A stretch of DNA of 54,795 nucleotides from Acidiferrobacteraceae bacterium (GTDB taxonomy: Bacteria > Pseudomonadota > Gammaproteobacteria > Acidiferrobacterales > SZUA-150). The number at the start of each line of letters is the position of its first letter. Position 1 is the stretch's first letter. Shown here piece after piece: positions 1-54,795 of this stretch. The stretch is taken from contig QIGL01000104.1 in assembly GCA_003228915.1 (NCBI GenBank), positions 1-54,795 on the forward strand, given 5' to 3'. The translations under genes were made by a program, and so were the position numbers. The notes beneath the pieces are model-generated. The model saw only the letters and a program-made list of their open reading frames with translations, did not search any database and was not told the DNA's origin.

Positions 1-1
1 T

Positions 2-121
2 AAGCCTGTGCTAACGATTGCAGTAACGCTGACCGGTTTACTCGCCATTTCGTTTTGGGTAAGCCGGCAGGTTACGCGTAGCGTTTTTCCACCTAACTTA
101 ACGAATAAGGCAATTCCTTAA
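2..121 (+). CDS. 3' end of an unrecognised gene (partial, 5' end outside window)
   Basis: A reading frame open from the window edge encodes 39 residues and stops at TAA 119-121. The visible part holds one hydrophobic stretch (about residues 2-19, VLTIAVTLTGLLAISFW) followed by a basic, proline-containing tail, as in the last transmembrane helix and cytoplasmic tail of an inner-membrane protein. It runs convergently into ygfZ and overlaps its 3' end by about 29 bases. The family cannot be named from so little sequence, and a chance open frame is possible. Confidence 0.35.
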   Translation, partial: KPVLTIAVTLTGLLAISFWVSRQVTRSVFPPNLTNKAIP

Positions 122-1149
122 CCGTTAATTCTGGGCCGGTCTCATTTTCCAGGTGCAGGTCACCAGACTCTACGGCTTTGGTTTGAACAACTACTAAAAC
201 ATCAATGCCGGAGTTCGGGTTTGGTTCTGCGCTGACAATTGTGCCAGCGGCCTGGTTTGGAAAACTGGACGAAAAAATCTTGGCCCCTGCTAGCGGAAGT
301 TTCGCATCAGCGGTATGAAGCCTGAACATTCGCTGCTTCATTCAGTTTCCCCAGGTATTGCATGCGTGCGACAATTTCCTGGCCGGGATAACAACCCTTT
401 TTAAAATTTATACCATCAATTAACTCGAGATTTGTCATTTGCGGGACGAATGCCTCGCTGTTTTCAGTAGAGATTGCCGGTAAACCTGCCTGAATATCCA
501 GCCACGACCAGGCATGGTGACCTGTCAGTGAACATGCATCTGAGAGTTTATCCCAAAGCTGTATAATTGATTCAATTTCGCCCGCAATGATATAGCGCGG
601 GGTTTTACCGCTAATGTAAATCGCCGATAAATATTTTTTACTGCTTACGGTGTTATTCTTTTGTGAAATACTTTCAAATGAATTCTTGAGATTATGATAA
701 GCGCCATCACCTGATAGCCCAATAACAACCCAGTCCGATAATAAATCAATGATGACCTTGGCCCGCATGACGTACATTCGTAATTTCTTTGAGACTGCTT
801 CGACTAATTGTGTGTCGGCCAGCAAATAAAATCCATCATCCCGTTTAAATATAAGGAATAGAGCAAGTATTCTGCCTTTCGGAGTGCAATAGGCGCTCAG
901 TTGACTGCGATTTAGATCCAGTTTTTTTATATCGTTGGTCAACTGGCTTTGCAGGAAAGACTCACTATCTTCTCCAGAAACACGTAATACGGTAAGGCTG
1001 GATAAGTCTGCAAGCATGTCTCCCTTGGCTGCCAGGAGAACTTCTTCTTTAGGGCTTTTAAAAAAGGGATAAGTTGCAGACGTACAGTTAGCGCCTTTTG
1101 AGGCCAAAAAATCTGTCCATGTTCCTTTTTTATCAGTTTGCTGTTCCAT
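93..1149 (-). pseudogene. ygfZ: YgfZ-type folate-binding Fe-S repair protein, interrupted by a frameshift
   Basis: YgfZ is a tetrahydrofolate-dependent protein of the GcvT-like fold that supports assembly or repair of some Fe-S enzymes. The reading frame from ATG 1149 encodes the N-terminal and middle domains and carries the family signature KGCYPGQE near residue 250, but leaves the family pattern after QYLGKL and ends at 307. The missing C-terminal barrel (about 80 residues, beginning KQRMFRLHT) lies in another frame, 93-341. The break coincides with a direct 4-base repeat (TTCATTCA at 337-344 on the plus strand, TGAATGAA in the coding sense). Removing one copy restores continuous GKL-KQR-MF, which fits the family. 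It stands alone on the minus strand, divergent from sdhC. It may be a true inactivating mutation, a slippage-prone allele or a sequencing error. Confidence 0.85.
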
Positions 1150-1227
1150 GAAATTCTCTTATGGTTATATCTTGATGTAATGTTACAGATGCTCGAAACT
1201 AAACTTTCAAGTGTTGTAGCGGTCTAT

Positions 1228-1242
1228 AGAATAAACTATTCT
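1228..1242. promoter_or_regulatory. small perfect palindrome in the ygfZ/sdhC divergent promoter region
   Basis: AGAATA-AAC-TATTCT is a perfect 6-bp inverted repeat with a 3-bp centre, within the 223-bp space between the divergent ygfZ and sdhC starts. TATAGAAT just before and within its left arm resembles a -10 box, so the palindrome could be an operator over a promoter. No specific regulator can be assigned. Confidence 0.25.
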
Positions 1243-1372
1243 TTGCAGCAGGGAAGCCTACAAATTATGAGGCAAATACTTTAAAGTTAAGGGTAAGTTT
1301 CGGCAAGTTATTAGAAGAACGATAAAGGTGAGGCAATACCCTAAATAGCCAGTTCAAATGAGCCTGTAAAAA

Positions 1373-1753
1373 ATGGATAGACTAAAACCAAGGCCGGTAT
1401 ACCTAAATCTGCTGCAAATACGTCTGCCAATCGGCGGCCTGGTCTCGATTATTCACAGAATCACGGGCGTTTTCCTCGTTATTTCACTTCCGGTTGCCCT
1501 TTATTTATTAGATTTATCACTGGATAACCATGCTAATTTTCAAAAAGCGAAAGACCTGCTTTTTAGTAACCCTGGAAAAATTATACTCGTTTTATTAAGC
1601 GCAATATTCTTGCAGCACTTATTTTCCGGCATACGCCATCTTTTTATAGATATTGATATTGGTGTTGGCAAAAACACTGCCCGTAAAAGCGCCTGGGCCA
1701 CGTTGCTGTTAACGGCTATTGTCATCATTACCGGGGGGCTAATGCTTTGGTAA
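1373..1753 (+). CDS. sdhC: Succinate dehydrogenase cytochrome b556 subunit SdhC
   Basis: Inner-membrane anchor subunit of respiratory complex II, which binds heme b and the quinone site together with SdhD. The 126-residue protein has three hydrophobic segments (about 20-47, 68-85, 105-126). The SdhC signature SxxHRxTG is at residues 25-31 (Ser25 and Arg29 fit quinone-site residues). H82, in the pattern HxxxGIRH, matches the axial heme ligand of the E. coli protein. It is the first gene of sdhCDAB-sdhE, and its stop overlaps the sdhD start. Length and order are normal for the family. Confidence 0.96.
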   Translation: MDRLKPRPVYLNLLQIRLPIGGLVSIIHRITGVFLVISLPVALYLLDLSLDNHANFQKAKDLLFSNPGKIILVLLSAIFLQHLFSGIRHLFIDIDIGVGKNTARKSAWATLLLTAIVIITGGLMLW

Positions 1754-2100
1754 CACGTTGGCGACATGGCGGCATTCACCGGGGCTTGAATGAGTGGTTG
1801 ATGCAGCGCCTAACAGCAATTTATATCGGATTATTTGGCGTTTTTGTTAGCGTACGACTGTTATATTCGCCCATTAATGAATTTATTGCCTGGCAGGGCT
1901 GGATGAGCCAGCCGTTAGTGCGTATTGGTTGGACTATATTTATATTTTCACTGTTGTATCACGGCTGGGTTGGCCTGCGCAGTGTATTTATGGACTATGC
2001 AAAACCCCTATGGGTGAGATTCCTGATCGGCACAGTTTCTACATTGGTCTTTCTGGCCATGTCCATTTGGACAATAATAATTATTTTTAAAATTACATAA
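1747..2100 (+). CDS. sdhD: Succinate dehydrogenase membrane anchor subunit SdhD
   Basis: Second membrane anchor of complex II. The 117-residue protein has three transmembrane segments. The N-terminal [10 protein letters not shown] motif is typical, and [14 protein letters not shown] carries H72 (heme b ligand by family) and D83/Y84 (quinone-site residues, matching H71, D82, Y83 of E. coli). The chosen start is TTG 1747, which overlaps the sdhC stop; the next in-frame ATG (1801) would remove the residues just before the conserved QRLTA motif. Overlap implies translational coupling with sdhC. Confidence 0.95.
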
Positions 2101-2107
2101 CAAGCCT

Positions 2108-3871
2108 ATGAGCATAGCCCGAAGAAAATTTGACTGTTTGGTGATCGGGGCCGGTGGCGGTGGCTTACGGGCTGCCTTGCAGCTGGCCGAAAGTGATGCC
2201 CACGTCGCTGTGGTATCAAAGGTATTTCCAACTCGCTCCCATACGGTGGCAGCCCAGGGCGGAATGAACGCGGCCCTGGGAAATGTCACGCCCGATAACT
2301 GGCACTGGCACATGTATGACACGATTAAGGGCAGTGATTACCTGGGCGACCAGGACGCCATTGAATATATGTGTCGCGCGGCCTCGCGCCTGGTGGTTGA
2401 GCTGGAACATTACGGCGTACCATTTTCCCGTATGGAGGATGGCCATATATACCAGCGCCCATTTGGCGGTCAAAGCCAGAATTTTGGTGGTGAACAGGTA
2501 GCCCGCACCTGTGCCGCAGCAGATCGTACCGGTCATGCCATTTTGCATAGCCTCTATCAACAAAATATCCGGGCCCGGACCCACTTTTTTGATGAATATT
2601 TTGTGATTGATCTGATTCTTGATGATGAAGGTAATGCCCTGGGCGCCCTGGCCCTTGAAATAGAGACCGGTGAGCCCTTGTTAATAGAAGCAAAAACAAC
2701 ATTACTGGCCACCGGCGGTGCCGGCAGAATGTTTCGGACCAGCACCAATGCCATGATTAATACCGGTGATGGTATCGCCATGGCCCTGCGTGCGGGTACG
2801 CCAATCCAGGACATGGAGTTTTTTCAATTCCATCCCACGGGTATTGCCGGAGTCGGTGTCCTGATTTCCGAGGGCGTGCGTGGAGAGGGCGGTTACCTGG
2901 TAAATGGGGTTGGCGAGCGTTTTATGGAACGTTATGCCCCCAATGCCAAGGACCTGGCAAGCCGGGACGTGGTTAGTCGCGCTATTGCTATCGAAGTCCG
3001 CGAGGGCAGGGGCTGTGGTCCCGATAAGGACCATGTTTTGTTAAAGGTTGATCATCTGGGTGCCGCCCCTATCCTGAAAAGATTGCCCGGAATCCGTGAC
3101 TTATCCATGCGTTTTGCCAATGTTGATCCTATCGAGAAACCGATACCCGTTTACCCCACCGCCCATTACACCATGGGAGGTATCCCCACCAACCGCTACG
3201 GCCAGGTAGTGGCACCTATCAGGCATGCCCCCGAAGAGGCCATCCAGGGTTTGTACGCGGTCGGAGAATGCGCCTGTGTGTCGGTGCATGGGGCCAACAG
3301 ACTGGGCGGAAATTCATTGCTCGATATTGTCGTGTTTGGCCGCGCCGCCGGTAATCATATAATTGAACACCTGAAAGAACATCGTTACCACAAATCGATA
3401 CCCGACGCGTTGGTCGAGAAACCATTGGCCAGGTTACACCGGTGGGATAAACGCGGTAAGGGTGAATCTGTAGATGAAATCAGAAAAGAGTTGCAAAAAA
3501 CCATGGAAGAAAACTGTGGCGTTTTTCGAACCCAGGAAGTGCTTGATGAGGGCGTGGTCAAGGTTAAAGTCCTGGAGTCAAGGCTCAATGACGCAGTCAT
3601 TACGGACCATAGCAAGGTATTTAACACGGCCCGTATTGAGGCCCTGGAACTTGAGAACCTAATGGATGTGGCCCTGGCCGCGGTGATTGGTGCCAGTGCC
3701 AGGCATGAAAGTCGCGGCGCCCATTCCCGGCTGGATTACCCGGAGCGAGATGATGTCAGTTGGCTCAAACATACACTTTATTTCAAGGAAGGTTACCAGC
3801 TGGATTATAAACCTGTGCGCATGAAACCGCTTTCGGTGGATTCGTTTCCGCCGAAGGAAAGAATATATTAA
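2108..3871 (+). CDS. sdhA: Succinate dehydrogenase flavoprotein subunit SdhA
   Basis: Catalytic subunit that oxidises succinate to fumarate at covalently bound FAD on the cytoplasmic face of the membrane. The 587-residue length is standard. Visible motifs: the Rossmann dinucleotide motif [11 protein letters not shown] at 14-24; SHTVAAQGG, in which H45 is the FAD-attachment histidine by homology; QFHPTG and GEGG of the active site; the catalytic-region [16 protein letters not shown]; and [13 protein letters not shown] near the C-terminal part of the FAD domain. It lies 7 bp after sdhD and 23 bp before sdhB, in the usual order. Confidence 0.98.
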
Positions 3872-3894
3872 TTAGTTAATTGGTGCCCTGAATC

Positions 3895-4590
3895 ATGGAT
3901 ATTAAAATATATCGCTACAATCCTGAAACAGATAAAAAGCCCACTATGCGGCATTACAGTCTGCCCGACGATTATGTCGGCCCCATGTTACTGGATGCGT
4001 TAATAACACTGAAAGAACAAGACTCGACACTGTCATTTCGACGATCCTGTGGCGAAGGCGTGTGCGGGTCGGACGGTATGAATATCAATGGCCGTAATGG
4101 CCTTGCCTGCATCACCCCGCTGAAGGATTTAAAACAACCCATTGTATTGCGGCCATTACCAGGTATGCCCGTGATACGGGATCTGATAGTCGACCTGACT
4201 GTATTTTATGATCAGTACAAAACAGTCAAACCGTGGCTGACCAATAATGAACCGGTACCGGAAACCGAACGTCTGCAATCGCCAGCTGAGCGTGAAAAAC
4301 TCGATGGCCTGATTGAATGTGTTTTGTGTGCCTGCTGTTCCACGGCCTGCCCGTCGTTTTGGTGGAACCCGGACCGTTTCCTGGGTCCAGCGGCCTTGTT
4401 GCAGTCATGGCGTTTCCTGGCGGATAGCCGAGACCTGGCAACGGGTGAGCGATTAGACGACCTGGAAGATCCTTATCGCTTATTTCGCTGTCACAGTATT
4501 ATGAATTGCACCGATGTTTGTCCAAAAAACCTGAACCCGACAAAAGCCATTGGCCTGATTAAGCAAATGTTAATCAAACGATCTTTATAA
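3895..4590 (+). CDS. sdhB: Succinate dehydrogenase iron-sulfur subunit SdhB
   Basis: Electron-transfer subunit carrying [2Fe-2S], [4Fe-4S] and [3Fe-4S] clusters between SdhA and the membrane quinone site. In the 231-residue protein the N-terminal ferredoxin domain has C52, C57, D60 and C72 in SCGEGVCGSDG...LAC; the aspartate ligand is as in E. coli. The C-terminal domain has CVLCACCSTACP and CHSIMNCTDVCPK for the other two clusters. Its TAA shares a base with the sdhE ATG (TAATG), so the FAD-loading factor is translationally coupled. Confidence 0.97.
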   Translation: MDIKIYRYNPETDKKPTMRHYSLPDDYVGPMLLDALITLKEQDSTLSFRRSCGEGVCGSDGMNINGRNGLACITPLKDLKQPIVLRPLPGMPVIRDLIVDLTVFYDQYKTVKPWLTNNEPVPETERLQSPAEREKLDGLIECVLCACCSTACPSFWWNPDRFLGPAALLQSWRFLADSRDLATGERLDDLEDPYRLFRCHSIMNCTDVCPKNLNPTKAIGLIKQMLIKRSL

Positions 4591-4841
4591 TGGCCAATAC
4601 AATTACTGATAATGACAAATCAGTAGAAAGATTGCGTTGGCAGTGTCGCCGCGGAATGTTGGAGCTGGATATTATCTTGCAGCGGTTCTTAAACAACGAC
4701 TATCAACGCTTGAATGATCAGGAAAAACTCTCATTCTCCAAATTATTGGAAGATGCGGATGTAAATTTACTGGCTTATTTTAACCAAACAAAAAAATGTC
4801 CAGATCATAAGTTAAACCAAATTATCAATAAGATCATATAA
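4590..4841 (+). CDS. sdhE: FAD assembly factor SdhE
   Basis: Small cytoplasmic protein (83 residues) that promotes covalent attachment of FAD to SdhA. The conserved RGxxELD surface motif appears as RRGMLELD near residues 20-27, followed by the all-helical remainder and the usual acidic segment. Its start overlaps the sdhB stop, placing it in the operon with its client. A ygfX-like gene follows after four bases, the pair arrangement seen in many Gammaproteobacteria. Confidence 0.93.
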   Translation: MANTITDNDKSVERLRWQCRRGMLELDIILQRFLNNDYQRLNDQEKLSFSKLLEDADVNLLAYFNQTKKCPDHKLNQIINKII

Positions 4842-4845
4842 ATAA

Positions 4846-5292
4846 TTGATTTTTATAGTAAATAAATCAAGAATTCTGGCAATAGTGCTCCTGGTTTTTT
4901 ATCTGCTGGCTTTGTTGTCAGTCCTCATTTCCGGCGTTCATTTGATATTCAAAACCTTGCTGCTGCTGGCCATTCTCGCTAGCCTGGCAGATCAGGTGCG
5001 TCGGTATTTGCTGAGAACTCATAAAGATAGTCTGGTGCAGCTAAAACTGGCTGACAATGAGGTTATAAAAGTTCGCACGTTCGATAACGCTGACTGGTTG
5101 GCGACTGAGATGACAAGTTCTGTGGTCTGGCCCTGGATTTTAATGCTGAAACTAAAAGAACTTGGTCCGCAGGCTCGAAATTTTAAATTATTGATTGCCA
5201 GGGATGCGGTTAGCAGGGAAGAATTTCGTCAAATAAGCCTATGGGTTAACCAGGCTATGCCAATGCAAACCATTAAAAACCAGTCACCATAG
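4846..5292 (+). CDS. YgfX-like inner-membrane protein
   Basis: The 148-residue protein has two adjacent N-terminal hydrophobic segments (about 8-30 and 32-47) and then a soluble domain of about 95 residues rich in short strands. Topology, size and position right after sdhE match the YgfX/CptA family, whose E. coli member was described as an inhibitor of cytoskeletal proteins paired with SdhE. Whether it acts as a toxin here is unknown, and a role linked to SdhE is equally likely from context. The start is TTG 4846, since no ATG lies nearby. Its stop is three bases from the stop of convergent nadB. Confidence 0.7.
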   Translation: MIFIVNKSRILAIVLLVFYLLALLSVLISGVHLIFKTLLLLAILASLADQVRRYLLRTHKDSLVQLKLADNEVIKVRTFDNADWLATEMTSSVVWPWILMLKLKELGPQARNFKLLIARDAVSREEFRQISLWVNQAMPMQTIKNQSP

Positions 5293-5295
5293 GAT

Positions 5296-6972
5296 CTAGG
5301 TTATAGCCGCGATGTTTGGCTTTTTAGTTCGACTGGTCGGCGGCTTAAGAATGGTATCTTTTGGCGCCGAGGAATCATCTAGCTCGGGATAATCCCGGGT
5401 GTAGTGGAGACCTCTGCTTTCCTTGCGCGCTAATGCAGAACGAATAATCAGATCTGCGACATCGACCAGGTTACGTAACTCAACCAGGTCATTGCTAATC
5501 TTGAAATTACTGTAATACTCCTTAATTTCGTCTTTTAACAGATCGATTCTATGTTGGGCTCGCTGCAAACGTTTCGTGGTGCGGACAATGCCCACGTAGT
5601 CCCACATAAAACGCCTAAGCTCATCCCAGTTATGGGAAACCACAACTTGCTCGTCAGCATCAGTGACCCGGCTTTCGTCCCAGGCTGGCAAATTATTATG
5701 TTGATAATTTTTTGCTTGTTTGAGTTTTAAATTAATATCCTCTGCTGCCAACTTGGCAAAAACCAGGCACTCCAGTAATGAGTTACTGGCGAGTCGGTTG
5801 GCCCCATGCAGGCCGGTAAAGGCGCATTCCCCGATTGCATACAGTCCTGGTAGATCGGTGCGAGCGGACAAGTCCGTTAAAATGCCACCACAAGTGTAAT
5901 GGGCTGCTGGCACGACCGGGATTGGGTCAGTCGTGATGTCAATACTGAAAGATTTACACTTTTCGTAAACTGTCGGGAAATGATTTTTTATAAAATCGTC
6001 CGGCATGTGACTAATATCCAGGTTCACATGATCATCGCCCCGTCGTTTCATCTCGTAATCGATGGCACGGGCAACAATATCCCTGGGTGCAAGCTCACCC
6101 TTGGCATCATGATCGGCCATGAAAGATTTGCCATTAGTAAGTTTTAGCTTGCCGCCTTCACCCCTGACCGCCTCGGTAACAAGAAACGATTTGGCCTTGG
6201 GATGATAGAGACAGGTGGGATGGAATTGGACAAATTCCATGTTCCCGACCCGACAACCGGCTCGCCATGCCATGGCAATGCCATCACCTGTCGAGGTGTC
6301 CGGGTTGCTTGTGTAAAGGTAGACTTTTGCAGCGCCACCGGTTGCCAGAACAACAACCCTGGCGGCAAAGGCCTTAATTTTACCCGTCTTCCTGTCTAGC
6401 ACATAAGCACCGAGACAGGCGTTGTTGTCAGGGCCTGGATTCAGCCGGGTATCCAGTTTTGATTCAGTAATGAGATCGACCGCGATGTGGTCTTCGAAAA
6501 TGGTAACATTTTCATGTGAGCGCACCTGTTGTTCCAGTGTATTTTCAATGGCACGACCGGTCGCATCTGCTGCGTGGTAAACCCGCCTGTGGCTGTGCCC
6601 GCCCTCACGAGTTAAATGAAAAGAAGAATTTATTTCGTTCTCATTGCTATCGGCATTGGTGGTAAATAACACGCCTTTTTCGATGAGCCATGCAACGGCT
6701 TCCGGGCCATGGCGGACTACTTGTTTGACCGTTTCCTCCCGGCAGAGGCCGGCGCCGGCTAATTTTGTATCTTCAATATGTGACTCGAAACTGTCCGTAT
6801 CTTTGTTTGCAACCGCGGCAACACCGCCTTGGGCATACAGGCTGGAGCCTTCTGAAAATGCGCCCTTGGCAAGTATTGAAACCCTGGTATTGTCAGCCAG
6901 GCGCAGGGCGAGACTGAGTCCTGCAGCACCTGCACCCAGGATAAGGACGTCGGTATTGATCTGTTTTGTCAT
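5296..6972 (-). CDS. nadB: L-aspartate oxidase NadB
   Basis: FAD enzyme that oxidises L-aspartate to iminoaspartate, the first step of de novo NAD synthesis. The start at ATG 6972 gives 558 residues, [18 protein letters not shown]; an upstream in-frame ATG at 7011 would add 13 residues not typical of the family. Motifs: dinucleotide fold [20 protein letters not shown], the NadB hallmark [20 protein letters not shown], and the late FAD motif [15 protein letters not shown]. The C-terminal helical domain holds [13 protein letters not shown]-like sequence. It is divergent from rpoE, as in many relatives. quinolinate synthase (nadA) is not nearby. Confidence 0.96.
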
Positions 6973-7100
6973 TGAAAAAAGTTGTATAACTGTCTGAGTA
7001 TCATAGGTCATGCTAGCATAGGTCTAAATCGTATAAATCAGAAATTGAACTTTTACAGCCGTTCCCGACGATAAATATCATAAAAAACAACTGTGTTTAC

Positions 7101-7127
7101 GAACTTTCACAACAAACTACTGTCTCT
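7101..7127 (+). promoter_or_regulatory. candidate sigma-E promoter of rpoE-rseA-rseB
   Basis: GAACTT at 7101-7106, followed after exactly 16 bases by TCTCT at 7123-7127, fits the sigma-E consensus (GAACTT, 16-17 bases, TCTGA): a perfect -35 and a partial -10. It lies 53-79 bases before the rpoE start, where an autoregulatory promoter is expected. The -10 is inside the 6-base loop of a perfect palindrome ACTACT(7116-7121)/AGTAGT(7128-7133). Confidence 0.55.
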
Positions 7128-7179
7128 AGTAGTAACAGTGCCCGTCTATTTTCCGAGTGGGTTTAATGGGTGCCAGTGA

Positions 7180-7767
7180 ATGAATAATAAACAGGTTGAT
7201 CAATCACTGGTGCTAAAGGTGCAAAGTGGCGACAAGTCGGCCTTTGATTTACTAGTACTGAAATACCAGCATCGGGTGGCCAAGCTTGTTTCCAGGTTTA
7301 TTTATAACCATGCCGAGGTTGAAGATGTCACACAGGAAGTTTTCATCAAGGCTTACCGTGCCCTGGCGAATTTTCGTGGAGACAGCGCCTTTTATACCTG
7401 GCTGTATAGAATTGCAGTAAATACGGCCAAGAATTACCTGGTGACAATGAGTCGGCGGCCACCGAGCACCGACCTGGAAGCAGCAGATGCTGAAAACATG
7501 GAATTAGGTGCAAGTTTACGCGAAAACGCCACGCCAGAATCGAATATGCTGGCAAGAGAAATAGGCGAAACCGTTAAACAGGCCGTAGAGCAATTGCCGG
7601 AAGATCTTAAAACAGCAATTGTACTTAGGGAAATTGAAGGGCTGAGCTATGAAGAAATTGCTGATGTCATGGCCTGTCCAATTGGCACAGTCAGATCTCG
7701 AATTTTTCGTGCCCGCGAGGCGATAGATTCTGACTTAAGGCCGCTAATATCTGATACAGACGAATAG
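7180..7767 (+). CDS. rpoE: Envelope-stress sigma factor RpoE (AlgU type)
   Basis: ECF sigma factor that directs RNA polymerase to envelope-stress genes. The 195-residue protein has region 2 (about 10-95, with FIKAYRALANFRGDSAFYTWLYRIAVNTAKNYL split by the DNA-melting and -10 recognition helices), a short linker, and region 4 (about 130-185) with LSYEEIADVMACPIGTVRSRIFRAR for -35 recognition. Similarity to E. coli RpoE is near identical in these helices. It is followed by its anti-sigma factor rseA and by rseB. The upstream GAACTT promoter suggests positive autoregulation. Confidence 0.98.
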   Translation: MNNKQVDQSLVLKVQSGDKSAFDLLVLKYQHRVAKLVSRFIYNHAEVEDVTQEVFIKAYRALANFRGDSAFYTWLYRIAVNTAKNYLVTMSRRPPSTDLEAADAENMELGASLRENATPESNMLAREIGETVKQAVEQLPEDLKTAIVLREIEGLSYEEIADVMACPIGTVRSRIFRAREAIDSDLRPLISDTDE

Positions 7768-7790
7768 AAGTTAAAAGAGGTGGGTGTAAT

Positions 7791-8333
7791 ATGAACGAGA
7801 AACTCTCAGCATTAATGGATGGTGAGCTGAACGAGGCAGAAACCAGTAAAATTCTTTCTCAACTTGAGAAAGATAAAGACTTGCGTGCTACCTGGAGCCG
7901 GTATCACCTTGCTGCGTCTGCCTTGCATGACGATATCACGCAGTTGAGCAACTCAGGCCTTGCCGACAAGGTTGCAAAAGAAATTGCAGCCGAGCCGTTT
8001 ATTGTCTCACCTGGTTGGTGGCGACAGTCAAATAAAAAAGCTATTAAATTAGCGGGTAGTTTGGCCATCGCAGCATCAGTGGCCGCCATTGCCGTTATTA
8101 GCTTGCAGGTCGATTCACCGAATCAGGCCAATCCGCAGAGTATTGCCAGCCTTGAGCCCATTAGTTCGGGTGATTTCATACGCGCCAGTGGAACACGCTG
8201 GCGCAATGGCTCGAGCAGTACTGAAAGGGCGTTGAATATGTATCTTGTTGAGCATAGCGAATTTAATCCCGCATCTAACTTCAAGGGTATGATGGGTTAT
8301 GGGCGTATTGCCGGTTACGATATGGCTAAATGA
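7791..8333 (+). CDS. rseA: Anti-sigma-E factor RseA (MucA-like)
   Basis: Inner-membrane protein that holds RpoE inactive through its cytoplasmic N-terminal domain and is cleaved by regulated proteolysis under stress. In the 180-residue protein the N-terminal segment MNEKLSALMDGEL and WSRYHLAASAL (to about residue 45) match the sigma-binding fold. A single hydrophobic helix lies at about 85-104 (LAGSLAIAASVAAIAVISL), followed by a periplasmic tail. A good Shine-Dalgarno sequence (AGAGGTG) lies before ATG 7791. It overlaps rseB by four bases (ATGA), indicating coupled translation. Confidence 0.92.
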   Translation: MNEKLSALMDGELNEAETSKILSQLEKDKDLRATWSRYHLAASALHDDITQLSNSGLADKVAKEIAAEPFIVSPGWWRQSNKKAIKLAGSLAIAASVAAIAVISLQVDSPNQANPQSIASLEPISSGDFIRASGTRWRNGSSSTERALNMYLVEHSEFNPASNFKGMMGYGRIAGYDMAK

Positions 8334-9295
8334 AATACAAGATTGCCACAATTAGTTTGTTGCTCATGCTCGCCATGGGCAGCGGTATCGTTCATGCGGA
8401 ACAAGCGGCCCTGCAGTGGTTGATGAAAATGGGAAAAGCGGCCCAGGATCTTAATTATCGCGGAATTTTTGTTTATCAACACGATTCTCAGCTTGAGAGT
8501 ATGCAAATTGCACACCGGGTCAAACGCGGCATTACAAAAGAGCGCCTGCTTTCCCTGAATAATGCACCACGAGAAATAATTAGGGATAATAATATTATCC
8601 GCTGTTACCTGCCCGACGAAGATTCAATTGTCATTGAACATCGCAAAGCTAACGAAAAAAATTTCCCCCGCATAATTCCTAAAAATCTTGCCAGGCTTAA
8701 AGATAGCTACAATTTTTTATTGGGCCCTCAGCAACGTATTACCGACAGAATGGCCCAACATGTCATTATCAAACCAAAAGACAAATATCGATATGGTTAT
8801 CATTTATGGGCCGATTTAAAAACTGGCTTGTTGCTCAAATCTGACCTGATTAATTCAGAAGGCAAGGTATTGGAGCAGTTCATGTTTACAAGCCTGGACA
8901 TCGGCGGCCAGATAAAAGACAAAGAATTAGAACCTCGGTCAAATTCATTAAACCTCAAGAAGCTTCTAAAAAGTGATAACAAAACACCATTAGAGAAAAC
9001 TCAATGGCGTGTCAGCAGGCTACCGGAGGGTTTTGTATCTACATTACATATAAAACGTACTGTCCCTATGCATGACGAGCCTGTTGAGCACATGGTGTTA
9101 ACCGACGGATTGGCGGCAGTATCAGTTTTTATAGAAAAAAAGAAAAATTCCGAACAGATTGTGAGCGGCCCTAATTCAATGGGGGCGGTGAATGCCTATA
9201 TTCGGGCAACTGGCGACCACCAAATCACCGTCATAGGCGAGGTGCCCGCGATCACGGTAATACAGATTGCTCGAGCGGTAGAGTTATCAAAGTAG
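8330..9295 (+). CDS. rseB: Periplasmic sigma-E regulator RseB (MucB-like)
   Basis: Periplasmic protein that binds the RseA tail and shields it from the site-1 protease until lipid or LPS signals release it. The 321-residue protein has a signal peptide (cleavage likely after VHA, residue 23), a large N-terminal lipoprotein-carrier-like domain beginning AALQWLMKMGKAAQDLNYRG with the family pattern NYRGIFVYQH, and a smaller C-terminal domain (about 225-320). It is the last recognisable sigma-E gene; neither rseC nor a DegP/MucD protease gene follows, and lepA comes next after a terminator-like hairpin. Confidence 0.93.
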   Translation: MKYKIATISLLLMLAMGSGIVHAEQAALQWLMKMGKAAQDLNYRGIFVYQHDSQLESMQIAHRVKRGITKERLLSLNNAPREIIRDNNIIRCYLPDEDSIVIEHRKANEKNFPRIIPKNLARLKDSYNFLLGPQQRITDRMAQHVIIKPKDKYRYGYHLWADLKTGLLLKSDLINSEGKVLEQFMFTSLDIGGQIKDKELEPRSNSLNLKKLLKSDNKTPLEKTQWRVSRLPEGFVSTLHIKRTVPMHDEPVEHMVLTDGLAAVSVFIEKKKNSEQIVSGPNSMGAVNAYIRATGDHQITVIGEVPAITVIQIARAVELSK

Positions 9296-9403
9296 TTGCC
9301 TGATCCCCTGATTATATTGTCTGCTACAGGTTCTTCTCCTCCACTAAATAAGCTATTATCCCGCGGCAACAGAACAGCTGTGGCGGAAATACCCGCCTGC
9401 GTG

Positions 9404-9427
9404 AGGCGCTTTAGGCGCCTTGTTTTT
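9404..9427 (+). terminator. rho-independent terminator after rseB
   Basis: AGGCGC (9404-9409), loop TTTAG, GCGCCT (9415-9420), then TGTTTTT. A 6-bp GC-rich stem with a T-run lies between rseB and lepA, separating the stress operon from lepA-lepB. Confidence 0.6.
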
Positions 9428-9467
9428 ATCTGATGTTCCTATAATGAAATAGTTTAAGAGCGCTGCC

Positions 9468-11267
9468 TTGACACAAGACAAAATTCGTAATTTTTCAATA
9501 ATTGCCCATATTGATCATGGTAAATCCACTATTGCCGACCGATTTATCCAGGAGTGCGGTGGCCTGGAAGATCGTGAAATGTCAGAGCAGGTGCTTGATT
9601 CCATGGAGCTGGAACGTGAGCGCGGCATTACCATCAAGGCGCAAAGTGTTTCATTGAAATTTAAAGCGGCAGATGGTCAAGTGTATAAGTTGAATATTAT
9701 TGATACGCCCGGGCATGTCGATTTTTCTTACGAAGTATCCAGATCCCTGACCGCCTGTGAAGGCGCTTTACTGGTTGTAGACGCGGCCCAGGGTGTACAA
9801 GCCCAGACAGTTGCCAATTGTTATACGGCCGCAGAACTGGATCTGGAAATAGTCCCTGTACTTAATAAAATTGATTTACCCTCGGCTGAGCCGGAACGGG
9901 TTATAGCCGAGATTGAAGAAATCATCGGCATTGACGCGACAGATGCAGTTGAGGTCAGCGCCAAAACAGGTCAGGGTATAAAAGATATCCTTGAGGCAAT
10001 TGTTCACAAGATTCCGCCACCGAAGGGCGACGAGAACAAACCCCTCAGGGCCCTAATAATTGATTCCTGGTTTGATAATTATTTAGGCACAGTATCATTG
10101 ATTCGAATTATTGATGGCAGCGTAACAAAAAAACAAAAAATCAGGTTAATGGCGACGCAACGGGACTATTTGGTAGATGAGGTTGGCATCTACACACCGA
10201 AAAGAGAGGCGGTATCAAAATTAAGCGCCGGTGAAGTGGGGTACCTGGTGGCTGGTATAAAAGATATACGCAGTGCCCGGGTTGGCGATACTATTACGCT
10301 TGTAGATAATCCTGCTGAAGAGCCCTTGCCCGGTTTCAAGGAAGTGCAACCCCAGGTATTTGCCGGTTTGTACCCGGTAGAAGCGGCCGATTACAATGAC
10401 TTTAGAGATGCGCTGGACAAGTTATGCCTGAATGATGCTTCATTCTCATTTGAGCCTGAGTCTTCAGAGGCGCTGGGCTTTGGATTTAGATGTGGTTTTC
10501 TTGGCATGCTGCATATGGAGATTATCCAGGAAAGACTGGAACGAGAATACGATGTAGATTTAATTACCACTGCGCCGACTGTTGTTTACGAAATTCTTAC
10601 AAAAACTGGTGAAAAATTAAAAGTTGAAAACCCGGCAAAACTTCCGGATGCATCAGTTATTGAGGAATTTCGTGAACCGATTATCCTGGTAAACATACTT
10701 TCTCCCCATGATTATATTGGCAGTGTAATAGGACTATGCGAAGAAAAAAGAGGCATTCAGCGTAATATGTTGTATGTCGGCAAACAGGTCGTGGTGACCT
10801 ATGAGCTGCCCATGAATGAAATTGTACTGGATTTCTTTGATCGACTAAAATCTGTCAGTCGCGGTTATGCGTCACTTGAGTATGAGTTTTTAGAATTCAG
10901 AGCAACTGACCTTGTTAAGCTGGATGTCATGATAAATGGTGAGAAGGTAGACGCTTTGTCACTTATTGTGCATCGTGACCAGAGTCTCTATCGCGGCAGA
11001 GACCTGGTTAAAAAATTAAGAGAAATTATACAACGGCAAATGTTTGATGTAGCAATACAGGCCGCAATTGGCGCAAAGATTATTGCCCGTGAAACTGTCA
11101 AAGCACTGAGAAAAAATGTTACAGCAAAATGTTATGGCGGCGATGCTTCCCGAAAACGAAAACTTCTGGAAAAACAAAAAGCAGGAAAGAAAAGAATGAA
11201 ACAAGTTGGTTCAGTAGAAATTCCGCAAGAAGCTTTTCTTGCAATTTTAAAGGTAGATGACAAATGA
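9468..11267 (+). CDS. lepA: Elongation factor 4 (LepA), ribosome back-translocase GTPase
   Basis: Translational GTPase that acts on stalled or mispositioned ribosomes and affects initiation. The 599-residue length is normal. G-domain motifs: AHIDHGKST at 13-21 (P-loop), [10 protein letters not shown] (switch I), DTPGHVDF (switch II), NKID and a later SAKTG. Domain II, the EF-G-like domains III and V and the LepA-specific C-terminal domain follow, ending in [20 protein letters not shown], which is highly conserved. The start is TTG 9468, as no nearby ATG reproduces the family N-terminus. It overlaps lepB by four bases (ATGA), the usual lepA-lepB arrangement. Confidence 0.97.
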
Positions 11268-12106
11268 ATTTTGATTTTCCATTAATAATGTTTATCGCTA
11301 TTCTCATTACGGGAATAATTTGGGGGCTTGACCTTATTTTCGGCGTGCCCGCAAGAAAAAAGAAATCAGAAGCGCTGGCTGGTAGTGGTGGTTCGGGCGA
11401 AGCAGTTAAAAAATTAAGACAAGAGCCTGTGCTCGTTGAGTATGCGCGGGCATTTTTCCCGGTTATCCTGATTGTATTCATCTTGAGATCATTTCTTGTT
11501 GAACCCTTCAGAATTCCTTCCGGGTCGATGTTGCCTGGGTTGCTCCCAGGGGATTTTATCCTGGTTAATAAATTTGCCTATGGCGTTCGATTGCCTATTG
11601 TTAATAACAAAATTTTTAACCTTGGCGAAATTAAACGTGGCGACGTCGTGGTATTTCGTTATCCCAGGGATCCTTCTGTCAATTACATTAAAAGACTGGT
11701 TGGCTTGCCGGGTGACAAAATTATTTATCAAAACAGGCGTTTGACCATTAATGGCATACTTATGGATTTAACAGCTAAAGATGGTTTTGATTTTAATGAA
11801 ACCCTTGGCGGGGTAAGCTCGTATCATCGTTTCCTGGAGAATCTTGCAGGGGTTGAGCATGATATAATCCATACTACATTGACCGATAATGACGAGGCCC
11901 TTGAAATTACAGTACCAGCCGGCCATTATTTTGTCATGGGCGACAATCGTGACCGCAGCAATGACAGCCGCTACTGGGGTTTTGTGCCAGACGCCAATCT
12001 TGTCGGCAGGGCATTCTACATTTGGTTTAGCTGGGATATGGCGGCTATAGAGGACTGGTTCCCGGCCAGAATTCGCTGGCATCGTGTTGGCGAGCCGATT
12101 AAATAG
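11264..12106 (+). CDS. lepB: Signal peptidase I LepB
   Basis: Inner-membrane serine/lysine protease that removes signal peptides from exported proteins. The 280-residue protein has two N-terminal transmembrane helices (about 6-27 and 62-78) separated by a short cytoplasmic loop. Catalytic S88 lies in PSGSM and catalytic K143 in [11 protein letters not shown], close in spacing to S90/K145 of E. coli. [17 protein letters not shown] (box E region) completes the active-site fold. It is translationally coupled to lepA and followed by a DUF4845 gene, as in Pseudomonas-type operons. Confidence 0.97.
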
Positions 12107-12158
12107 AATTATCTATCGGCAGGAATGAATCTGACTCAGGTTAAATTTGGAGATAATT

Positions 12159-12542
12159 ATGGTTAGAAATAAAGAAAACGGAATTACCATGTGGGGCATG
12201 CTAATGATTGCCCTGATTGTTGCATTTTTTGCGCTACTTATTATCAAGCTAGTGCCTACCTATTTGATGGACATGAAAGTAAAAAGTGCACTTGATGGGG
12301 TTTCAAGACAGTCTCAACAATCGAATATGTCAAATGCTGCAATTAAGTCAGCGCTATATAAAAGATTTGACATTGACAATGTAAGCGAAACTGAAATAGA
12401 TCTTAAGCGGGATGTGACATTCATTAAAAAAGGGCGCAATAGGGTTATTAAGATAAAGTACGAAGTTGTAACGCCAATGTTTGGAAACCTGTCCGTCCTT
12501 GTTGAATTTGATCATGAAGCGGAGGCTGGAAAGTTTGAATGA
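12159..12542 (+). CDS. DUF4845-family small membrane protein
   Basis: Protein of 127 residues with one hydrophobic helix near the N-terminus (about 12-32, after NKENGITMWGM) and a soluble remainder, fitting the DUF4845 family regularly found between lepB and rnc in Gammaproteobacteria. No biochemical role is established. The ATG at 12159 has a well-placed GGAG (12149-12152), so the upstream TTG at 12147 is not needed. The 3' end overlaps the rnc start by eight bases. Confidence 0.8.
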   Translation: MVRNKENGITMWGMLMIALIVAFFALLIIKLVPTYLMDMKVKSALDGVSRQSQQSNMSNAAIKSALYKRFDIDNVSETEIDLKRDVTFIKKGRNRVIKIKYEVVTPMFGNLSVLVEFDHEAEAGKFE

Positions 12543-13215
12543 CAAGCACTTGTCTCTATGTTCAGAATTATCTTATACGTTCAATGATGCCGAATTACTT
12601 GAGCTGGCACTGACACATAGAAGCAAAAGTACAAAAAATTATGAAAGGCTGGAATTTCTTGGCGACAGTATTGTTGGGTTTGTCATCGCATCACAACTAT
12701 TTTTACGATACCCGGATTTATCAGAAGGGAAATTAACACGGTTACGTGCCTCACTCGTGCGCAAAGAGACGCTGGCCAGGCTTGCCAGGCTTATCGGGCT
12801 TGGGCAACACATAAAGCTGGGAAGTGGTGAGCTGAAAAGTGGTGGTTTTGATCGCGATTCCATACTTGCCGATTGCCTGGAGTCAATATTGGGCGCTATT
12901 TTTATAGATAGCACAATTGAAGACGTAACAAATGTTATCAAAAAACTTTATGCGAATACATTTGAAGAAATAAATCCTGATGCAGTACAGACTGATCCAA
13001 AAACAAAACTCCAGGAATACCTGCAAAAGGTTGCAAAACCACTGCCTGAGTACAGCGTTATTAAAATTACCGGTAAACCTCACAAACAGACTTTTACAGT
13101 TGAGTGTAAAACTGTTTTGCTTGATCAGGCTATCCACGGTGAAGGCGCAAGTAGAAAAAAAGCCGAACAAGACGCCGCAGATAAAACTATTAGTGCTATA
13201 AAAGAAATCTCGTGA
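12535..13215 (+). CDS. rnc: Ribonuclease III
   Basis: Double-strand-specific endoribonuclease for rRNA precursor and mRNA processing. TTG 12535 gives 226 residues, the same length as the E. coli enzyme; it is preceded by GGAGG (12521-12525) at normal spacing. The catalytic domain carries ERLEFLGDSIVG with E40 and D44, then a second acidic cluster in LADCLESILGA. The C-terminal double-stranded-RNA-binding domain begins at DPKTKLQEYLQ (about 155) and ends GASRKKAEQDAA. It overlaps DUF4845 upstream and era by four bases downstream. Confidence 0.96.
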   Translation: MNDKHLSLCSELSYTFNDAELLELALTHRSKSTKNYERLEFLGDSIVGFVIASQLFLRYPDLSEGKLTRLRASLVRKETLARLARLIGLGQHIKLGSGELKSGGFDRDSILADCLESILGAIFIDSTIEDVTNVIKKLYANTFEEINPDAVQTDPKTKLQEYLQKVAKPLPEYSVIKITGKPHKQTFTVECKTVLLDQAIHGEGASRKKAEQDAADKTISAIKEIS

Positions 13216-14114
13216 GTGAAAAATACCGCGCTGGTTATGTAACCCTGCTGGGCAGGCCAAATGTTGGAAAATCAACCCTCCTCAACAGGCTTGTAAAACA
13301 AAAAATTAGTATCACGGCGAACCGCCCGCAAACAACCCGCCATAGCATTACAGGCATTAATACAACCGATTCATTTCAGATCATATATGTCGATACACCA
13401 GGTTTTAATAACGTAACAAATAGTTCTTTGAATAAAAGAATGAACAAAACTTCGCGGACAAGCCTTGTTGGCGTTGATTGTATTGTGCTAATGATTGGGC
13501 CCAAGGGCTGGACGGAAGCAGACAAAGCGGCTGCCGAATTACTTCATTCAATTGATGTGCCTGTTTTCCTGGTTATCAACAAGATTGATATTTTAAAAGA
13601 TAAAAACACGTTGTTGCCTTTTATCGAAAATTCAGCAGCCGAGACTGGCATCAAATTTGAAGAAATAATTCCAATATCAGCCGAGACAGGGGAAAATGTA
13701 AATAATCTTGAAGCAAAATTATTAGCTATTTTACCCGTCCAGCAGAAACTATTTTCTGATAATCAGGTAACTGACAAGAGCGATAGATTCCTGGCAGGTG
13801 AATTGGTCAGGGAGCAAATCTTCCGGGTTATTGGCGAAGAAGTTCCTTACGCCGTTGCCGTGAAGGTTGAAAAATTTAAAAAAGAAGGAAAATTGCTGAG
13901 AATAGAAGCAATCATTTGGGTGGAAAAAAAAGGCCAGAAAGCAATTCTTATTGGTAAGAAGGGCGATCAGATAAAAAAAATCGGCACCCATGCCCGCAAA
14001 GCAATGGAGAATAGTTTTGGTACTAAAGTTTTCCTGGAGTTATGGGTAAAAGTTCGCGCAAATTGGCGAGACAACGAACAGGCATTACGATTGTTTGGTT
14101 ACGGAGATGATTAG
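13212..14114 (+). CDS. era: GTPase Era
   Basis: Essential GTPase that binds 16S rRNA near its 3' end during 30S assembly. The 300-residue protein has the N-terminal GTPase domain: GRPNVGKST at 14-22, the switch region RPQTTRHSITG, DTPG, NKID. The C-terminal KH domain contains VEKKGQKAILIGKKGDQIKKIG, where the GxxG loop contacts RNA. Translation starts at GTG 13212, overlapping the rnc stop by four bases. In many relatives recO follows directly; here a 262-bp repeat-containing spacer intervenes. Confidence 0.97.
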   Translation: MSEKYRAGYVTLLGRPNVGKSTLLNRLVKQKISITANRPQTTRHSITGINTTDSFQIIYVDTPGFNNVTNSSLNKRMNKTSRTSLVGVDCIVLMIGPKGWTEADKAAAELLHSIDVPVFLVINKIDILKDKNTLLPFIENSAAETGIKFEEIIPISAETGENVNNLEAKLLAILPVQQKLFSDNQVTDKSDRFLAGELVREQIFRVIGEEVPYAVAVKVEKFKKEGKLLRIEAIIWVEKKGQKAILIGKKGDQIKKIGTHARKAMENSFGTKVFLELWVKVRANWRDNEQALRLFGYGDD

Positions 14115-14131
14115 CCCGGATATTGCATTAG

Positions 14132-14261
14132 AATCCCGGATGATGGCGAAGAGATCAGGCGGTAGGGCGAAATTCTGGAGCGATGCTCATAGTCGTAGCT
14201 ATGAGTCGAGTGAAGAACAAGCCCAAGCGTCTGAGATCAAGCCAGGGCCGGGATAGGCGGC
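14132..14261. repeat. hairpin-forming intergenic repeat between era and recO
   Basis: A perfect inverted repeat CTCATAG(14186-14192)-TCGTAG-CTATGAG(14199-14205) forms the tip of a much longer imperfect hairpin. The left arm, running TCAGGCGGTAGGGCGAAATT towards the tip, mirrors the right arm, running ...AACAAGCCCAAGCGTCTGA away from it. An outer pair of CCCGGAT/GCCGGGAT-like segments flanks it. The GC-rich, coding-free character and position between operon partners suggest an interspersed palindromic element (REP or MITE type). A 64-codon open frame across it (14183-14377) is judged accidental. Confidence 0.5.
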
Positions 14262-14376
14262 CATCAGGTAAAATTTTGCGACTAACTAGATTTCATGTTA
14301 TTAACAACGCTATATACCACATTAACTGCGTGTTACTCAGGTGTGGACGCCGTTTGATGCAATGTCTGGGCTTCTA

Positions 14377-15087
14377 ATGCGGGCAGAAAAAGAAAATGCA
14401 TTTATCCTGCATCAACGAGCCTATAGTGAAACCAGTATAATTCTCGATATTTTTTCAGAAAATTTTGGCAGGCTCTCGATTATTGCTAAAGGTATCAAAA
14501 AACAAAATTCAAAAAAAGGTAGCGTGCTGCAACAGTTTCAGCCTTTGTTATTGTCCTGGGCAGGAAAATCTGAACTTAAAACCCTGACGGCAGCAGAGCC
14601 TGATAGCGATATGTTTGTAATGAGTCCTGGGTCAATGTATTGCGGGTTTTATATCAATGAGCTCATAGTAAGGTTATTACATCAGCACGACCCGCATCCC
14701 GAGCTATTTATTTATTACAAAGACACACTAAAACAGCTTAGCCAGGGCATCACCGAAAAAGTGCTTCGATTATTCGAGAAATATTTACTGATTGAAATTG
14801 GCTATGGCGTTATCCTCGATCACGACATAAATAATAATAAAATAAACGAAGATAAAGAGTATTACTATGTGCCGGAATCTGGCCCTGTTAAAACAGAAGA
14901 AGTAAATCTTGAAAAACCAAAAATCAGTGGGAAAAGTTTGCTCGCATTCGCTCATGAAAATCTGGACGATAAAGATGTTTTGGCGGAAATAAAGGCATTA
15001 ATGCGGGTGTTAATACGGGAACAGTTAGGCGGCAAACCATTGCACAGCAGAAAACTTATGAATAACTACATATCGTTAAGCAGGTGA
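14377..15087 (+). CDS. recO: DNA repair protein RecO
   Basis: Recombination mediator of the RecFOR pathway that loads RecA on SSB-coated DNA and anneals strands. ATG 14377 gives 236 residues starting MRAEKENAFILHQRAYSETS, the typical N-terminal OB-fold sequence; upstream starts (GTG 14341, ATG 14362) would add residues unlike the family. The OB fold (to about 80) is followed by a helical C-terminal domain with FINELIVRLL-like (YINELIVRLL) sequence. As in E. coli, no four-cysteine zinc site is evident. pdxJ follows after 15 bases. Confidence 0.92.
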   Translation: MRAEKENAFILHQRAYSETSIILDIFSENFGRLSIIAKGIKKQNSKKGSVLQQFQPLLLSWAGKSELKTLTAAEPDSDMFVMSPGSMYCGFYINELIVRLLHQHDPHPELFIYYKDTLKQLSQGITEKVLRLFEKYLLIEIGYGVILDHDINNNKINEDKEYYYVPESGPVKTEEVNLEKPKISGKSLLAFAHENLDDKDVLAEIKALMRVLIREQLGGKPLHSRKLMNNYISLSR

Positions 15088-15102
15088 CCCGGGGCATGAA
15101 AA

Positions 15103-15834
15103 ATGATTAAACTAGGTGTTAACATTGACCATGTCGCCACGTTAAGACAGGCTCGCGGCACTGTTTATCCAGAACCCGTCCATGCAGCAAAAGAAGCAGA
15201 GCTTGCCGGAGCCGATGCAATCACAATGCATTTGAGAGAAGACCGTCGCCATATACAGGATCGCGATATTGAAATTGTAAATGAAGTTATTGAAACAAGA
15301 CTGAACATGGAAATGGCAGTGACGGAAGAAATGATAAAAATCGCAACTCGAATCCAGCCAGCAGACTGCTGTCTGGTGCCAGAAAAAAGAGAAGAGTTGA
15401 CTACTGAAGGCGGTCTTGACGTGAAAGGCCAGGAAGAAAAAATAAAACGGGCATGTGTAACACTAAGTGAAGCAGGGGTTCGTGTTTCATTATTTATAGA
15501 TGCAGATCGTGATCAGCTAGATGCTGCCAAGCGAACAGGCGCGCCCGTGATTGAGATTCATACGGGTCATTTTGCCGGTACAAATGATAAAGATAAAAAG
15601 CTTCAGGAGCTTTCCAGGATAGAGCAGGCGATCCGACATGGCATTGACCTGGGATTTCAGGTAAACGCCGGCCATGGTCTTAATTACCATAATGTACAGG
15701 AAATTGCGGCACTACCCGGGATCTCGGAACTGAATATCGGTCATGTGATTATTGCCCAATCAATTTTTACCGGGCTCGGTCACGCCGTCACTGAAATGAA
15801 AAAACTTATGAGCGATGCGGCCCCTAGACCATGA
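15103..15834 (+). CDS. pdxJ: Pyridoxine 5'-phosphate synthase PdxJ
   Basis: Condenses 1-deoxy-D-xylulose 5-phosphate with aminoacetone 3-phosphate to form pyridoxine 5'-phosphate in vitamin B6 synthesis. The 243-residue TIM-barrel protein has the family landmarks [16 protein letters not shown] at 3-18, [16 protein letters not shown] (substrate-contacting His/Arg), [17 protein letters not shown], and [12 protein letters not shown] with INIGH-like (LNIGHVIIA) near the end. It overlaps acpS by four bases (ATGA), the usual coupling. Confidence 0.97.
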
Positions 15835-16220
15835 TTTTCGGAATTGGAACGGACATAGTAAAAGTTGCGCGTATGCAACGCAGTATTGATCGATGGGGCG
15901 AACGGTTTGCCAGACGTATACTGACAGCCGATGAAATAAAGGAATATTGCGCGACAACAAAAAAGGCCAACTTTTTGGCCAAAAGGTTTGCAGCCAAAGA
16001 AGCTGCTGCAAAGGCCATGGGTCTGGGTTTTCAGGATGGACTGGAATTAAAACAAATTTCAGTGGCCCATAAAAAAAACGGCAAACCAGAATTAATTTTT
16101 TCCGGGTTTGCCAGTGAATTTTTATCGAGAAATAATATTAGCGCATCACAGTTGAGTTTGTCAGATGAACGTGACTATGCAATTGCATTCGTGACAATGG
16201 AATCTGCCAGTACTGATTGA
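15831..16220 (+). CDS. acpS: Holo-[acyl-carrier-protein] synthase AcpS
   Basis: Transfers 4'-phosphopantetheine from CoA to the serine of acyl carrier protein. The 129-residue protein has the two metal/CoA-binding motifs: [11 protein letters not shown] with D8, and [13 protein letters not shown] with E57. The C-terminal strands fit the family trimer fold. Overlap with pdxJ implies co-translation. It ends the lepA-to-acpS run and is convergent with the next gene. Confidence 0.96.
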
Positions 16221-16291
16221 TACAGCCCGTTTAAAATTAAAAACCAGGCTTAGGCGAAAGCTCCAGGCGCAATAAAACAGAAAAAATTTAA

Positions 16292-16864
16292 CTAATAATC
16301 CGGTTCAATGGTGCCACGAAAACCCAGAAGTGCGGCAATTCCAGCCAGCGCCAAACCTGCCAATATGAGTATTGGTCCAATGTAACCCACCGGGCCAGCC
16401 AGTAATGCCGCCGCCCATTCCTGTTCCAGGAAAACAACAACATACAACAGGCCTGAATGAAAAACAGTGCCGGTGATAAATATCCAGCTTATGGTCTGTT
16501 TAAACATGGGATGTATTGCCAGGAAACATAACAGGAAGCCAACCACTATATTTAACAACGCTTCCAGGTTGCCATGGGCATGAGGCCCACCTTTTATGCT
16601 GTCAATTGGCAGCTGGGCATTCAGGCGGGCTGAGAGAGATAAAATGGCACGGCTATTCGTTTTGGCAATTTGTTCGGGTGACATGGGATCAAGATCTTGT
16701 TCAAAACCATCATTGACCACTTCTTGCAGGGCGCCCACGTTTTTTTGTTTTAACTGATCGGCAGCCTGAACATCCGGATAATACTGAAGAATCATTATCG
16801 GGCCCAGTGACGCGGTTAATACGAGATATAGAAAACCAAAGACAATATTTTTTTTGCCAATCAT
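16292..16864 (-). CDS. unrecognised multi-pass membrane protein
   Basis: Protein of 190 residues with a good Shine-Dalgarno sequence (AGGAGC) before ATG 16864. One N-terminal hydrophobic helix (about 6-27) is followed by a 65-residue hydrophilic stretch and then three helices (about 99-117, 124-146, 155-180). A histidine-containing motif GGPHAHGNLEALLN lies at the start of the second helix and another histidine in the third (FHSGLLYVV), so metal or heme binding is conceivable but unproven. I do not recognise the family. It stands alone, between convergent acpS and tRNA-Asn. Confidence 0.75.
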   Translation of the reverse strand: MIGKKNIVFGFLYLVLTASLGPIMILQYYPDVQAADQLKQKNVGALQEVVNDGFEQDLDPMSPEQIAKTNSRAILSLSARLNAQLPIDSIKGGPHAHGNLEALLNIVVGFLLCFLAIHPMFKQTISWIFITGTVFHSGLLYVVVFLEQEWAAALLAGPVGYIGPILILAGLALAGIAALLGFRGTIEPDY

Positions 16865-17017
16865 TTATTGCTCCTGCCGCTTGAAATGTGAATATGCATT
16901 TTCAGTTTATCGAGACAGGCACTGTATTACGAGCAGGGCCATGGCTTCAAGTAACAATTAAAATATTTGCGAAGCTAAGTACCAGCAAGGGCGGCAAGAA
17001 AATCGATTGGTAAAAAA

Positions 17018-17093
17018 TGGCTCCCCGGGACGGACTCGAACCGCCGACAAGGTGATTAACAGTCACCCGCTCTACCAACTGAGCTACCGGGGA
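17018..17093 (-). tRNA. tRNA-Asn (GTT)
   Basis: 76-nt cloverleaf read on the minus strand: acceptor TCCCCGG pairs with CCGGGGA, D-arm AGCTCAGTTGGTAGAGC, anticodon loop CTGTTAA (anticodon GTT), T-arm GGCGG-TTCGAGT-CCGTC, and an encoded 3' CCA (17018-17020). Confidence 0.97.
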
Positions 17094-17151
17094 ATAGAGG
17101 CCGCGTATGGTACTGGCGTGTTCATAATGGGTCAAGAACTTCGCACCGATA

Positions 17152-17844
17152 TCATGTGGGGCAGTCTGCAGGCTTATTGCCAGGTTTGCGGGTAGAGGTG
17201 CGTACCCTGCCTGTGCGGTAAAGCACTACTGTTCGTGCTTTTTTTGAACCCTCTACACTGCAAATGCTGAAGGTCCCGGACTTGTTAGCGCTGCCCTGGG
17301 GCTGGAAACTCACATAATCCCGACGTCTGCCAGAGGGGCGCCAGGTAATGGTATAACCCGATTGCAGGGCCGCACCCACTAAAACAATAGACTCACCGGG
17401 GTCAACCTGGACGTTTTTGTTCGGGTCATGAAACAATATCCAGCCTCGCTCCCATTGTTCACCCCGGTCACATTTCGTTCCAGACCGGCTTTGGCAGAGT
17501 GTGGCGCGCTTACCAGTTTTGATGGCTTCACTGCGGGCCAGGTGCAGGGTTCGCACCAGTTGGTTGGTGACCGAAACAGTGCGGGCAGTCTTGACGATAT
17601 TAAATAAAGGCAGACTCATGCTGCTGACAATGCCCATAATTGTCAGGCTGGTTAATAACTCGAGCAGGCTGTAACCCGATGGTTTTGATGCTGAACATTT
17701 TGGCCCTGGTAAGTTTAACCAGGACTGCGGGCAAGAAGTGCTAAAGTTCCGGCTAGGGAATTTTTTTAACCCGGGGATTTTTTTTGACTGGGCATAATAC
17801 AGGTGACGCAATCCATTGCGCGTACGACAGGCGAGAGTATTCAT
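17152..17844 (-). CDS. FimT/GspH-type minor pseudopilin with an unusually long leader
   Basis: The segment KPSG-YSLLELLTSLTIMGIV (cleavage after Gly57, Glu at +5 of the mature protein, then a hydrophobic helix) is a prepilin-peptidase substrate, and the conserved NQLVRTLHLARSEAIKTG following it is the FimT/GspH signature. Such proteins prime type IV pilus or type II secretion assembly, and FimT can bind DNA. The start at ATG 17844 is supported by GGAGGA five bases upstream, leaving a 57-residue leader with about ten Lys/Arg and no acidic residue; normal leaders are under about 25. No in-frame ATG, GTG or TTG lies close to the cleavage site. The mature part, about 173 residues, has four cysteines. 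No other pilus gene is adjacent. Confidence 0.8.
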   Translation of the reverse strand: MNTLACRTRNGLRHLYYAQSKKIPGLKKFPSRNFSTSCPQSWLNLPGPKCSASKPSGYSLLELLTSLTIMGIVSSMSLPLFNIVKTARTVSVTNQLVRTLHLARSEAIKTGKRATLCQSRSGTKCDRGEQWERGWILFHDPNKNVQVDPGESIVLVGAALQSGYTITWRPSGRRRDYVSFQPQGSANKSGTFSICSVEGSKKARTVVLYRTGRVRTSTRKPGNKPADCPT

Positions 17845-17995
17845 TTAGATCCTCCATGATCATAAATGGTTGTGCTGAAAATATTCGGTCATCCTGACCT
17901 GGTTGCGGCGGTTTGTGTCGCTGGCAACTATCTTTATTATTCACTTTCGAAGCAAGCATGCAAGCAAAATATTTGCTCACAAGTTACTAAAAATA

Positions 17996-18655
17996 CTAGT
18001 GCGAAATTTCCCTGAAATGGGTTTCAAGTTTTAAAATGCCTTCAAAAAGTAACGAAAGCCGAATATGGCCAGGTAGTTTAACTGTTTTGAGCTCAACGGC
18101 AGGGGGGGTTAGTTTTTCCAGCACCAGTTTATCTGAAGGGTAATCAATGGCAATGCTGACTTTCATGGGAAAATAACCATCCAGATATTTTTTCATATAA
18201 GGCCCGCCAGTCCAGATATAATTTCCCGAGTGACCATTTTTCTTGAATGACAGAGTTTCACCCGTAATACATACCACTGCATTTTTTTTAACATCTTGCA
18301 GTTGCACCGTGGCGTCTTCTATCCAGACACGGCCAATATTTTCACTTCTGCTAATGTCAAGATTTCTAACGTAACCTTTCCGGAAAACAATTTCCATGGC
18401 GGCTACTGTCTGGAGATTGGAATGACATTGCTTGTTGCCTATCCAGCCACTTTTCATGGATTCAGCAGTGATTGAAATGTGAGTTGAATGATGGTGCGGT
18501 GTTTCTTTGAGTGGGCGGGTAATAAACTCCAGCTCACCTTCGTTAATATCCAGAAAATCGAATTCTTCAGAATTACTTAATGGTGAATATAAAAAAACAA
18601 AGAGGCTTGTAAGTAGCCAGGTGATAGCGGCAATAACTTTTGTTTTTAGCTTCAA
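17996..18655 (-). CDS. unrecognised exported or membrane-anchored protein
   Basis: Protein of 219 residues with an N-terminal hydrophobic segment (about 7-24) after MKLKTK, consistent with a signal peptide or single anchor, and a soluble domain thereafter. The soluble part holds a histidine cluster (PHHHSTH) and cysteines in KQCHSN and VVCITG, and is predicted by eye to be strand-rich. The start is probably TTG 18655. It lies downstream of the aminotransferase gene on the same strand (36-bp gap), so it may be co-transcribed with it. No family recognised. Confidence 0.65.
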   Translation of the reverse strand: MKLKTKVIAAITWLLTSLFVFLYSPLSNSEEFDFLDINEGELEFITRPLKETPHHHSTHISITAESMKSGWIGNKQCHSNLQTVAAMEIVFRKGYVRNLDISRSENIGRVWIEDATVQLQDVKKNAVVCITGETLSFKKNGHSGNYIWTGGPYMKKYLDGYFPMKVSIAIDYPSDKLVLEKLTPPAVELKTVKLPGHIRLSLLFEGILKLETHFREISH

Positions 18656-18691
18656 AATCAGTCAGGGTTCAAAGTATTAATAACCATAATA

Positions 18692-19885
18692 TCAGGTGCT
18701 CCCAAGTGCGGCCTGGATTCTGTCTATCGCCTCATTTAGCGTATCCAGATCGGTAGCGTAAGAAATGCGCATATAACCTTCGGCACCAAAAGCAGAACCC
18801 GGCACCATGGCAACACCCGCCTTATCAAGTAGATATTCTGCCATTTCAATATCGTTTGCAGTTTCACTGCAGCTGGCTATAGCATCTGCAAAATTTGGAA
18901 ATAAATAAAAAGCGCCGACTGCGGGCAGACATTGTACGCCTTTTATTTGATTGACACGTTTGATTAAATGATCGTGTCGTTGATGGAAGGCATTAAGCAT
19001 GGGCTGGATGCATGATTGATCGCCATTCAATGCTGCAACTGCAGCGGCCTGGGCAATGGAGCAGGGGTTGGAGGTGCTTTGCGACTGAATTTTTTTCATT
19101 GCCGCGATGAGATCGGCAGGACCACCGGCATAACCGATGCGCCAACCTGTCATGGCATAGGCCTTGGATACTCCGTTGAGTACGATGGTGCGCTCATATA
19201 GATCGGGGCAAACATTGACAATGTTTGTAAAGGGCTCGTCAGACCAAAGGATATGTTCATACATGTCGTCCGTTGCAATCAAAATATCCGGGTAAGACAT
19301 GAGCACGTCAGCCAGTGCCTGCAGTTCATTCTTGGTGTAAATATTGCCGGTTGGATTGGAAGGACTATTAATGACAAACAATCGGGTGCGTTTTGTAATA
19401 CTGTTCGCCAGTTGCTCGGCAGTGATTTTAAATGATTGTGTGATGCCTGCCTCAAGAATGACCGGCTCACCCTGGGCCAGCAAAACCATGTCCGGATAAG
19501 AGACCCAGTAGGGGGCCGGTATAATGACTTCGTCGCCGGCATTTAATAATGCCTGGGCAAGATTATAAAAGCTGTGTTTGCCACCCGCAGAAACCAGGAT
19601 TTGCGCCGGCGAATACTGGAGCTGGTTATCGCGTTTAAACTTGTCTATGACGGCTTGTTTTAGTTCGGGCGTGCCGTCAACTGCCGTGTAGCGAGTTTTG
19701 CCTTGTTTGATCGCCTCGATGCCGGCGGCTTTGATATGCTCCGGGGTATCAAAATCAGGCTCACCGGCACCCAGACCAATAATATCCTTGCCAGCAGCCT
19801 TTAATTCCTGTGCCTTGCTGGAGACTGCCAGTGTTGCCGAGGGCTTGACCCGTTGTACCCGGTCGGCCAGGGTAATTGATTTCAA
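18692..19885 (-). CDS. Aspartate aminotransferase (class I, AspB/AatA type)
   Basis: PLP enzyme interconverting aspartate and 2-oxoglutarate with oxaloacetate and glutamate. The 397-residue protein has GAGEPDFDTPEHI near 39-51, TRYTAVDGTPELK (substrate-domain contact), PAPYWVSYPDM, NSPSNPTG at 173-180, and the PLP-lysine motif GVSKAYAMTGWRIGY with K241. These features place it in the subgroup of prokaryotic I-gamma aspartate aminotransferases that often also act on prephenate. TTG 19885 has AAGAAGGA upstream. It is divergent from uvrB, an arrangement common in Pseudomonas-like genomes. Confidence 0.92.
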   Translation of the reverse strand: MKSITLADRVQRVKPSATLAVSSKAQELKAAGKDIIGLGAGEPDFDTPEHIKAAGIEAIKQGKTRYTAVDGTPELKQAVIDKFKRDNQLQYSPAQILVSAGGKHSFYNLAQALLNAGDEVIIPAPYWVSYPDMVLLAQGEPVILEAGITQSFKITAEQLANSITKRTRLFVINSPSNPTGNIYTKNELQALADVLMSYPDILIATDDMYEHILWSDEPFTNIVNVCPDLYERTIVLNGVSKAYAMTGWRIGYAGGPADLIAAMKKIQSQSTSNPCSIAQAAAVAALNGDQSCIQPMLNAFHQRHDHLIKRVNQIKGVQCLPAVGAFYLFPNFADAIASCSETANDIEMAEYLLDKAGVAMVPGSAFGAEGYMRISYATDLDTLNEAIDRIQAALGST

Positions 19886-20004
19886 AATAATTCCTTCTTG
19901 CGCTTACTCAGCTAAAACAGTAAAAGTTCGTTTCTTTTTAAATTTATTAAATAATTAAAACCTTATGCCGGTACTATACCGCCACAAGTCCTGAAAACGA
20001 AACC

Positions 20005-22041
20005 ATGAAAACACGAAGCTTCAAATTAACCAGCCCATTTAAACCCGCTGGCGACCAACCTGTGGCAATAGCAGGATTAATCAATGGGATAGAACACAAT
20101 TCAAAGTTTCAAACGCTGTTGGGTGTCACCGGATCCGGCAAGACATTTACAATTGCCAATGTTATTGCCCATATGCAATGTCCAACCCTGGTAATGGCGC
20201 CAAACAAGACCCTGGCCGCCCAGTTGTATGCCGAGTTTCGTGATTTTTTCCCTGACAACGCCGTTGAATACTTTGTTTCCTATTACGATTATTACCAACC
20301 TGAAGCCTATGTGCCTTCGTCAGATACCTTTATTGAAAAAGACGCCTCAATCAATGAACACATAGAACAAATGCGGTTGTCGGCGACCAAATCTGTACTC
20401 GAGCGCAAGGACACCATCATTGTTGCGACCGTGAGTGCAATTTACGGTCTTGGCGACCCATCGGCCTATTTGAAAATGATCCTGCTATTGCGCCAGGGCA
20501 GCACCATGGATCAGCGGGCCATTCTGAAAAGACTGGCAGAATTGCAATACACGCGCAACGACATAGAACTGCATCGTGGCACATTCAGGGTGCGCGGTGA
20601 CGTCATTGATATTTTCCCGGCAGAGTCCGATCGCATGGCTGTTCGAGTTGAATTGTTCGGTGATGAGATCGAGGCCATATCGGAATTTGACCCGTTAACA
20701 GGCGAGCTGAGTGAAAAATTGGCGCGGGCAACCATTTTCCCGAAGTCACACTATGTCACGCCAAAAGAAAAAGTATTGCATGCCGTTGAGTTAATCAGGG
20801 ACGAATTAAAACCGCGCCTGGCACAGTTGCGGGAGCAGGATAAACTGGTTGAAGCACAACGTCTCGAACAACGAACCAATTTTGATATGGAAATGATGCA
20901 AGAGCTTGGTTATTGCCAGGGCATAGAAAACTACTCCCGTTATCTTTCGGGTCGTGATGAGGGCCAACCGCCGCCAACATTGATTGATTATTTGCCAAAA
21001 AATTCCTTGCTCATAATTGATGAGAGCCATGTGACTGTTTCCCAGACAGGGGCTATGTATAAGGGCGATCGATCACGCAAAGAGACCCTGGTCGAGTACG
21101 GGTTTCGCTTGCCTTCCGCCCTGGATAACCGACCATTACGGTTTGATGAGTTCGAAAAAATGATGCCGAATACCATTTTCGTATCTGCCACCCCGGGGAA
21201 TTACGAAATAGAACACAGTGACGCCATTATTGACCAGGTGGTCAGGCCTACAGGTCTGATTGACCCAGCAGTGGAAATTCGTCCTGTAGGTACACAGGTA
21301 GATGACCTGTTATCGGAAATTAAAAAAAGGGTAGCCAAGGAAGAACGGGTGCTGGTGACAACCCTGACGAAAAGAATGTCAGAAGATTTAACAGAATATC
21401 TGTCAGATCATGGCATTCGGGTACGATATTTGCATTCAGATATTGATACGGTCGAGCGGGTTGAAATATTACGCGATTTACGTGCCGGTGTATTTGATGT
21501 GCTCGTGGGCATTAACCTGCTCAGAGAGGGGCTGGATATCCCGGAAGTGTCACTGGTTGCCATACTGGATGCGGATAAGGAAGGTTTTTTACGTTCCACC
21601 CGATCATTAATACAAACGATTGGCAGGGCGGCACGAAATATTAATGGCAGGGCAATACTTTATGCCGACCGAATTACCCGCTCAATACAGGCCGCCCTGG
21701 ATGAAACGGACCGACGCAGGGAAAAACAGGTTGCCTATAACAAGACCCACAACATCAAACCTGAGGGCGTTAAAAAAGCGGTTAAGGACATCATAGATGG
21801 CACGGCCCTGGGGCGAATGACCCTTAAAAAAGGCAAAGGTAAAAGCAAAAGAGGCATGGCGGCCATTGCAGAAGTCCCTGAAGATTATAAGGTAATGGCG
21901 CCTGAAAAACTGACTAGACTCATGGCAAAACTGGAAAAACAGATGTTTGAACATGCAAAAAACCTTGAATTTGAACAGGCGGCGGCAACCCGGGACCAAA
22001 TTACGGAAATAGAGGCTGAAATTTTCGGGATAAGACGATAA
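20005..22041 (+). CDS. uvrB: Excinuclease ABC subunit B
   Basis: Damage-verification subunit of nucleotide excision repair, a weak helicase that hands DNA from UvrA to UvrC. The 678-residue protein has Walker A GVTGSGKT at 40-47, the strand-separating beta-hairpin [12 protein letters not shown] at about 92-103, DESH (Walker B), SATPG, the C-terminal helicase motifs [14 protein letters not shown] and QTIGRAARN, and the UVR coiled-coil domain at about 640-675 that contacts UvrC. No SOS box was recognised by eye in the spacer shared with the aminotransferase gene. Confidence 0.98.
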
Positions 22042-22204
22042 ATAGCCCTATTTAATTAAGGCTTTTAATGTTAAACATAAGCGCGCACAATATCGACCGC
22101 ATCGGATGCACACAATAGAAACAATACATTAGCGCACCAATCTCGGTTCTGGTTGCAATAATTTTTAGTTAAACACGTTAATAATTTTGTGGAGTATTAA
22201 GACT

Positions 22205-23107
22205 ATGCGTATCATCACATTTTTTACGGTATTTATGCTGATGTTTTTAACGTCAGGGATGGTCACAGCAGCCACCAAAACCCTTACATGGGCGGGTTGT
22301 GGCATATCAAAAAAAGCATTTATGAAGGAATTATCAGTGGCCTTCGAAAAAAAGACAGGTGTTAAAATCCTTCTCAAGGGCGGGGGTGCCACCCGGGGTA
22401 TTCGCGAGGTTGCCAGTCGTAAACGCGATCTGGGCGGTTCCTGTCGATATACCCTGGAAAACCCTAAAACACTGACCACCGACTCCAGGGAGCGACGTGT
22501 CAAAATGGATCCAGTGGCCTGGGACGCATTAGTGGTACTGGTCCACAAATCTAACCCGGTTAATGACATATCGATGGACAATATAAAGAAGGTATTTACC
22601 GGTAAAATCACAAACTGGAAACAATTGGGCGGAAACGATGCGCCAATTCAGTTATTTTACCGCAAAGGTAAAATTTCGGGTGTTGGCCGCACAATAAGGG
22701 AGCTGATTTTTGCCAATTATGCTCAGGAATTTACTAAAAAAGCCACCATTGTGAAATCGTCTGGACCCTTAGAGAAGGGCATACAGGGCAAGGCCATTAA
22801 TGGTTTCGGTATTTCGGGAATCAGCAGTGCCAGGAAAAGAAAGGTTAAAATCCTGAGTATTGAAGGTAAAAAACCTACCTACGATAATATTAAAAATGGC
22901 TCTTATTTGCTTTATCGCCCGCTATTTCTCGTGACTCACTTGCAGAACAAGGACCCGGATGTGCGTGCATTTTCAAACTTTGCCCACAGCAAAGAAGCCG
23001 AAGAAATTATGCGCAAGGGCGGAACTGTGCCTTATGGTGACGCCATCGATCTTTGGCTTAAATATCTTAACCAGGTAGAAAAGGCTCAGGAAGCTGGACT
23101 ACGTTAA
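22205..23107 (+). CDS. PstS-like periplasmic substrate-binding protein (orphan)
   Basis: The 300-residue protein has a signal peptide (MRIITFF...MVTAA, cleavage near 23-25) and the features of the phosphate-binding-protein-like fold: KGGGATRGIREVASRKRDLGG near 55-75, where PstS proteins bind the anion, VALVVLVHKSNPV-like core strand and IKKVFTGKITNWKQLGG, a hallmark of PstS-type proteins. No pstC, pstA or pstB gene is near, so it may serve in a distant transporter, in signalling or in anion scavenging. ATG 22205 has GGAG upstream. The ligand could be phosphate or another oxyanion. Confidence 0.78.
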   Translation: MRIITFFTVFMLMFLTSGMVTAATKTLTWAGCGISKKAFMKELSVAFEKKTGVKILLKGGGATRGIREVASRKRDLGGSCRYTLENPKTLTTDSRERRVKMDPVAWDALVVLVHKSNPVNDISMDNIKKVFTGKITNWKQLGGNDAPIQLFYRKGKISGVGRTIRELIFANYAQEFTKKATIVKSSGPLEKGIQGKAINGFGISGISSARKRKVKILSIEGKKPTYDNIKNGSYLLYRPLFLVTHLQNKDPDVRAFSNFAHSKEAEEIMRKGGTVPYGDAIDLWLKYLNQVEKAQEAGLR

Positions 23108-23196
23108 CCAGGCCGGGGCCCAAAATAAGCGAGATTTTACCAGATCAATATCTTGTAGGTGACAAGTAACTTGTGTTACTTTGCGCGCCTGCCCGA

Positions 23197-23273
23197 AGGC
23201 GCGTAGCTCAGTTGGTTAGAGCACCACCTTGACATGGTGGGGGTCGTTGGTTCGAATCCAATCGTGCCTACCA
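23197..23273 (+). tRNA. tRNA-Val (GAC)
   Basis: 77-nt cloverleaf: acceptor AGGCGCG pairs with CGTGCCT (one G-T wobble), D-arm AGCTCAGTTGGTTAGAGC, anticodon stem CCACC/GGTGG with loop TTGACAT (anticodon GAC), T-arm GTTGG-TTCGAAT-CCAAT, and an encoded CCA at 23271-23273. Confidence 0.97.
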
Positions 23274-23280
23274 AATACCA

Positions 23281-23322
23281 AACGGTGAAGCTGCCGGTCG
23301 TCAGCACTTCACCGTTTTTTTT
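23281..23322 (+). terminator. rho-independent terminator after tRNA-Val
   Basis: A perfect 10-bp stem AACGGTGAAG (23281-23290) / CTTCACCGTT (23307-23316), 16-base loop, and a run of eight T (23315-23322). It separates tRNA-Val from the thrS leader. Confidence 0.9.
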
Positions 23323-23384
23323 GTTTAGATTATTAACCCGCAAGCGGCCTTTGGTAGGGGTCGCCACTGCAAAAGGGTCATTTT

Positions 23385-25301
23385 ATGCCAGTTGTTACCT
23401 TACCTGATGGTTCTAAACGTGAATATGCACAAGCATTGACGGTGCTTGCTGTTGCCGCTGATATTGGGCCGGGTCTGGCCAAGGCAACCCTGGCGGGTAA
23501 AATCGACGGGGTGGTGGTTGACGCCAGCACCCCGATTAACCAGAACGTGAAGCTGGCCATTATCACCGACCGGGACGAGGTTGGCCTCGAGGTAATCCGC
23601 CATTCCTGCGCCCACCTGCTGGCCCAGGCGGTGAAAGATTTGTATCCTGATGCTCAGGTGACCATCGGCCCGGTCATTGAAGACGGGTTTTACTACGACT
23701 TCTCATTTAAACGGGGGTTTACCGAAGCAGATCTGGCCAAGATTGAGAAAAAAATGACTGAATTTGCCAAGCAAGATCTCAAGGTTACTCGTAAAGAGTC
23801 CACGAGAGATGATGCCGTAAAGTTTTTCAAGGGCATTGGTGAAGTTTACAAGGCAGAAATCATCGAATCTATTCCGGCTGACGAAGTCCTTTCTCTTTAT
23901 AGCCAGGGTGAATTTACCGACCTTTGTCGAGGCCCCCATGTTCCCAGTACCGGCAAACTAAAGGCTTTTAAGTTAATGAAAGTTGCCGGCGCCTATTGGC
24001 GGGGTGATTCAAACAATGAAATGTTGCAGCGAATTTATGGTACCGCCTGGGCCAATAAAAAGGACCTCAAGGCATACTTGTTTCGCATAGAAGAGGCTGA
24101 AAAGCGGGATCATCGTAAAATTGGTAAAAAACTGGATCTCTACCACACCCAGGAAGAGGCGCCCGGTATGGTTTTTTGGCACGCCAAGGGCTGGACAATA
24201 TACCTGCAAGTGGTGGCTTATATACGCAAGACAATTGCCGCCGCTGGTTACCATGAAGTACACACGCCAATGATTGTAGACCGTAGTTTGTGGGAAAAAT
24301 CAGGCCACGCCGATAAATTTGGCGATGATATGTTCGCGGTCCATGCCGAGAACCGGGAATACGCCGTCAAACCCATGAATTGCCCTTGCCACATCCAAAT
24401 CTATAACCAGGGCCTGAAGAGTTATCGCGACCTGCCCCTACGCATGGCAGAATTTGGCTCATGCCACCGCAATGAGCCGTCAGGCACCTTACACGGCCTG
24501 ATGCGGTTACGAAGTTTTGTCCAGGATGATGCCCACATATTCTGTACTGAAGCCCAGGTGCAGGACGAGGTGTCGTCATTTATCGATTTGTTGTTTAGCG
24601 TTTATAAGGATTTCGGGTTCAATGATGTCCTGGTCAAGCTGTCTACACGCCCGGACCCGGCACACCGGGTAGGCTCGGAGGAAGAGTGGGATAAGGCGGA
24701 GCGGGCCCTGGAGGAGTCTCTGGATGCGAAATCACTGGAGTGGACGTTACAGCCCGGTGAGGGGGCGTTTTATGGCCCCAAAATCGAATTTTCTTTGAAA
24801 GACTGCCTTGGCAGGGTCTGGCAATGCGGCACCATTCAAGTGGATTTCTCTATGCCGGCGCGTTTGGACGCAAGTTATGTGGCAGAAGACGGGTCTAAAC
24901 AGGTGCCGGTCATGCTGCATCGGGCAATTTTAGGTTCCCTGGAGCGATTTATTGGCATATTGATAGAAGAACATGCGGGTTCATTACCGCTGTGGCTGGC
25001 GCCAATTCAGGCGGTAATTCTGACAATTACCGACGAACAGAACGAATATGCGAAAAAAATTGAAAAAATACTGAAAAAACAAGGCATCAGGGTCGAATCG
25101 GACTTGAGAAACGAGAAAATCGGCTTTAAAATCCGCGAGCACACACTCCAACGTATTCCGTATCAACTTGTCATCGGAAAACGGGAGCAGGAAGAAAACA
25201 CAGTTGCCGTGCGCACGCGCAAGGGTGAGGATCAGGGGGCGATTGACCCGGAATCTTTGGCTGAAAAGCTCATCCAGGAAATCGCGAGCCATGGCGTTTA
25301 A
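23385..25301 (+). CDS. thrS: Threonyl-tRNA synthetase
   Basis: Class II synthetase that charges tRNA-Thr and edits mischarged serine. The 638-residue protein has, in order, the TGS domain (1-62), the editing domain with the zinc-like [11 protein letters not shown] motif (about 74-84) and later [17 protein letters not shown], the catalytic core with motif 1 around [16 protein letters not shown] (zinc ligand Cys), motif 2 [11 protein letters not shown], motif 3 [16 protein letters not shown], and the C-terminal anticodon-binding domain (about 535-638). It starts the thrS-infC-rpmI-rplT-pheST cluster. The 60-bp leader shows no obvious tRNA-like operator arm to the eye. Confidence 0.98.
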
Positions 25302-25307
25302 TTATTT

Positions 25308-25325
25308 AAGAGGACTGAAACTATA
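25308..25325 (+). promoter_or_regulatory. infC ribosome-binding site with AUA start codon
   Basis: AAGAGGA (25308-25314) is followed, eight bases later, by ATA (25323-25325). Downstream codons read [12 protein letters not shown], the conserved beginning of IF3. Between the in-frame stop of thrS (25299-25301) and residue 62 there is no ATG, GTG or TTG in frame, so the start must be non-canonical. Confidence 0.85.
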
Positions 25326-26042
25326 GCTTCAAAAAAAGAAACACGTCTGAATGAGTTAATCACGGCCACAGAAATTCGCCTGATTGATGAAAAAGGCGCA
25401 CAAGCAGGTATTGTTAGCGCAGTAGATGCACTGGAAAGAGCGGGCGAAGTTGGCCTGGATCTAGTCGAAATTTCACCAAACGCCGAACCACCTGTTTGTA
25501 GAATTATGGATTTTGGCAAGTATTTGTATGAGGCAAACAAGCAAAAACATGCTGCCAAGAAAAAACAGAAACAGATTCATATAAAGGAAATCAAATTTCG
25601 GCCCGGCACGGATATTGGCGATTACCAGATAAAACTTCGTAATCTGGTCAAGTTTCTGAAAAATGGAGACAAGACCAAGGTAACCATGCGCTTTCGGGGT
25701 CGTGAAATGGCGCACCAGGAAATTGGGCTTGAGTTGTTAAAACGTATTCAAGCCGATCTTGAGCCATATGGGCTGGTAGAACAGTTTCCTAAAATGGAAG
25801 GTCGGCAAATGGTCATGGTGTTACAGCCGGCCACAGACAGTAAAAAGCAAAGTGTCGAGGGCAAGAAGGCCGCCGGCAAAGAAAGTGCAGGTTTTGAAGC
25901 TCAAAAAATTGAAGCCCAGAAAACTGATAACCAGAAAACTGATAACCAGAAAACTGATAACCAGAAAACTGATAACCAGAAAACTGATAACCAGAAAACT
26001 GAAAACCAGGAACCTGATAAGCAGGAACCAAGTACGGAGTAA
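25323..26042 (+). CDS. infC: Translation initiation factor IF-3 with a repeat tail
   Basis: IF3 binds the 30S subunit and rejects non-AUG start codons and wrong initiator pairing. With the AUA start the protein has 239 residues. The N-domain includes [19 protein letters not shown] and [14 protein letters not shown], then a lysine-rich linker ([12 protein letters not shown]), and the C-domain runs from [15 protein letters not shown] to [10 protein letters not shown] at about 177. Normal IF3 ends there; this one continues for about 60 residues containing five perfect QKTDN units and degenerate copies ([10 protein letters not shown]). The non-canonical codon implies negative feedback by IF3 on its own initiation, as established in E. 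coli (AUU). It follows thrS by 21 bases and precedes rpmI by three. Confidence 0.95.
25917..26006 (+). repeat. 15-bp tandem repeat inside the 3' end of infC
   Basis: Five exact copies of CAGAAAACTGATAAC (25917-25991) followed by one with a single change (25992-26006, CAGAAAACTGAAAAC) and by more diverged units. The 15-bp period keeps the frame and encodes QKTDN. Confidence 0.97.
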
Positions 26043-26045
26043 GTT

Positions 26046-26243
26046 ATGCCAAAGTTAAAAACTAACCGCGGTGCCGCAAAACGTTTTCGTCGAACTAGCG
26101 GCGGCGGTTTTAAATGCAGTCATTCGCATTTGCGACACATCCTGACAAAAAAAGGCACGAAGCGTAAACGTCATTTACGTTCGGGCGACATGGTAGACAA
26201 AGCAGACGTATCGATGGTGCGTCGTTTGCTGCCGTACGCATAA
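26046..26243 (+). CDS. rpmI: 50S ribosomal protein L35
   Basis: Small basic ribosomal protein of 65 residues, full family length. Conserved features include [14 protein letters not shown] at the start, HLRHILTKK and the C-terminal [13 protein letters not shown] lies before the ATG, three bases after the infC stop. In relatives translation of rpmI-rplT is repressed by L20 binding upstream of rpmI; the RNA structure needed could not be judged by eye here. Confidence 0.97.
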
Positions 26244-26256
26244 GAGGAGTTATAAA

Positions 26257-26616
26257 ATGCCAAGAGTAAAAAGAGGCGTCGTTGCCCACGCAAGACACAA
26301 AAAAGTACTTGAAAGAGCCAAGGGTTATCGCGGTGCCCGTAGTCGAATTTATCGTGTTGCCAAGCAAGCAGTTGATAAGGCGGGTCAGTATGCCTATCGT
26401 GATCGCCGCCAGCGCAAGCGCCAGTTTCGAGCGTTGTGGATTATTCGTATCAATGCTGCCGCCAGGGAAGCAGGGCTCAGTTATAGTCGCTTGATGAATG
26501 GTCTGAAAATTTCATCTATCGAGGTTGACCGAAAAGTATTGGCTGATCTTGCAGTGCATGACAAGCCAGCCTTTACTGCTTTGGCAGAACAGGCCAAAGC
26601 CGCACTCGCTAATTAA
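26257..26616 (+). CDS. rplT: 50S ribosomal protein L20
   Basis: Ribosomal assembly protein binding 23S rRNA, 119 residues. Family landmarks are [18 protein letters not shown] at the start, a basic N-terminal extension ([17 protein letters not shown]), [14 protein letters not shown], and [10 protein letters not shown]. Strong Shine-Dalgarno AGAGGAG. A rho-independent terminator follows, so pheST is at least partly separately transcribed. Confidence 0.98.
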
Positions 26617-26674
26617 GTTTACTGTCAGCACCGTATTCGATGGCGGGGTGTAGTATCCTTGAGTAATATCCTGG

Positions 26675-26707
26675 AACGGGAAGGGTGTCGTGCCTTTCCC
26701 GTTTTTT
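26675..26707 (+). terminator. rho-independent terminator after rplT
   Basis: An 11-bp stem, AACGGGAAGGG (26675-26685) with CCTTTCCCGTT (26693-26703, one G-T pair), 7-base loop, and a T-run TTTTTT (26702-26707). Confidence 0.9.
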
Positions 26708-26735
26708 GCTTAAGACTCCGGTAAAAACTATAGCG

Positions 26736-26874
26736 TTAAGGAAGCTCTGATCAATTGTCATCTCGACCGCAGTGGAGAGATCTCAACCCATGGAACTTCA
26801 GTCGTATCAGGAAGATACAAGATTCCTCCGCTTCGGTCGGAATGACAAACATATATTGATCAGAGCTTCCTTAA
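26736..26874. mobile_element. 139-bp MITE-like element between rplT and pheS
   Basis: Perfect 19-bp terminal inverted repeats, TTAAGGAAGCTCTGATCAA (26736-26754) and its complement (26856-26874), bracket an internal imperfect palindrome whose arms are TGTCATCTCGACCG... and ...CGGTCGGAATGACA. The whole unit can fold into one long hairpin and encodes no protein. The ends carry TTAA, compatible with insertion at a TA or TTAA site, but no longer target duplication can be separated from the palindrome. The internal CCGCTTCGGTCGGAATGAC type sequence resembles a palindromic family dispersed in many bacterial genomes. The parent transposase is not in the window. Confidence 0.7.
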
Positions 26875-26878
26875 ATAA

Positions 26879-27937
<1,059 letters not shown>

Positions 27938-27964
27938 AATTATTAATATAGTGAAATACAGGCA

Positions 27965-30340
27965 ATGAAATTTAGCGAACATTGGTTAAAACAATTCGTG
28001 AATACAAAGCTGTCGGCATCAGAAATTGCTGACACGTTAACTTTTGCTGGCCTGGAAGTTGATAACATTGAGTCAATCAAGCCCGACATTAAAAAAATAG
28101 TTGTTGGAAAAATAATAGCTATAACTTCCCATCCAAATGCAGATCGCCTGCGTGTATGTCGGGTAGATGTTGGCAAGTCCAAACCTCTAACCATTGTTTG
28201 CGGGGCAAACAATGCAGAAGAGGGGGTTAAGGTGCCAACCGCGCTAGTGGGGGCAAAATTACCTGGCGGATTAATTATTAAAAAAACACAGCTCCGCGGT
28301 GAAGATTCTTTTGGCATGTTATGTTCCGCAACAGAGCTTGGGTTTGAGAGCAATTCAGAAGGTTTGTTAATCCTTGATAAGGAAACACGAATTGGCGTTG
28401 ACATTGTTGATGCCTTACATCTTGATGATCATGTAATTGAAGTTGATCTGACGCCCAATCGTGGTGATTGTTTAAGTGTGCTCGGCATTGCCAGGGAAAT
28501 GAACGCCTTAACGAATACAAAATTAAAACAGAAAAAAATTACCGGGGTTTCTGCTGCAGGCAAGAAAAAAATTGGTGTAACTGTCACGGCAGGCAAATTA
28601 TGCCCCAGGTATGTAGGCCGAGTAATTGAAGATATAAATCCCGACGCCCACACGCCAGTATGGATGCAGGAACAATTACGGCGCAGTGGCTTGCGTAGTC
28701 TCGGTCCAGTGGTTGATGTGACGAATTACGTAATGCTGGAACTGGGACAGCCAATGCATGGCTTTGATCTGGATAAAATTAGTGGCGGCATCAAAATACT
28801 CACAAGCAAAGGCAAACAAAAACTCAAATTACTGGATGAAACAACAGTTGCTATACCTGCAGGTACATTACTGATATCAGATAAACGTGGTCCATTAGCT
28901 ATTGCCGGAATAATGGGCGGCTCTGCCTCGGCCGTCACTAACAACACAAAAAATATTTTCCTTGAAAGCGCATTTTTTTCACCCGATGCAATTGCCGGCA
29001 GGGCGCGTTTAATGGGCAAGCACACTGATTCGTCACATCGTTTTGAGCGCGGCGTCGATTCTAGCTTGCAAAAAATCGCAATCGAGCGTGCCACAGCGTT
29101 ACTGCTCGCGATTGTTGGCGGCAAGCCAGGGCCCGTTATTGAGAAGGTCTCTAAAAATAATCTTCCTAAATCTATTCGCGTCACGCTCAAACAAAAAAAA
29201 CTGGAAAGTATTCTGGGGATTAAAATCCCCACTGCTAAGGTAACCAGAATTTTAAAGTCCCTGGGCATGAAAGTGACAAGCAGTCAGTCAGGCTGGTCAG
29301 TTGTTGCGCCCAGCTATCGTTTTGACATAAAACATGATGTTGACCTGATAGAAGAAGTTATTCGTGTTTACGGTTACGACAAAATCCCGGCGGTACCCTT
29401 TAAGCTGTCTGCAAAACTAGAGAACATTACAGAAAAGAAAATAAATGCCCGGTTACTCGCCGACATCCTGGTTGGTCGTGATTACCGGGAAGTCATTACC
29501 TACAGTTTTATTGATCGCAAGCGTCAGGCGGCCTTTGCACCTGACGAAAACGCCGCAGTCCTGAAAAACCCGATTAGTGATGCCCTGGCAGTCATGCGCA
29601 CAAGCCTCTGGCCAGGTTTGGTGGAGACAGTTATTTATAATCAAAACAGGCAGCAAAGCCGATTACGATTTTTTGAAACTGGCCATTGCTTTTTCCGTAA
29701 AGGCAAAGAATTTCGGGAAATTAACAGGATCGCCGGTGTTATAACCGGTGGCGTATTTCAGGAGCAATGGGGCACAAAAACCCGGAATGCCGATTTTTTC
29801 GACATGAAAGGGGATCTGGAAGCTATTTTGGGCAAAACCGGGGAGTTGCCCAGCTTTGAGTTCGAGCAGGCAATGCACCCAGCATTACACCCAGGGAAAA
29901 CGGCTAAAATCACTAAAAATGGCACAAATATTGGCTGGTTGGGCGAATTACATCCCGATATTGCCGCGAAATTATCGCTAGAAACAACAATTATTTTGTT
30001 TGAATTAGATATCTCCGCCGTTCTCCGTCGAAATTCCATTGAATATCGTCAATTATCTAAATATCCATCAATTAGGCGTGATATTTCCATACTTGTGGAC
30101 GAACAACTTGCCGTTAAAAATGTCTTTGATGTGATCAGTCAGGCAGGGGGTAAATGGCTGCTACACTTGGAGCTATTTGACGAGTATCGCGGCGAAGGTA
30201 TTGATTCGGGAAGAAAAAGTTTGTCTTTGGGCTTGACGTTACAGGAGTCTTCGCGCACTCTTAAAGAGGAAGAAGTAGAAACCGTCATGGCGCGTGTACG
30301 AGGCGCCCTGGAGGCGGAATTAGGGGCTAAGCTTAGATAA
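27965..30340 (+). CDS. pheT: Phenylalanyl-tRNA synthetase beta subunit
   Basis: Large subunit with editing and tRNA-binding roles. The 791-residue protein starts MKFSEHWLKQFV; the EMAP/tRBD-like domain spans about 40-150 (GKIIAITSHPNADRLRVC, VCGANN), then B3/B4 editing domain (about 210-395, ELGQPMHGFDLDKI), B5 domain (about 400-475), the catalytic-like core and a C-terminal ferredoxin-fold anticodon domain (about 700-791, YPSIRRDISILVD). It follows pheS by 27 bases. Normal length. Confidence 0.97.
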   Translation: MKFSEHWLKQFVNTKLSASEIADTLTFAGLEVDNIESIKPDIKKIVVGKIIAITSHPNADRLRVCRVDVGKSKPLTIVCGANNAEEGVKVPTALVGAKLPGGLIIKKTQLRGEDSFGMLCSATELGFESNSEGLLILDKETRIGVDIVDALHLDDHVIEVDLTPNRGDCLSVLGIAREMNALTNTKLKQKKITGVSAAGKKKIGVTVTAGKLCPRYVGRVIEDINPDAHTPVWMQEQLRRSGLRSLGPVVDVTNYVMLELGQPMHGFDLDKISGGIKILTSKGKQKLKLLDETTVAIPAGTLLISDKRGPLAIAGIMGGSASAVTNNTKNIFLESAFFSPDAIAGRARLMGKHTDSSHRFERGVDSSLQKIAIERATALLLAIVGGKPGPVIEKVSKNNLPKSIRVTLKQKKLESILGIKIPTAKVTRILKSLGMKVTSSQSGWSVVAPSYRFDIKHDVDLIEEVIRVYGYDKIPAVPFKLSAKLENITEKKINARLLADILVGRDYREVITYSFIDRKRQAAFAPDENAAVLKNPISDALAVMRTSLWPGLVETVIYNQNRQQSRLRFFETGHCFFRKGKEFREINRIAGVITGGVFQEQWGTKTRNADFFDMKGDLEAILGKTGELPSFEFEQAMHPALHPGKTAKITKNGTNIGWLGELHPDIAAKLSLETTIILFELDISAVLRRNSIEYRQLSKYPSIRRDISILVDEQLAVKNVFDVISQAGGKWLLHLELFDEYRGEGIDSGRKSLSLGLTLQESSRTLKEEEVETVMARVRGALEAELGAKLR

Positions 30341-30379
30341 CGCCCACTTGCGGGATAACCAAAAATAAGGATCGACAGT

Positions 30380-30721
30380 ATGGCCCTGACTAAGGCGGAT
30401 TTGGCCGAGGCCCTCTATAACGAACTAGGCCTGAACAAGAGGGAAGCGAAGGAATTCGTAGAATTATTCTTCGAAAAAATTCGCGCCAGCTTGTCGGCGG
30501 GCGAGTCTGTGAAACTTTCAGGTTTCGGTAATTTTGACTTGCGAAACAAGAACCCGCGGCCTGGTCGTAACCCTAAAACAGGCGAAGAAATACCTATTTC
30601 GGCGCGGCGCGTGGTTACGTTTCGTGCCAGCCATAAATTAAAAGAGCGGGTAGAAGAAAACGCCCAATCAAAATCAGAAGACTTTAATAACCAGGCGGAG
30701 CTGAATGCTGGATCCAGGTGA
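30380..30721 (+). CDS. ihfA: Integration host factor alpha subunit
   Basis: DNA-bending architectural protein that pairs with IHF-beta. The 113-residue protein starts [18 protein letters not shown] and has the intercalating proline P65 in the arm sequence [11 protein letters not shown], the same position as in E. coli. The C-terminus is longer than usual by about 15 polar residues and overlaps the merR-like start by 17 bases. Location after pheT and before a MerR gene and tRNA-Pro is the classic order. Confidence 0.97.
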
Positions 30722-31058
30722 TAATTTAGAGCTGCCGCAAATCCCGAGCAAGCGTTATTTCACTATTGGTGAAGTAAGTGAATTATGCGCGGTTAAGCCC
30801 CATGTATTACGCTACTGGGAGCAGGAATTCCCGCAGCTGAAACCAGTCAAAAGAAGAGGCAACCGTCGTTACTACCAACGTCATGATGTGCTGCTGATTC
30901 GCCAAATACGGCAATTACTGTATCTCGACGGTTTTACCATTAGCGGTGCGCGCAACCAACTCATGGTTGATAATCCTGAGATGGCCTCAACTGCCGAAAC
31001 AATTCGTTCCCTGATTACTGATTTGGAAGAAGTTTTGACTATCCTCGATCGTCCTTAA
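30705..31058 (+). CDS. MerR-family transcriptional regulator
   Basis: The 117-residue protein has an N-terminal winged-helix domain: [25 protein letters not shown] at about 18-42, then the wing [14 protein letters not shown] short dimerisation helix follows. It lacks the cysteine-rich metal-binding loop of true MerR, so the inducer is unknown. This is the small MerR-type protein usually found directly after ihfA in Gammaproteobacteria. The ATG overlaps the end of ihfA. Confidence 0.9.
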
Positions 31059-31242
31059 CCCCCCTACGTCTTATTTGATTGCATAGATATTTCCCTTTCT
31101 TGTTTCGCCAGATTTTTTCTTATTCCTGTTTTTCGCTTCAAAGGCCTGCAGAAACCGTAAAAACATTTCTCCCGGATGCCTTACTTGGGTATGATGCGGC
31201 GGAACCCGGGTCGATGGCCCGGGCTGGACTAACAGTTTTATT

Positions 31243-31319
<77 letters not shown>

Positions 31320-31649
31320 TTTTGTACCTATACCTGCCTGTGGCAGCTATTTCTTGAATGTGGGGCGGTCGGATTACCGGCCCTCCGGGCGTTCAGCCAC
31401 CTGCGAATGGCCGCTCTCGCCCTTCCATGGACTTCGCGGCACCAGCACGTCTGACCGCCAGGGATGGCGGGAATGCAATAGGATTGTCGGGAACAATCCT
31501 TGCCTTGTGCAATGGTCATTGAGCACCATACGGCGGTGCTTCACCCTCTCGCCTCAATCAACATCTTTCCTGCTTGTTTAAATCTCCAGTACGTCCCTAA
31601 CCATGGAACCATGGTATGTTGGCAATAATTTTTATATCTTCTTAGTCCT
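31320..31649. repeat. gene-free spacer between tRNA-Pro and surE with three stem-loops
   Basis: This 330-bp spacer has no convincing gene; short open frames on both strands lack start signals and family features. It does hold three consecutive short perfect hairpins: CCGCCA-GGGA-TGGCGG (31455-31470), AGGATTGT-CGGGA-ACAATCCT (31480-31500) and AGCACC-...-GGTGCT (31522-31540). The sequence 31355-31475 is more GC-rich than its neighbours. It may be a degraded palindromic repeat or a small RNA; no clear promoter or T-rich terminator was found. Confidence 0.4.
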
Positions 31650-32396
31650 ATGCACATTCTTTTGAGTAATGATGACGGTTACCAGGCTCAGGGCCTGGCG
31701 ACCCTGGCCGCCAAATTCCAGGTGGATAAACAAGTCACTGTCGTGGCGCCGGAGCGGGATCGCAGTGGTGCCAGTAATTCCCTCACTTTATCCCGGCCTT
31801 TACGGTCCCGGCAGGCAGCCAACGGTTTTTATTATGTTGATGGCACACCCACGGATTGCGTGCATTTGGCGATCACTGGCCTCATGGAAAAGGAGCCCGA
31901 CATGGTTATTTCAGGCATTAACCATGGCGCTAACCTGGGTGACGATATCCTCTACTCAGGCACGGTGGCTGCAGCCATGGAGGGGCGTTTCCTGGGCCTG
32001 CCGGCAATTGCCCTGTCACTGGTGGGTCATGATGCGACCCACTTTGATACCGCGGCCGAGGTGGCCGTTAAGATTGTTAAACACTTGCATGAGCAGCCCC
32101 TGCCGTCAGACACCATCCTCAACGTCAATGTGCCAAATCTGGCAATGGACGAACTTGCGGGCATGCAGGCGACGCGCCTGGGCCATCGCCATAAGGCAGA
32201 ACCTATTATTAAATCACAGGACCCACTGGGTCGACCTGTCTACTGGGTCGGGCCACCTGGCGCTGAAGATGATGCCGGCGTCGGTACCGATTTTCATGCA
32301 GTCCGCAATGGGTTTGTCTCGATTACACCTATTCACACTGATCTAACAAGTTACCAGGCCCTTGAGAACGTGGCTGGCTGGCTAGAGAATATATAA
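31650..32396 (+). CDS. surE: 5'-nucleotidase SurE
   Basis: Metal-dependent nucleotidase that dephosphorylates nucleoside monophosphates and short polyphosphate. The 248-residue protein begins [15 protein letters not shown], with D8/D9 as metal ligands by family, then [24 protein letters not shown] and [26 protein letters not shown], all SurE signatures. It is directly followed by pcm (no gap), the first step of the surE-pcm-nlpD-rpoS stationary-phase block. Confidence 0.97.
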
Positions 32397-33056
32397 ATGA
32401 ACGTTGAAACAGCTGGTATTGGCATGACATCAGCACGTACTCGTTCACGGTTAATAAAGCGTCTCAAGGAACAGGGCATTTCCAATGCCAGTGTACTTTC
32501 GGCAATAGAGCATATCCCGCGTCATTTATTTGTTGATGAAGCGCTAGCCAGTCGCGCCTATGAAGATACGGCGTTACCCATCAGGTACGGACAAACCATT
32601 TCCCAGCCGTATATTGTGGCGTTAATGACAGAGGTGTTGCTTGCGAGTGGCGCACCCGAGCGCGTCCTCGAGGTAGGCACCGGTTGTGGTTACCAGGCAG
32701 CTGTTCTGGCAGCTTTAGTCAAGGAAGTTTATACGGTTGAATTAATCGAGCCCCTGTTTCGAGACGCCCGCCAACGTTTGCGCAAGCTCGGTTATCAAAA
32801 TATTCGTTTTAAACTGGCGGGACCAACAGTAGGTTGGCCAGAACAAGGCTTGTTTGACGCAATTATTGTGACAGCGGCGGCCACGAAAGTGCCAGCAGAT
32901 TTGCTCGTCCAGTTAAGCCCGGGCGCCTCCCTGGTCATTCCGATTGGTAAAGCAGGCGATCAGGACTTGTTGCAATACACTCGAACTGAGCATGGGTTTG
33001 ATTGCAAGCACCTGGCTAAAGTCAGTTTTGTGCCATTACTGAATAAAGGGGATTGA
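32397..33056 (+). CDS. pcm: Protein-L-isoaspartate O-methyltransferase
   Basis: Repairs L-isoaspartyl residues in aged proteins using S-adenosylmethionine. The 219-residue protein has the substrate loop YGQTISQPYIVALM, the SAM-binding motif VLEVGTGCGYQAAVLA and the later FDAIIVTAAATKVP. The ATG begins immediately after the surE stop, and its stop overlaps the nlpD start, indicating one transcript. Confidence 0.97.
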   Translation: MNVETAGIGMTSARTRSRLIKRLKEQGISNASVLSAIEHIPRHLFVDEALASRAYEDTALPIRYGQTISQPYIVALMTEVLLASGAPERVLEVGTGCGYQAAVLAALVKEVYTVELIEPLFRDARQRLRKLGYQNIRFKLAGPTVGWPEQGLFDAIIVTAAATKVPADLLVQLSPGASLVIPIGKAGDQDLLQYTRTEHGFDCKHLAKVSFVPLLNKGD

Positions 33057-33985
33057 GTATCGGTAATCCCAAACGAATGCGCTTATTTTGCATCACTTGT
33101 GTTTATTTGGTTATTTCGGCTTGCGCAAGCACCAGTGGGCTGGCGCCCGTTGACGATCAAAGTCGTCGTTTACGCGACCCAGTCAAGCCTTACCGGACCG
33201 TTGTAGCCGGTGATACGCTCTACAGCATCGCCTGGGAAATTGGTCAGGATTACAGGACGGTTGCCAAGTGGAATAATATTCGCTCGCCTTATCTTATTCG
33301 CCCAGGCCAACGCCTGAAAATAAAATCGGGCGCCAAAAACGTTTCCAGAGAGAGGTCGAAAGCAAAAAGTTATGCCAGCTATCACAAGGTTGTGGCTGGT
33401 GACACGATATATAGTTTGGCGCGTACTGCTGGCGTGAGCGTGAAAAAGCTGGCGGCATGGAACAATATCAATCCGCCTTATACGATTAAACCGGGGCAAA
33501 AAGTACGCATTACCGAGCCATCAGGCCGTTCTGGCAAAACAAGAAGCGCAAAAACAAAGCATAAATCAGGTCGAAATTCGAAAAAAACAAGCAGCCGCAA
33601 GACCGTTGTCCGCAGTAGTGTTAAAAGCTGGGGTTGGCCTGCTAAAGGCAAAATCACCCGCCGATTTGGTCAGAGCAGAAATAAAGGGCTGGAAATATCG
33701 GGTAAAAAGGGACAGCCAATATATGCCGCCGCCGCTGGCAAAGTGGTTTACCAGGGTAGCGGGTTGCGAGGGTATGGTAATTTGGTCATCATTAAACATA
33801 ACGAAGAATTTCTTAGCGCCTATGCGCATTGTGATAGAATTATCGTTAAAGAAGGGGATGTGATAAAAAAGGGTCAGCAAATAGCAACTATGGGAAATAC
33901 AGGGACAAATACAGTGAAACTTCATTTTGAAATTCGATACCGGGGACGTCCGGTCGACCCTGAAAAATATCTTCGAAGGCGCTAG
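33053..33985 (+). CDS. nlpD: Lipoprotein NlpD, amidase activator with two LysM domains
   Basis: Outer-membrane lipoprotein that activates cell-wall amidases for daughter-cell separation. In the 310-residue form read from TTG 33053 the lipobox VISAC places the lipidated cysteine at 24. Two LysM peptidoglycan-binding domains lie at about 48-91 and 110-153; E. coli NlpD has one. A basic linker leads to an M23/LytM domain (195-308) in which the usual HxxxD zinc motif reads NKGLE, and the HxH motif reads KLH, so it cannot be an active metallopeptidase, as expected for an activator. ATG 33077 is an alternative start. In E. coli the main rpoS promoter lies inside nlpD. Confidence 0.92.
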
Positions 33986-33987
33986 CT

Positions 33988-34998
33988 ATGCCCAAACGCT
34001 CCAAAAAAAACCAAAAAGAAAGTGAGTCTATGGAAGAGAATGAGACAGCAACGGTTGATAAAACAGCTGATAAAACAACTGGTAAAAAAGTTGATAAAAA
34101 AACGTCAGATAAATCAGACGCAAAAGCCGATGAAAAACCGGCACCAAAGAAAAGTAGCAGGGCCGAACCCCAGGTCGATGCCACCCGTCTTTACTTAAAA
34201 GAAATTGGGTTTTCACCCCTGTTAACCGCCGAGGAAGAAGTGTACTACGCGCGAAAGGCGCAAAAGGGTGAAGAAGCGGGCAGGAAGCGCATGATTGAAA
34301 GCAACCTGCGCCTGGTTGTCAAAATAGCCCGTCGTTACATGAACCGGGGGCTGGCACTGCTGGATCTGATTGAAGAAGGGAATCTTGGCTTAATTCGTGC
34401 TGTTGAAAAATTCGATCCTGAGCGCGGATTTCGTTTCTCGACCTACGCAACCTGGTGGATTCGACAAACCATTGAACGCGGCATTATGAACCAGACACGC
34501 ACCATCCGGTTGCCAGTTCACATCCTTAAAGAAATTAATATCTATCAACGCGCTGCTCGCCACCTGGCACAAAAACTCGATCACGAACCCTCTCCTGAAG
34601 ACGTGGCGAACTTGCTCGATAAACCCATTGCTGATGTCAAAAAAATGATGGGCCTGAATGAGCGTGTCACCTCTGTTGATGCCCCCATGGATAGTGACCC
34701 CGATCGATCTTTACTGGACGCCATTCCTGATGAAAGCGTGGTTTCACCTGAAAAACTTCTCCAGAGCGAGGACATGCAGGTCCAGATTGGCGAATGGTTA
34801 AACGAGCTGAATGATAAACAGCGGGAAGTGGTAGAACGTCGCTTTGGTCTCAGGGGCAGGGAAATATCTACCCTCGAAGAGGTAGGGGCCGATATTGGCG
34901 TGACCCGTGAAAGGGTGCGACAAATCCAGGTGGAAGCCCTGAAGCGATTACGTATTATCCTGGAGAAATCTGGTTACACCATGGATATCCTGTTCTAA
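33988..34998 (+). CDS. rpoS: Stationary-phase sigma factor RpoS
   Basis: Sigma factor for general stress and stationary-phase genes. The 336-residue protein has an N-terminal Lys/Asp/Thr-rich low-complexity stretch (about 20-57) and then region 1.2 ([15 protein letters not shown]), region 2 ([52 protein letters not shown]), region 3 and region 4 ([23 protein letters not shown]). The order after nlpD is diagnostic. The polar N-terminal extension is species-variable in this family. Confidence 0.97.
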
Positions 34999-35028
34999 AA
35001 AATCACCTGCACCTGCAAACCGTTATTC

Positions 35029-35409
35029 TCAGACCGTTAGCACCAGACCCGCCACCACCCGTCGACCTTCGCTGGCCAGGACGTTATAGGTTCGGCAAGC
35101 TGCTGCGGTGTCCATAATCTCATAACCTATTTTTGCCTCAAGCAACGGCACCAGGGCTGCCGCCGGGGGAAAGCTGTGACGGGTACCGGTACCGATTAGA
35201 ATAATTTCTGGCGTAACGATCTGTAGTAAGGCCGCTATATCACTACTGGAAATCGTGTTCGGTGTGGTTAGCTGCCACGGCCTTGGCGCCTGATCAATGC
35301 AGACCACAATGCTGTGATTGTATGTGGCGTCCTTAACCATAATCTCGTCGGGGCCATAAGCCCTGATCAGGTATTCGTTCGCGCGAATGGTGTCCAGATC
35401 AAGCTGCAT
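35029..35409 (-). CDS. Mth938/NDUFAF3-domain protein
   Basis: Protein of 126 residues of the Mth938 (DUF498) family: the central EIILIGTGTRHSFPP and the C-terminal MDTAAACRTYNVLASEGRRVVAGLV are the family hallmarks. The mitochondrial relative assists complex I assembly; the bacterial role is not settled. The gene is convergent with rpoS and divergent from the aminotransferase gene. Full-length for the family. Confidence 0.9.
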   Translation of the reverse strand: MQLDLDTIRANEYLIRAYGPDEIMVKDATYNHSIVVCIDQAPRPWQLTTPNTISSSDIAALLQIVTPEIILIGTGTRHSFPPAAALVPLLEAKIGYEIMDTAAACRTYNVLASEGRRVVAGLVLTV

Positions 35410-35564
35410 TTTCTGATAATCTCTTTGCTGCTAAAGGATGAGGATTGCATAAATTGATTGTAACAGCTATCTTTCACGCAGTTTTAAGACCTTACTTGTT
35501 ATAGCTTTTTTTCGATTTATTTACCTGAAGATGCCTTGTTGCTGTCCTGGATACCAAAATAACA

Positions 35565-36737
35565 ATGGAAGATTTTCCGCGCATTAAGCGGCTCCCACCT
35601 TACGTCTTTAACATCGTCAATGAATTGAAGGCGGAAGCACGTCATCGTGGTGATGACATCATTGATTTTGGTATGGGTAACCCGGATCAACCGACTCCTA
35701 AACATATTGTCGATAAGCTCTGTGAAGTTGCACAACGGGAGGGCACCCACCGTTATTCCATGTCCCGGGGCATACCGCGTCTACGCAAGGCTATTTGTAA
35801 CTGGTATAAGCGTCGCTACGATGTCGACCTGGATATGGAAACTGAGGCGATTGTCACCATTGGCTCGAAAGAAGGCCTGGCCCACCTGGCATTGGCAACC
35901 GTCGAGACCGGTGATGTCGTGCTTGTGCCCAATCCTTCTTACCCGATCCATCCGTATGGGTTTGTTATTGCGGGTGCCGATATACGCCACGTACCATTAA
36001 TCCAGGGGAAGGATTTTTTCGAGGAGCTGCAAAAGGCCATTAAAGATTCCTGGCCCCGCCCCAAGATTATGGTATTTAATTTTCCGGCGAATCCAACCAC
36101 CCAATGTGTCAACCTGGAATTTTTTGAGAAAATCATCGAGATCGCCAGGGAACACAAAATCTGGGTGATCCATGACCTTGCCTACGCGGATATTGTATTC
36201 GACGGTTACCATGCGCCCTCGATCCTGCAAGTTAAAGGAGCCAAAGATACCGCCGTCGAGTTTTTTAGCCTGTCGAAAAGTTATAATATGCCCGGATGGC
36301 GGGTTGGCTTTATGTGTGGCAATCAGCACCTGGTCTCATCACTGGCACGTATTAAGTCATACCTGGATTACGGGACATTTACCCCAATTCAGGTCGCCTC
36401 GATCCTGGCACTAGATGGTCCCCAGGAGTGTGTGACGGAAATATGCCAGACATACCAGTCGCGACGTGATGTATTATGTAACGGTTTATTTTCAGCTGGC
36501 TGGGCAGTGGAAAAACCCAGGGCGACAATGTTTGTCTGGGCGAAAATACCGGAGCGATACCGCAAGATGGGTTCCCTGGAGTTTTCTAAATTGTTATTAA
36601 AAGAAGCAAACGTTGCGGTCTCTCCCGGCATAGGTTTCGGTGAATATGGTGATGATCACGTGCGTTTTAGTTTAATTGAAAATGAACACCGAACAAGACA
36701 GGCAATTCGTTCAATTCGGCATATTTTGAGAAGGTAA
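35565..36737 (+). CDS. alaC: AlaC-type alanine transaminase (class I aminotransferase)
   Basis: PLP aminotransferase that makes alanine from pyruvate and glutamate in relatives. The 390-residue protein has [16 protein letters not shown] at the start, [11 protein letters not shown], the NFPANPTTQ motif (170s) and the PLP-lysine motif [16 protein letters not shown] with K238. Together with the following hom and thrC this is the usual alaC-hom-thrC order of Pseudomonas-like genomes. A repeat-like inverted sequence lies in the 133-bp gap before hom. Specificity inferred from family only. Confidence 0.9.
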
Positions 36738-36745
36738 GAAAATAT

Positions 36746-36837
36746 AGACAGGATTGTCGGGATTAACAGGATGGCTTAACTTTATAAATTGGATTTAGGA
36801 ATAAGATTTAATCCAGTGAATCTTGTTAATCTTGTCT
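36746..36837. repeat. imperfect inverted repeat between alaC and hom
   Basis: Arms of 27 bases (36746-36772, starting AGACAGGATTGTCGGG, and 36811-36837, ending TTAATCTTGTCT) are about three-quarters complementary and enclose a 38-base AT-rich centre. The GGATTAACAGGAT wording resembles a motif commonly dispersed in bacterial intergenic DNA. The 13-mer AGGATTGTCGGGA also occurs in the hairpin region upstream of surE (31480-31492). No coding function. Confidence 0.45.
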
Positions 36838-36870
36838 AAGAAAAAAACATCGATGATTTTGGGGTAACCA

Positions 36871-38217
36871 TTGAAACCAGTTAGAATAGGAATTTTAGGG
36901 CTCGGCACAGTTGGCAGTGGTACTGTTAACGTTTTGTCGCGCAATGGCAAAGAGATTGCAAGACGTGCGGGCAGGGAAATCAAGGTTGTCCAGGCATCGG
37001 CCAGGGATCTAAAAAAAGAACGGGCGTGCCCAACCAAAGATATAAAGATCACCCAGGACCCGTTTGCGATCGTCAATAATCCTGAAATAGATGTGGTCAT
37101 CGAATTAATCGGTGGTTACGACCTGGCTAAAGAGCTGGTACTCAAGGCGATAGAAAATGGCAAACACGTGGTCACCGCCAACAAAGCGTTGATTGCGGTC
37201 CACGGTAATGAAATATTTCAGGCCGCACAAAATAAAGGCGTAATGGTTGCATTTGAAGCCGCGGTTGCTGGTGGTATACCAATCATAAAAGCAATCAGGG
37301 AGGGCCTGTCAGGAAACAGCATCGAGTGGCTTGCGGGCATTATTAATGGTACCGGAAATTATATCCTGACCGAGATGCGCGATGCTGGCCGTGATTTTTC
37401 GGATGTGCTGGCAGAAGCACAAAAACTTGGTTACGCGGAAGCCGACCCTACTTTTGATGTTGAGGGGGTTGATGCAGCCCATAAGCTGACGATACTTGCT
37501 GCCATTGCTTTTGGCATCCCGCTCCAGTTTGATAAAGCCTACATGGAAGGCATCTCAAAAATAACTGAAAGCGATGTCGAGTATGCCCAGGCATTTGGTT
37601 ATCGTATCAAACATTTGGGTATAGCCCGCAGGACGGAGCAGGGCGTGGAACTGCGTGTCCATCCTACCCTGGTGCCTGAGCGCCGCTTAATTGCCAATGT
37701 TGATGGTGTCATGAACGCGGTACTGGTAAAAGGTGATGCAGTCGGACCCACGCTTTATTATGGTGCGGGTGCTGGTGCAGAACCTACGGCATCTGCGGTT
37801 GTTGCCGATATAGTTGACGTGGTTCGCACGTTAACAACGGACCCCAACAACAGGGTGCCGCATCTCGCTTTTCAGCCTGATGCATTGTCTGACTTGCCAA
37901 TTCTGAAAATGGAAGACGTTGAAACCTCGTATTATCTGCGTATGCAGGTGATTGATAAACCTGGCGTGATGGCAGATGTCACACGCATCCTGAGTGCAAG
38001 AAACATCAGCATAGAAGCTATGTTGCAAAAAGAGTCAGCAATTTCTCCAAAAGCATCAGAAAAAAAATCTGGTGATACCGCGTCCGTGATTATCCTGACC
38101 CATAGGATAAAAGAAAAAAATATGAATGCAGCCATCACAGAAATTGAAGCGCTTGCAACTATTAAAGGTGATGTAATGCGTATTAGAATTGAACAATTGA
38201 ATAAAGAGTGGGATTAA
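36871..38217 (+). CDS. hom: Homoserine dehydrogenase
   Basis: Reduces aspartate semialdehyde to homoserine in threonine and methionine synthesis. The 448-residue protein starts at TTG 36871 (MKPVRIGILGLGTVGSGT, nucleotide-binding motif 10-18), has TANKALIAVHG, the catalytic-site region GGIPIIKAIREGLSGNSIEWLAGIINGTGNYIL, and EADPTFDVEGVDAAHKL. A C-terminal ACT domain (about 350-440), the site of threonine feedback in relatives, includes a short extra loop (KASEKKSGD). GGGG before TTG is the likely ribosome-binding site. thrC begins one base after the stop. Confidence 0.97.
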   Translation: MKPVRIGILGLGTVGSGTVNVLSRNGKEIARRAGREIKVVQASARDLKKERACPTKDIKITQDPFAIVNNPEIDVVIELIGGYDLAKELVLKAIENGKHVVTANKALIAVHGNEIFQAAQNKGVMVAFEAAVAGGIPIIKAIREGLSGNSIEWLAGIINGTGNYILTEMRDAGRDFSDVLAEAQKLGYAEADPTFDVEGVDAAHKLTILAAIAFGIPLQFDKAYMEGISKITESDVEYAQAFGYRIKHLGIARRTEQGVELRVHPTLVPERRLIANVDGVMNAVLVKGDAVGPTLYYGAGAGAEPTASAVVADIVDVVRTLTTDPNNRVPHLAFQPDALSDLPILKMEDVETSYYLRMQVIDKPGVMADVTRILSARNISIEAMLQKESAISPKASEKKSGDTASVIILTHRIKEKNMNAAITEIEALATIKGDVMRIRIEQLNKEWD

Positions 38218-38218
38218 C

Positions 38219-39301
38219 ATGCCGTTTCGAAATCGATATACCGGATTAATTGAAAACTATCGTGATCGCCTGCCGGTACATGACGATACACGTATTATTA
38301 GTTTGGGCGAGGGCAATACACCACTGATACGTTTAAATAATATTCCCCGGCTTATTGGCAAGGATGTCGATATCTACGTCAAATATGAAGGCTTGAACCC
38401 AACCGGTTCATTCAAAGACAGGGGTATGACCCTGGCAGTTACCAAAGCCGTGGAAGAAGGGAGCAAGGCCATTATTTGTGCCTCAACTGGCAATACCTCT
38501 GCCTCGGCGGCGGCCTATGCGGCCCGTGCTGGCATAACTGCTTTTGTGTTAATCCCGGAGGGTAAAATTGCCCAGGGCAAACTGGCCCAGGCCATGATGC
38601 ATGGCTCCGTGGTGATCCAGATCCAGGGCAACTTTGACGACGGTATGCGATTGGTTAAAGAAGTGGCAGCACAGGCACCAGTTACCATTGTGAACTCAAT
38701 TAACCCTTACCGAATCCAGGGACAGAAAACGGCGGCATTTGAAATTACCGAGGAGCTGGGCGCTGCCCCCGATTATCATTGTTTGCCCGTTGGTAACGCC
38801 GGCAACATTACGGCCCACTGGATGGGTTATAAAGAATACGCAGAAAATGGCATTATCAATAATCGACCCGTCATGGTTGGTTACCAGGCCGCAGGTTCTG
38901 CGCCATTCATCAAAGGTGAAATGGTTGATAACCCCGACACAGTTGCAACTGCGATTCGCATTGGTCATCCACAGTCCTGGGACAAGGCGTGGACCGTGCA
39001 AAAAGAATCAAAAGGCTGGTTTGATAAATGCAGTGATGATGAGATTCTCACAACTCAAAAATTATTAACAGAAAATGAAGGTATTTTTTGTGAGCCCGCT
39101 TCGGCGACTTCATTAGCGGGTCTCATTAATGATTTAAAATCGGGTAAAATTCCTGAAGGCAAAAAAATTGTTTGCACGCTTACGGGCCACGGTTTAAAAG
39201 ATCCTGAAACCGCGATTAAACAAAGCACCGCGCCTGTTGTTAAAATAAAAGCCGATTTGGCAGAAGTTAAAAAAGCCATTCTGGACAATATGAGCGAGTA
39301 A
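38219..39301 (+). CDS. thrC: Threonine synthase
   Basis: PLP enzyme converting O-phosphohomoserine to threonine. The 360-residue protein has SLGEGNTPLIRL, the PLP-lysine motif NPTGSFKDRGM with K66, and ASTGNTSASAAAYAARAG. The short length (about 350-370) marks it as the Pseudomonas/Bacillus-type class. It is one base after hom, so the last steps of threonine formation are co-transcribed. Confidence 0.97.
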   Translation: MPFRNRYTGLIENYRDRLPVHDDTRIISLGEGNTPLIRLNNIPRLIGKDVDIYVKYEGLNPTGSFKDRGMTLAVTKAVEEGSKAIICASTGNTSASAAAYAARAGITAFVLIPEGKIAQGKLAQAMMHGSVVIQIQGNFDDGMRLVKEVAAQAPVTIVNSINPYRIQGQKTAAFEITEELGAAPDYHCLPVGNAGNITAHWMGYKEYAENGIINNRPVMVGYQAAGSAPFIKGEMVDNPDTVATAIRIGHPQSWDKAWTVQKESKGWFDKCSDDEILTTQKLLTENEGIFCEPASATSLAGLINDLKSGKIPEGKKIVCTLTGHGLKDPETAIKQSTAPVVKIKADLAEVKKAILDNMSE

Positions 39302-39336
39302 TTTCAAATTAACGAAAAATAAAAACGATTAAAGAA

Positions 39337-39939
39337 ATGGAATTTATTAACGCCGTCATATCAACTTTTACCCGCGGTGGTTTAGTCATGTGGCCAATCG
39401 TCATTTTTTCGTTGTATGGTTTTATTCTCATCATAGAAAGATGGCAATCCTATAAACAACAACAAGTTTCACTTTTGTCGGCCCTGGCCGGTATGGAAGA
39501 CGACAAAACAATTTCTGGCGACGATATTGAAAACACTAGCGTTAATAATATTATTAAAATAATTTCTGCCACAGAAAATTCTCAAAATAATGAACAGGTA
39601 GAAAAAGTCAGAAATGTATTCCGGCAAGAACAGGCATTTGTTGAGAAAAGGTTAAATACAATTTCAGTCATTGCTACCTTGTTACCAATGCTGGGACTGC
39701 TCGGCACAGTAGTGGGTATGATTTCGGCATTTGATGCCATTGCATTACACGGTACCGGCAATCCTAACCTGATGGCGGAAGGCATATCACAAGCGTTAAT
39801 AACAACAGAAGTTGGCCTGCTGGCATCAATACCTATGTTTTACCTGCACAATGAGATTGCCGAAAAGGCAGATAAAATCGTTCGCCAACTCGACGAATTC
39901 ACAACACATTTACTGCATAAAAAAGGTGCGCGTGACTAG
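39337..39939 (+). CDS. exbB: ExbB/TolQ-type proton-channel protein
   Basis: Inner-membrane subunit of a TonB energy-transduction complex. The 200-residue protein has a first transmembrane helix (about 15-33), a cytoplasmic loop of about 80 residues, and two helices (about 105-125 and 150-170) with the family signature TLLPMLGLLGTVVGMISAF and ISQALITTEVGLLASIPMF. Slightly shorter than E. coli ExbB. It is followed by exbD, tonB and a TonB-dependent receptor gene on the same strand. Confidence 0.92.
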   Translation: MEFINAVISTFTRGGLVMWPIVIFSLYGFILIIERWQSYKQQQVSLLSALAGMEDDKTISGDDIENTSVNNIIKIISATENSQNNEQVEKVRNVFRQEQAFVEKRLNTISVIATLLPMLGLLGTVVGMISAFDAIALHGTGNPNLMAEGISQALITTEVGLLASIPMFYLHNEIAEKADKIVRQLDEFTTHLLHKKGARD

Positions 39940-39943
39940 ATAA

Positions 39944-40345
39944 ATGTTTTACCTGGAGCAAAAAAGAAAGCCCCCCTTGCTCCAGTTGGCGCCCATGATT
40001 GACGTCGTGTTTTTGTTGCTGATATTTTTTATGGTGGCAACGACCTTCCCCGACGATCTCGGTATTGAAATTGACAAACCTGCAGCTGATACAGCGGAAC
40101 CAGTTACAAAAGATAAATTAATTTTCGCAATATCAAAAGCACAGGATATTTACTATGCCGGGAAAAAAATTTCCAGGACAGGGGCTGAAAAAATATTGTC
40201 AACTGCTGTCCAGCAAAAGAAAAAAGTAACCGTCATTGTCCATATAGACAAAGCCGCACCAACCAATGCGTTAATTCAGTTCCTGGACCTTACAAGAAAA
40301 ACCGGCGTAAGTTCTATTGCTGTTGGCGTTAAACAGGATGACTAG
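39944..40345 (+). CDS. exbD: ExbD/TolR-type proton-channel protein
   Basis: Partner of ExbB with one transmembrane helix (about 18-36) that holds the essential aspartate, in APMIDVVFLLLIFFMVAT (D19), and a periplasmic domain of about 95 residues. The 133-residue size is typical. It overlaps tonB by eight bases. Confidence 0.92.
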   Translation: MFYLEQKRKPPLLQLAPMIDVVFLLLIFFMVATTFPDDLGIEIDKPAADTAEPVTKDKLIFAISKAQDIYYAGKKISRTGAEKILSTAVQQKKKVTVIVHIDKAAPTNALIQFLDLTRKTGVSSIAVGVKQDD

Positions 40346-40934
40346 CCTGACACCTGAACAAAAGAATATTTACACCGCTGCATTTTACTCTGTTTTATTT
40401 AATATTTTACTTTTGGTATTTGCAACTGTCATGCAATATGGCACAAAACGAGTGACTTACAGTTCTGCCATACAAATAAAATATTTACCCGGTTTAACAA
40501 AACAGGTTAAAAAAGAGTCTATTATTCGAAAAAAAATTAATAAAATTATCGAGAAAAATATACCGGTCAAAGAAGCGGAACAAGCTAATTCACAACCAGA
40601 AAGCAAATCTGATGAAACTGTTATTGAAAATGAGTCTTTACCGGATATAGTTCCTTTGTCTGAAGTTACGCGAATGCCACAATTCCTGAATCGAATCGTG
40701 CCTTCTTATCCTGAGGATGAACGAAATGCAGGCAAAGAAGCGCTGGTGATTGCCGAGATCGTTGTTGATACCAGGGGTCGTATTCTTGATGTCAGTATCA
40801 TCAAAAGTGGTGGCACTGAATTCGATCTGGCAGTACGAAATTCAATCAAAAAGAGTAGTTTTGTCCCGGGTTATGTCGATGGCAAGCCGGTCGTCGTTCG
40901 TTTACAAATCCCTTTTCGATTTAATTTACGATAG
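40338..40934 (+). CDS. tonB: TonB-family energy transducer
   Basis: From ATG 40338 the protein has 198 residues: an N-terminal transmembrane helix (about 15-34), a polar linker rich in Lys/Glu/Ile rather than the Pro-repeats of classical TonB, and a C-terminal domain (about 110-198). The TonB domain is recognised from PSYPEDERNAGKEALVIAEIVVDTRGRILDVSI split across its strands and FDLAVRNSIKKSSFVPG. The linker lacks X-Pro repeats, as in TonB forms that work with nearby dedicated receptors. The start is set by the overlap with exbD. Confidence 0.88.
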   Translation: MTSLTPEQKNIYTAAFYSVLFNILLLVFATVMQYGTKRVTYSSAIQIKYLPGLTKQVKKESIIRKKINKIIEKNIPVKEAEQANSQPESKSDETVIENESLPDIVPLSEVTRMPQFLNRIVPSYPEDERNAGKEALVIAEIVVDTRGRILDVSIIKSGGTEFDLAVRNSIKKSSFVPGYVDGKPVVVRLQIPFRFNLR

Positions 40935-40940
40935 CTTTAA

Positions 40941-43343
40941 ATGATCAAATTACGATTACTCGCTGGTTTTTTATTGCTGCTACCGATTTTCACGATGGCA
41001 TCTGAAGTGAATCAATCGGGTGAGACAGGAATTAATCAGCAAGAAGCAGCTGAAAAGGTTCAACCAGAAGTTGCGGAAAAAATACAGCCGGAAGAAACAG
41101 AAAATGAACAGGCTGGAATGATAATAAAAGATCAGGGGGAAAAATCAAAACAGGTTCAACCTGATATTACGATAAGCGGTGTAGTCTGGGAGAAAGGAAC
41201 GCGCAGGCCCCTGGAAAATGTCCAGGTTGCCTTAAAGGGCAAAAAAATAATATTTACCACTACAGACGTTAAAGGGCGTTTTGTATTTACAGTAGCAAAA
41301 GAAAATTTTTTTACACTTAATGCTTTTTCCCTGGGTTATCTTAAATCACGTGACTTTACGGTGATGCCCGCTGATAACAAACCAATTAAACTAAAGAGAA
41401 TATACCTCGAGTCCGCAGCCATGTTGTCAGACGTGCTGGTTTATGCAGACAGAAATCCCGATAAAGTTGCCAAGATTTCCGTTACTGGTAAAGAACTGGA
41501 GGCCGTTGCCGGCACCGGAGGTGATCCACTTCGAGGTCTGCAGACGTTGCCAGGCATTACAGTCACTAATGATGGCAGCGCCTCGCCGGCAATCAGGGGC
41601 AGCTCGCCCGGGGATAATCAATACTATGCAGACTTTATACCTGTTGATTATTTGTTTCACTTTGGCGGTGCAGTTAGTGTATTTAATGCAGACCTGATAG
41701 AGGATCTTAATCTATATGCCTCGGCTTACGGCGCAGAATACGGAGACGTGTTGGGTGGCGTTATTGATGTGAAACTACGTGACCCAAGAAACGACAGGCT
41801 GGGCGTTAAGATAAATACTAATCTTTTTCTTTCTGACATTCTTATTGAAGGGCCAACCGCAAAAAATCAGTCGTTCTACCTGGCGGCAAGACGCAGTTAT
41901 TATGATTTAATTTTACCAAAAACAGGCCAGCTAGGGGACGGTGGTACCGAATATACACGCTTTCCCGCCTTCAGTGATTACCAGGGCAAATATTTATGGC
42001 GGCCAAATTCCAGAAGCAAAATTTCCTTACAGTTAAATGGTGCAAAAGACGAGTTTAAATTTTTTATTCCGGATACGGCAGAAGACGCAGAAAAAGATCC
42101 GGATTTTGCTGGCACCAATAGTATGACCACCAGGTACGATTCTCAGGCCATCGTGTGGTCGCAACGTTTAAGCACTGAAAATAATAATAAACTGGCAATT
42201 GGTCACTCATATTCAACATTCGACCAAAAAGCCGGTGCTGTTGGCACTAGCGAAGCAATTTTTAACAGTTATTATCTGCGTGATGCATTGTCTATAGAGG
42301 CAACTGATAATCATCGATTGCTTTTAGGCGTGGACTACACTCGCACAGCGGTAAAATTAAACCTCGATTTCAAGGACCCCAAATGCACGGAATTTGATCC
42401 CAGTTGTGATTTTACATCCGCACAAAGAGTTAGCAATGAGGACACAGTAAACGTAGATTTTTACAATATTTATGCAAAAGACAGGTGGAGAGTTACTGAA
42501 GCGGTAACAGGAATTCTGGGCGTGCGTGGCAGCTACGACACATACCTGGAAGAAGTATTCACTGAACCGAGACTGGGCCTGGAATGGAAATTCTGGGAAA
42601 ACATGATGGCAACGGCAGGTTGGGGAAAATATCACCAGTTTCCTGATGGCGTTCAGGTGCTCGACCAATTTGGCAATCCAGACCTGTCAAACCTGTTGGC
42701 AGAACATTATGTGCTTGGGCTTGGGCAGGAGAAAAAAGCTGACTGGCAATGGAAAGTGGAAGGGTTTTACAAGAATCTCGACAAGCTCGTTATTGCCGAT
42801 CCGGTCGTGAATTATAACAACGGTGGTGAGGGCAGGGCCTATGGTGTAGATTTTTTTCTAAAAAAAGATTTAACGGAGCGTTTTAATGGTTGGGCATCTT
42901 TTACCTGGTCTCGCTCTGAACGGGAAAATCAGGAAACTGGTGAAATTTTTCCAGCAAGTGTTGATCAGCCCTACAATCTTAAATTAGTTGGAAATTACAA
43001 AATAACCAGTCAATGGACTTTTGGTGCCAAGTGGCTTTACCACAGCGGTTCCCCTTATACACCTGTCGTAGGATCCACGCTCCGTCCATTAACCACAGAC
43101 CAGTACCTGCCAATTTATGGTGATCTTAATTCCAGTAGATTACCCGCATACCATAAACTGGATTTACGACTGGACCGCGACTTTATCTATAATACCTGGA
43201 AGTTGAATACCTATCTGGAAATCATAAACGTGTATAACCAGAAAAATGTAGCAGACTACTCTTATAACAACGACTATTCAGTGCGTGACCCCGTTTATCA
43301 ACTGCCTCGCCTGATCTCGATTGGCATTCAAGCAGCGTTCTAA
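40941..43343 (+). CDS. TonB-dependent outer-membrane receptor with a CarboxypepD-reg-like N-domain
   Basis: The 800-residue protein begins with a signal peptide (cleavage near 20), an acidic QPE/Lys-rich stretch with partial repeats (about 25-75), and a carboxypeptidase-regulatory-like beta-sandwich (about 75-155, ITISGVVWEKGTRRPLENV). The plug domain follows, with LQTLPGITV, RGSSPGDNQYYADFIPV and GAEYGDVLGGVIDVKL, then a beta-barrel ending in aromatic AF. It follows tonB directly, so ExbB, ExbD, TonB and the receptor appear to be a self-contained uptake unit. The plug wording resembles receptors common in Deltaproteobacteria. The substrate is unknown. Confidence 0.9.
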   Translation: MIKLRLLAGFLLLLPIFTMASEVNQSGETGINQQEAAEKVQPEVAEKIQPEETENEQAGMIIKDQGEKSKQVQPDITISGVVWEKGTRRPLENVQVALKGKKIIFTTTDVKGRFVFTVAKENFFTLNAFSLGYLKSRDFTVMPADNKPIKLKRIYLESAAMLSDVLVYADRNPDKVAKISVTGKELEAVAGTGGDPLRGLQTLPGITVTNDGSASPAIRGSSPGDNQYYADFIPVDYLFHFGGAVSVFNADLIEDLNLYASAYGAEYGDVLGGVIDVKLRDPRNDRLGVKINTNLFLSDILIEGPTAKNQSFYLAARRSYYDLILPKTGQLGDGGTEYTRFPAFSDYQGKYLWRPNSRSKISLQLNGAKDEFKFFIPDTAEDAEKDPDFAGTNSMTTRYDSQAIVWSQRLSTENNNKLAIGHSYSTFDQKAGAVGTSEAIFNSYYLRDALSIEATDNHRLLLGVDYTRTAVKLNLDFKDPKCTEFDPSCDFTSAQRVSNEDTVNVDFYNIYAKDRWRVTEAVTGILGVRGSYDTYLEEVFTEPRLGLEWKFWENMMATAGWGKYHQFPDGVQVLDQFGNPDLSNLLAEHYVLGLGQEKKADWQWKVEGFYKNLDKLVIADPVVNYNNGGEGRAYGVDFFLKKDLTERFNGWASFTWSRSERENQETGEIFPASVDQPYNLKLVGNYKITSQWTFGAKWLYHSGSPYTPVVGSTLRPLTTDQYLPIYGDLNSSRLPAYHKLDLRLDRDFIYNTWKLNTYLEIINVYNQKNVADYSYNNDYSVRDPVYQLPRLISIGIQAAF

Positions 43344-43348
43344 ATATT

Positions 43349-44380
43349 TTATTTGGTCCAGAGATCTACTTTTTTGCCCTGGTCGAGGATTTTTTGCGCG
43401 CGACGTTCTATGTATCGTTGCATATTGGGCTGTTTGATATATGCCCGGGACGCACAATAATTCAGGATAGACTGGACATGAAAAGATTTTAGAAATGCCT
43501 CCATTCGTACTGCTTCCTTGCCATCGTTAAAACAAACAATTGTTGGCGCGTAGTTTATAGCCAGTTCTTTTGCCCACTTTTTTGCCGTTAGTTTTTTACC
43601 GGCAGGTGTCGTGACAGGTGCGTTAGACCAGATGTCCAGCTGGACAATATCAAAACGGTCAAGTTGTTGTTTTGTTTCAGGAAGCGGGATAATTGTTTTG
43701 TGCAAGGTATCGCAGGCCGGGCAGTCTTTTTGCTCAAAAAATACGGCGAGCGGTTTTTGTCCTTTTTTTCTTTTCAGGTCATAAGGCTGTTTCATAAAAA
43801 AAAATTGCTTGTTAAGCAGGCCGGAAGATTTTGGCGGTGATTTTTTTGCATAAAAATTTCTGAAGTCGGTTTTTTTCTCATTTTTACCCGCCACATACTC
43901 CAGCGCAGCCATAAACCGCTCCGGTGGATAATAACCATTGACCCGCAATACAATTTTTCCCTGTTCATCAAAAAATAGCAGCGTCGGTGTAAACCAGACT
44001 TTTAGTTCGGCTGCATAGGTTTTTTCTGTGAGTATTTTTCCTGTGATGGTTTTAACCTCACGATCTCCCCACAAATTAAAATCAATCGCATCAAAATTTT
44101 TTGCCATGAAATCGACAATATGTTTCTGGCTAAAATTATTATTTACTAGCTCCGCGCAATAAGGACAGCCTTTTTGATGAAAATAAATCATTAACCTTTT
44201 ATTATTTGCAGTGGCTTCCTGAACATCTTCCTGGATATCCAGAAAAGAGCTCTTGAACCAGGACGGGATAGATGTGTCGCCTGCGCCTTCTACTTTAGCG
44301 GCCTGGGCGCTGAAGCCAAACAGTGACAGGATAATAATTCCTGTAAAACGCTTAATGTGAGCGGACATAAATAATCTCAT
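43349..44380 (-). CDS. Exported tandem-thioredoxin-fold protein with two CxxC motifs
   Basis: The 343-residue protein has a signal peptide (hydrophobic stretch 12-22, cleavage near FSAQA, 23-27). It contains two related thioredoxin-like domains: the first (about 42-165) with C72-P-Y-C75 and cis-proline motif FTPTLLFF (P132), the second (about 205-320) with C220-P-A-C223 and APTIVCF (P279). Both carry the same arrangement of an acidic strand, a KTITGKxLT/TTPAGKKLT insert and a helix before the cis-Pro, so they look like an internal duplication. Similar single-domain proteins include SoxW-type thioredoxins. It converges on the TonB-receptor gene, five bases apart. Function inferred as dithiol-disulfide transfer in the periplasm. 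Confidence 0.82.
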   Translation of the reverse strand: MRLFMSAHIKRFTGIIILSLFGFSAQAAKVEGAGDTSIPSWFKSSFLDIQEDVQEATANNKRLMIYFHQKGCPYCAELVNNNFSQKHIVDFMAKNFDAIDFNLWGDREVKTITGKILTEKTYAAELKVWFTPTLLFFDEQGKIVLRVNGYYPPERFMAALEYVAGKNEKKTDFRNFYAKKSPPKSSGLLNKQFFFMKQPYDLKRKKGQKPLAVFFEQKDCPACDTLHKTIIPLPETKQQLDRFDIVQLDIWSNAPVTTPAGKKLTAKKWAKELAINYAPTIVCFNDGKEAVRMEAFLKSFHVQSILNYCASRAYIKQPNMQRYIERRAQKILDQGKKVDLWTK

Positions 44381-44484
44381 TTACCTGGTTATATATTTAT
44401 CTGGTAATACATATATTCAGTAATATTTTGATAGAATGTAGTTTTCTCCAATTTGATATTAAAGGCAAGCCTGAAGAAGCGTCT

Positions 44485-45477
44485 GTGAGTTCAAATAACA
44501 TTACCAGCATTACACTTATAATAAGTGACACTATGATTGCTGCACTGGGTGTCACCCCGATTGCTAATGACTTAGCGAGGGCACTTTCCCGGGCGCATAA
44601 AATCACCAGCCTGACGTACACTGGATTAACTCAGCGGATCCTGGAGGTGTTGGGACAAACAGGCAGCATCGGTGCAAGTGCTGCACTTGAGTATTGTGGT
44701 TTAACGGGCAAGCCGGAGCCAGCCAGTTGTTTGCGAGCCGATCCAGTACACCTGGTGACAAATCACGATCACCTGGCCATGTCCGATCCCGCTGATCTTG
44801 AGCTCGGCCAGGCCGATACCGATGCGCTGGTTGCCGATATCCTGGCGCAGCTTGCAGAGGACAGCTGGCAATTACATGCGCTCAAACCCGGCGCCTGGTA
44901 TTTAACAACAAATGAAACAATAAACATGAGAACTTTTCCGGTACGGGATGTGATTGGTAAAAATATTTATGATTATTTACCTGTTGGCCCGGATGCATTG
45001 CGCTGGCAAAAGTTACAAATAGAGATTCAGGGCGTTTTACATACTTCTGAAGTGAACAAAAAAAGAGAGCAAGCAGGAAAATTACCAATAAATAGTCTCT
45101 GGTTTTGGGGGGCAGGGCCGCAAGAAACAATTGAAAGTCCAAATTGGCATTGTTGGGGCAATCATTATGTTTTGCGAGGACTCGAAATTACTAAAAATGT
45201 TGCCAGGAAAAATTTACCGGTTGATGTTGTTTCCTGGATAGACGAGCTAGGTACAAGCAAACACCTGGTCGTGATCGACGAGCATGAAAAAGATGTCAAT
45301 CCTGGTAACGCCATCAATATAATCCAATCCTTACTGGATGCATTAAAAACAAGAAAGTTAAAGACTTTGCAGATAACATCTAGTAACGGGCCAATGTATA
45401 CAATCAATAAACCAGGGATCATGCATTACCTAACGCATTTTTGGCGATTTTCCAAAAAATTAGACAGCTATTTTTGA
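44485..45477 (+). CDS. RpfE-like conserved protein (COG4255 type)
   Basis: From GTG 44485 the protein has 330 residues; a TTG at 44428 would add 19 poorly conserved ones. The central motif NSLWFWGAGP is characteristic of the family annotated as RpfE or as predicted phosphoglycerate-mutase-related proteins. Members typically lie beside recJ, as here (33-bp gap). E. coli lacks it. The family's biochemical role is not established; in Xanthomonas rpfE is linked to extracellular enzyme output. No signal peptide. Assignment rests on motif and neighbourhood. Confidence 0.65.
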   Translation: MSSNNITSITLIISDTMIAALGVTPIANDLARALSRAHKITSLTYTGLTQRILEVLGQTGSIGASAALEYCGLTGKPEPASCLRADPVHLVTNHDHLAMSDPADLELGQADTDALVADILAQLAEDSWQLHALKPGAWYLTTNETINMRTFPVRDVIGKNIYDYLPVGPDALRWQKLQIEIQGVLHTSEVNKKREQAGKLPINSLWFWGAGPQETIESPNWHCWGNHYVLRGLEITKNVARKNLPVDVVSWIDELGTSKHLVVIDEHEKDVNPGNAINIIQSLLDALKTRKLKTLQITSSNGPMYTINKPGIMHYLTHFWRFSKKLDSYF

Positions 45478-45510
45478 GAGATCCGTTTTAAGTATCATTA
45501 TATTCATCTT

Positions 45511-47289
45511 ATGAGTCAGCAGAAAACAAAAAAAATAATACGACGCAGAATTGCTAAAACCGATAGCCAGGTTTTATCAAGTGAGCTGCACCCGGTGCTG
45601 GATAAAATATACCAGGCCAGAAATATAAAAGATTCGTCAGAACTGGAGAATTCTTTCGCACGATTATTACCGCCTGATGGTTTACTGGGAATCGATAAAG
45701 CAGTAGACATTATCTATCAAATAATAAAAGAAAATAAGAAAATATTAATTGTTGCGGATTATGATGCCGATGGCGCGACAAGTTGTGCGGTGGTGATGCG
45801 GGCCTTGACTAAATTCGGAGCCGCCAATGTTACTTACATTGTGCCTGACCGTTTTAAATATGGTTATGGCCTGACACCTGAAATCGTAGCATTGGCCGTC
45901 ACCCATTCACCTGATCTTATTATTACTGTCGATAATGGCATTGCCAGTTTTGAGGGCGTGATGGCCGCAAAAGAAGCCGGCATCCAGGTATTAATTACCG
46001 ATCATCACTTGCCCGGCGCAACAACACCGGCCGCTGATGCCATTGTTAATCCCAATCAAAATGGCTGTTCATTTGCCAGCAAGTCACTGGCAGGTGTTGG
46101 CGTAATATTTTACGTCATGATTGAGTTGAGAGCACATTTACGCAAACAGGATTGGTTCAAAAAAAATAATATTCTCGAATTTAATTTAGCCGAGCTGACC
46201 GATATCGTGGCCCTGGGTACCGTTGCCGATTTGGTCAAGCTCGATCACAATAACCGGATACTGGTTGCGCAAGGACTGGCAAGAATAAACAAGGGCAAGG
46301 CCCACGCGGGGATAAATGCATTATTAAAAATAAGTAATCGCCAGGCTGGACAAATAAAAACCAGCGACCTGGGATTTTTTGTCGGACCCAGGATCAATGC
46401 AGCAGGCCGCCTTGAAAATATGGCACTTGGTGTTGAGTGCCTGTTGTCTGACGACGTAGCGCGGGTGACTGCCATCGCCCAGCAGCTTGATTTAATTAAC
46501 AAGGAACGACGAGCCATTCAGAAACAAATGCAGGACCAGGCCTTGGAGACGGTACAAGCGTTACATATAGAAAAAAATGCTTTGCCTTTTGGTGTCTGCC
46601 TGTTCGACGAATCCTGGCACCAGGGCGTCATCGGGCTAGTGGCATCAAAAGTGAAAGAGTTGTATCACCGGCCAGTGATTGCGTTTGCGCCAGCCGATGA
46701 TGGCCAGGTGAAAGGTTCAGCCCGGTCAATAACCGGGTTGCACATACGTGACACGCTGGATGCGATTGCCACGATGAATCCAGACATTCTGCAAAAATTT
46801 GGCGGCCATGCCATGGCGGCCGGACTTAGCATCAAACTCAGTGACCTGGATACTTTTTTCAGGTTATTTGAAACCGAAGTCAAAAGCCGGCTTTCCCGAG
46901 ACGACCTGGAAGAAGTTATTCATACCGATGGCGAACTAAGTGACGAGTATTTTACTCATGATTTTGTTGAGTTGATAAATTCGGCCAGTCCCTGGGGCCA
47001 GGGTTTTGAGCCGCCGATATTTGATAACACATTCGAGGTTGTTGATCATAGAATTGTTGGTGACCAACATTTAAAAATGAAATTAAGATTGGCAAATGAT
47101 TCATTTGATTCAATTAAAGGGGATAGCCAGGAAATAGATGCCATTGCCTTTAACCAGACCCATTATCTAAATGAGCATAGTGATAACCATTTGCCTGAAA
47201 AAATACATGTTACCTACAAACTGGATATTAATGAATATCGAGGTCGTCGGTCACTGCAACTGATTGTCGACTACATCGAAGACCGGTAG
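45511..47289 (+). CDS. recJ: Single-stranded-DNA-specific exonuclease RecJ
   Basis: 5'-3' exonuclease acting in recombination, mismatch and base-excision repair. The 592-residue protein has the DHH-family motifs VADYDADGATSCAVV (about 81-95), TDHHLPG (about 168-174) and GTVADLVKL with the DHHA1-domain signature FGGHAMAAGLSI near residue 430, and a C-terminal OB domain. Length and order match the family. Confidence 0.96.
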   Translation: MSQQKTKKIIRRRIAKTDSQVLSSELHPVLDKIYQARNIKDSSELENSFARLLPPDGLLGIDKAVDIIYQIIKENKKILIVADYDADGATSCAVVMRALTKFGAANVTYIVPDRFKYGYGLTPEIVALAVTHSPDLIITVDNGIASFEGVMAAKEAGIQVLITDHHLPGATTPAADAIVNPNQNGCSFASKSLAGVGVIFYVMIELRAHLRKQDWFKKNNILEFNLAELTDIVALGTVADLVKLDHNNRILVAQGLARINKGKAHAGINALLKISNRQAGQIKTSDLGFFVGPRINAAGRLENMALGVECLLSDDVARVTAIAQQLDLINKERRAIQKQMQDQALETVQALHIEKNALPFGVCLFDESWHQGVIGLVASKVKELYHRPVIAFAPADDGQVKGSARSITGLHIRDTLDAIATMNPDILQKFGGHAMAAGLSIKLSDLDTFFRLFETEVKSRLSRDDLEEVIHTDGELSDEYFTHDFVELINSASPWGQGFEPPIFDNTFEVVDHRIVGDQHLKMKLRLANDSFDSIKGDSQEIDAIAFNQTHYLNEHSDNHLPEKIHVTYKLDINEYRGRRSLQLIVDYIEDR

Positions 47290-47411
47290 TTTCCATTGGC
47301 ACATTGATTTTTGCCGAACGTCTGTTTTGTTGCGCATAGTTTGGCGATGGTACGGGATTGTGCTAGATTAATAGCTGTTAAATAACCTGGAATACCTAGC
47401 GCGAGTAAATT

Positions 47412-47972
47412 ATGATAACCAGCAGAAGCACCAAAAAAACTATTCAATTAATCTTTTTATTATCCCTGGCTTTGCTGCTGGGTAGTTGCCAGAATAATGA
47501 AGACAGCACCTGTGATAGCGTTGCCGAGACCGCGGGTGAGCCGGATTTGACCGGTACTGCCAGTTTTACCCCTACAACTTTGGTTCGAGCGGATACTACG
47601 GTTACTGTAGATGTTCCGGTTGATGGCGAAACCCTGGAGGGCACAGTTTATTTATTGCCTGTTGGCAAACAAAATACCGGAACAACTGATGTGATTAGCT
47701 CAAATACATTTACATCTGCTGCAGGTGTGGCAGAAACAGTCCCAGTCACCTTAACATTCTCCAACCCACTAGTGGACACCTATTACCCCGCTGTTGTTTT
47801 GTGTGATGCAGTCGGCGCATGCACAAAAGGCGCTGGTTACGTTGAAGATATTTCAGGCCTGCTGGCCGATACGGGCAATTATGTTCGTGGTAACTTAAAG
47901 GGCGACGGGACTGTGAATTTATCTTCCCTTATAGATTCCTGTGTACCCATCACTACTGTCAATGTTAATTAA
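47412..47972 (+). CDS. hypothetical lipoprotein
   Basis: Protein of 186 residues with an N-terminal hydrophobic segment and lipobox LLGSC (Cys at about 26), so probably outer-membrane or inner-membrane lipid-anchored. The rest is Thr/Val/Gly-rich and strand-like, suggestive of an immunoglobulin-like sandwich, with four further cysteines (QNNEDSTC, VVLCDAVGAC, DSC). A terminator follows. No family recognised and no clear functional partner nearby. Confidence 0.72.
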   Translation: MITSRSTKKTIQLIFLLSLALLLGSCQNNEDSTCDSVAETAGEPDLTGTASFTPTTLVRADTTVTVDVPVDGETLEGTVYLLPVGKQNTGTTDVISSNTFTSAAGVAETVPVTLTFSNPLVDTYYPAVVLCDAVGACTKGAGYVEDISGLLADTGNYVRGNLKGDGTVNLSSLIDSCVPITTVNVN

Positions 47973-48013
47973 CCAGATATATTTCAGTATATTTATCATT
48001 CCATAATTATTAG

Positions 48014-48036
48014 GCCCGGCTTTTGCCGGGCTTTTT
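48014..48036 (+). terminator. rho-independent terminator after the lipoprotein gene
   Basis: GCCCGGC (48014-48020), loop TTTT, GCCGGGC (48025-48031), then TTTTT. Textbook 7-bp GC stem with U-run, 42 bases after the lipoprotein stop. Confidence 0.93.
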
Positions 48037-48100
48037 CATGCCCGAAAAACAATAAAGATTTAATGATCGATTTTTCGTGGTTATCTATTACAATCGGGCC

Positions 48101-48991
48101 ATGGATACAAAATCACTCGAGAATTACATCGGTAATACCCCCCTGGTACGCCTGAAACGGATACCAGGACAGTCCTCAAATTGCATACTTGCCAAGCTCG
48201 AAGGCAATAACCCGGCGGGCTCGGTCAAGGACCGGCCGGCCCTGAGCATGATTAAACATGCCCAGGAGCGGGGCGATATTAAACCTGGCGACACCCTTAT
48301 CGAGGCTACCAGTGGCAATACCGGCATTGCCCTGGCTATGGCGGCCGCCATGATGGGTTACAAAATGATACTGGTCATGCCTGACCACATGAGCATGGAA
48401 CGGCGCATAACCATGAAGGCATTCGGGGCCGAAATAATCCTGGTGACAAAAGAAGCCAGCATGGAAGGCGCCCGGGACCTGGCCCTGGAAATGGAAAAAA
48501 CAGGCAAGGGCAGGGTGCTGGACCAGTTTTCGAACCCGGATAACCCGCGGGCCCACTACGAAGGCACCGCCCCGGAAATATGGCATGACACCGAGGGCCG
48601 AATTACCCATTTTGTCAGCTCTATGGGCACTACCGGCACCATCATGGGCTGTGCAACCTACTTTCGGGAACAAAACCGGGAGGTTGAGGTGGTTGGCGTC
48701 CAGCCCACAGAAGGGTCAAGCATTCCGGGGATCCGTCGCTGGCCAGAAGCCTATTTACCGAAAATTTTCGACGCCTCAATCATTGATCGCATTATTGATG
48801 TCAACCAGGAAGAAGCCGAAGCAATGACCCGTCGCCTGGCCCGGGAAGAGGGCATTTTCTGTGGCACTTCTTCCGGTGGTGCCATCGCAGCCGCATTAAA
48901 ACTTTCACAAGAACTGGAAAATGCGATTATCGTCACCATTATTTGCGACCGTGGCGACCGTTATTTATCGACAGGGGTTTTTCCCGAGTAA
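48101..48991 (+). CDS. cysM: Cysteine synthase B (CysM)
   Basis: PLP enzyme that makes cysteine from O-acetylserine with sulfide or thiosulfate. ATG 48101 gives 296 residues starting MDTKSLENYIGNTPLVRL; an in-frame upstream start at 48077 would add eight atypical residues. PLP-lysine motif GSVKDRPAL with K43, EATSGNTGIALA loop, and GTSSGGAIAA. The shorter form with RRWPEAYLPKIFD identifies CysM rather than CysK. Alone between terminator and a 270-bp spacer. Confidence 0.95.
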   Translation: MDTKSLENYIGNTPLVRLKRIPGQSSNCILAKLEGNNPAGSVKDRPALSMIKHAQERGDIKPGDTLIEATSGNTGIALAMAAAMMGYKMILVMPDHMSMERRITMKAFGAEIILVTKEASMEGARDLALEMEKTGKGRVLDQFSNPDNPRAHYEGTAPEIWHDTEGRITHFVSSMGTTGTIMGCATYFREQNREVEVVGVQPTEGSSIPGIRRWPEAYLPKIFDASIIDRIIDVNQEEAEAMTRRLAREEGIFCGTSSGGAIAAALKLSQELENAIIVTIICDRGDRYLSTGVFPE

Positions 48992-49014
48992 CATAGTTCT
49001 TTTCCTTTTTTTAA

Positions 49015-49179
49015 TGTACATATCTGGCACCACAATCAAATGAAGGTTTATTCGAGAATGTCACTCTCGATGGCAAAATGAATTTTAAAAATGCCCTGGT
49101 CGAACAGTTCATTAACAAAAACACCACCCAGACACCAAAAGCAGTGATTGACATAACCGGGTCAAATATCAAATTCTGA
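49015..49179 (+). pseudogene. possible 3' gene remnant
   Basis: After an in-frame stop at 49012-49014, an open stretch of 54 codons ends at TGA 49177. It reads like a protein C-terminus (SNEGLFENVTLDGKMNFKNA... ending ITGSNIKF) but has no plausible start or ribosome-binding site. It may be the end of a decayed gene downstream of cysM. Weak support; random open sequence is the alternative. Confidence 0.25.
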
Positions 49180-49195
49180 TGCAGGCTTTATGTAG

Positions 49196-49220
49196 GTTGG
49201 GGTGAGGGACGAACCTCAAC
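49196..49220. repeat. short palindromic repeat GTTGGGGT...ACCTCAAC
   Basis: GTTGGGGT (49196-49203) pairs with ACCTCAAC (49213-49220) with one mismatch. The preceding TGTAGGTTGGG is a wording seen in dispersed intergenic repeats of many Gammaproteobacteria. Confidence 0.35.
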
Positions 49221-49261
49221 AAAACAAAAAAGGGATGTTATGTAGGGCTTGCAGGGCTCGT

Positions 49262-49858
49262 CTAAATATAATCTCTAAGTATTGTTTGCGCCCAGTCCGG
49301 TAATGCGTCAGGCAATGCCTTCAGTTGTTTTTGAAGTTGTCCGTTTTCCAGCAACGCCACGGATAAAAATGGTTGGCTGTGGGATGAATTATCATAAAAC
49401 TTTGCCTTATCAACCAGGGGCAGGGCTTCGCGAACGTATTGCATTGTTCTTGGAATACGATTAATAATTTTGTCGGTAGGAACATCGTGGCCACCGTGTT
49501 GCACACGTTGAGCTACCCGTGCTTGATTGAGCTCATCAGTTTGGAGATGGATATAGACAAGAATGATTTCATAACCAAGCGTTCTGGCTTCGGCTACGAA
49601 ATCGATTTTTGAGGGATGAGAGAAAACAGTTTCAAAACAAAAACTGTTGCCCGTGGACAATAATTCTGTGCGAAGTTTCCCGGCAAGAAAGGCCGCTTTA
49701 TAACTGGCTGCTTCTGATTGTTCAGAGTCCAGTTGTTTGGCCAGGATATCTGCATTCACTAGCGGTAAACCGGTCGGCGCCAGGAACTGCTCATAAAACG
49801 TGGATTTGCCTGACCCATTGCCTCCGGTTAATAACCAGAGCTGCTTTTTACTACTCAT
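49262..49858 (-). CDS. Zeta-toxin-family kinase
   Basis: The 198-residue protein has a Walker A motif GGNGSGKST (12-20, K18), VNADILA with D37, and the FETVFSHPSK segment, a zeta-toxin pattern for recognising the nucleotide sugar substrate. Known zeta toxins phosphorylate UDP-N-acetylglucosamine and block peptidoglycan synthesis. Its start overlaps the upstream antitoxin by four bases (ATGA). The pairing with a ParD-like protein rather than an epsilon antitoxin is noted under findings. Activity here is inferred. Confidence 0.85.
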   Translation of the reverse strand: MSSKKQLWLLTGGNGSGKSTFYEQFLAPTGLPLVNADILAKQLDSEQSEAASYKAAFLAGKLRTELLSTGNSFCFETVFSHPSKIDFVAEARTLGYEIILVYIHLQTDELNQARVAQRVQHGGHDVPTDKIINRIPRTMQYVREALPLVDKAKFYDNSSHSQPFLSVALLENGQLQKQLKALPDALPDWAQTILRDYI

Positions 49859-50247
49859 TCGGGCAAAAATGAGCCACCACTAAAATGTCCGGCACGGCGC
49901 GACCCATCTGGTTTCACTTGATCCAGTAGACCAGGATGACTTTTGCTTTTTTCGTAATACAGGGCACCCCGTGTAATCTGTTGCCCCAGCTTTTCGGTTG
50001 AGCTTGCCTTATCAACAGCCTCAAATATATCGTCTGAATTGACGGGATGTGATGCAGGAATTTGAATGTGTATTTGTGCAATACCCTGCATCAATGCCAG
50101 TATATCGGCAGGGGTAGCTAAATGAGCGACTTGCTTGCCCAACTTCGCCCAAAATTCAACTTGTTTGGCTGTGGAACGATTCAAAAGCGAACCCTCGGCC
50201 TCAGCCTCTTGAAAAAGATCATCACTTACTCTTAGCGGGGTAGACAT
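49855..50247 (-). CDS. ParD-like antitoxin
   Basis: The 130-residue protein matches the ParD-like (PF11903-type) antitoxin pattern: a short N-terminal stretch MSTPLRVSDDLFQEA, then LLNRSTAKQVEFWAKLGK with a ribbon-helix-helix-like start, and a downstream helical and glycine-rich tail. It is translated first (AAGGAG before ATG 50247) and overlaps the zeta gene, which is the usual antitoxin-toxin order. An operator-like palindrome lies in its promoter. Role: neutralise the zeta kinase and probably repress the operon. Confidence 0.82.
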   Translation of the reverse strand: MSTPLRVSDDLFQEAEAEGSLLNRSTAKQVEFWAKLGKQVAHLATPADILALMQGIAQIHIQIPASHPVNSDDIFEAVDKASSTEKLGQQITRGALYYEKSKSHPGLLDQVKPDGSRRAGHFSGGSFLPE

Positions 50248-50276
50248 AATCAGCTCCTTGTTACATTTGTATATAA

Positions 50277-50295
50277 TTGTAGCATTATGCTACAA
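50277..50295. promoter_or_regulatory. operator-like palindrome in the toxin-antitoxin promoter
   Basis: TTGTAGCAT-T-ATGCTACAA is a perfect 9-bp inverted repeat, 30-48 bases before the antitoxin start. On the minus strand TTGTAG can serve as -35 and TTATAT a little downstream as -10, so a bound repressor would block transcription. A further half site TGTAGCATG lies at about 50355-50363. Confidence 0.6.
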
Positions 50296-50406
50296 ACAAT
50301 CAAGACTCAGAATTGGCTGGATGTTGTTAGCACATTTATTGTATAAACCAGCCCTGTAGCATGTAAGCAGCCCAAATCCTTTTTATCAAAAGCTTAAATT
50401 AACACC

Positions 50407-51195
50407 ATGAATGTATTCGTATTTGATATTGAAACCGTACCCGATGTCGAAGCAGGACGCCGTATTTATGACCTGGGCGACCTGGGCGATGAAGACGTCG
50501 CCAAAATCATGTTCCAGAAAAGACGTGAACAAACCGGGGATTCTGATTTTCTGCGCCATCATTTACACAAGATCGTGGCGATCTCGGCGGTTTTCAGGCA
50601 GGGGGAGACTTTTAAGGTCTGGTCACTGGGAGAACTTGAGTCAAACGAGAAAGAACTGGTGCAGCGATTTTTTGACGGCGTAGATAAATACACACCGACC
50701 CTGGTGTCCTGGAATGGCGGTGGGTTTGATTTGCCGGTTTTGCAATACCGGGCCATGAAACACGGCGTTAACGCCGCAAGATACTGGGACATGGGTGAGG
50801 GTGATCGTGATTTTAAATGGAATAACTACATCAGCCGTTTTCACTGGCGCCATATTGATGTCATGGATGTGATTGCCGGGTTTCAGCCCAGGGCCTCGGC
50901 ACCCCTGGACCAGGTTGCCGTGATGTTGGGCCTGCCGGGAAAAATGGGTATTAGTGGCGCCGATGTCTGGGATCAATATGTCAACGGCAATCTTGTGGAT
51001 ATCAGGAACTACTGTGAAACGGACGTCTTGAATACCTATCTTGTTTACCTGCACTGGGAACTGACCCGGGGAAATTTTACCGAGGCAGGGTTGAAAAAAG
51101 AATTTGAACTGGTCAAAAAAAACCTGGGCGAAGCAAACAAACCTCACTTGAGTGAATTTCTTGATACCTGGAACAAAAATTCTGCAGATTTATAA
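50407..51195 (+). CDS. Predicted PolB-type 3'-5' exonuclease
   Basis: The 262-residue protein carries DnaQ/PolB-type exonuclease motifs: FDIETVPD at about 5-12 (catalytic DxE), VSWNGGGFDLPVL at about 99-111, and YCETDVLNTYLVYL near 200-215. The family (PF10108 type) is known from sequence and lies next to rlmD or related tRNA/rRNA methylase genes in many relatives. Substrate not known; repair or RNA processing are both possible. Confidence 0.85.
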   Translation: MNVFVFDIETVPDVEAGRRIYDLGDLGDEDVAKIMFQKRREQTGDSDFLRHHLHKIVAISAVFRQGETFKVWSLGELESNEKELVQRFFDGVDKYTPTLVSWNGGGFDLPVLQYRAMKHGVNAARYWDMGEGDRDFKWNNYISRFHWRHIDVMDVIAGFQPRASAPLDQVAVMLGLPGKMGISGADVWDQYVNGNLVDIRNYCETDVLNTYLVYLHWELTRGNFTEAGLKKEFELVKKNLGEANKPHLSEFLDTWNKNSADL

Positions 51196-51209
51196 GTTTT
51201 ATTAATTTT

Positions 51210-52550
51210 ATGAACCAGGCAACAACCAAAATTAAAGAAGCATCACTCAGCCAGCAGGTGACAGTTACCGATCTCAATCATGAAGGCCATGGTGTAGCCA
51301 GAGTTGATGGCAAGGTCGTTTTTATTAGCGGCGCCTTGCCCGGTGAGGTAGTGACTTATCGAATTAAAGGTCGACGGCGAAGGAAATATGATACCGCAGA
51401 ACTCGCTGAAATAATCACCGCCTCACCAGATCGTATCGAACCGGAATGTAAATACTTTGGCAAGTGCGGCGGCTGCCGCTTGCAGCATATGTCGGCACAG
51501 GGACAGATAAAATGGAAACAAAATACCTTAAAAGAAAATCTTCAACGGATAGGAAACGCTGAACCGGAAAACTGGTTGTCGCCCTTAACGGCATCTGAGT
51601 GGGGTTATCGACGCAAGGCAAGACTGGGCGTTAAATATGTTGAAAAACAAGGCGGCTTATTAATTGGATTCAGAGAAAAACAAAGCTCGCGTATTAATGA
51701 TCTCCAGGAATGCCTGGTTCTCGATCAGCGCGTATCAAAGTTATTGCCCGGGCTGCATGAATTATTTAAAAAAATTTCCTGTTACGAAAAAATTCCGCAA
51801 ATAGAAATTTCAGTGGGTGACAATAAAGTGGTATTTATTATTCGCCACCTTGTGCCTTTCACCTCGGACGACGAGGCCATGCTGATTGAATTTGCAAAAT
51901 TGAACAATATTGAGATATATCTTCAGCCGAAAGGCCCGAACACGATTATTCCGTTATGGCCGACCAGCGATTCATTGTTAACGTACCGGATAGAACAATC
52001 AGATATTACAATTCACTTTCGGCCAACGAGTTTTACCCAGGTAAACAGTGAAATTAATCAAAAAATGATAAGCCAGGTGATAAAATACCTGGAGCCGACT
52101 AAAAACGACCGGGTGCTTGATTTGTTTTGTGGATTGGGCAATTTCACTTTACCAATTGCCAAACATGCAAAAAAAGTGATTGGCATCGAAGGTGATGACA
52201 TCCTGGTACACAGTGCCAGGGACAATGCCGAGCAAAATGGCATAACCAATGCCGAATTTACATACGCAGATTTATTTGACGAATCCAGGGCCACAGACTG
52301 GCGGATAGTCGGCTATAATAAATTGTTGCTGGACCCGCCACGTTCCGGGGCCAAAGACGTCATAGCATCCATAACAAAAAATGCCTTCGAGAAAATCGTA
52401 TACGTTTCATGTAACCCGTCAACCCTGGCCCGTGATGCCGGCGTACTGGTCCATGAAAAAAACTATCGCCTCACCCATGCTGGCGTCATGGACATGTTCC
52501 CGCACACCAAACATGTGGAATCCCTGGCAGTTTTTGAGAGAGGCGAATAG
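51210..52550 (+). CDS. rlmD: 23S rRNA (uracil-1939-C5)-methyltransferase RlmD
   Basis: Fe-S RNA methyltransferase for 23S rRNA U1939. The 446-residue protein has an N-terminal TRAM domain (about 12-72), iron-sulfur cysteines C80, C86, C89 (CKYFGKCGGC) and a fourth in DLQECLVL, then the SAM-binding domain LDLFCGLGNFTLPIA, LLLDPPRSGAKD and the catalytic-cysteine motif VYVSCNPSTLARD. The stop overlaps the following gene's GTG by one base. Confidence 0.96.
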   Translation: MNQATTKIKEASLSQQVTVTDLNHEGHGVARVDGKVVFISGALPGEVVTYRIKGRRRRKYDTAELAEIITASPDRIEPECKYFGKCGGCRLQHMSAQGQIKWKQNTLKENLQRIGNAEPENWLSPLTASEWGYRRKARLGVKYVEKQGGLLIGFREKQSSRINDLQECLVLDQRVSKLLPGLHELFKKISCYEKIPQIEISVGDNKVVFIIRHLVPFTSDDEAMLIEFAKLNNIEIYLQPKGPNTIIPLWPTSDSLLTYRIEQSDITIHFRPTSFTQVNSEINQKMISQVIKYLEPTKNDRVLDLFCGLGNFTLPIAKHAKKVIGIEGDDILVHSARDNAEQNGITNAEFTYADLFDESRATDWRIVGYNKLLLDPPRSGAKDVIASITKNAFEKIVYVSCNPSTLARDAGVLVHEKNYRLTHAGVMDMFPHTKHVESLAVFERGE

Positions 52551-53062
52551 TGGCAAACGATAAGCTGGCCAATCAAACCAGAATTATTATTAATATTAAT
52601 AATCAAGACCTGATGTTACTTGATAAAAATGACCAGGTGATTTTTAAAACAAGCATCTCTAGTGCCAGTAATGGCGCCGGTGAATTATTAGATAGTGAAA
52701 AAACCCCGAGAGGAGAACATATCATCCGGGCGAAAATTGGTGTCAACCAACCGGTCAATACGGTTTTTGTTGCGCGCCGGCCTACTGGTGAAATATATTC
52801 CCCAGACTTGCGCAAACTGCACCCTGACCGGGACTGGATTCTTACCCGGATATTATGGTTAAGCGGCACTGAGCCTGGTAAAAACAGGTTGGGCAAACAG
52901 GACACCATGCGCCGCTATATTTATATTCACGGGGCACCGGCCGAGGATGTGATGGGCATTCCCGGATCACATGGCTGTATCAAAATGAAAAATGAAGACG
53001 TCATAAAATTATTTAACCTGGTGACAGTTGGCACGTCGGTCACGATTGTGGAGCAAGACTAA
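52550..53062 (+). CDS. Signal-less YkuD-domain protein, probable cytoplasmic L,D-carboxypeptidase
   Basis: The 170-residue protein has the YkuD active site, YIYIHG (H127) and GIPGSHGCIKM (H141, catalytic C143). It begins GTG 52550 (MANDKLANQTRIIININNQ) with no signal peptide or anchor, unlike periplasmic L,D-transpeptidases. Its ATG-coupled neighbour is nagZ, an enzyme of cytoplasmic murein recycling. Cytoplasmic YkuD proteins of this sort (ElsL/LdcV-like) act as L,D-carboxypeptidases that trim tetrapeptide to tripeptide. That role is inferred from location and missing export signal; transpeptidase remains possible. Confidence 0.82.
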   Translation: MANDKLANQTRIIININNQDLMLLDKNDQVIFKTSISSASNGAGELLDSEKTPRGEHIIRAKIGVNQPVNTVFVARRPTGEIYSPDLRKLHPDRDWILTRILWLSGTEPGKNRLGKQDTMRRYIYIHGAPAEDVMGIPGSHGCIKMKNEDVIKLFNLVTVGTSVTIVEQD

Positions 53063-54081
53063 TGTCCCTGGGCCCGGTCATGATCGATATTGGGGGGCTT
53101 GAGCTCACCCAGGAAGATAAAGAACGGCTACAGCATCCCCTGGTGGGTGGGGTTATATTATTCACCCGAAATTATGAATCACAGGAACAGTTACAGGCTT
53201 TAACCAGCCAGATTCACGACTTACGCAAACCGCCACTGCTTATTGCTACCGACCAGGAAGGCGGGCGTATCCAGCGTTTTCAGGATGGCTTTACGTCGTT
53301 ACCGGCCGCCAGATTACTGGGTGAAATTTTTGATGATAATGCCAAGCGAGCCAAACGCCTGGCCGAAACATCAGGCTGGTTAATGGCAACCGAGTTGCGA
53401 TGTGCGGGTATTGATTTCAGTTTTGCACCGGTCCTGGATATTGATTTTGGCATAAGCGAGATAATTGGTAATCGCGCATTTCATTCCAACCCGGAAACGG
53501 TCGCCGACCTGGCCCATGCCTATATGATGGGTATGCACCATGCAGGCATGGCTGCCACCGGTAAACACTTCCCCGGTCACGGCGGTGTGGCCCACGATTC
53601 ACACCTGGCCTTGCCGGAAGACAGGCGAGATCTTGATGCCATTGCCAGTGAAGACCTGGTGGCATTCAAGCGCATGATCCACTATGGCCTGGAAGGCATT
53701 ATGCCGGCCCACATTAAATATCCCTTGATTGATGAACAGCCTGCTGGTTATTCCGACATCTGGATCCAGCAGATTTTACGCCAGCAGCTGGGTTTTCAGG
53801 GCGTGGTTTTTAGTGATGACCTGTCTATGAAAGGCGCAGCAAATGCCGGCGGCCCGGTTGAGCGGGCCCAAAAAGCAATGGCGGCAGGTTGTGATATGGT
53901 GCTTGTTTGTAATGATCAGGACGCAGCAAATCAAATCCTTGAAGGCCTCACGGGCCCCATGGATCCTGCCAGCTTATTACGCCTGGCCCACATGCATGGA
54001 CGTGATGTTGAAAAAAGAGAAATTATTCTTGCCAGTGAGCACTACCAGCAGTCCAAAGAAATGATTCAGCATCTTGTTTAA
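53062..54081 (+). CDS. nagZ: Beta-N-acetylhexosaminidase NagZ
   Basis: Cytoplasmic glycoside hydrolase family 3 enzyme that removes N-acetylglucosamine from anhydromuropeptides during cell-wall recycling. The 339-residue protein has PLVGGVILFTRNY, ATDQEGGRIQR, KHFPGHGGVAHDSH (catalytic His loop) and FSDDLSMKGA (nucleophile Asp). It overlaps the YkuD gene at TAATG, supporting a joint function in murein recycling. Confidence 0.97.
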   Translation: MSLGPVMIDIGGLELTQEDKERLQHPLVGGVILFTRNYESQEQLQALTSQIHDLRKPPLLIATDQEGGRIQRFQDGFTSLPAARLLGEIFDDNAKRAKRLAETSGWLMATELRCAGIDFSFAPVLDIDFGISEIIGNRAFHSNPETVADLAHAYMMGMHHAGMAATGKHFPGHGGVAHDSHLALPEDRRDLDAIASEDLVAFKRMIHYGLEGIMPAHIKYPLIDEQPAGYSDIWIQQILRQQLGFQGVVFSDDLSMKGAANAGGPVERAQKAMAAGCDMVLVCNDQDAANQILEGLTGPMDPASLLRLAHMHGRDVEKREIILASEHYQQSKEMIQHLV

Positions 54082-54139
54082 TGTGCGCCAGAATAGATTA
54101 AAGAATAGAACACGTAATTTAATTAATTAGCCAACAACT

Positions 54140-54795
54140 ATGCCGAAAATCCACCCAATCAGCAAACTCAGGCTTGAGAGTTTTAATAATCTTACCAAAA
54201 CCCTGAGCTTTAATATTTACGATATTGCCTTTGCCAAATCGGGTGCCGAACAACGTGAATATATTTCTTATATTGACGAGGTCTACAACGCCGAACGACT
54301 CACAACCATACTCACGGACGTGGCCGAAATTATTGGCGCGACTATTCTCAATGTCGCCAGGCAAGACTATGACCCGGAGGGGGCCAGTGTCACCATGTTG
54401 ATTTCCGAGCTGCCCATTAGTGAGGAGCCGAAAAACCTGGAAGAACCTGGCCCCCTGCCAGATGCAGTCGTGGCACACCTGGACAAAAGCCATATCACGG
54501 TTCATACCTATCCTGAAATGCATCCGGACAGTGGTGTCAGTACCTTCCGGGTCGATATTGATGTCTCGACATGCGGCAAGGTCTCACCCTTGAGGGCGCT
54601 AAATTTTTTAATTCATTCTTTTGATTCAGATGTCGTGACCATTGATTACCGGGTGCGCGGTTTTACCAGGGACGTGGATGGCACCAAACATTATATTGAT
54701 CATGAGATCAGTTCGATCCAGAATTTTATCGATCAACCAACGCTGGATCGTTACCAGTCAATAGACGTTAATGTTTACCAGGAAAACATGTTTCA
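54140..54795 (+). CDS. speD: S-adenosylmethionine decarboxylase proenzyme SpeD (3' end cut by the window)
   Basis: Makes decarboxylated S-adenosylmethionine for spermidine synthesis, from a proenzyme that self-cleaves to form a pyruvoyl cofactor. The frame begins [18 protein letters not shown] and continues open for 218 codons to the window edge. The self-cleavage site is HLDKS117[12 protein letters not shown], matching the Lys-Ser bond of E. coli Spe[20 protein letters not shown] contains the conserved cysteine. It belongs to the longer E. coli-type class, about 260 residues, so about 45 residues are missing. Separate from nagZ by 58 bp. Confidence 0.95.

Follow-up and report, generated by a model that had tools for sequence, protein, structure and literature searches.

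The window analysed here, a stretch of 54,795 nucleotides from an Acidiferrobacteraceae bacterium (contig QIGL01000104.1), contains two overlapping minus-strand genes, the putative antitoxin first and the putative toxin second, between cysM and a PolB-like exonuclease gene. The pair and the elements around it are as follows.

48077-48991: cysM, flanking the toxin-antitoxin pair
49262-49858, minus strand: gene for a zeta-type P-loop kinase, the putative toxin (198 aa; open reading frame and Pfam)
49855-49858, minus strand: ATGA overlap of 4 nt between antitoxin stop and toxin start (sequence)
49855-50247, minus strand: putative antitoxin/autorepressor gene (130 aa; open reading frame and Pfam)
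50125-50238, minus strand: ribbon-helix-helix part (PF11903 ParD_like) of the antitoxin, residues 4-41 (profile match)
50254-50259, minus strand: AAGGAG, probable ribosome-binding site of the antitoxin gene (read from the sequence)
50276-50303, minus strand: predicted sigma-70 promoter, TTGATT-16-TACAAT (consensus match, weak by itself)
50277-50295, no strand: predicted operator, a 19-bp palindrome with the conserved core GTAGC-N5-GCTAC at 50279-50293 (conservation)
50407-51195: PolB-like exonuclease gene, the other flank of the pair

A first interpretation made from the letters alone, referred to here as the sequence-only reading, had proposed that a zeta kinase and its upstream partner form a toxin-antitoxin pair. 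The two open reading frames are indeed present at this place on the minus strand, and family searches of both products, which pass their Pfam cut-offs, are consistent with the proposal: the toxin matches Zeta_toxin (37.5 bits; cut-off 22.3) and AAA_33 (41.8 bits; cut-off 27), and the partner matches PF11903 ParD_like (32.9 bits; cut-off 23). The four-base overlap is likewise as described, and this ATGA probably couples translation of the two genes. The host genome (2.66 Mb in 116 contigs) has a single PF11903 match and a single toxin match, and an antitoxin homologue resides immediately 5′ of the toxin gene in all 20 genome-contig relatives that include the toxin N-terminus (21 loci were returned, one of which, L022, is a toxin fragment only).

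The P-loop of the toxin is GGNGSGKS, at residues 12-19, and K18, D37, E76, R114, R118, R134 and R137 are invariant in an alignment of 21 toxin relatives; in the L026 toxin, alanine occupies the position equivalent to E76. Mutation of K15, D36 or R116 in Rv0366c of Mycobacterium tuberculosis abolished growth inhibition (PMC6362051). K15, D36 and R116 of the Rhodococcus sp. 008 toxin (L035) align with K18, D37 and R118 of the window toxin, the mapping to Rv0366c being drawn through L035, which has the same residue numbers. The structure model of the toxin (pLDDT 89.4) has PezT (2p5t) as its top Foldseek match (E 6.7e-9), and VIA-align gives Z scores of 15.9 for polynucleotide kinase, 15.0 for AvrRxo1, 14.9 for zeta and 14.7 for PezT, values so close together that the fold comparison neither separates zeta from polynucleotide kinase nor chooses a substrate. 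When solved structures are searched with the toxin sequence, dephospho-CoA kinases are the only matches up to E 0.01. PADLOC returns a weak mad3 match (2.1e-6) as well as matches to other P-loop ATPase models, and the neighbouring genes are housekeeping genes.

The description of the partner as ParD-like applies to one part of the protein. The PF11903 match, which denotes a ribbon-helix-helix part, is limited to residues 4-41 (profile positions 3-40 of 73), while residues 42-130 match no Pfam family. In an alignment of 20 antitoxins, most invariant positions are N-terminal, R6, R24, S25, Q29, E31, W33 and G37 among them, and a second invariant stretch, from S101 to F127, is C-terminal. A low-confidence single-chain model (pLDDT 60.9) places helices at residues 10-21 and 26-43, which may be the placement expected of a ribbon-helix-helix fold; because the model is poor, both this fold and the assignment of a neutralising C-terminal part rest on homology. 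A search of solved structures with the antitoxin profile gave no match up to E 1. By tblastn, no plasmid relatives of the antitoxin are found at 1e-5; a profile search does find remote ones.

PF11903 also occurs in short genes of other Gammaproteobacteria, most of them followed by a RelE/ParE-like open reading frame and some by one resembling methionine aminopeptidase, these partner names having been read from the sequences by eye rather than by family search. Given these different partners, the ribbon-helix-helix part seems to be a module common to different partners. At four loci (L066, L069, L070 and L072), a PF11903 gene is followed directly by an apparent methionine aminopeptidase gene and preceded by ATATATG-type palindromes.

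A canonical epsilon/zeta or PezAT system, with a kinase that phosphorylates UDP-N-acetylglucosamine, would account for the Zeta_toxin score and for the high rank of PezT and zeta in the fold comparisons. However, the Pfam search of the antitoxin matched PF11903 alone and no epsilon or PezA family. GTxR, described in PMC6362051 as the UNAG-binding motif, is missing from the relevant region of the window toxin, which carries TVFSHPSK at residues 77-84, and from all 37 ParD_like-partnered toxins. TVFSxxSK is present in 36 of these 37 and in only two of 21 toxin relatives with another partner or none; GTxR is missing from the 21 comparison toxins as well and therefore does not distinguish one set from the other. 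The TVFSxxSK loop suggests that the substrate is not one bound through GTxR. A canonical system is an unlikely description of the locus.

In the order, cysM, the exonuclease gene and rlmD lie side by side, and at four loci (L101, L102, L106 and L107) cysM adjoins the exonuclease gene with no room for a gene between them. At two others (L098 and L100), the spot that corresponds to 48992-50406 of the window holds a different open reading frame (384 and 375 aa), and at L099, L103, L104 and L105 no cysM lies within the stretch covered. Among the 12 exonuclease loci examined, from 16 matched genomes, the pair lies between these genes only in the window genome and in its congener. Since the spot is empty or otherwise filled in relatives, the preferred reading of the pair is a probable lineage-specific insertion in a variable spot. 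A viral origin was considered and rejected: eight stretches of viral contigs matched a pattern, and none was confirmed as a relative. Toxin matches occur in 4 of 50,697 phage records, and the one examined (L034) has a different partner. Elsewhere, at the ParD_like-zeta pair L117 (CM003352.1), the plasmid table lists the zeta gene, probably wrongly, as the resistance gene lmrC, and a Vibrio parahaemolyticus plasmid (L031, CP063527.1) encodes a zeta toxin 62% identical to a Rhodococcus one beside a different 179-aa protein without a Pfam match, conceivably a partner swap.

Comparison with the congener also bears on whether the toxin is still functional. It could be that the locus is a true family member whose toxin has decayed to a harmless kinase, with operator and antitoxin persisting by inertia. 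The toxin is indeed less like its counterpart in the congener (81% identity) than are the antitoxin (92%) or cysM and the exonuclease (97%), and decay of this sort does happen, as seen at L048 (G303), where stops break the zeta gene and the ParD_like antitoxin and operator remain intact. Against this stand the full length of the window toxin, the retention of all its catalytic positions and a dN/dS of about 0.14 (0.107/0.765); together with the value of about 0.07 for the antitoxin (0.040/0.568), this last figure indicates purifying selection on both proteins. Decay of the toxin is quite unlikely.

The palindrome upstream of the antitoxin gene, TTGTAGCATTATGCTACAA, is perfect over 19 bp, as the sequence-only reading had it. 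No second match with up to three mismatches exists in the window (0.05 are expected from shuffles), and an equal or better palindrome arises in 2 of 200 mononucleotide shuffles of the upstream region of the locus; conservation across loci excludes chance better than the shuffles do. Upstream of the antitoxin gene at 36 distinct ParD_like-zeta loci, GTAGC-N5-GCTAC is found exactly in 27, and the broader GTRGC-N5-GCYAC exactly in 31 and with at most one mismatch in 34. None of the 16 zeta relatives whose upstream partner is a different one has the broader site, and random 270-bp windows from the same loci contain it exactly in 15 of 6322 cases and with one mismatch in 119 (1.9%). When inward spacings of 0 to 12 are scanned, 31 loci show N=5, a single locus shows N=1, and no further spacing occurs. 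A second set of 12 plasmid loci includes 11 with ParD_like partners, of which 8 have the site exactly and all 11 have it with at most one mismatch; the twelfth, whose partner is not ParD_like, has no operator site. In the two sets pooled, the site is exact at 39 of 47 ParD_like-zeta loci and within one mismatch at 45. The two sets are not independent, in that the antitoxins of Rhodococcus loci L108, L109 and L110 cluster with those of L035, L026 and L033, and the corresponding counts are 19 and 23 of 24 clusters at 70% antitoxin identity and 6 and 8 of 9 clusters at 50%.

These counts exclude loci identical to another in antitoxin and upstream DNA (L001/L036, the window itself; L023, equal to L002; L038, equal to L003; L040, equal to L005), one locus without upstream DNA (L016), two toxin fragments (L022 and L064) and one locus without a toxin match (L024). 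Five loci without an upstream open reading frame of 60 aa (L047, L051, L053, L056 and L058) were kept out of the operator comparison and retained in the 21-locus motif comparison. At L015 and L046 the stretch searched holds no match, and the site listed for L033 is a weak, off-register match, a better one-mismatch site lying 27 bp 5′ of the first in-frame ATG. Hosts of the site include Nitrosomonas, Amphritea, Methylomonas, Rhodobacterales, Sphingomonadales, Rhizobiaceae and Rhodococcus, in some cases on plasmids, and two R. opacus loci (L026 and L109) have two operator sites in tandem. The exact GTAGC-N5-GCTAC site is found at 2 of 30 short PF11903 loci; at these two (L085 and L088), a RelE-like open reading frame follows the short PF11903 gene. 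In the window, a second half-site just upstream, ATGCTACAG, was dropped because no second arm faces it across the 5-base spacing.

It is very unlikely that the palindrome is mainly a feature of transcription or mRNA (a leader hairpin or a host-regulator site) rather than an antitoxin operator: a perfect inverted repeat is a potential hairpin as well, but the site precedes ParD_like-zeta pairs in unrelated hosts and plasmids (Gamma-, Beta- and Alphaproteobacteria and Rhodococcus) and is missing upstream of the 16 zeta genes with other partners, the GTAGC arms are conserved at a fixed 5-base spacing and the central bases are not, and the motif with its flanking T and A (TGTAGC-N5-GCTACA) occurs only once in the host genome, at the toxin-antitoxin locus, which speaks against a host regulator that acts at many places, a reversed control pattern also occurring once. 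GTRGC-N5-GCYAC is thus a well-supported prediction for the operator of a ribbon-helix-helix autorepressor. The operator role that the sequence-only reading assigned to the palindrome has gained, through the site at related loci, far stronger support than a single locus could give.

The position of the site relative to the predicted promoter suggests how repression might be achieved. The putative -10 hexamer, TACAAT, overlaps the right arm of the palindrome, which fills most of the -35/-10 spacer. Promoter-like pairs are roughly as common in this region as in shuffles (four found, 3.0 expected). TACAAT would make a good -10 and is present in 21 of 34 operator sites, but it is formed largely by the right arm, so that its conservation is indistinguishable from that of the operator. 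Enrichment of TTGACA is modest, with a mean of 2.1-2.4 of 6 matches at spacers of 16-17 as compared with 1.1-1.8 at spacers of 18-39. The centres of the GTAGC and GCTAC subsites lie 10 bp apart, approximately one helical turn. At such a spacing, two ribbon-helix-helix dimers could sit next to each other on the same face of the DNA, as in repressors of the Arc/MetJ/ParD type.

Very probably, then, the locus belongs to the ParD_like-zeta family, of the Rv0367c-Rv0366c kind, and is a type II toxin-antitoxin operon with an autorepressing antitoxin and a kinase toxin. N-terminal ribbon-helix-helix dimers of the antitoxin would bind the two subsites and cover the -10 element and the spacer, blocking transcription of both genes; on the simplest reading, the antitoxin, with or without the toxin, would hinder RNA polymerase sterically. 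The C-terminal part of the antitoxin would meanwhile keep the kinase inactive. On loss of the antitoxin, the kinase would phosphorylate a substrate, probably a small molecule or nucleotide, recognised without the canonical UNAG motif, and growth would stop.

The operator, apparently undescribed before, appears to be common to ParD_like-zeta modules across phyla; no description of one for this family was found in the open-access literature, a corpus that lacks most subscription journals, and what that literature holds for the family is toxicity and rescue data. The conserved site offers a direct and cheap way to test autoregulation in any family member and a marker for finding further ones. It also raises the question of why the operator has hardly changed when the repressor that would read it has. 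Conceivably, although this is less likely than not, ParD_like-zeta is one ancient family marked by three linked features, a PF11903 N-terminus, TVFSxxSK in place of GTxR and a single operator, the last kept across Gamma-, Beta- and Alphaproteobacteria and Actinomycetota while the antitoxins came to share only about 30% identity or less. If so, antitoxins of distant hosts and plasmids would read each other's operators, and foreign modules might silence an incoming module or derepress a resident one.

The sequence-only reading had presented the arrangement as a distinct one, and here it was anticipated: pairs of ParD_like and zeta appeared, with experimental tests, in papers of 2017-2019, with toxicity of the kinase and rescue by the partner shown for homologous pairs (PMC5728571, PMC6362051, PMC6504116). 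The pairing at the window locus is therefore not new. Rv0367c-Rv0366c is called a "non-canonical PezAT" (PMC6362051), and TASmania lists the same pair as A123.T70, finds it toxic and proposes ParD_like.Zeta_toxin as a possible new family (PMC6504116). For Mycobacterium sp. MHSD3, a 2017 report describes a zeta-like toxin that kills E. coli and a partner that rescues it (B5566_13855-B5566_13860; PMC5728571). The authors of the mycobacterial studies chose not to classify their homologues as ParD (PMC6362051, PMC5728571). The word "operator" is absent from the text of PMC6362051, as is the string "palindrom" from that of PMC5728571.

The window locus resembles Rv0367c-Rv0366c in having a short zeta-like kinase, preceded by a partner with a PF11903 N-terminus, that lacks GTxR and retains the lysine, aspartate and arginine needed for Rv0366c toxicity; it differs in phylum and in the extent of PF11903, which spans 65 of 129 residues in Rv0367c, as compared with residues 4-41 here. 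With the MHSD3 pair it shares an upstream PF11903 partner whose gene overlaps that of the toxin, in a different host (PMC5728571). Epsilon/zeta of pSM19035 and PezAT of S. pneumoniae likewise combine a zeta-type P-loop kinase with an upstream antitoxin (Z 14.7-14.9), whereas the window locus has a ribbon-helix-helix-type antitoxin N-terminus fused to the rest of the protein and a 198-aa toxin without GTxR. AvrRxo1:AvrRxo2 is also a zeta-like kinase with a partner (Z 15.0 over 186 residues), but AvrRxo1 is secreted as an effector, is longer at its N-terminus and has a different partner. The short PF11903 antitoxins of RelE/ParE-like toxins have a homologous ribbon-helix-helix part and, at L085 and L088, the same exact site; they differ in length (70-90 aa), in their apparently RelE-like partner and, at 28 of 30 loci, in having no exact site. 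Unlike in ParDE, the partner here is a P-loop kinase and not a ParE/RelE-like toxin. The pairing itself was known already, and what the window locus adds to it is the conservation of the predicted operator, in nearly identical form, in very distant bacteria.
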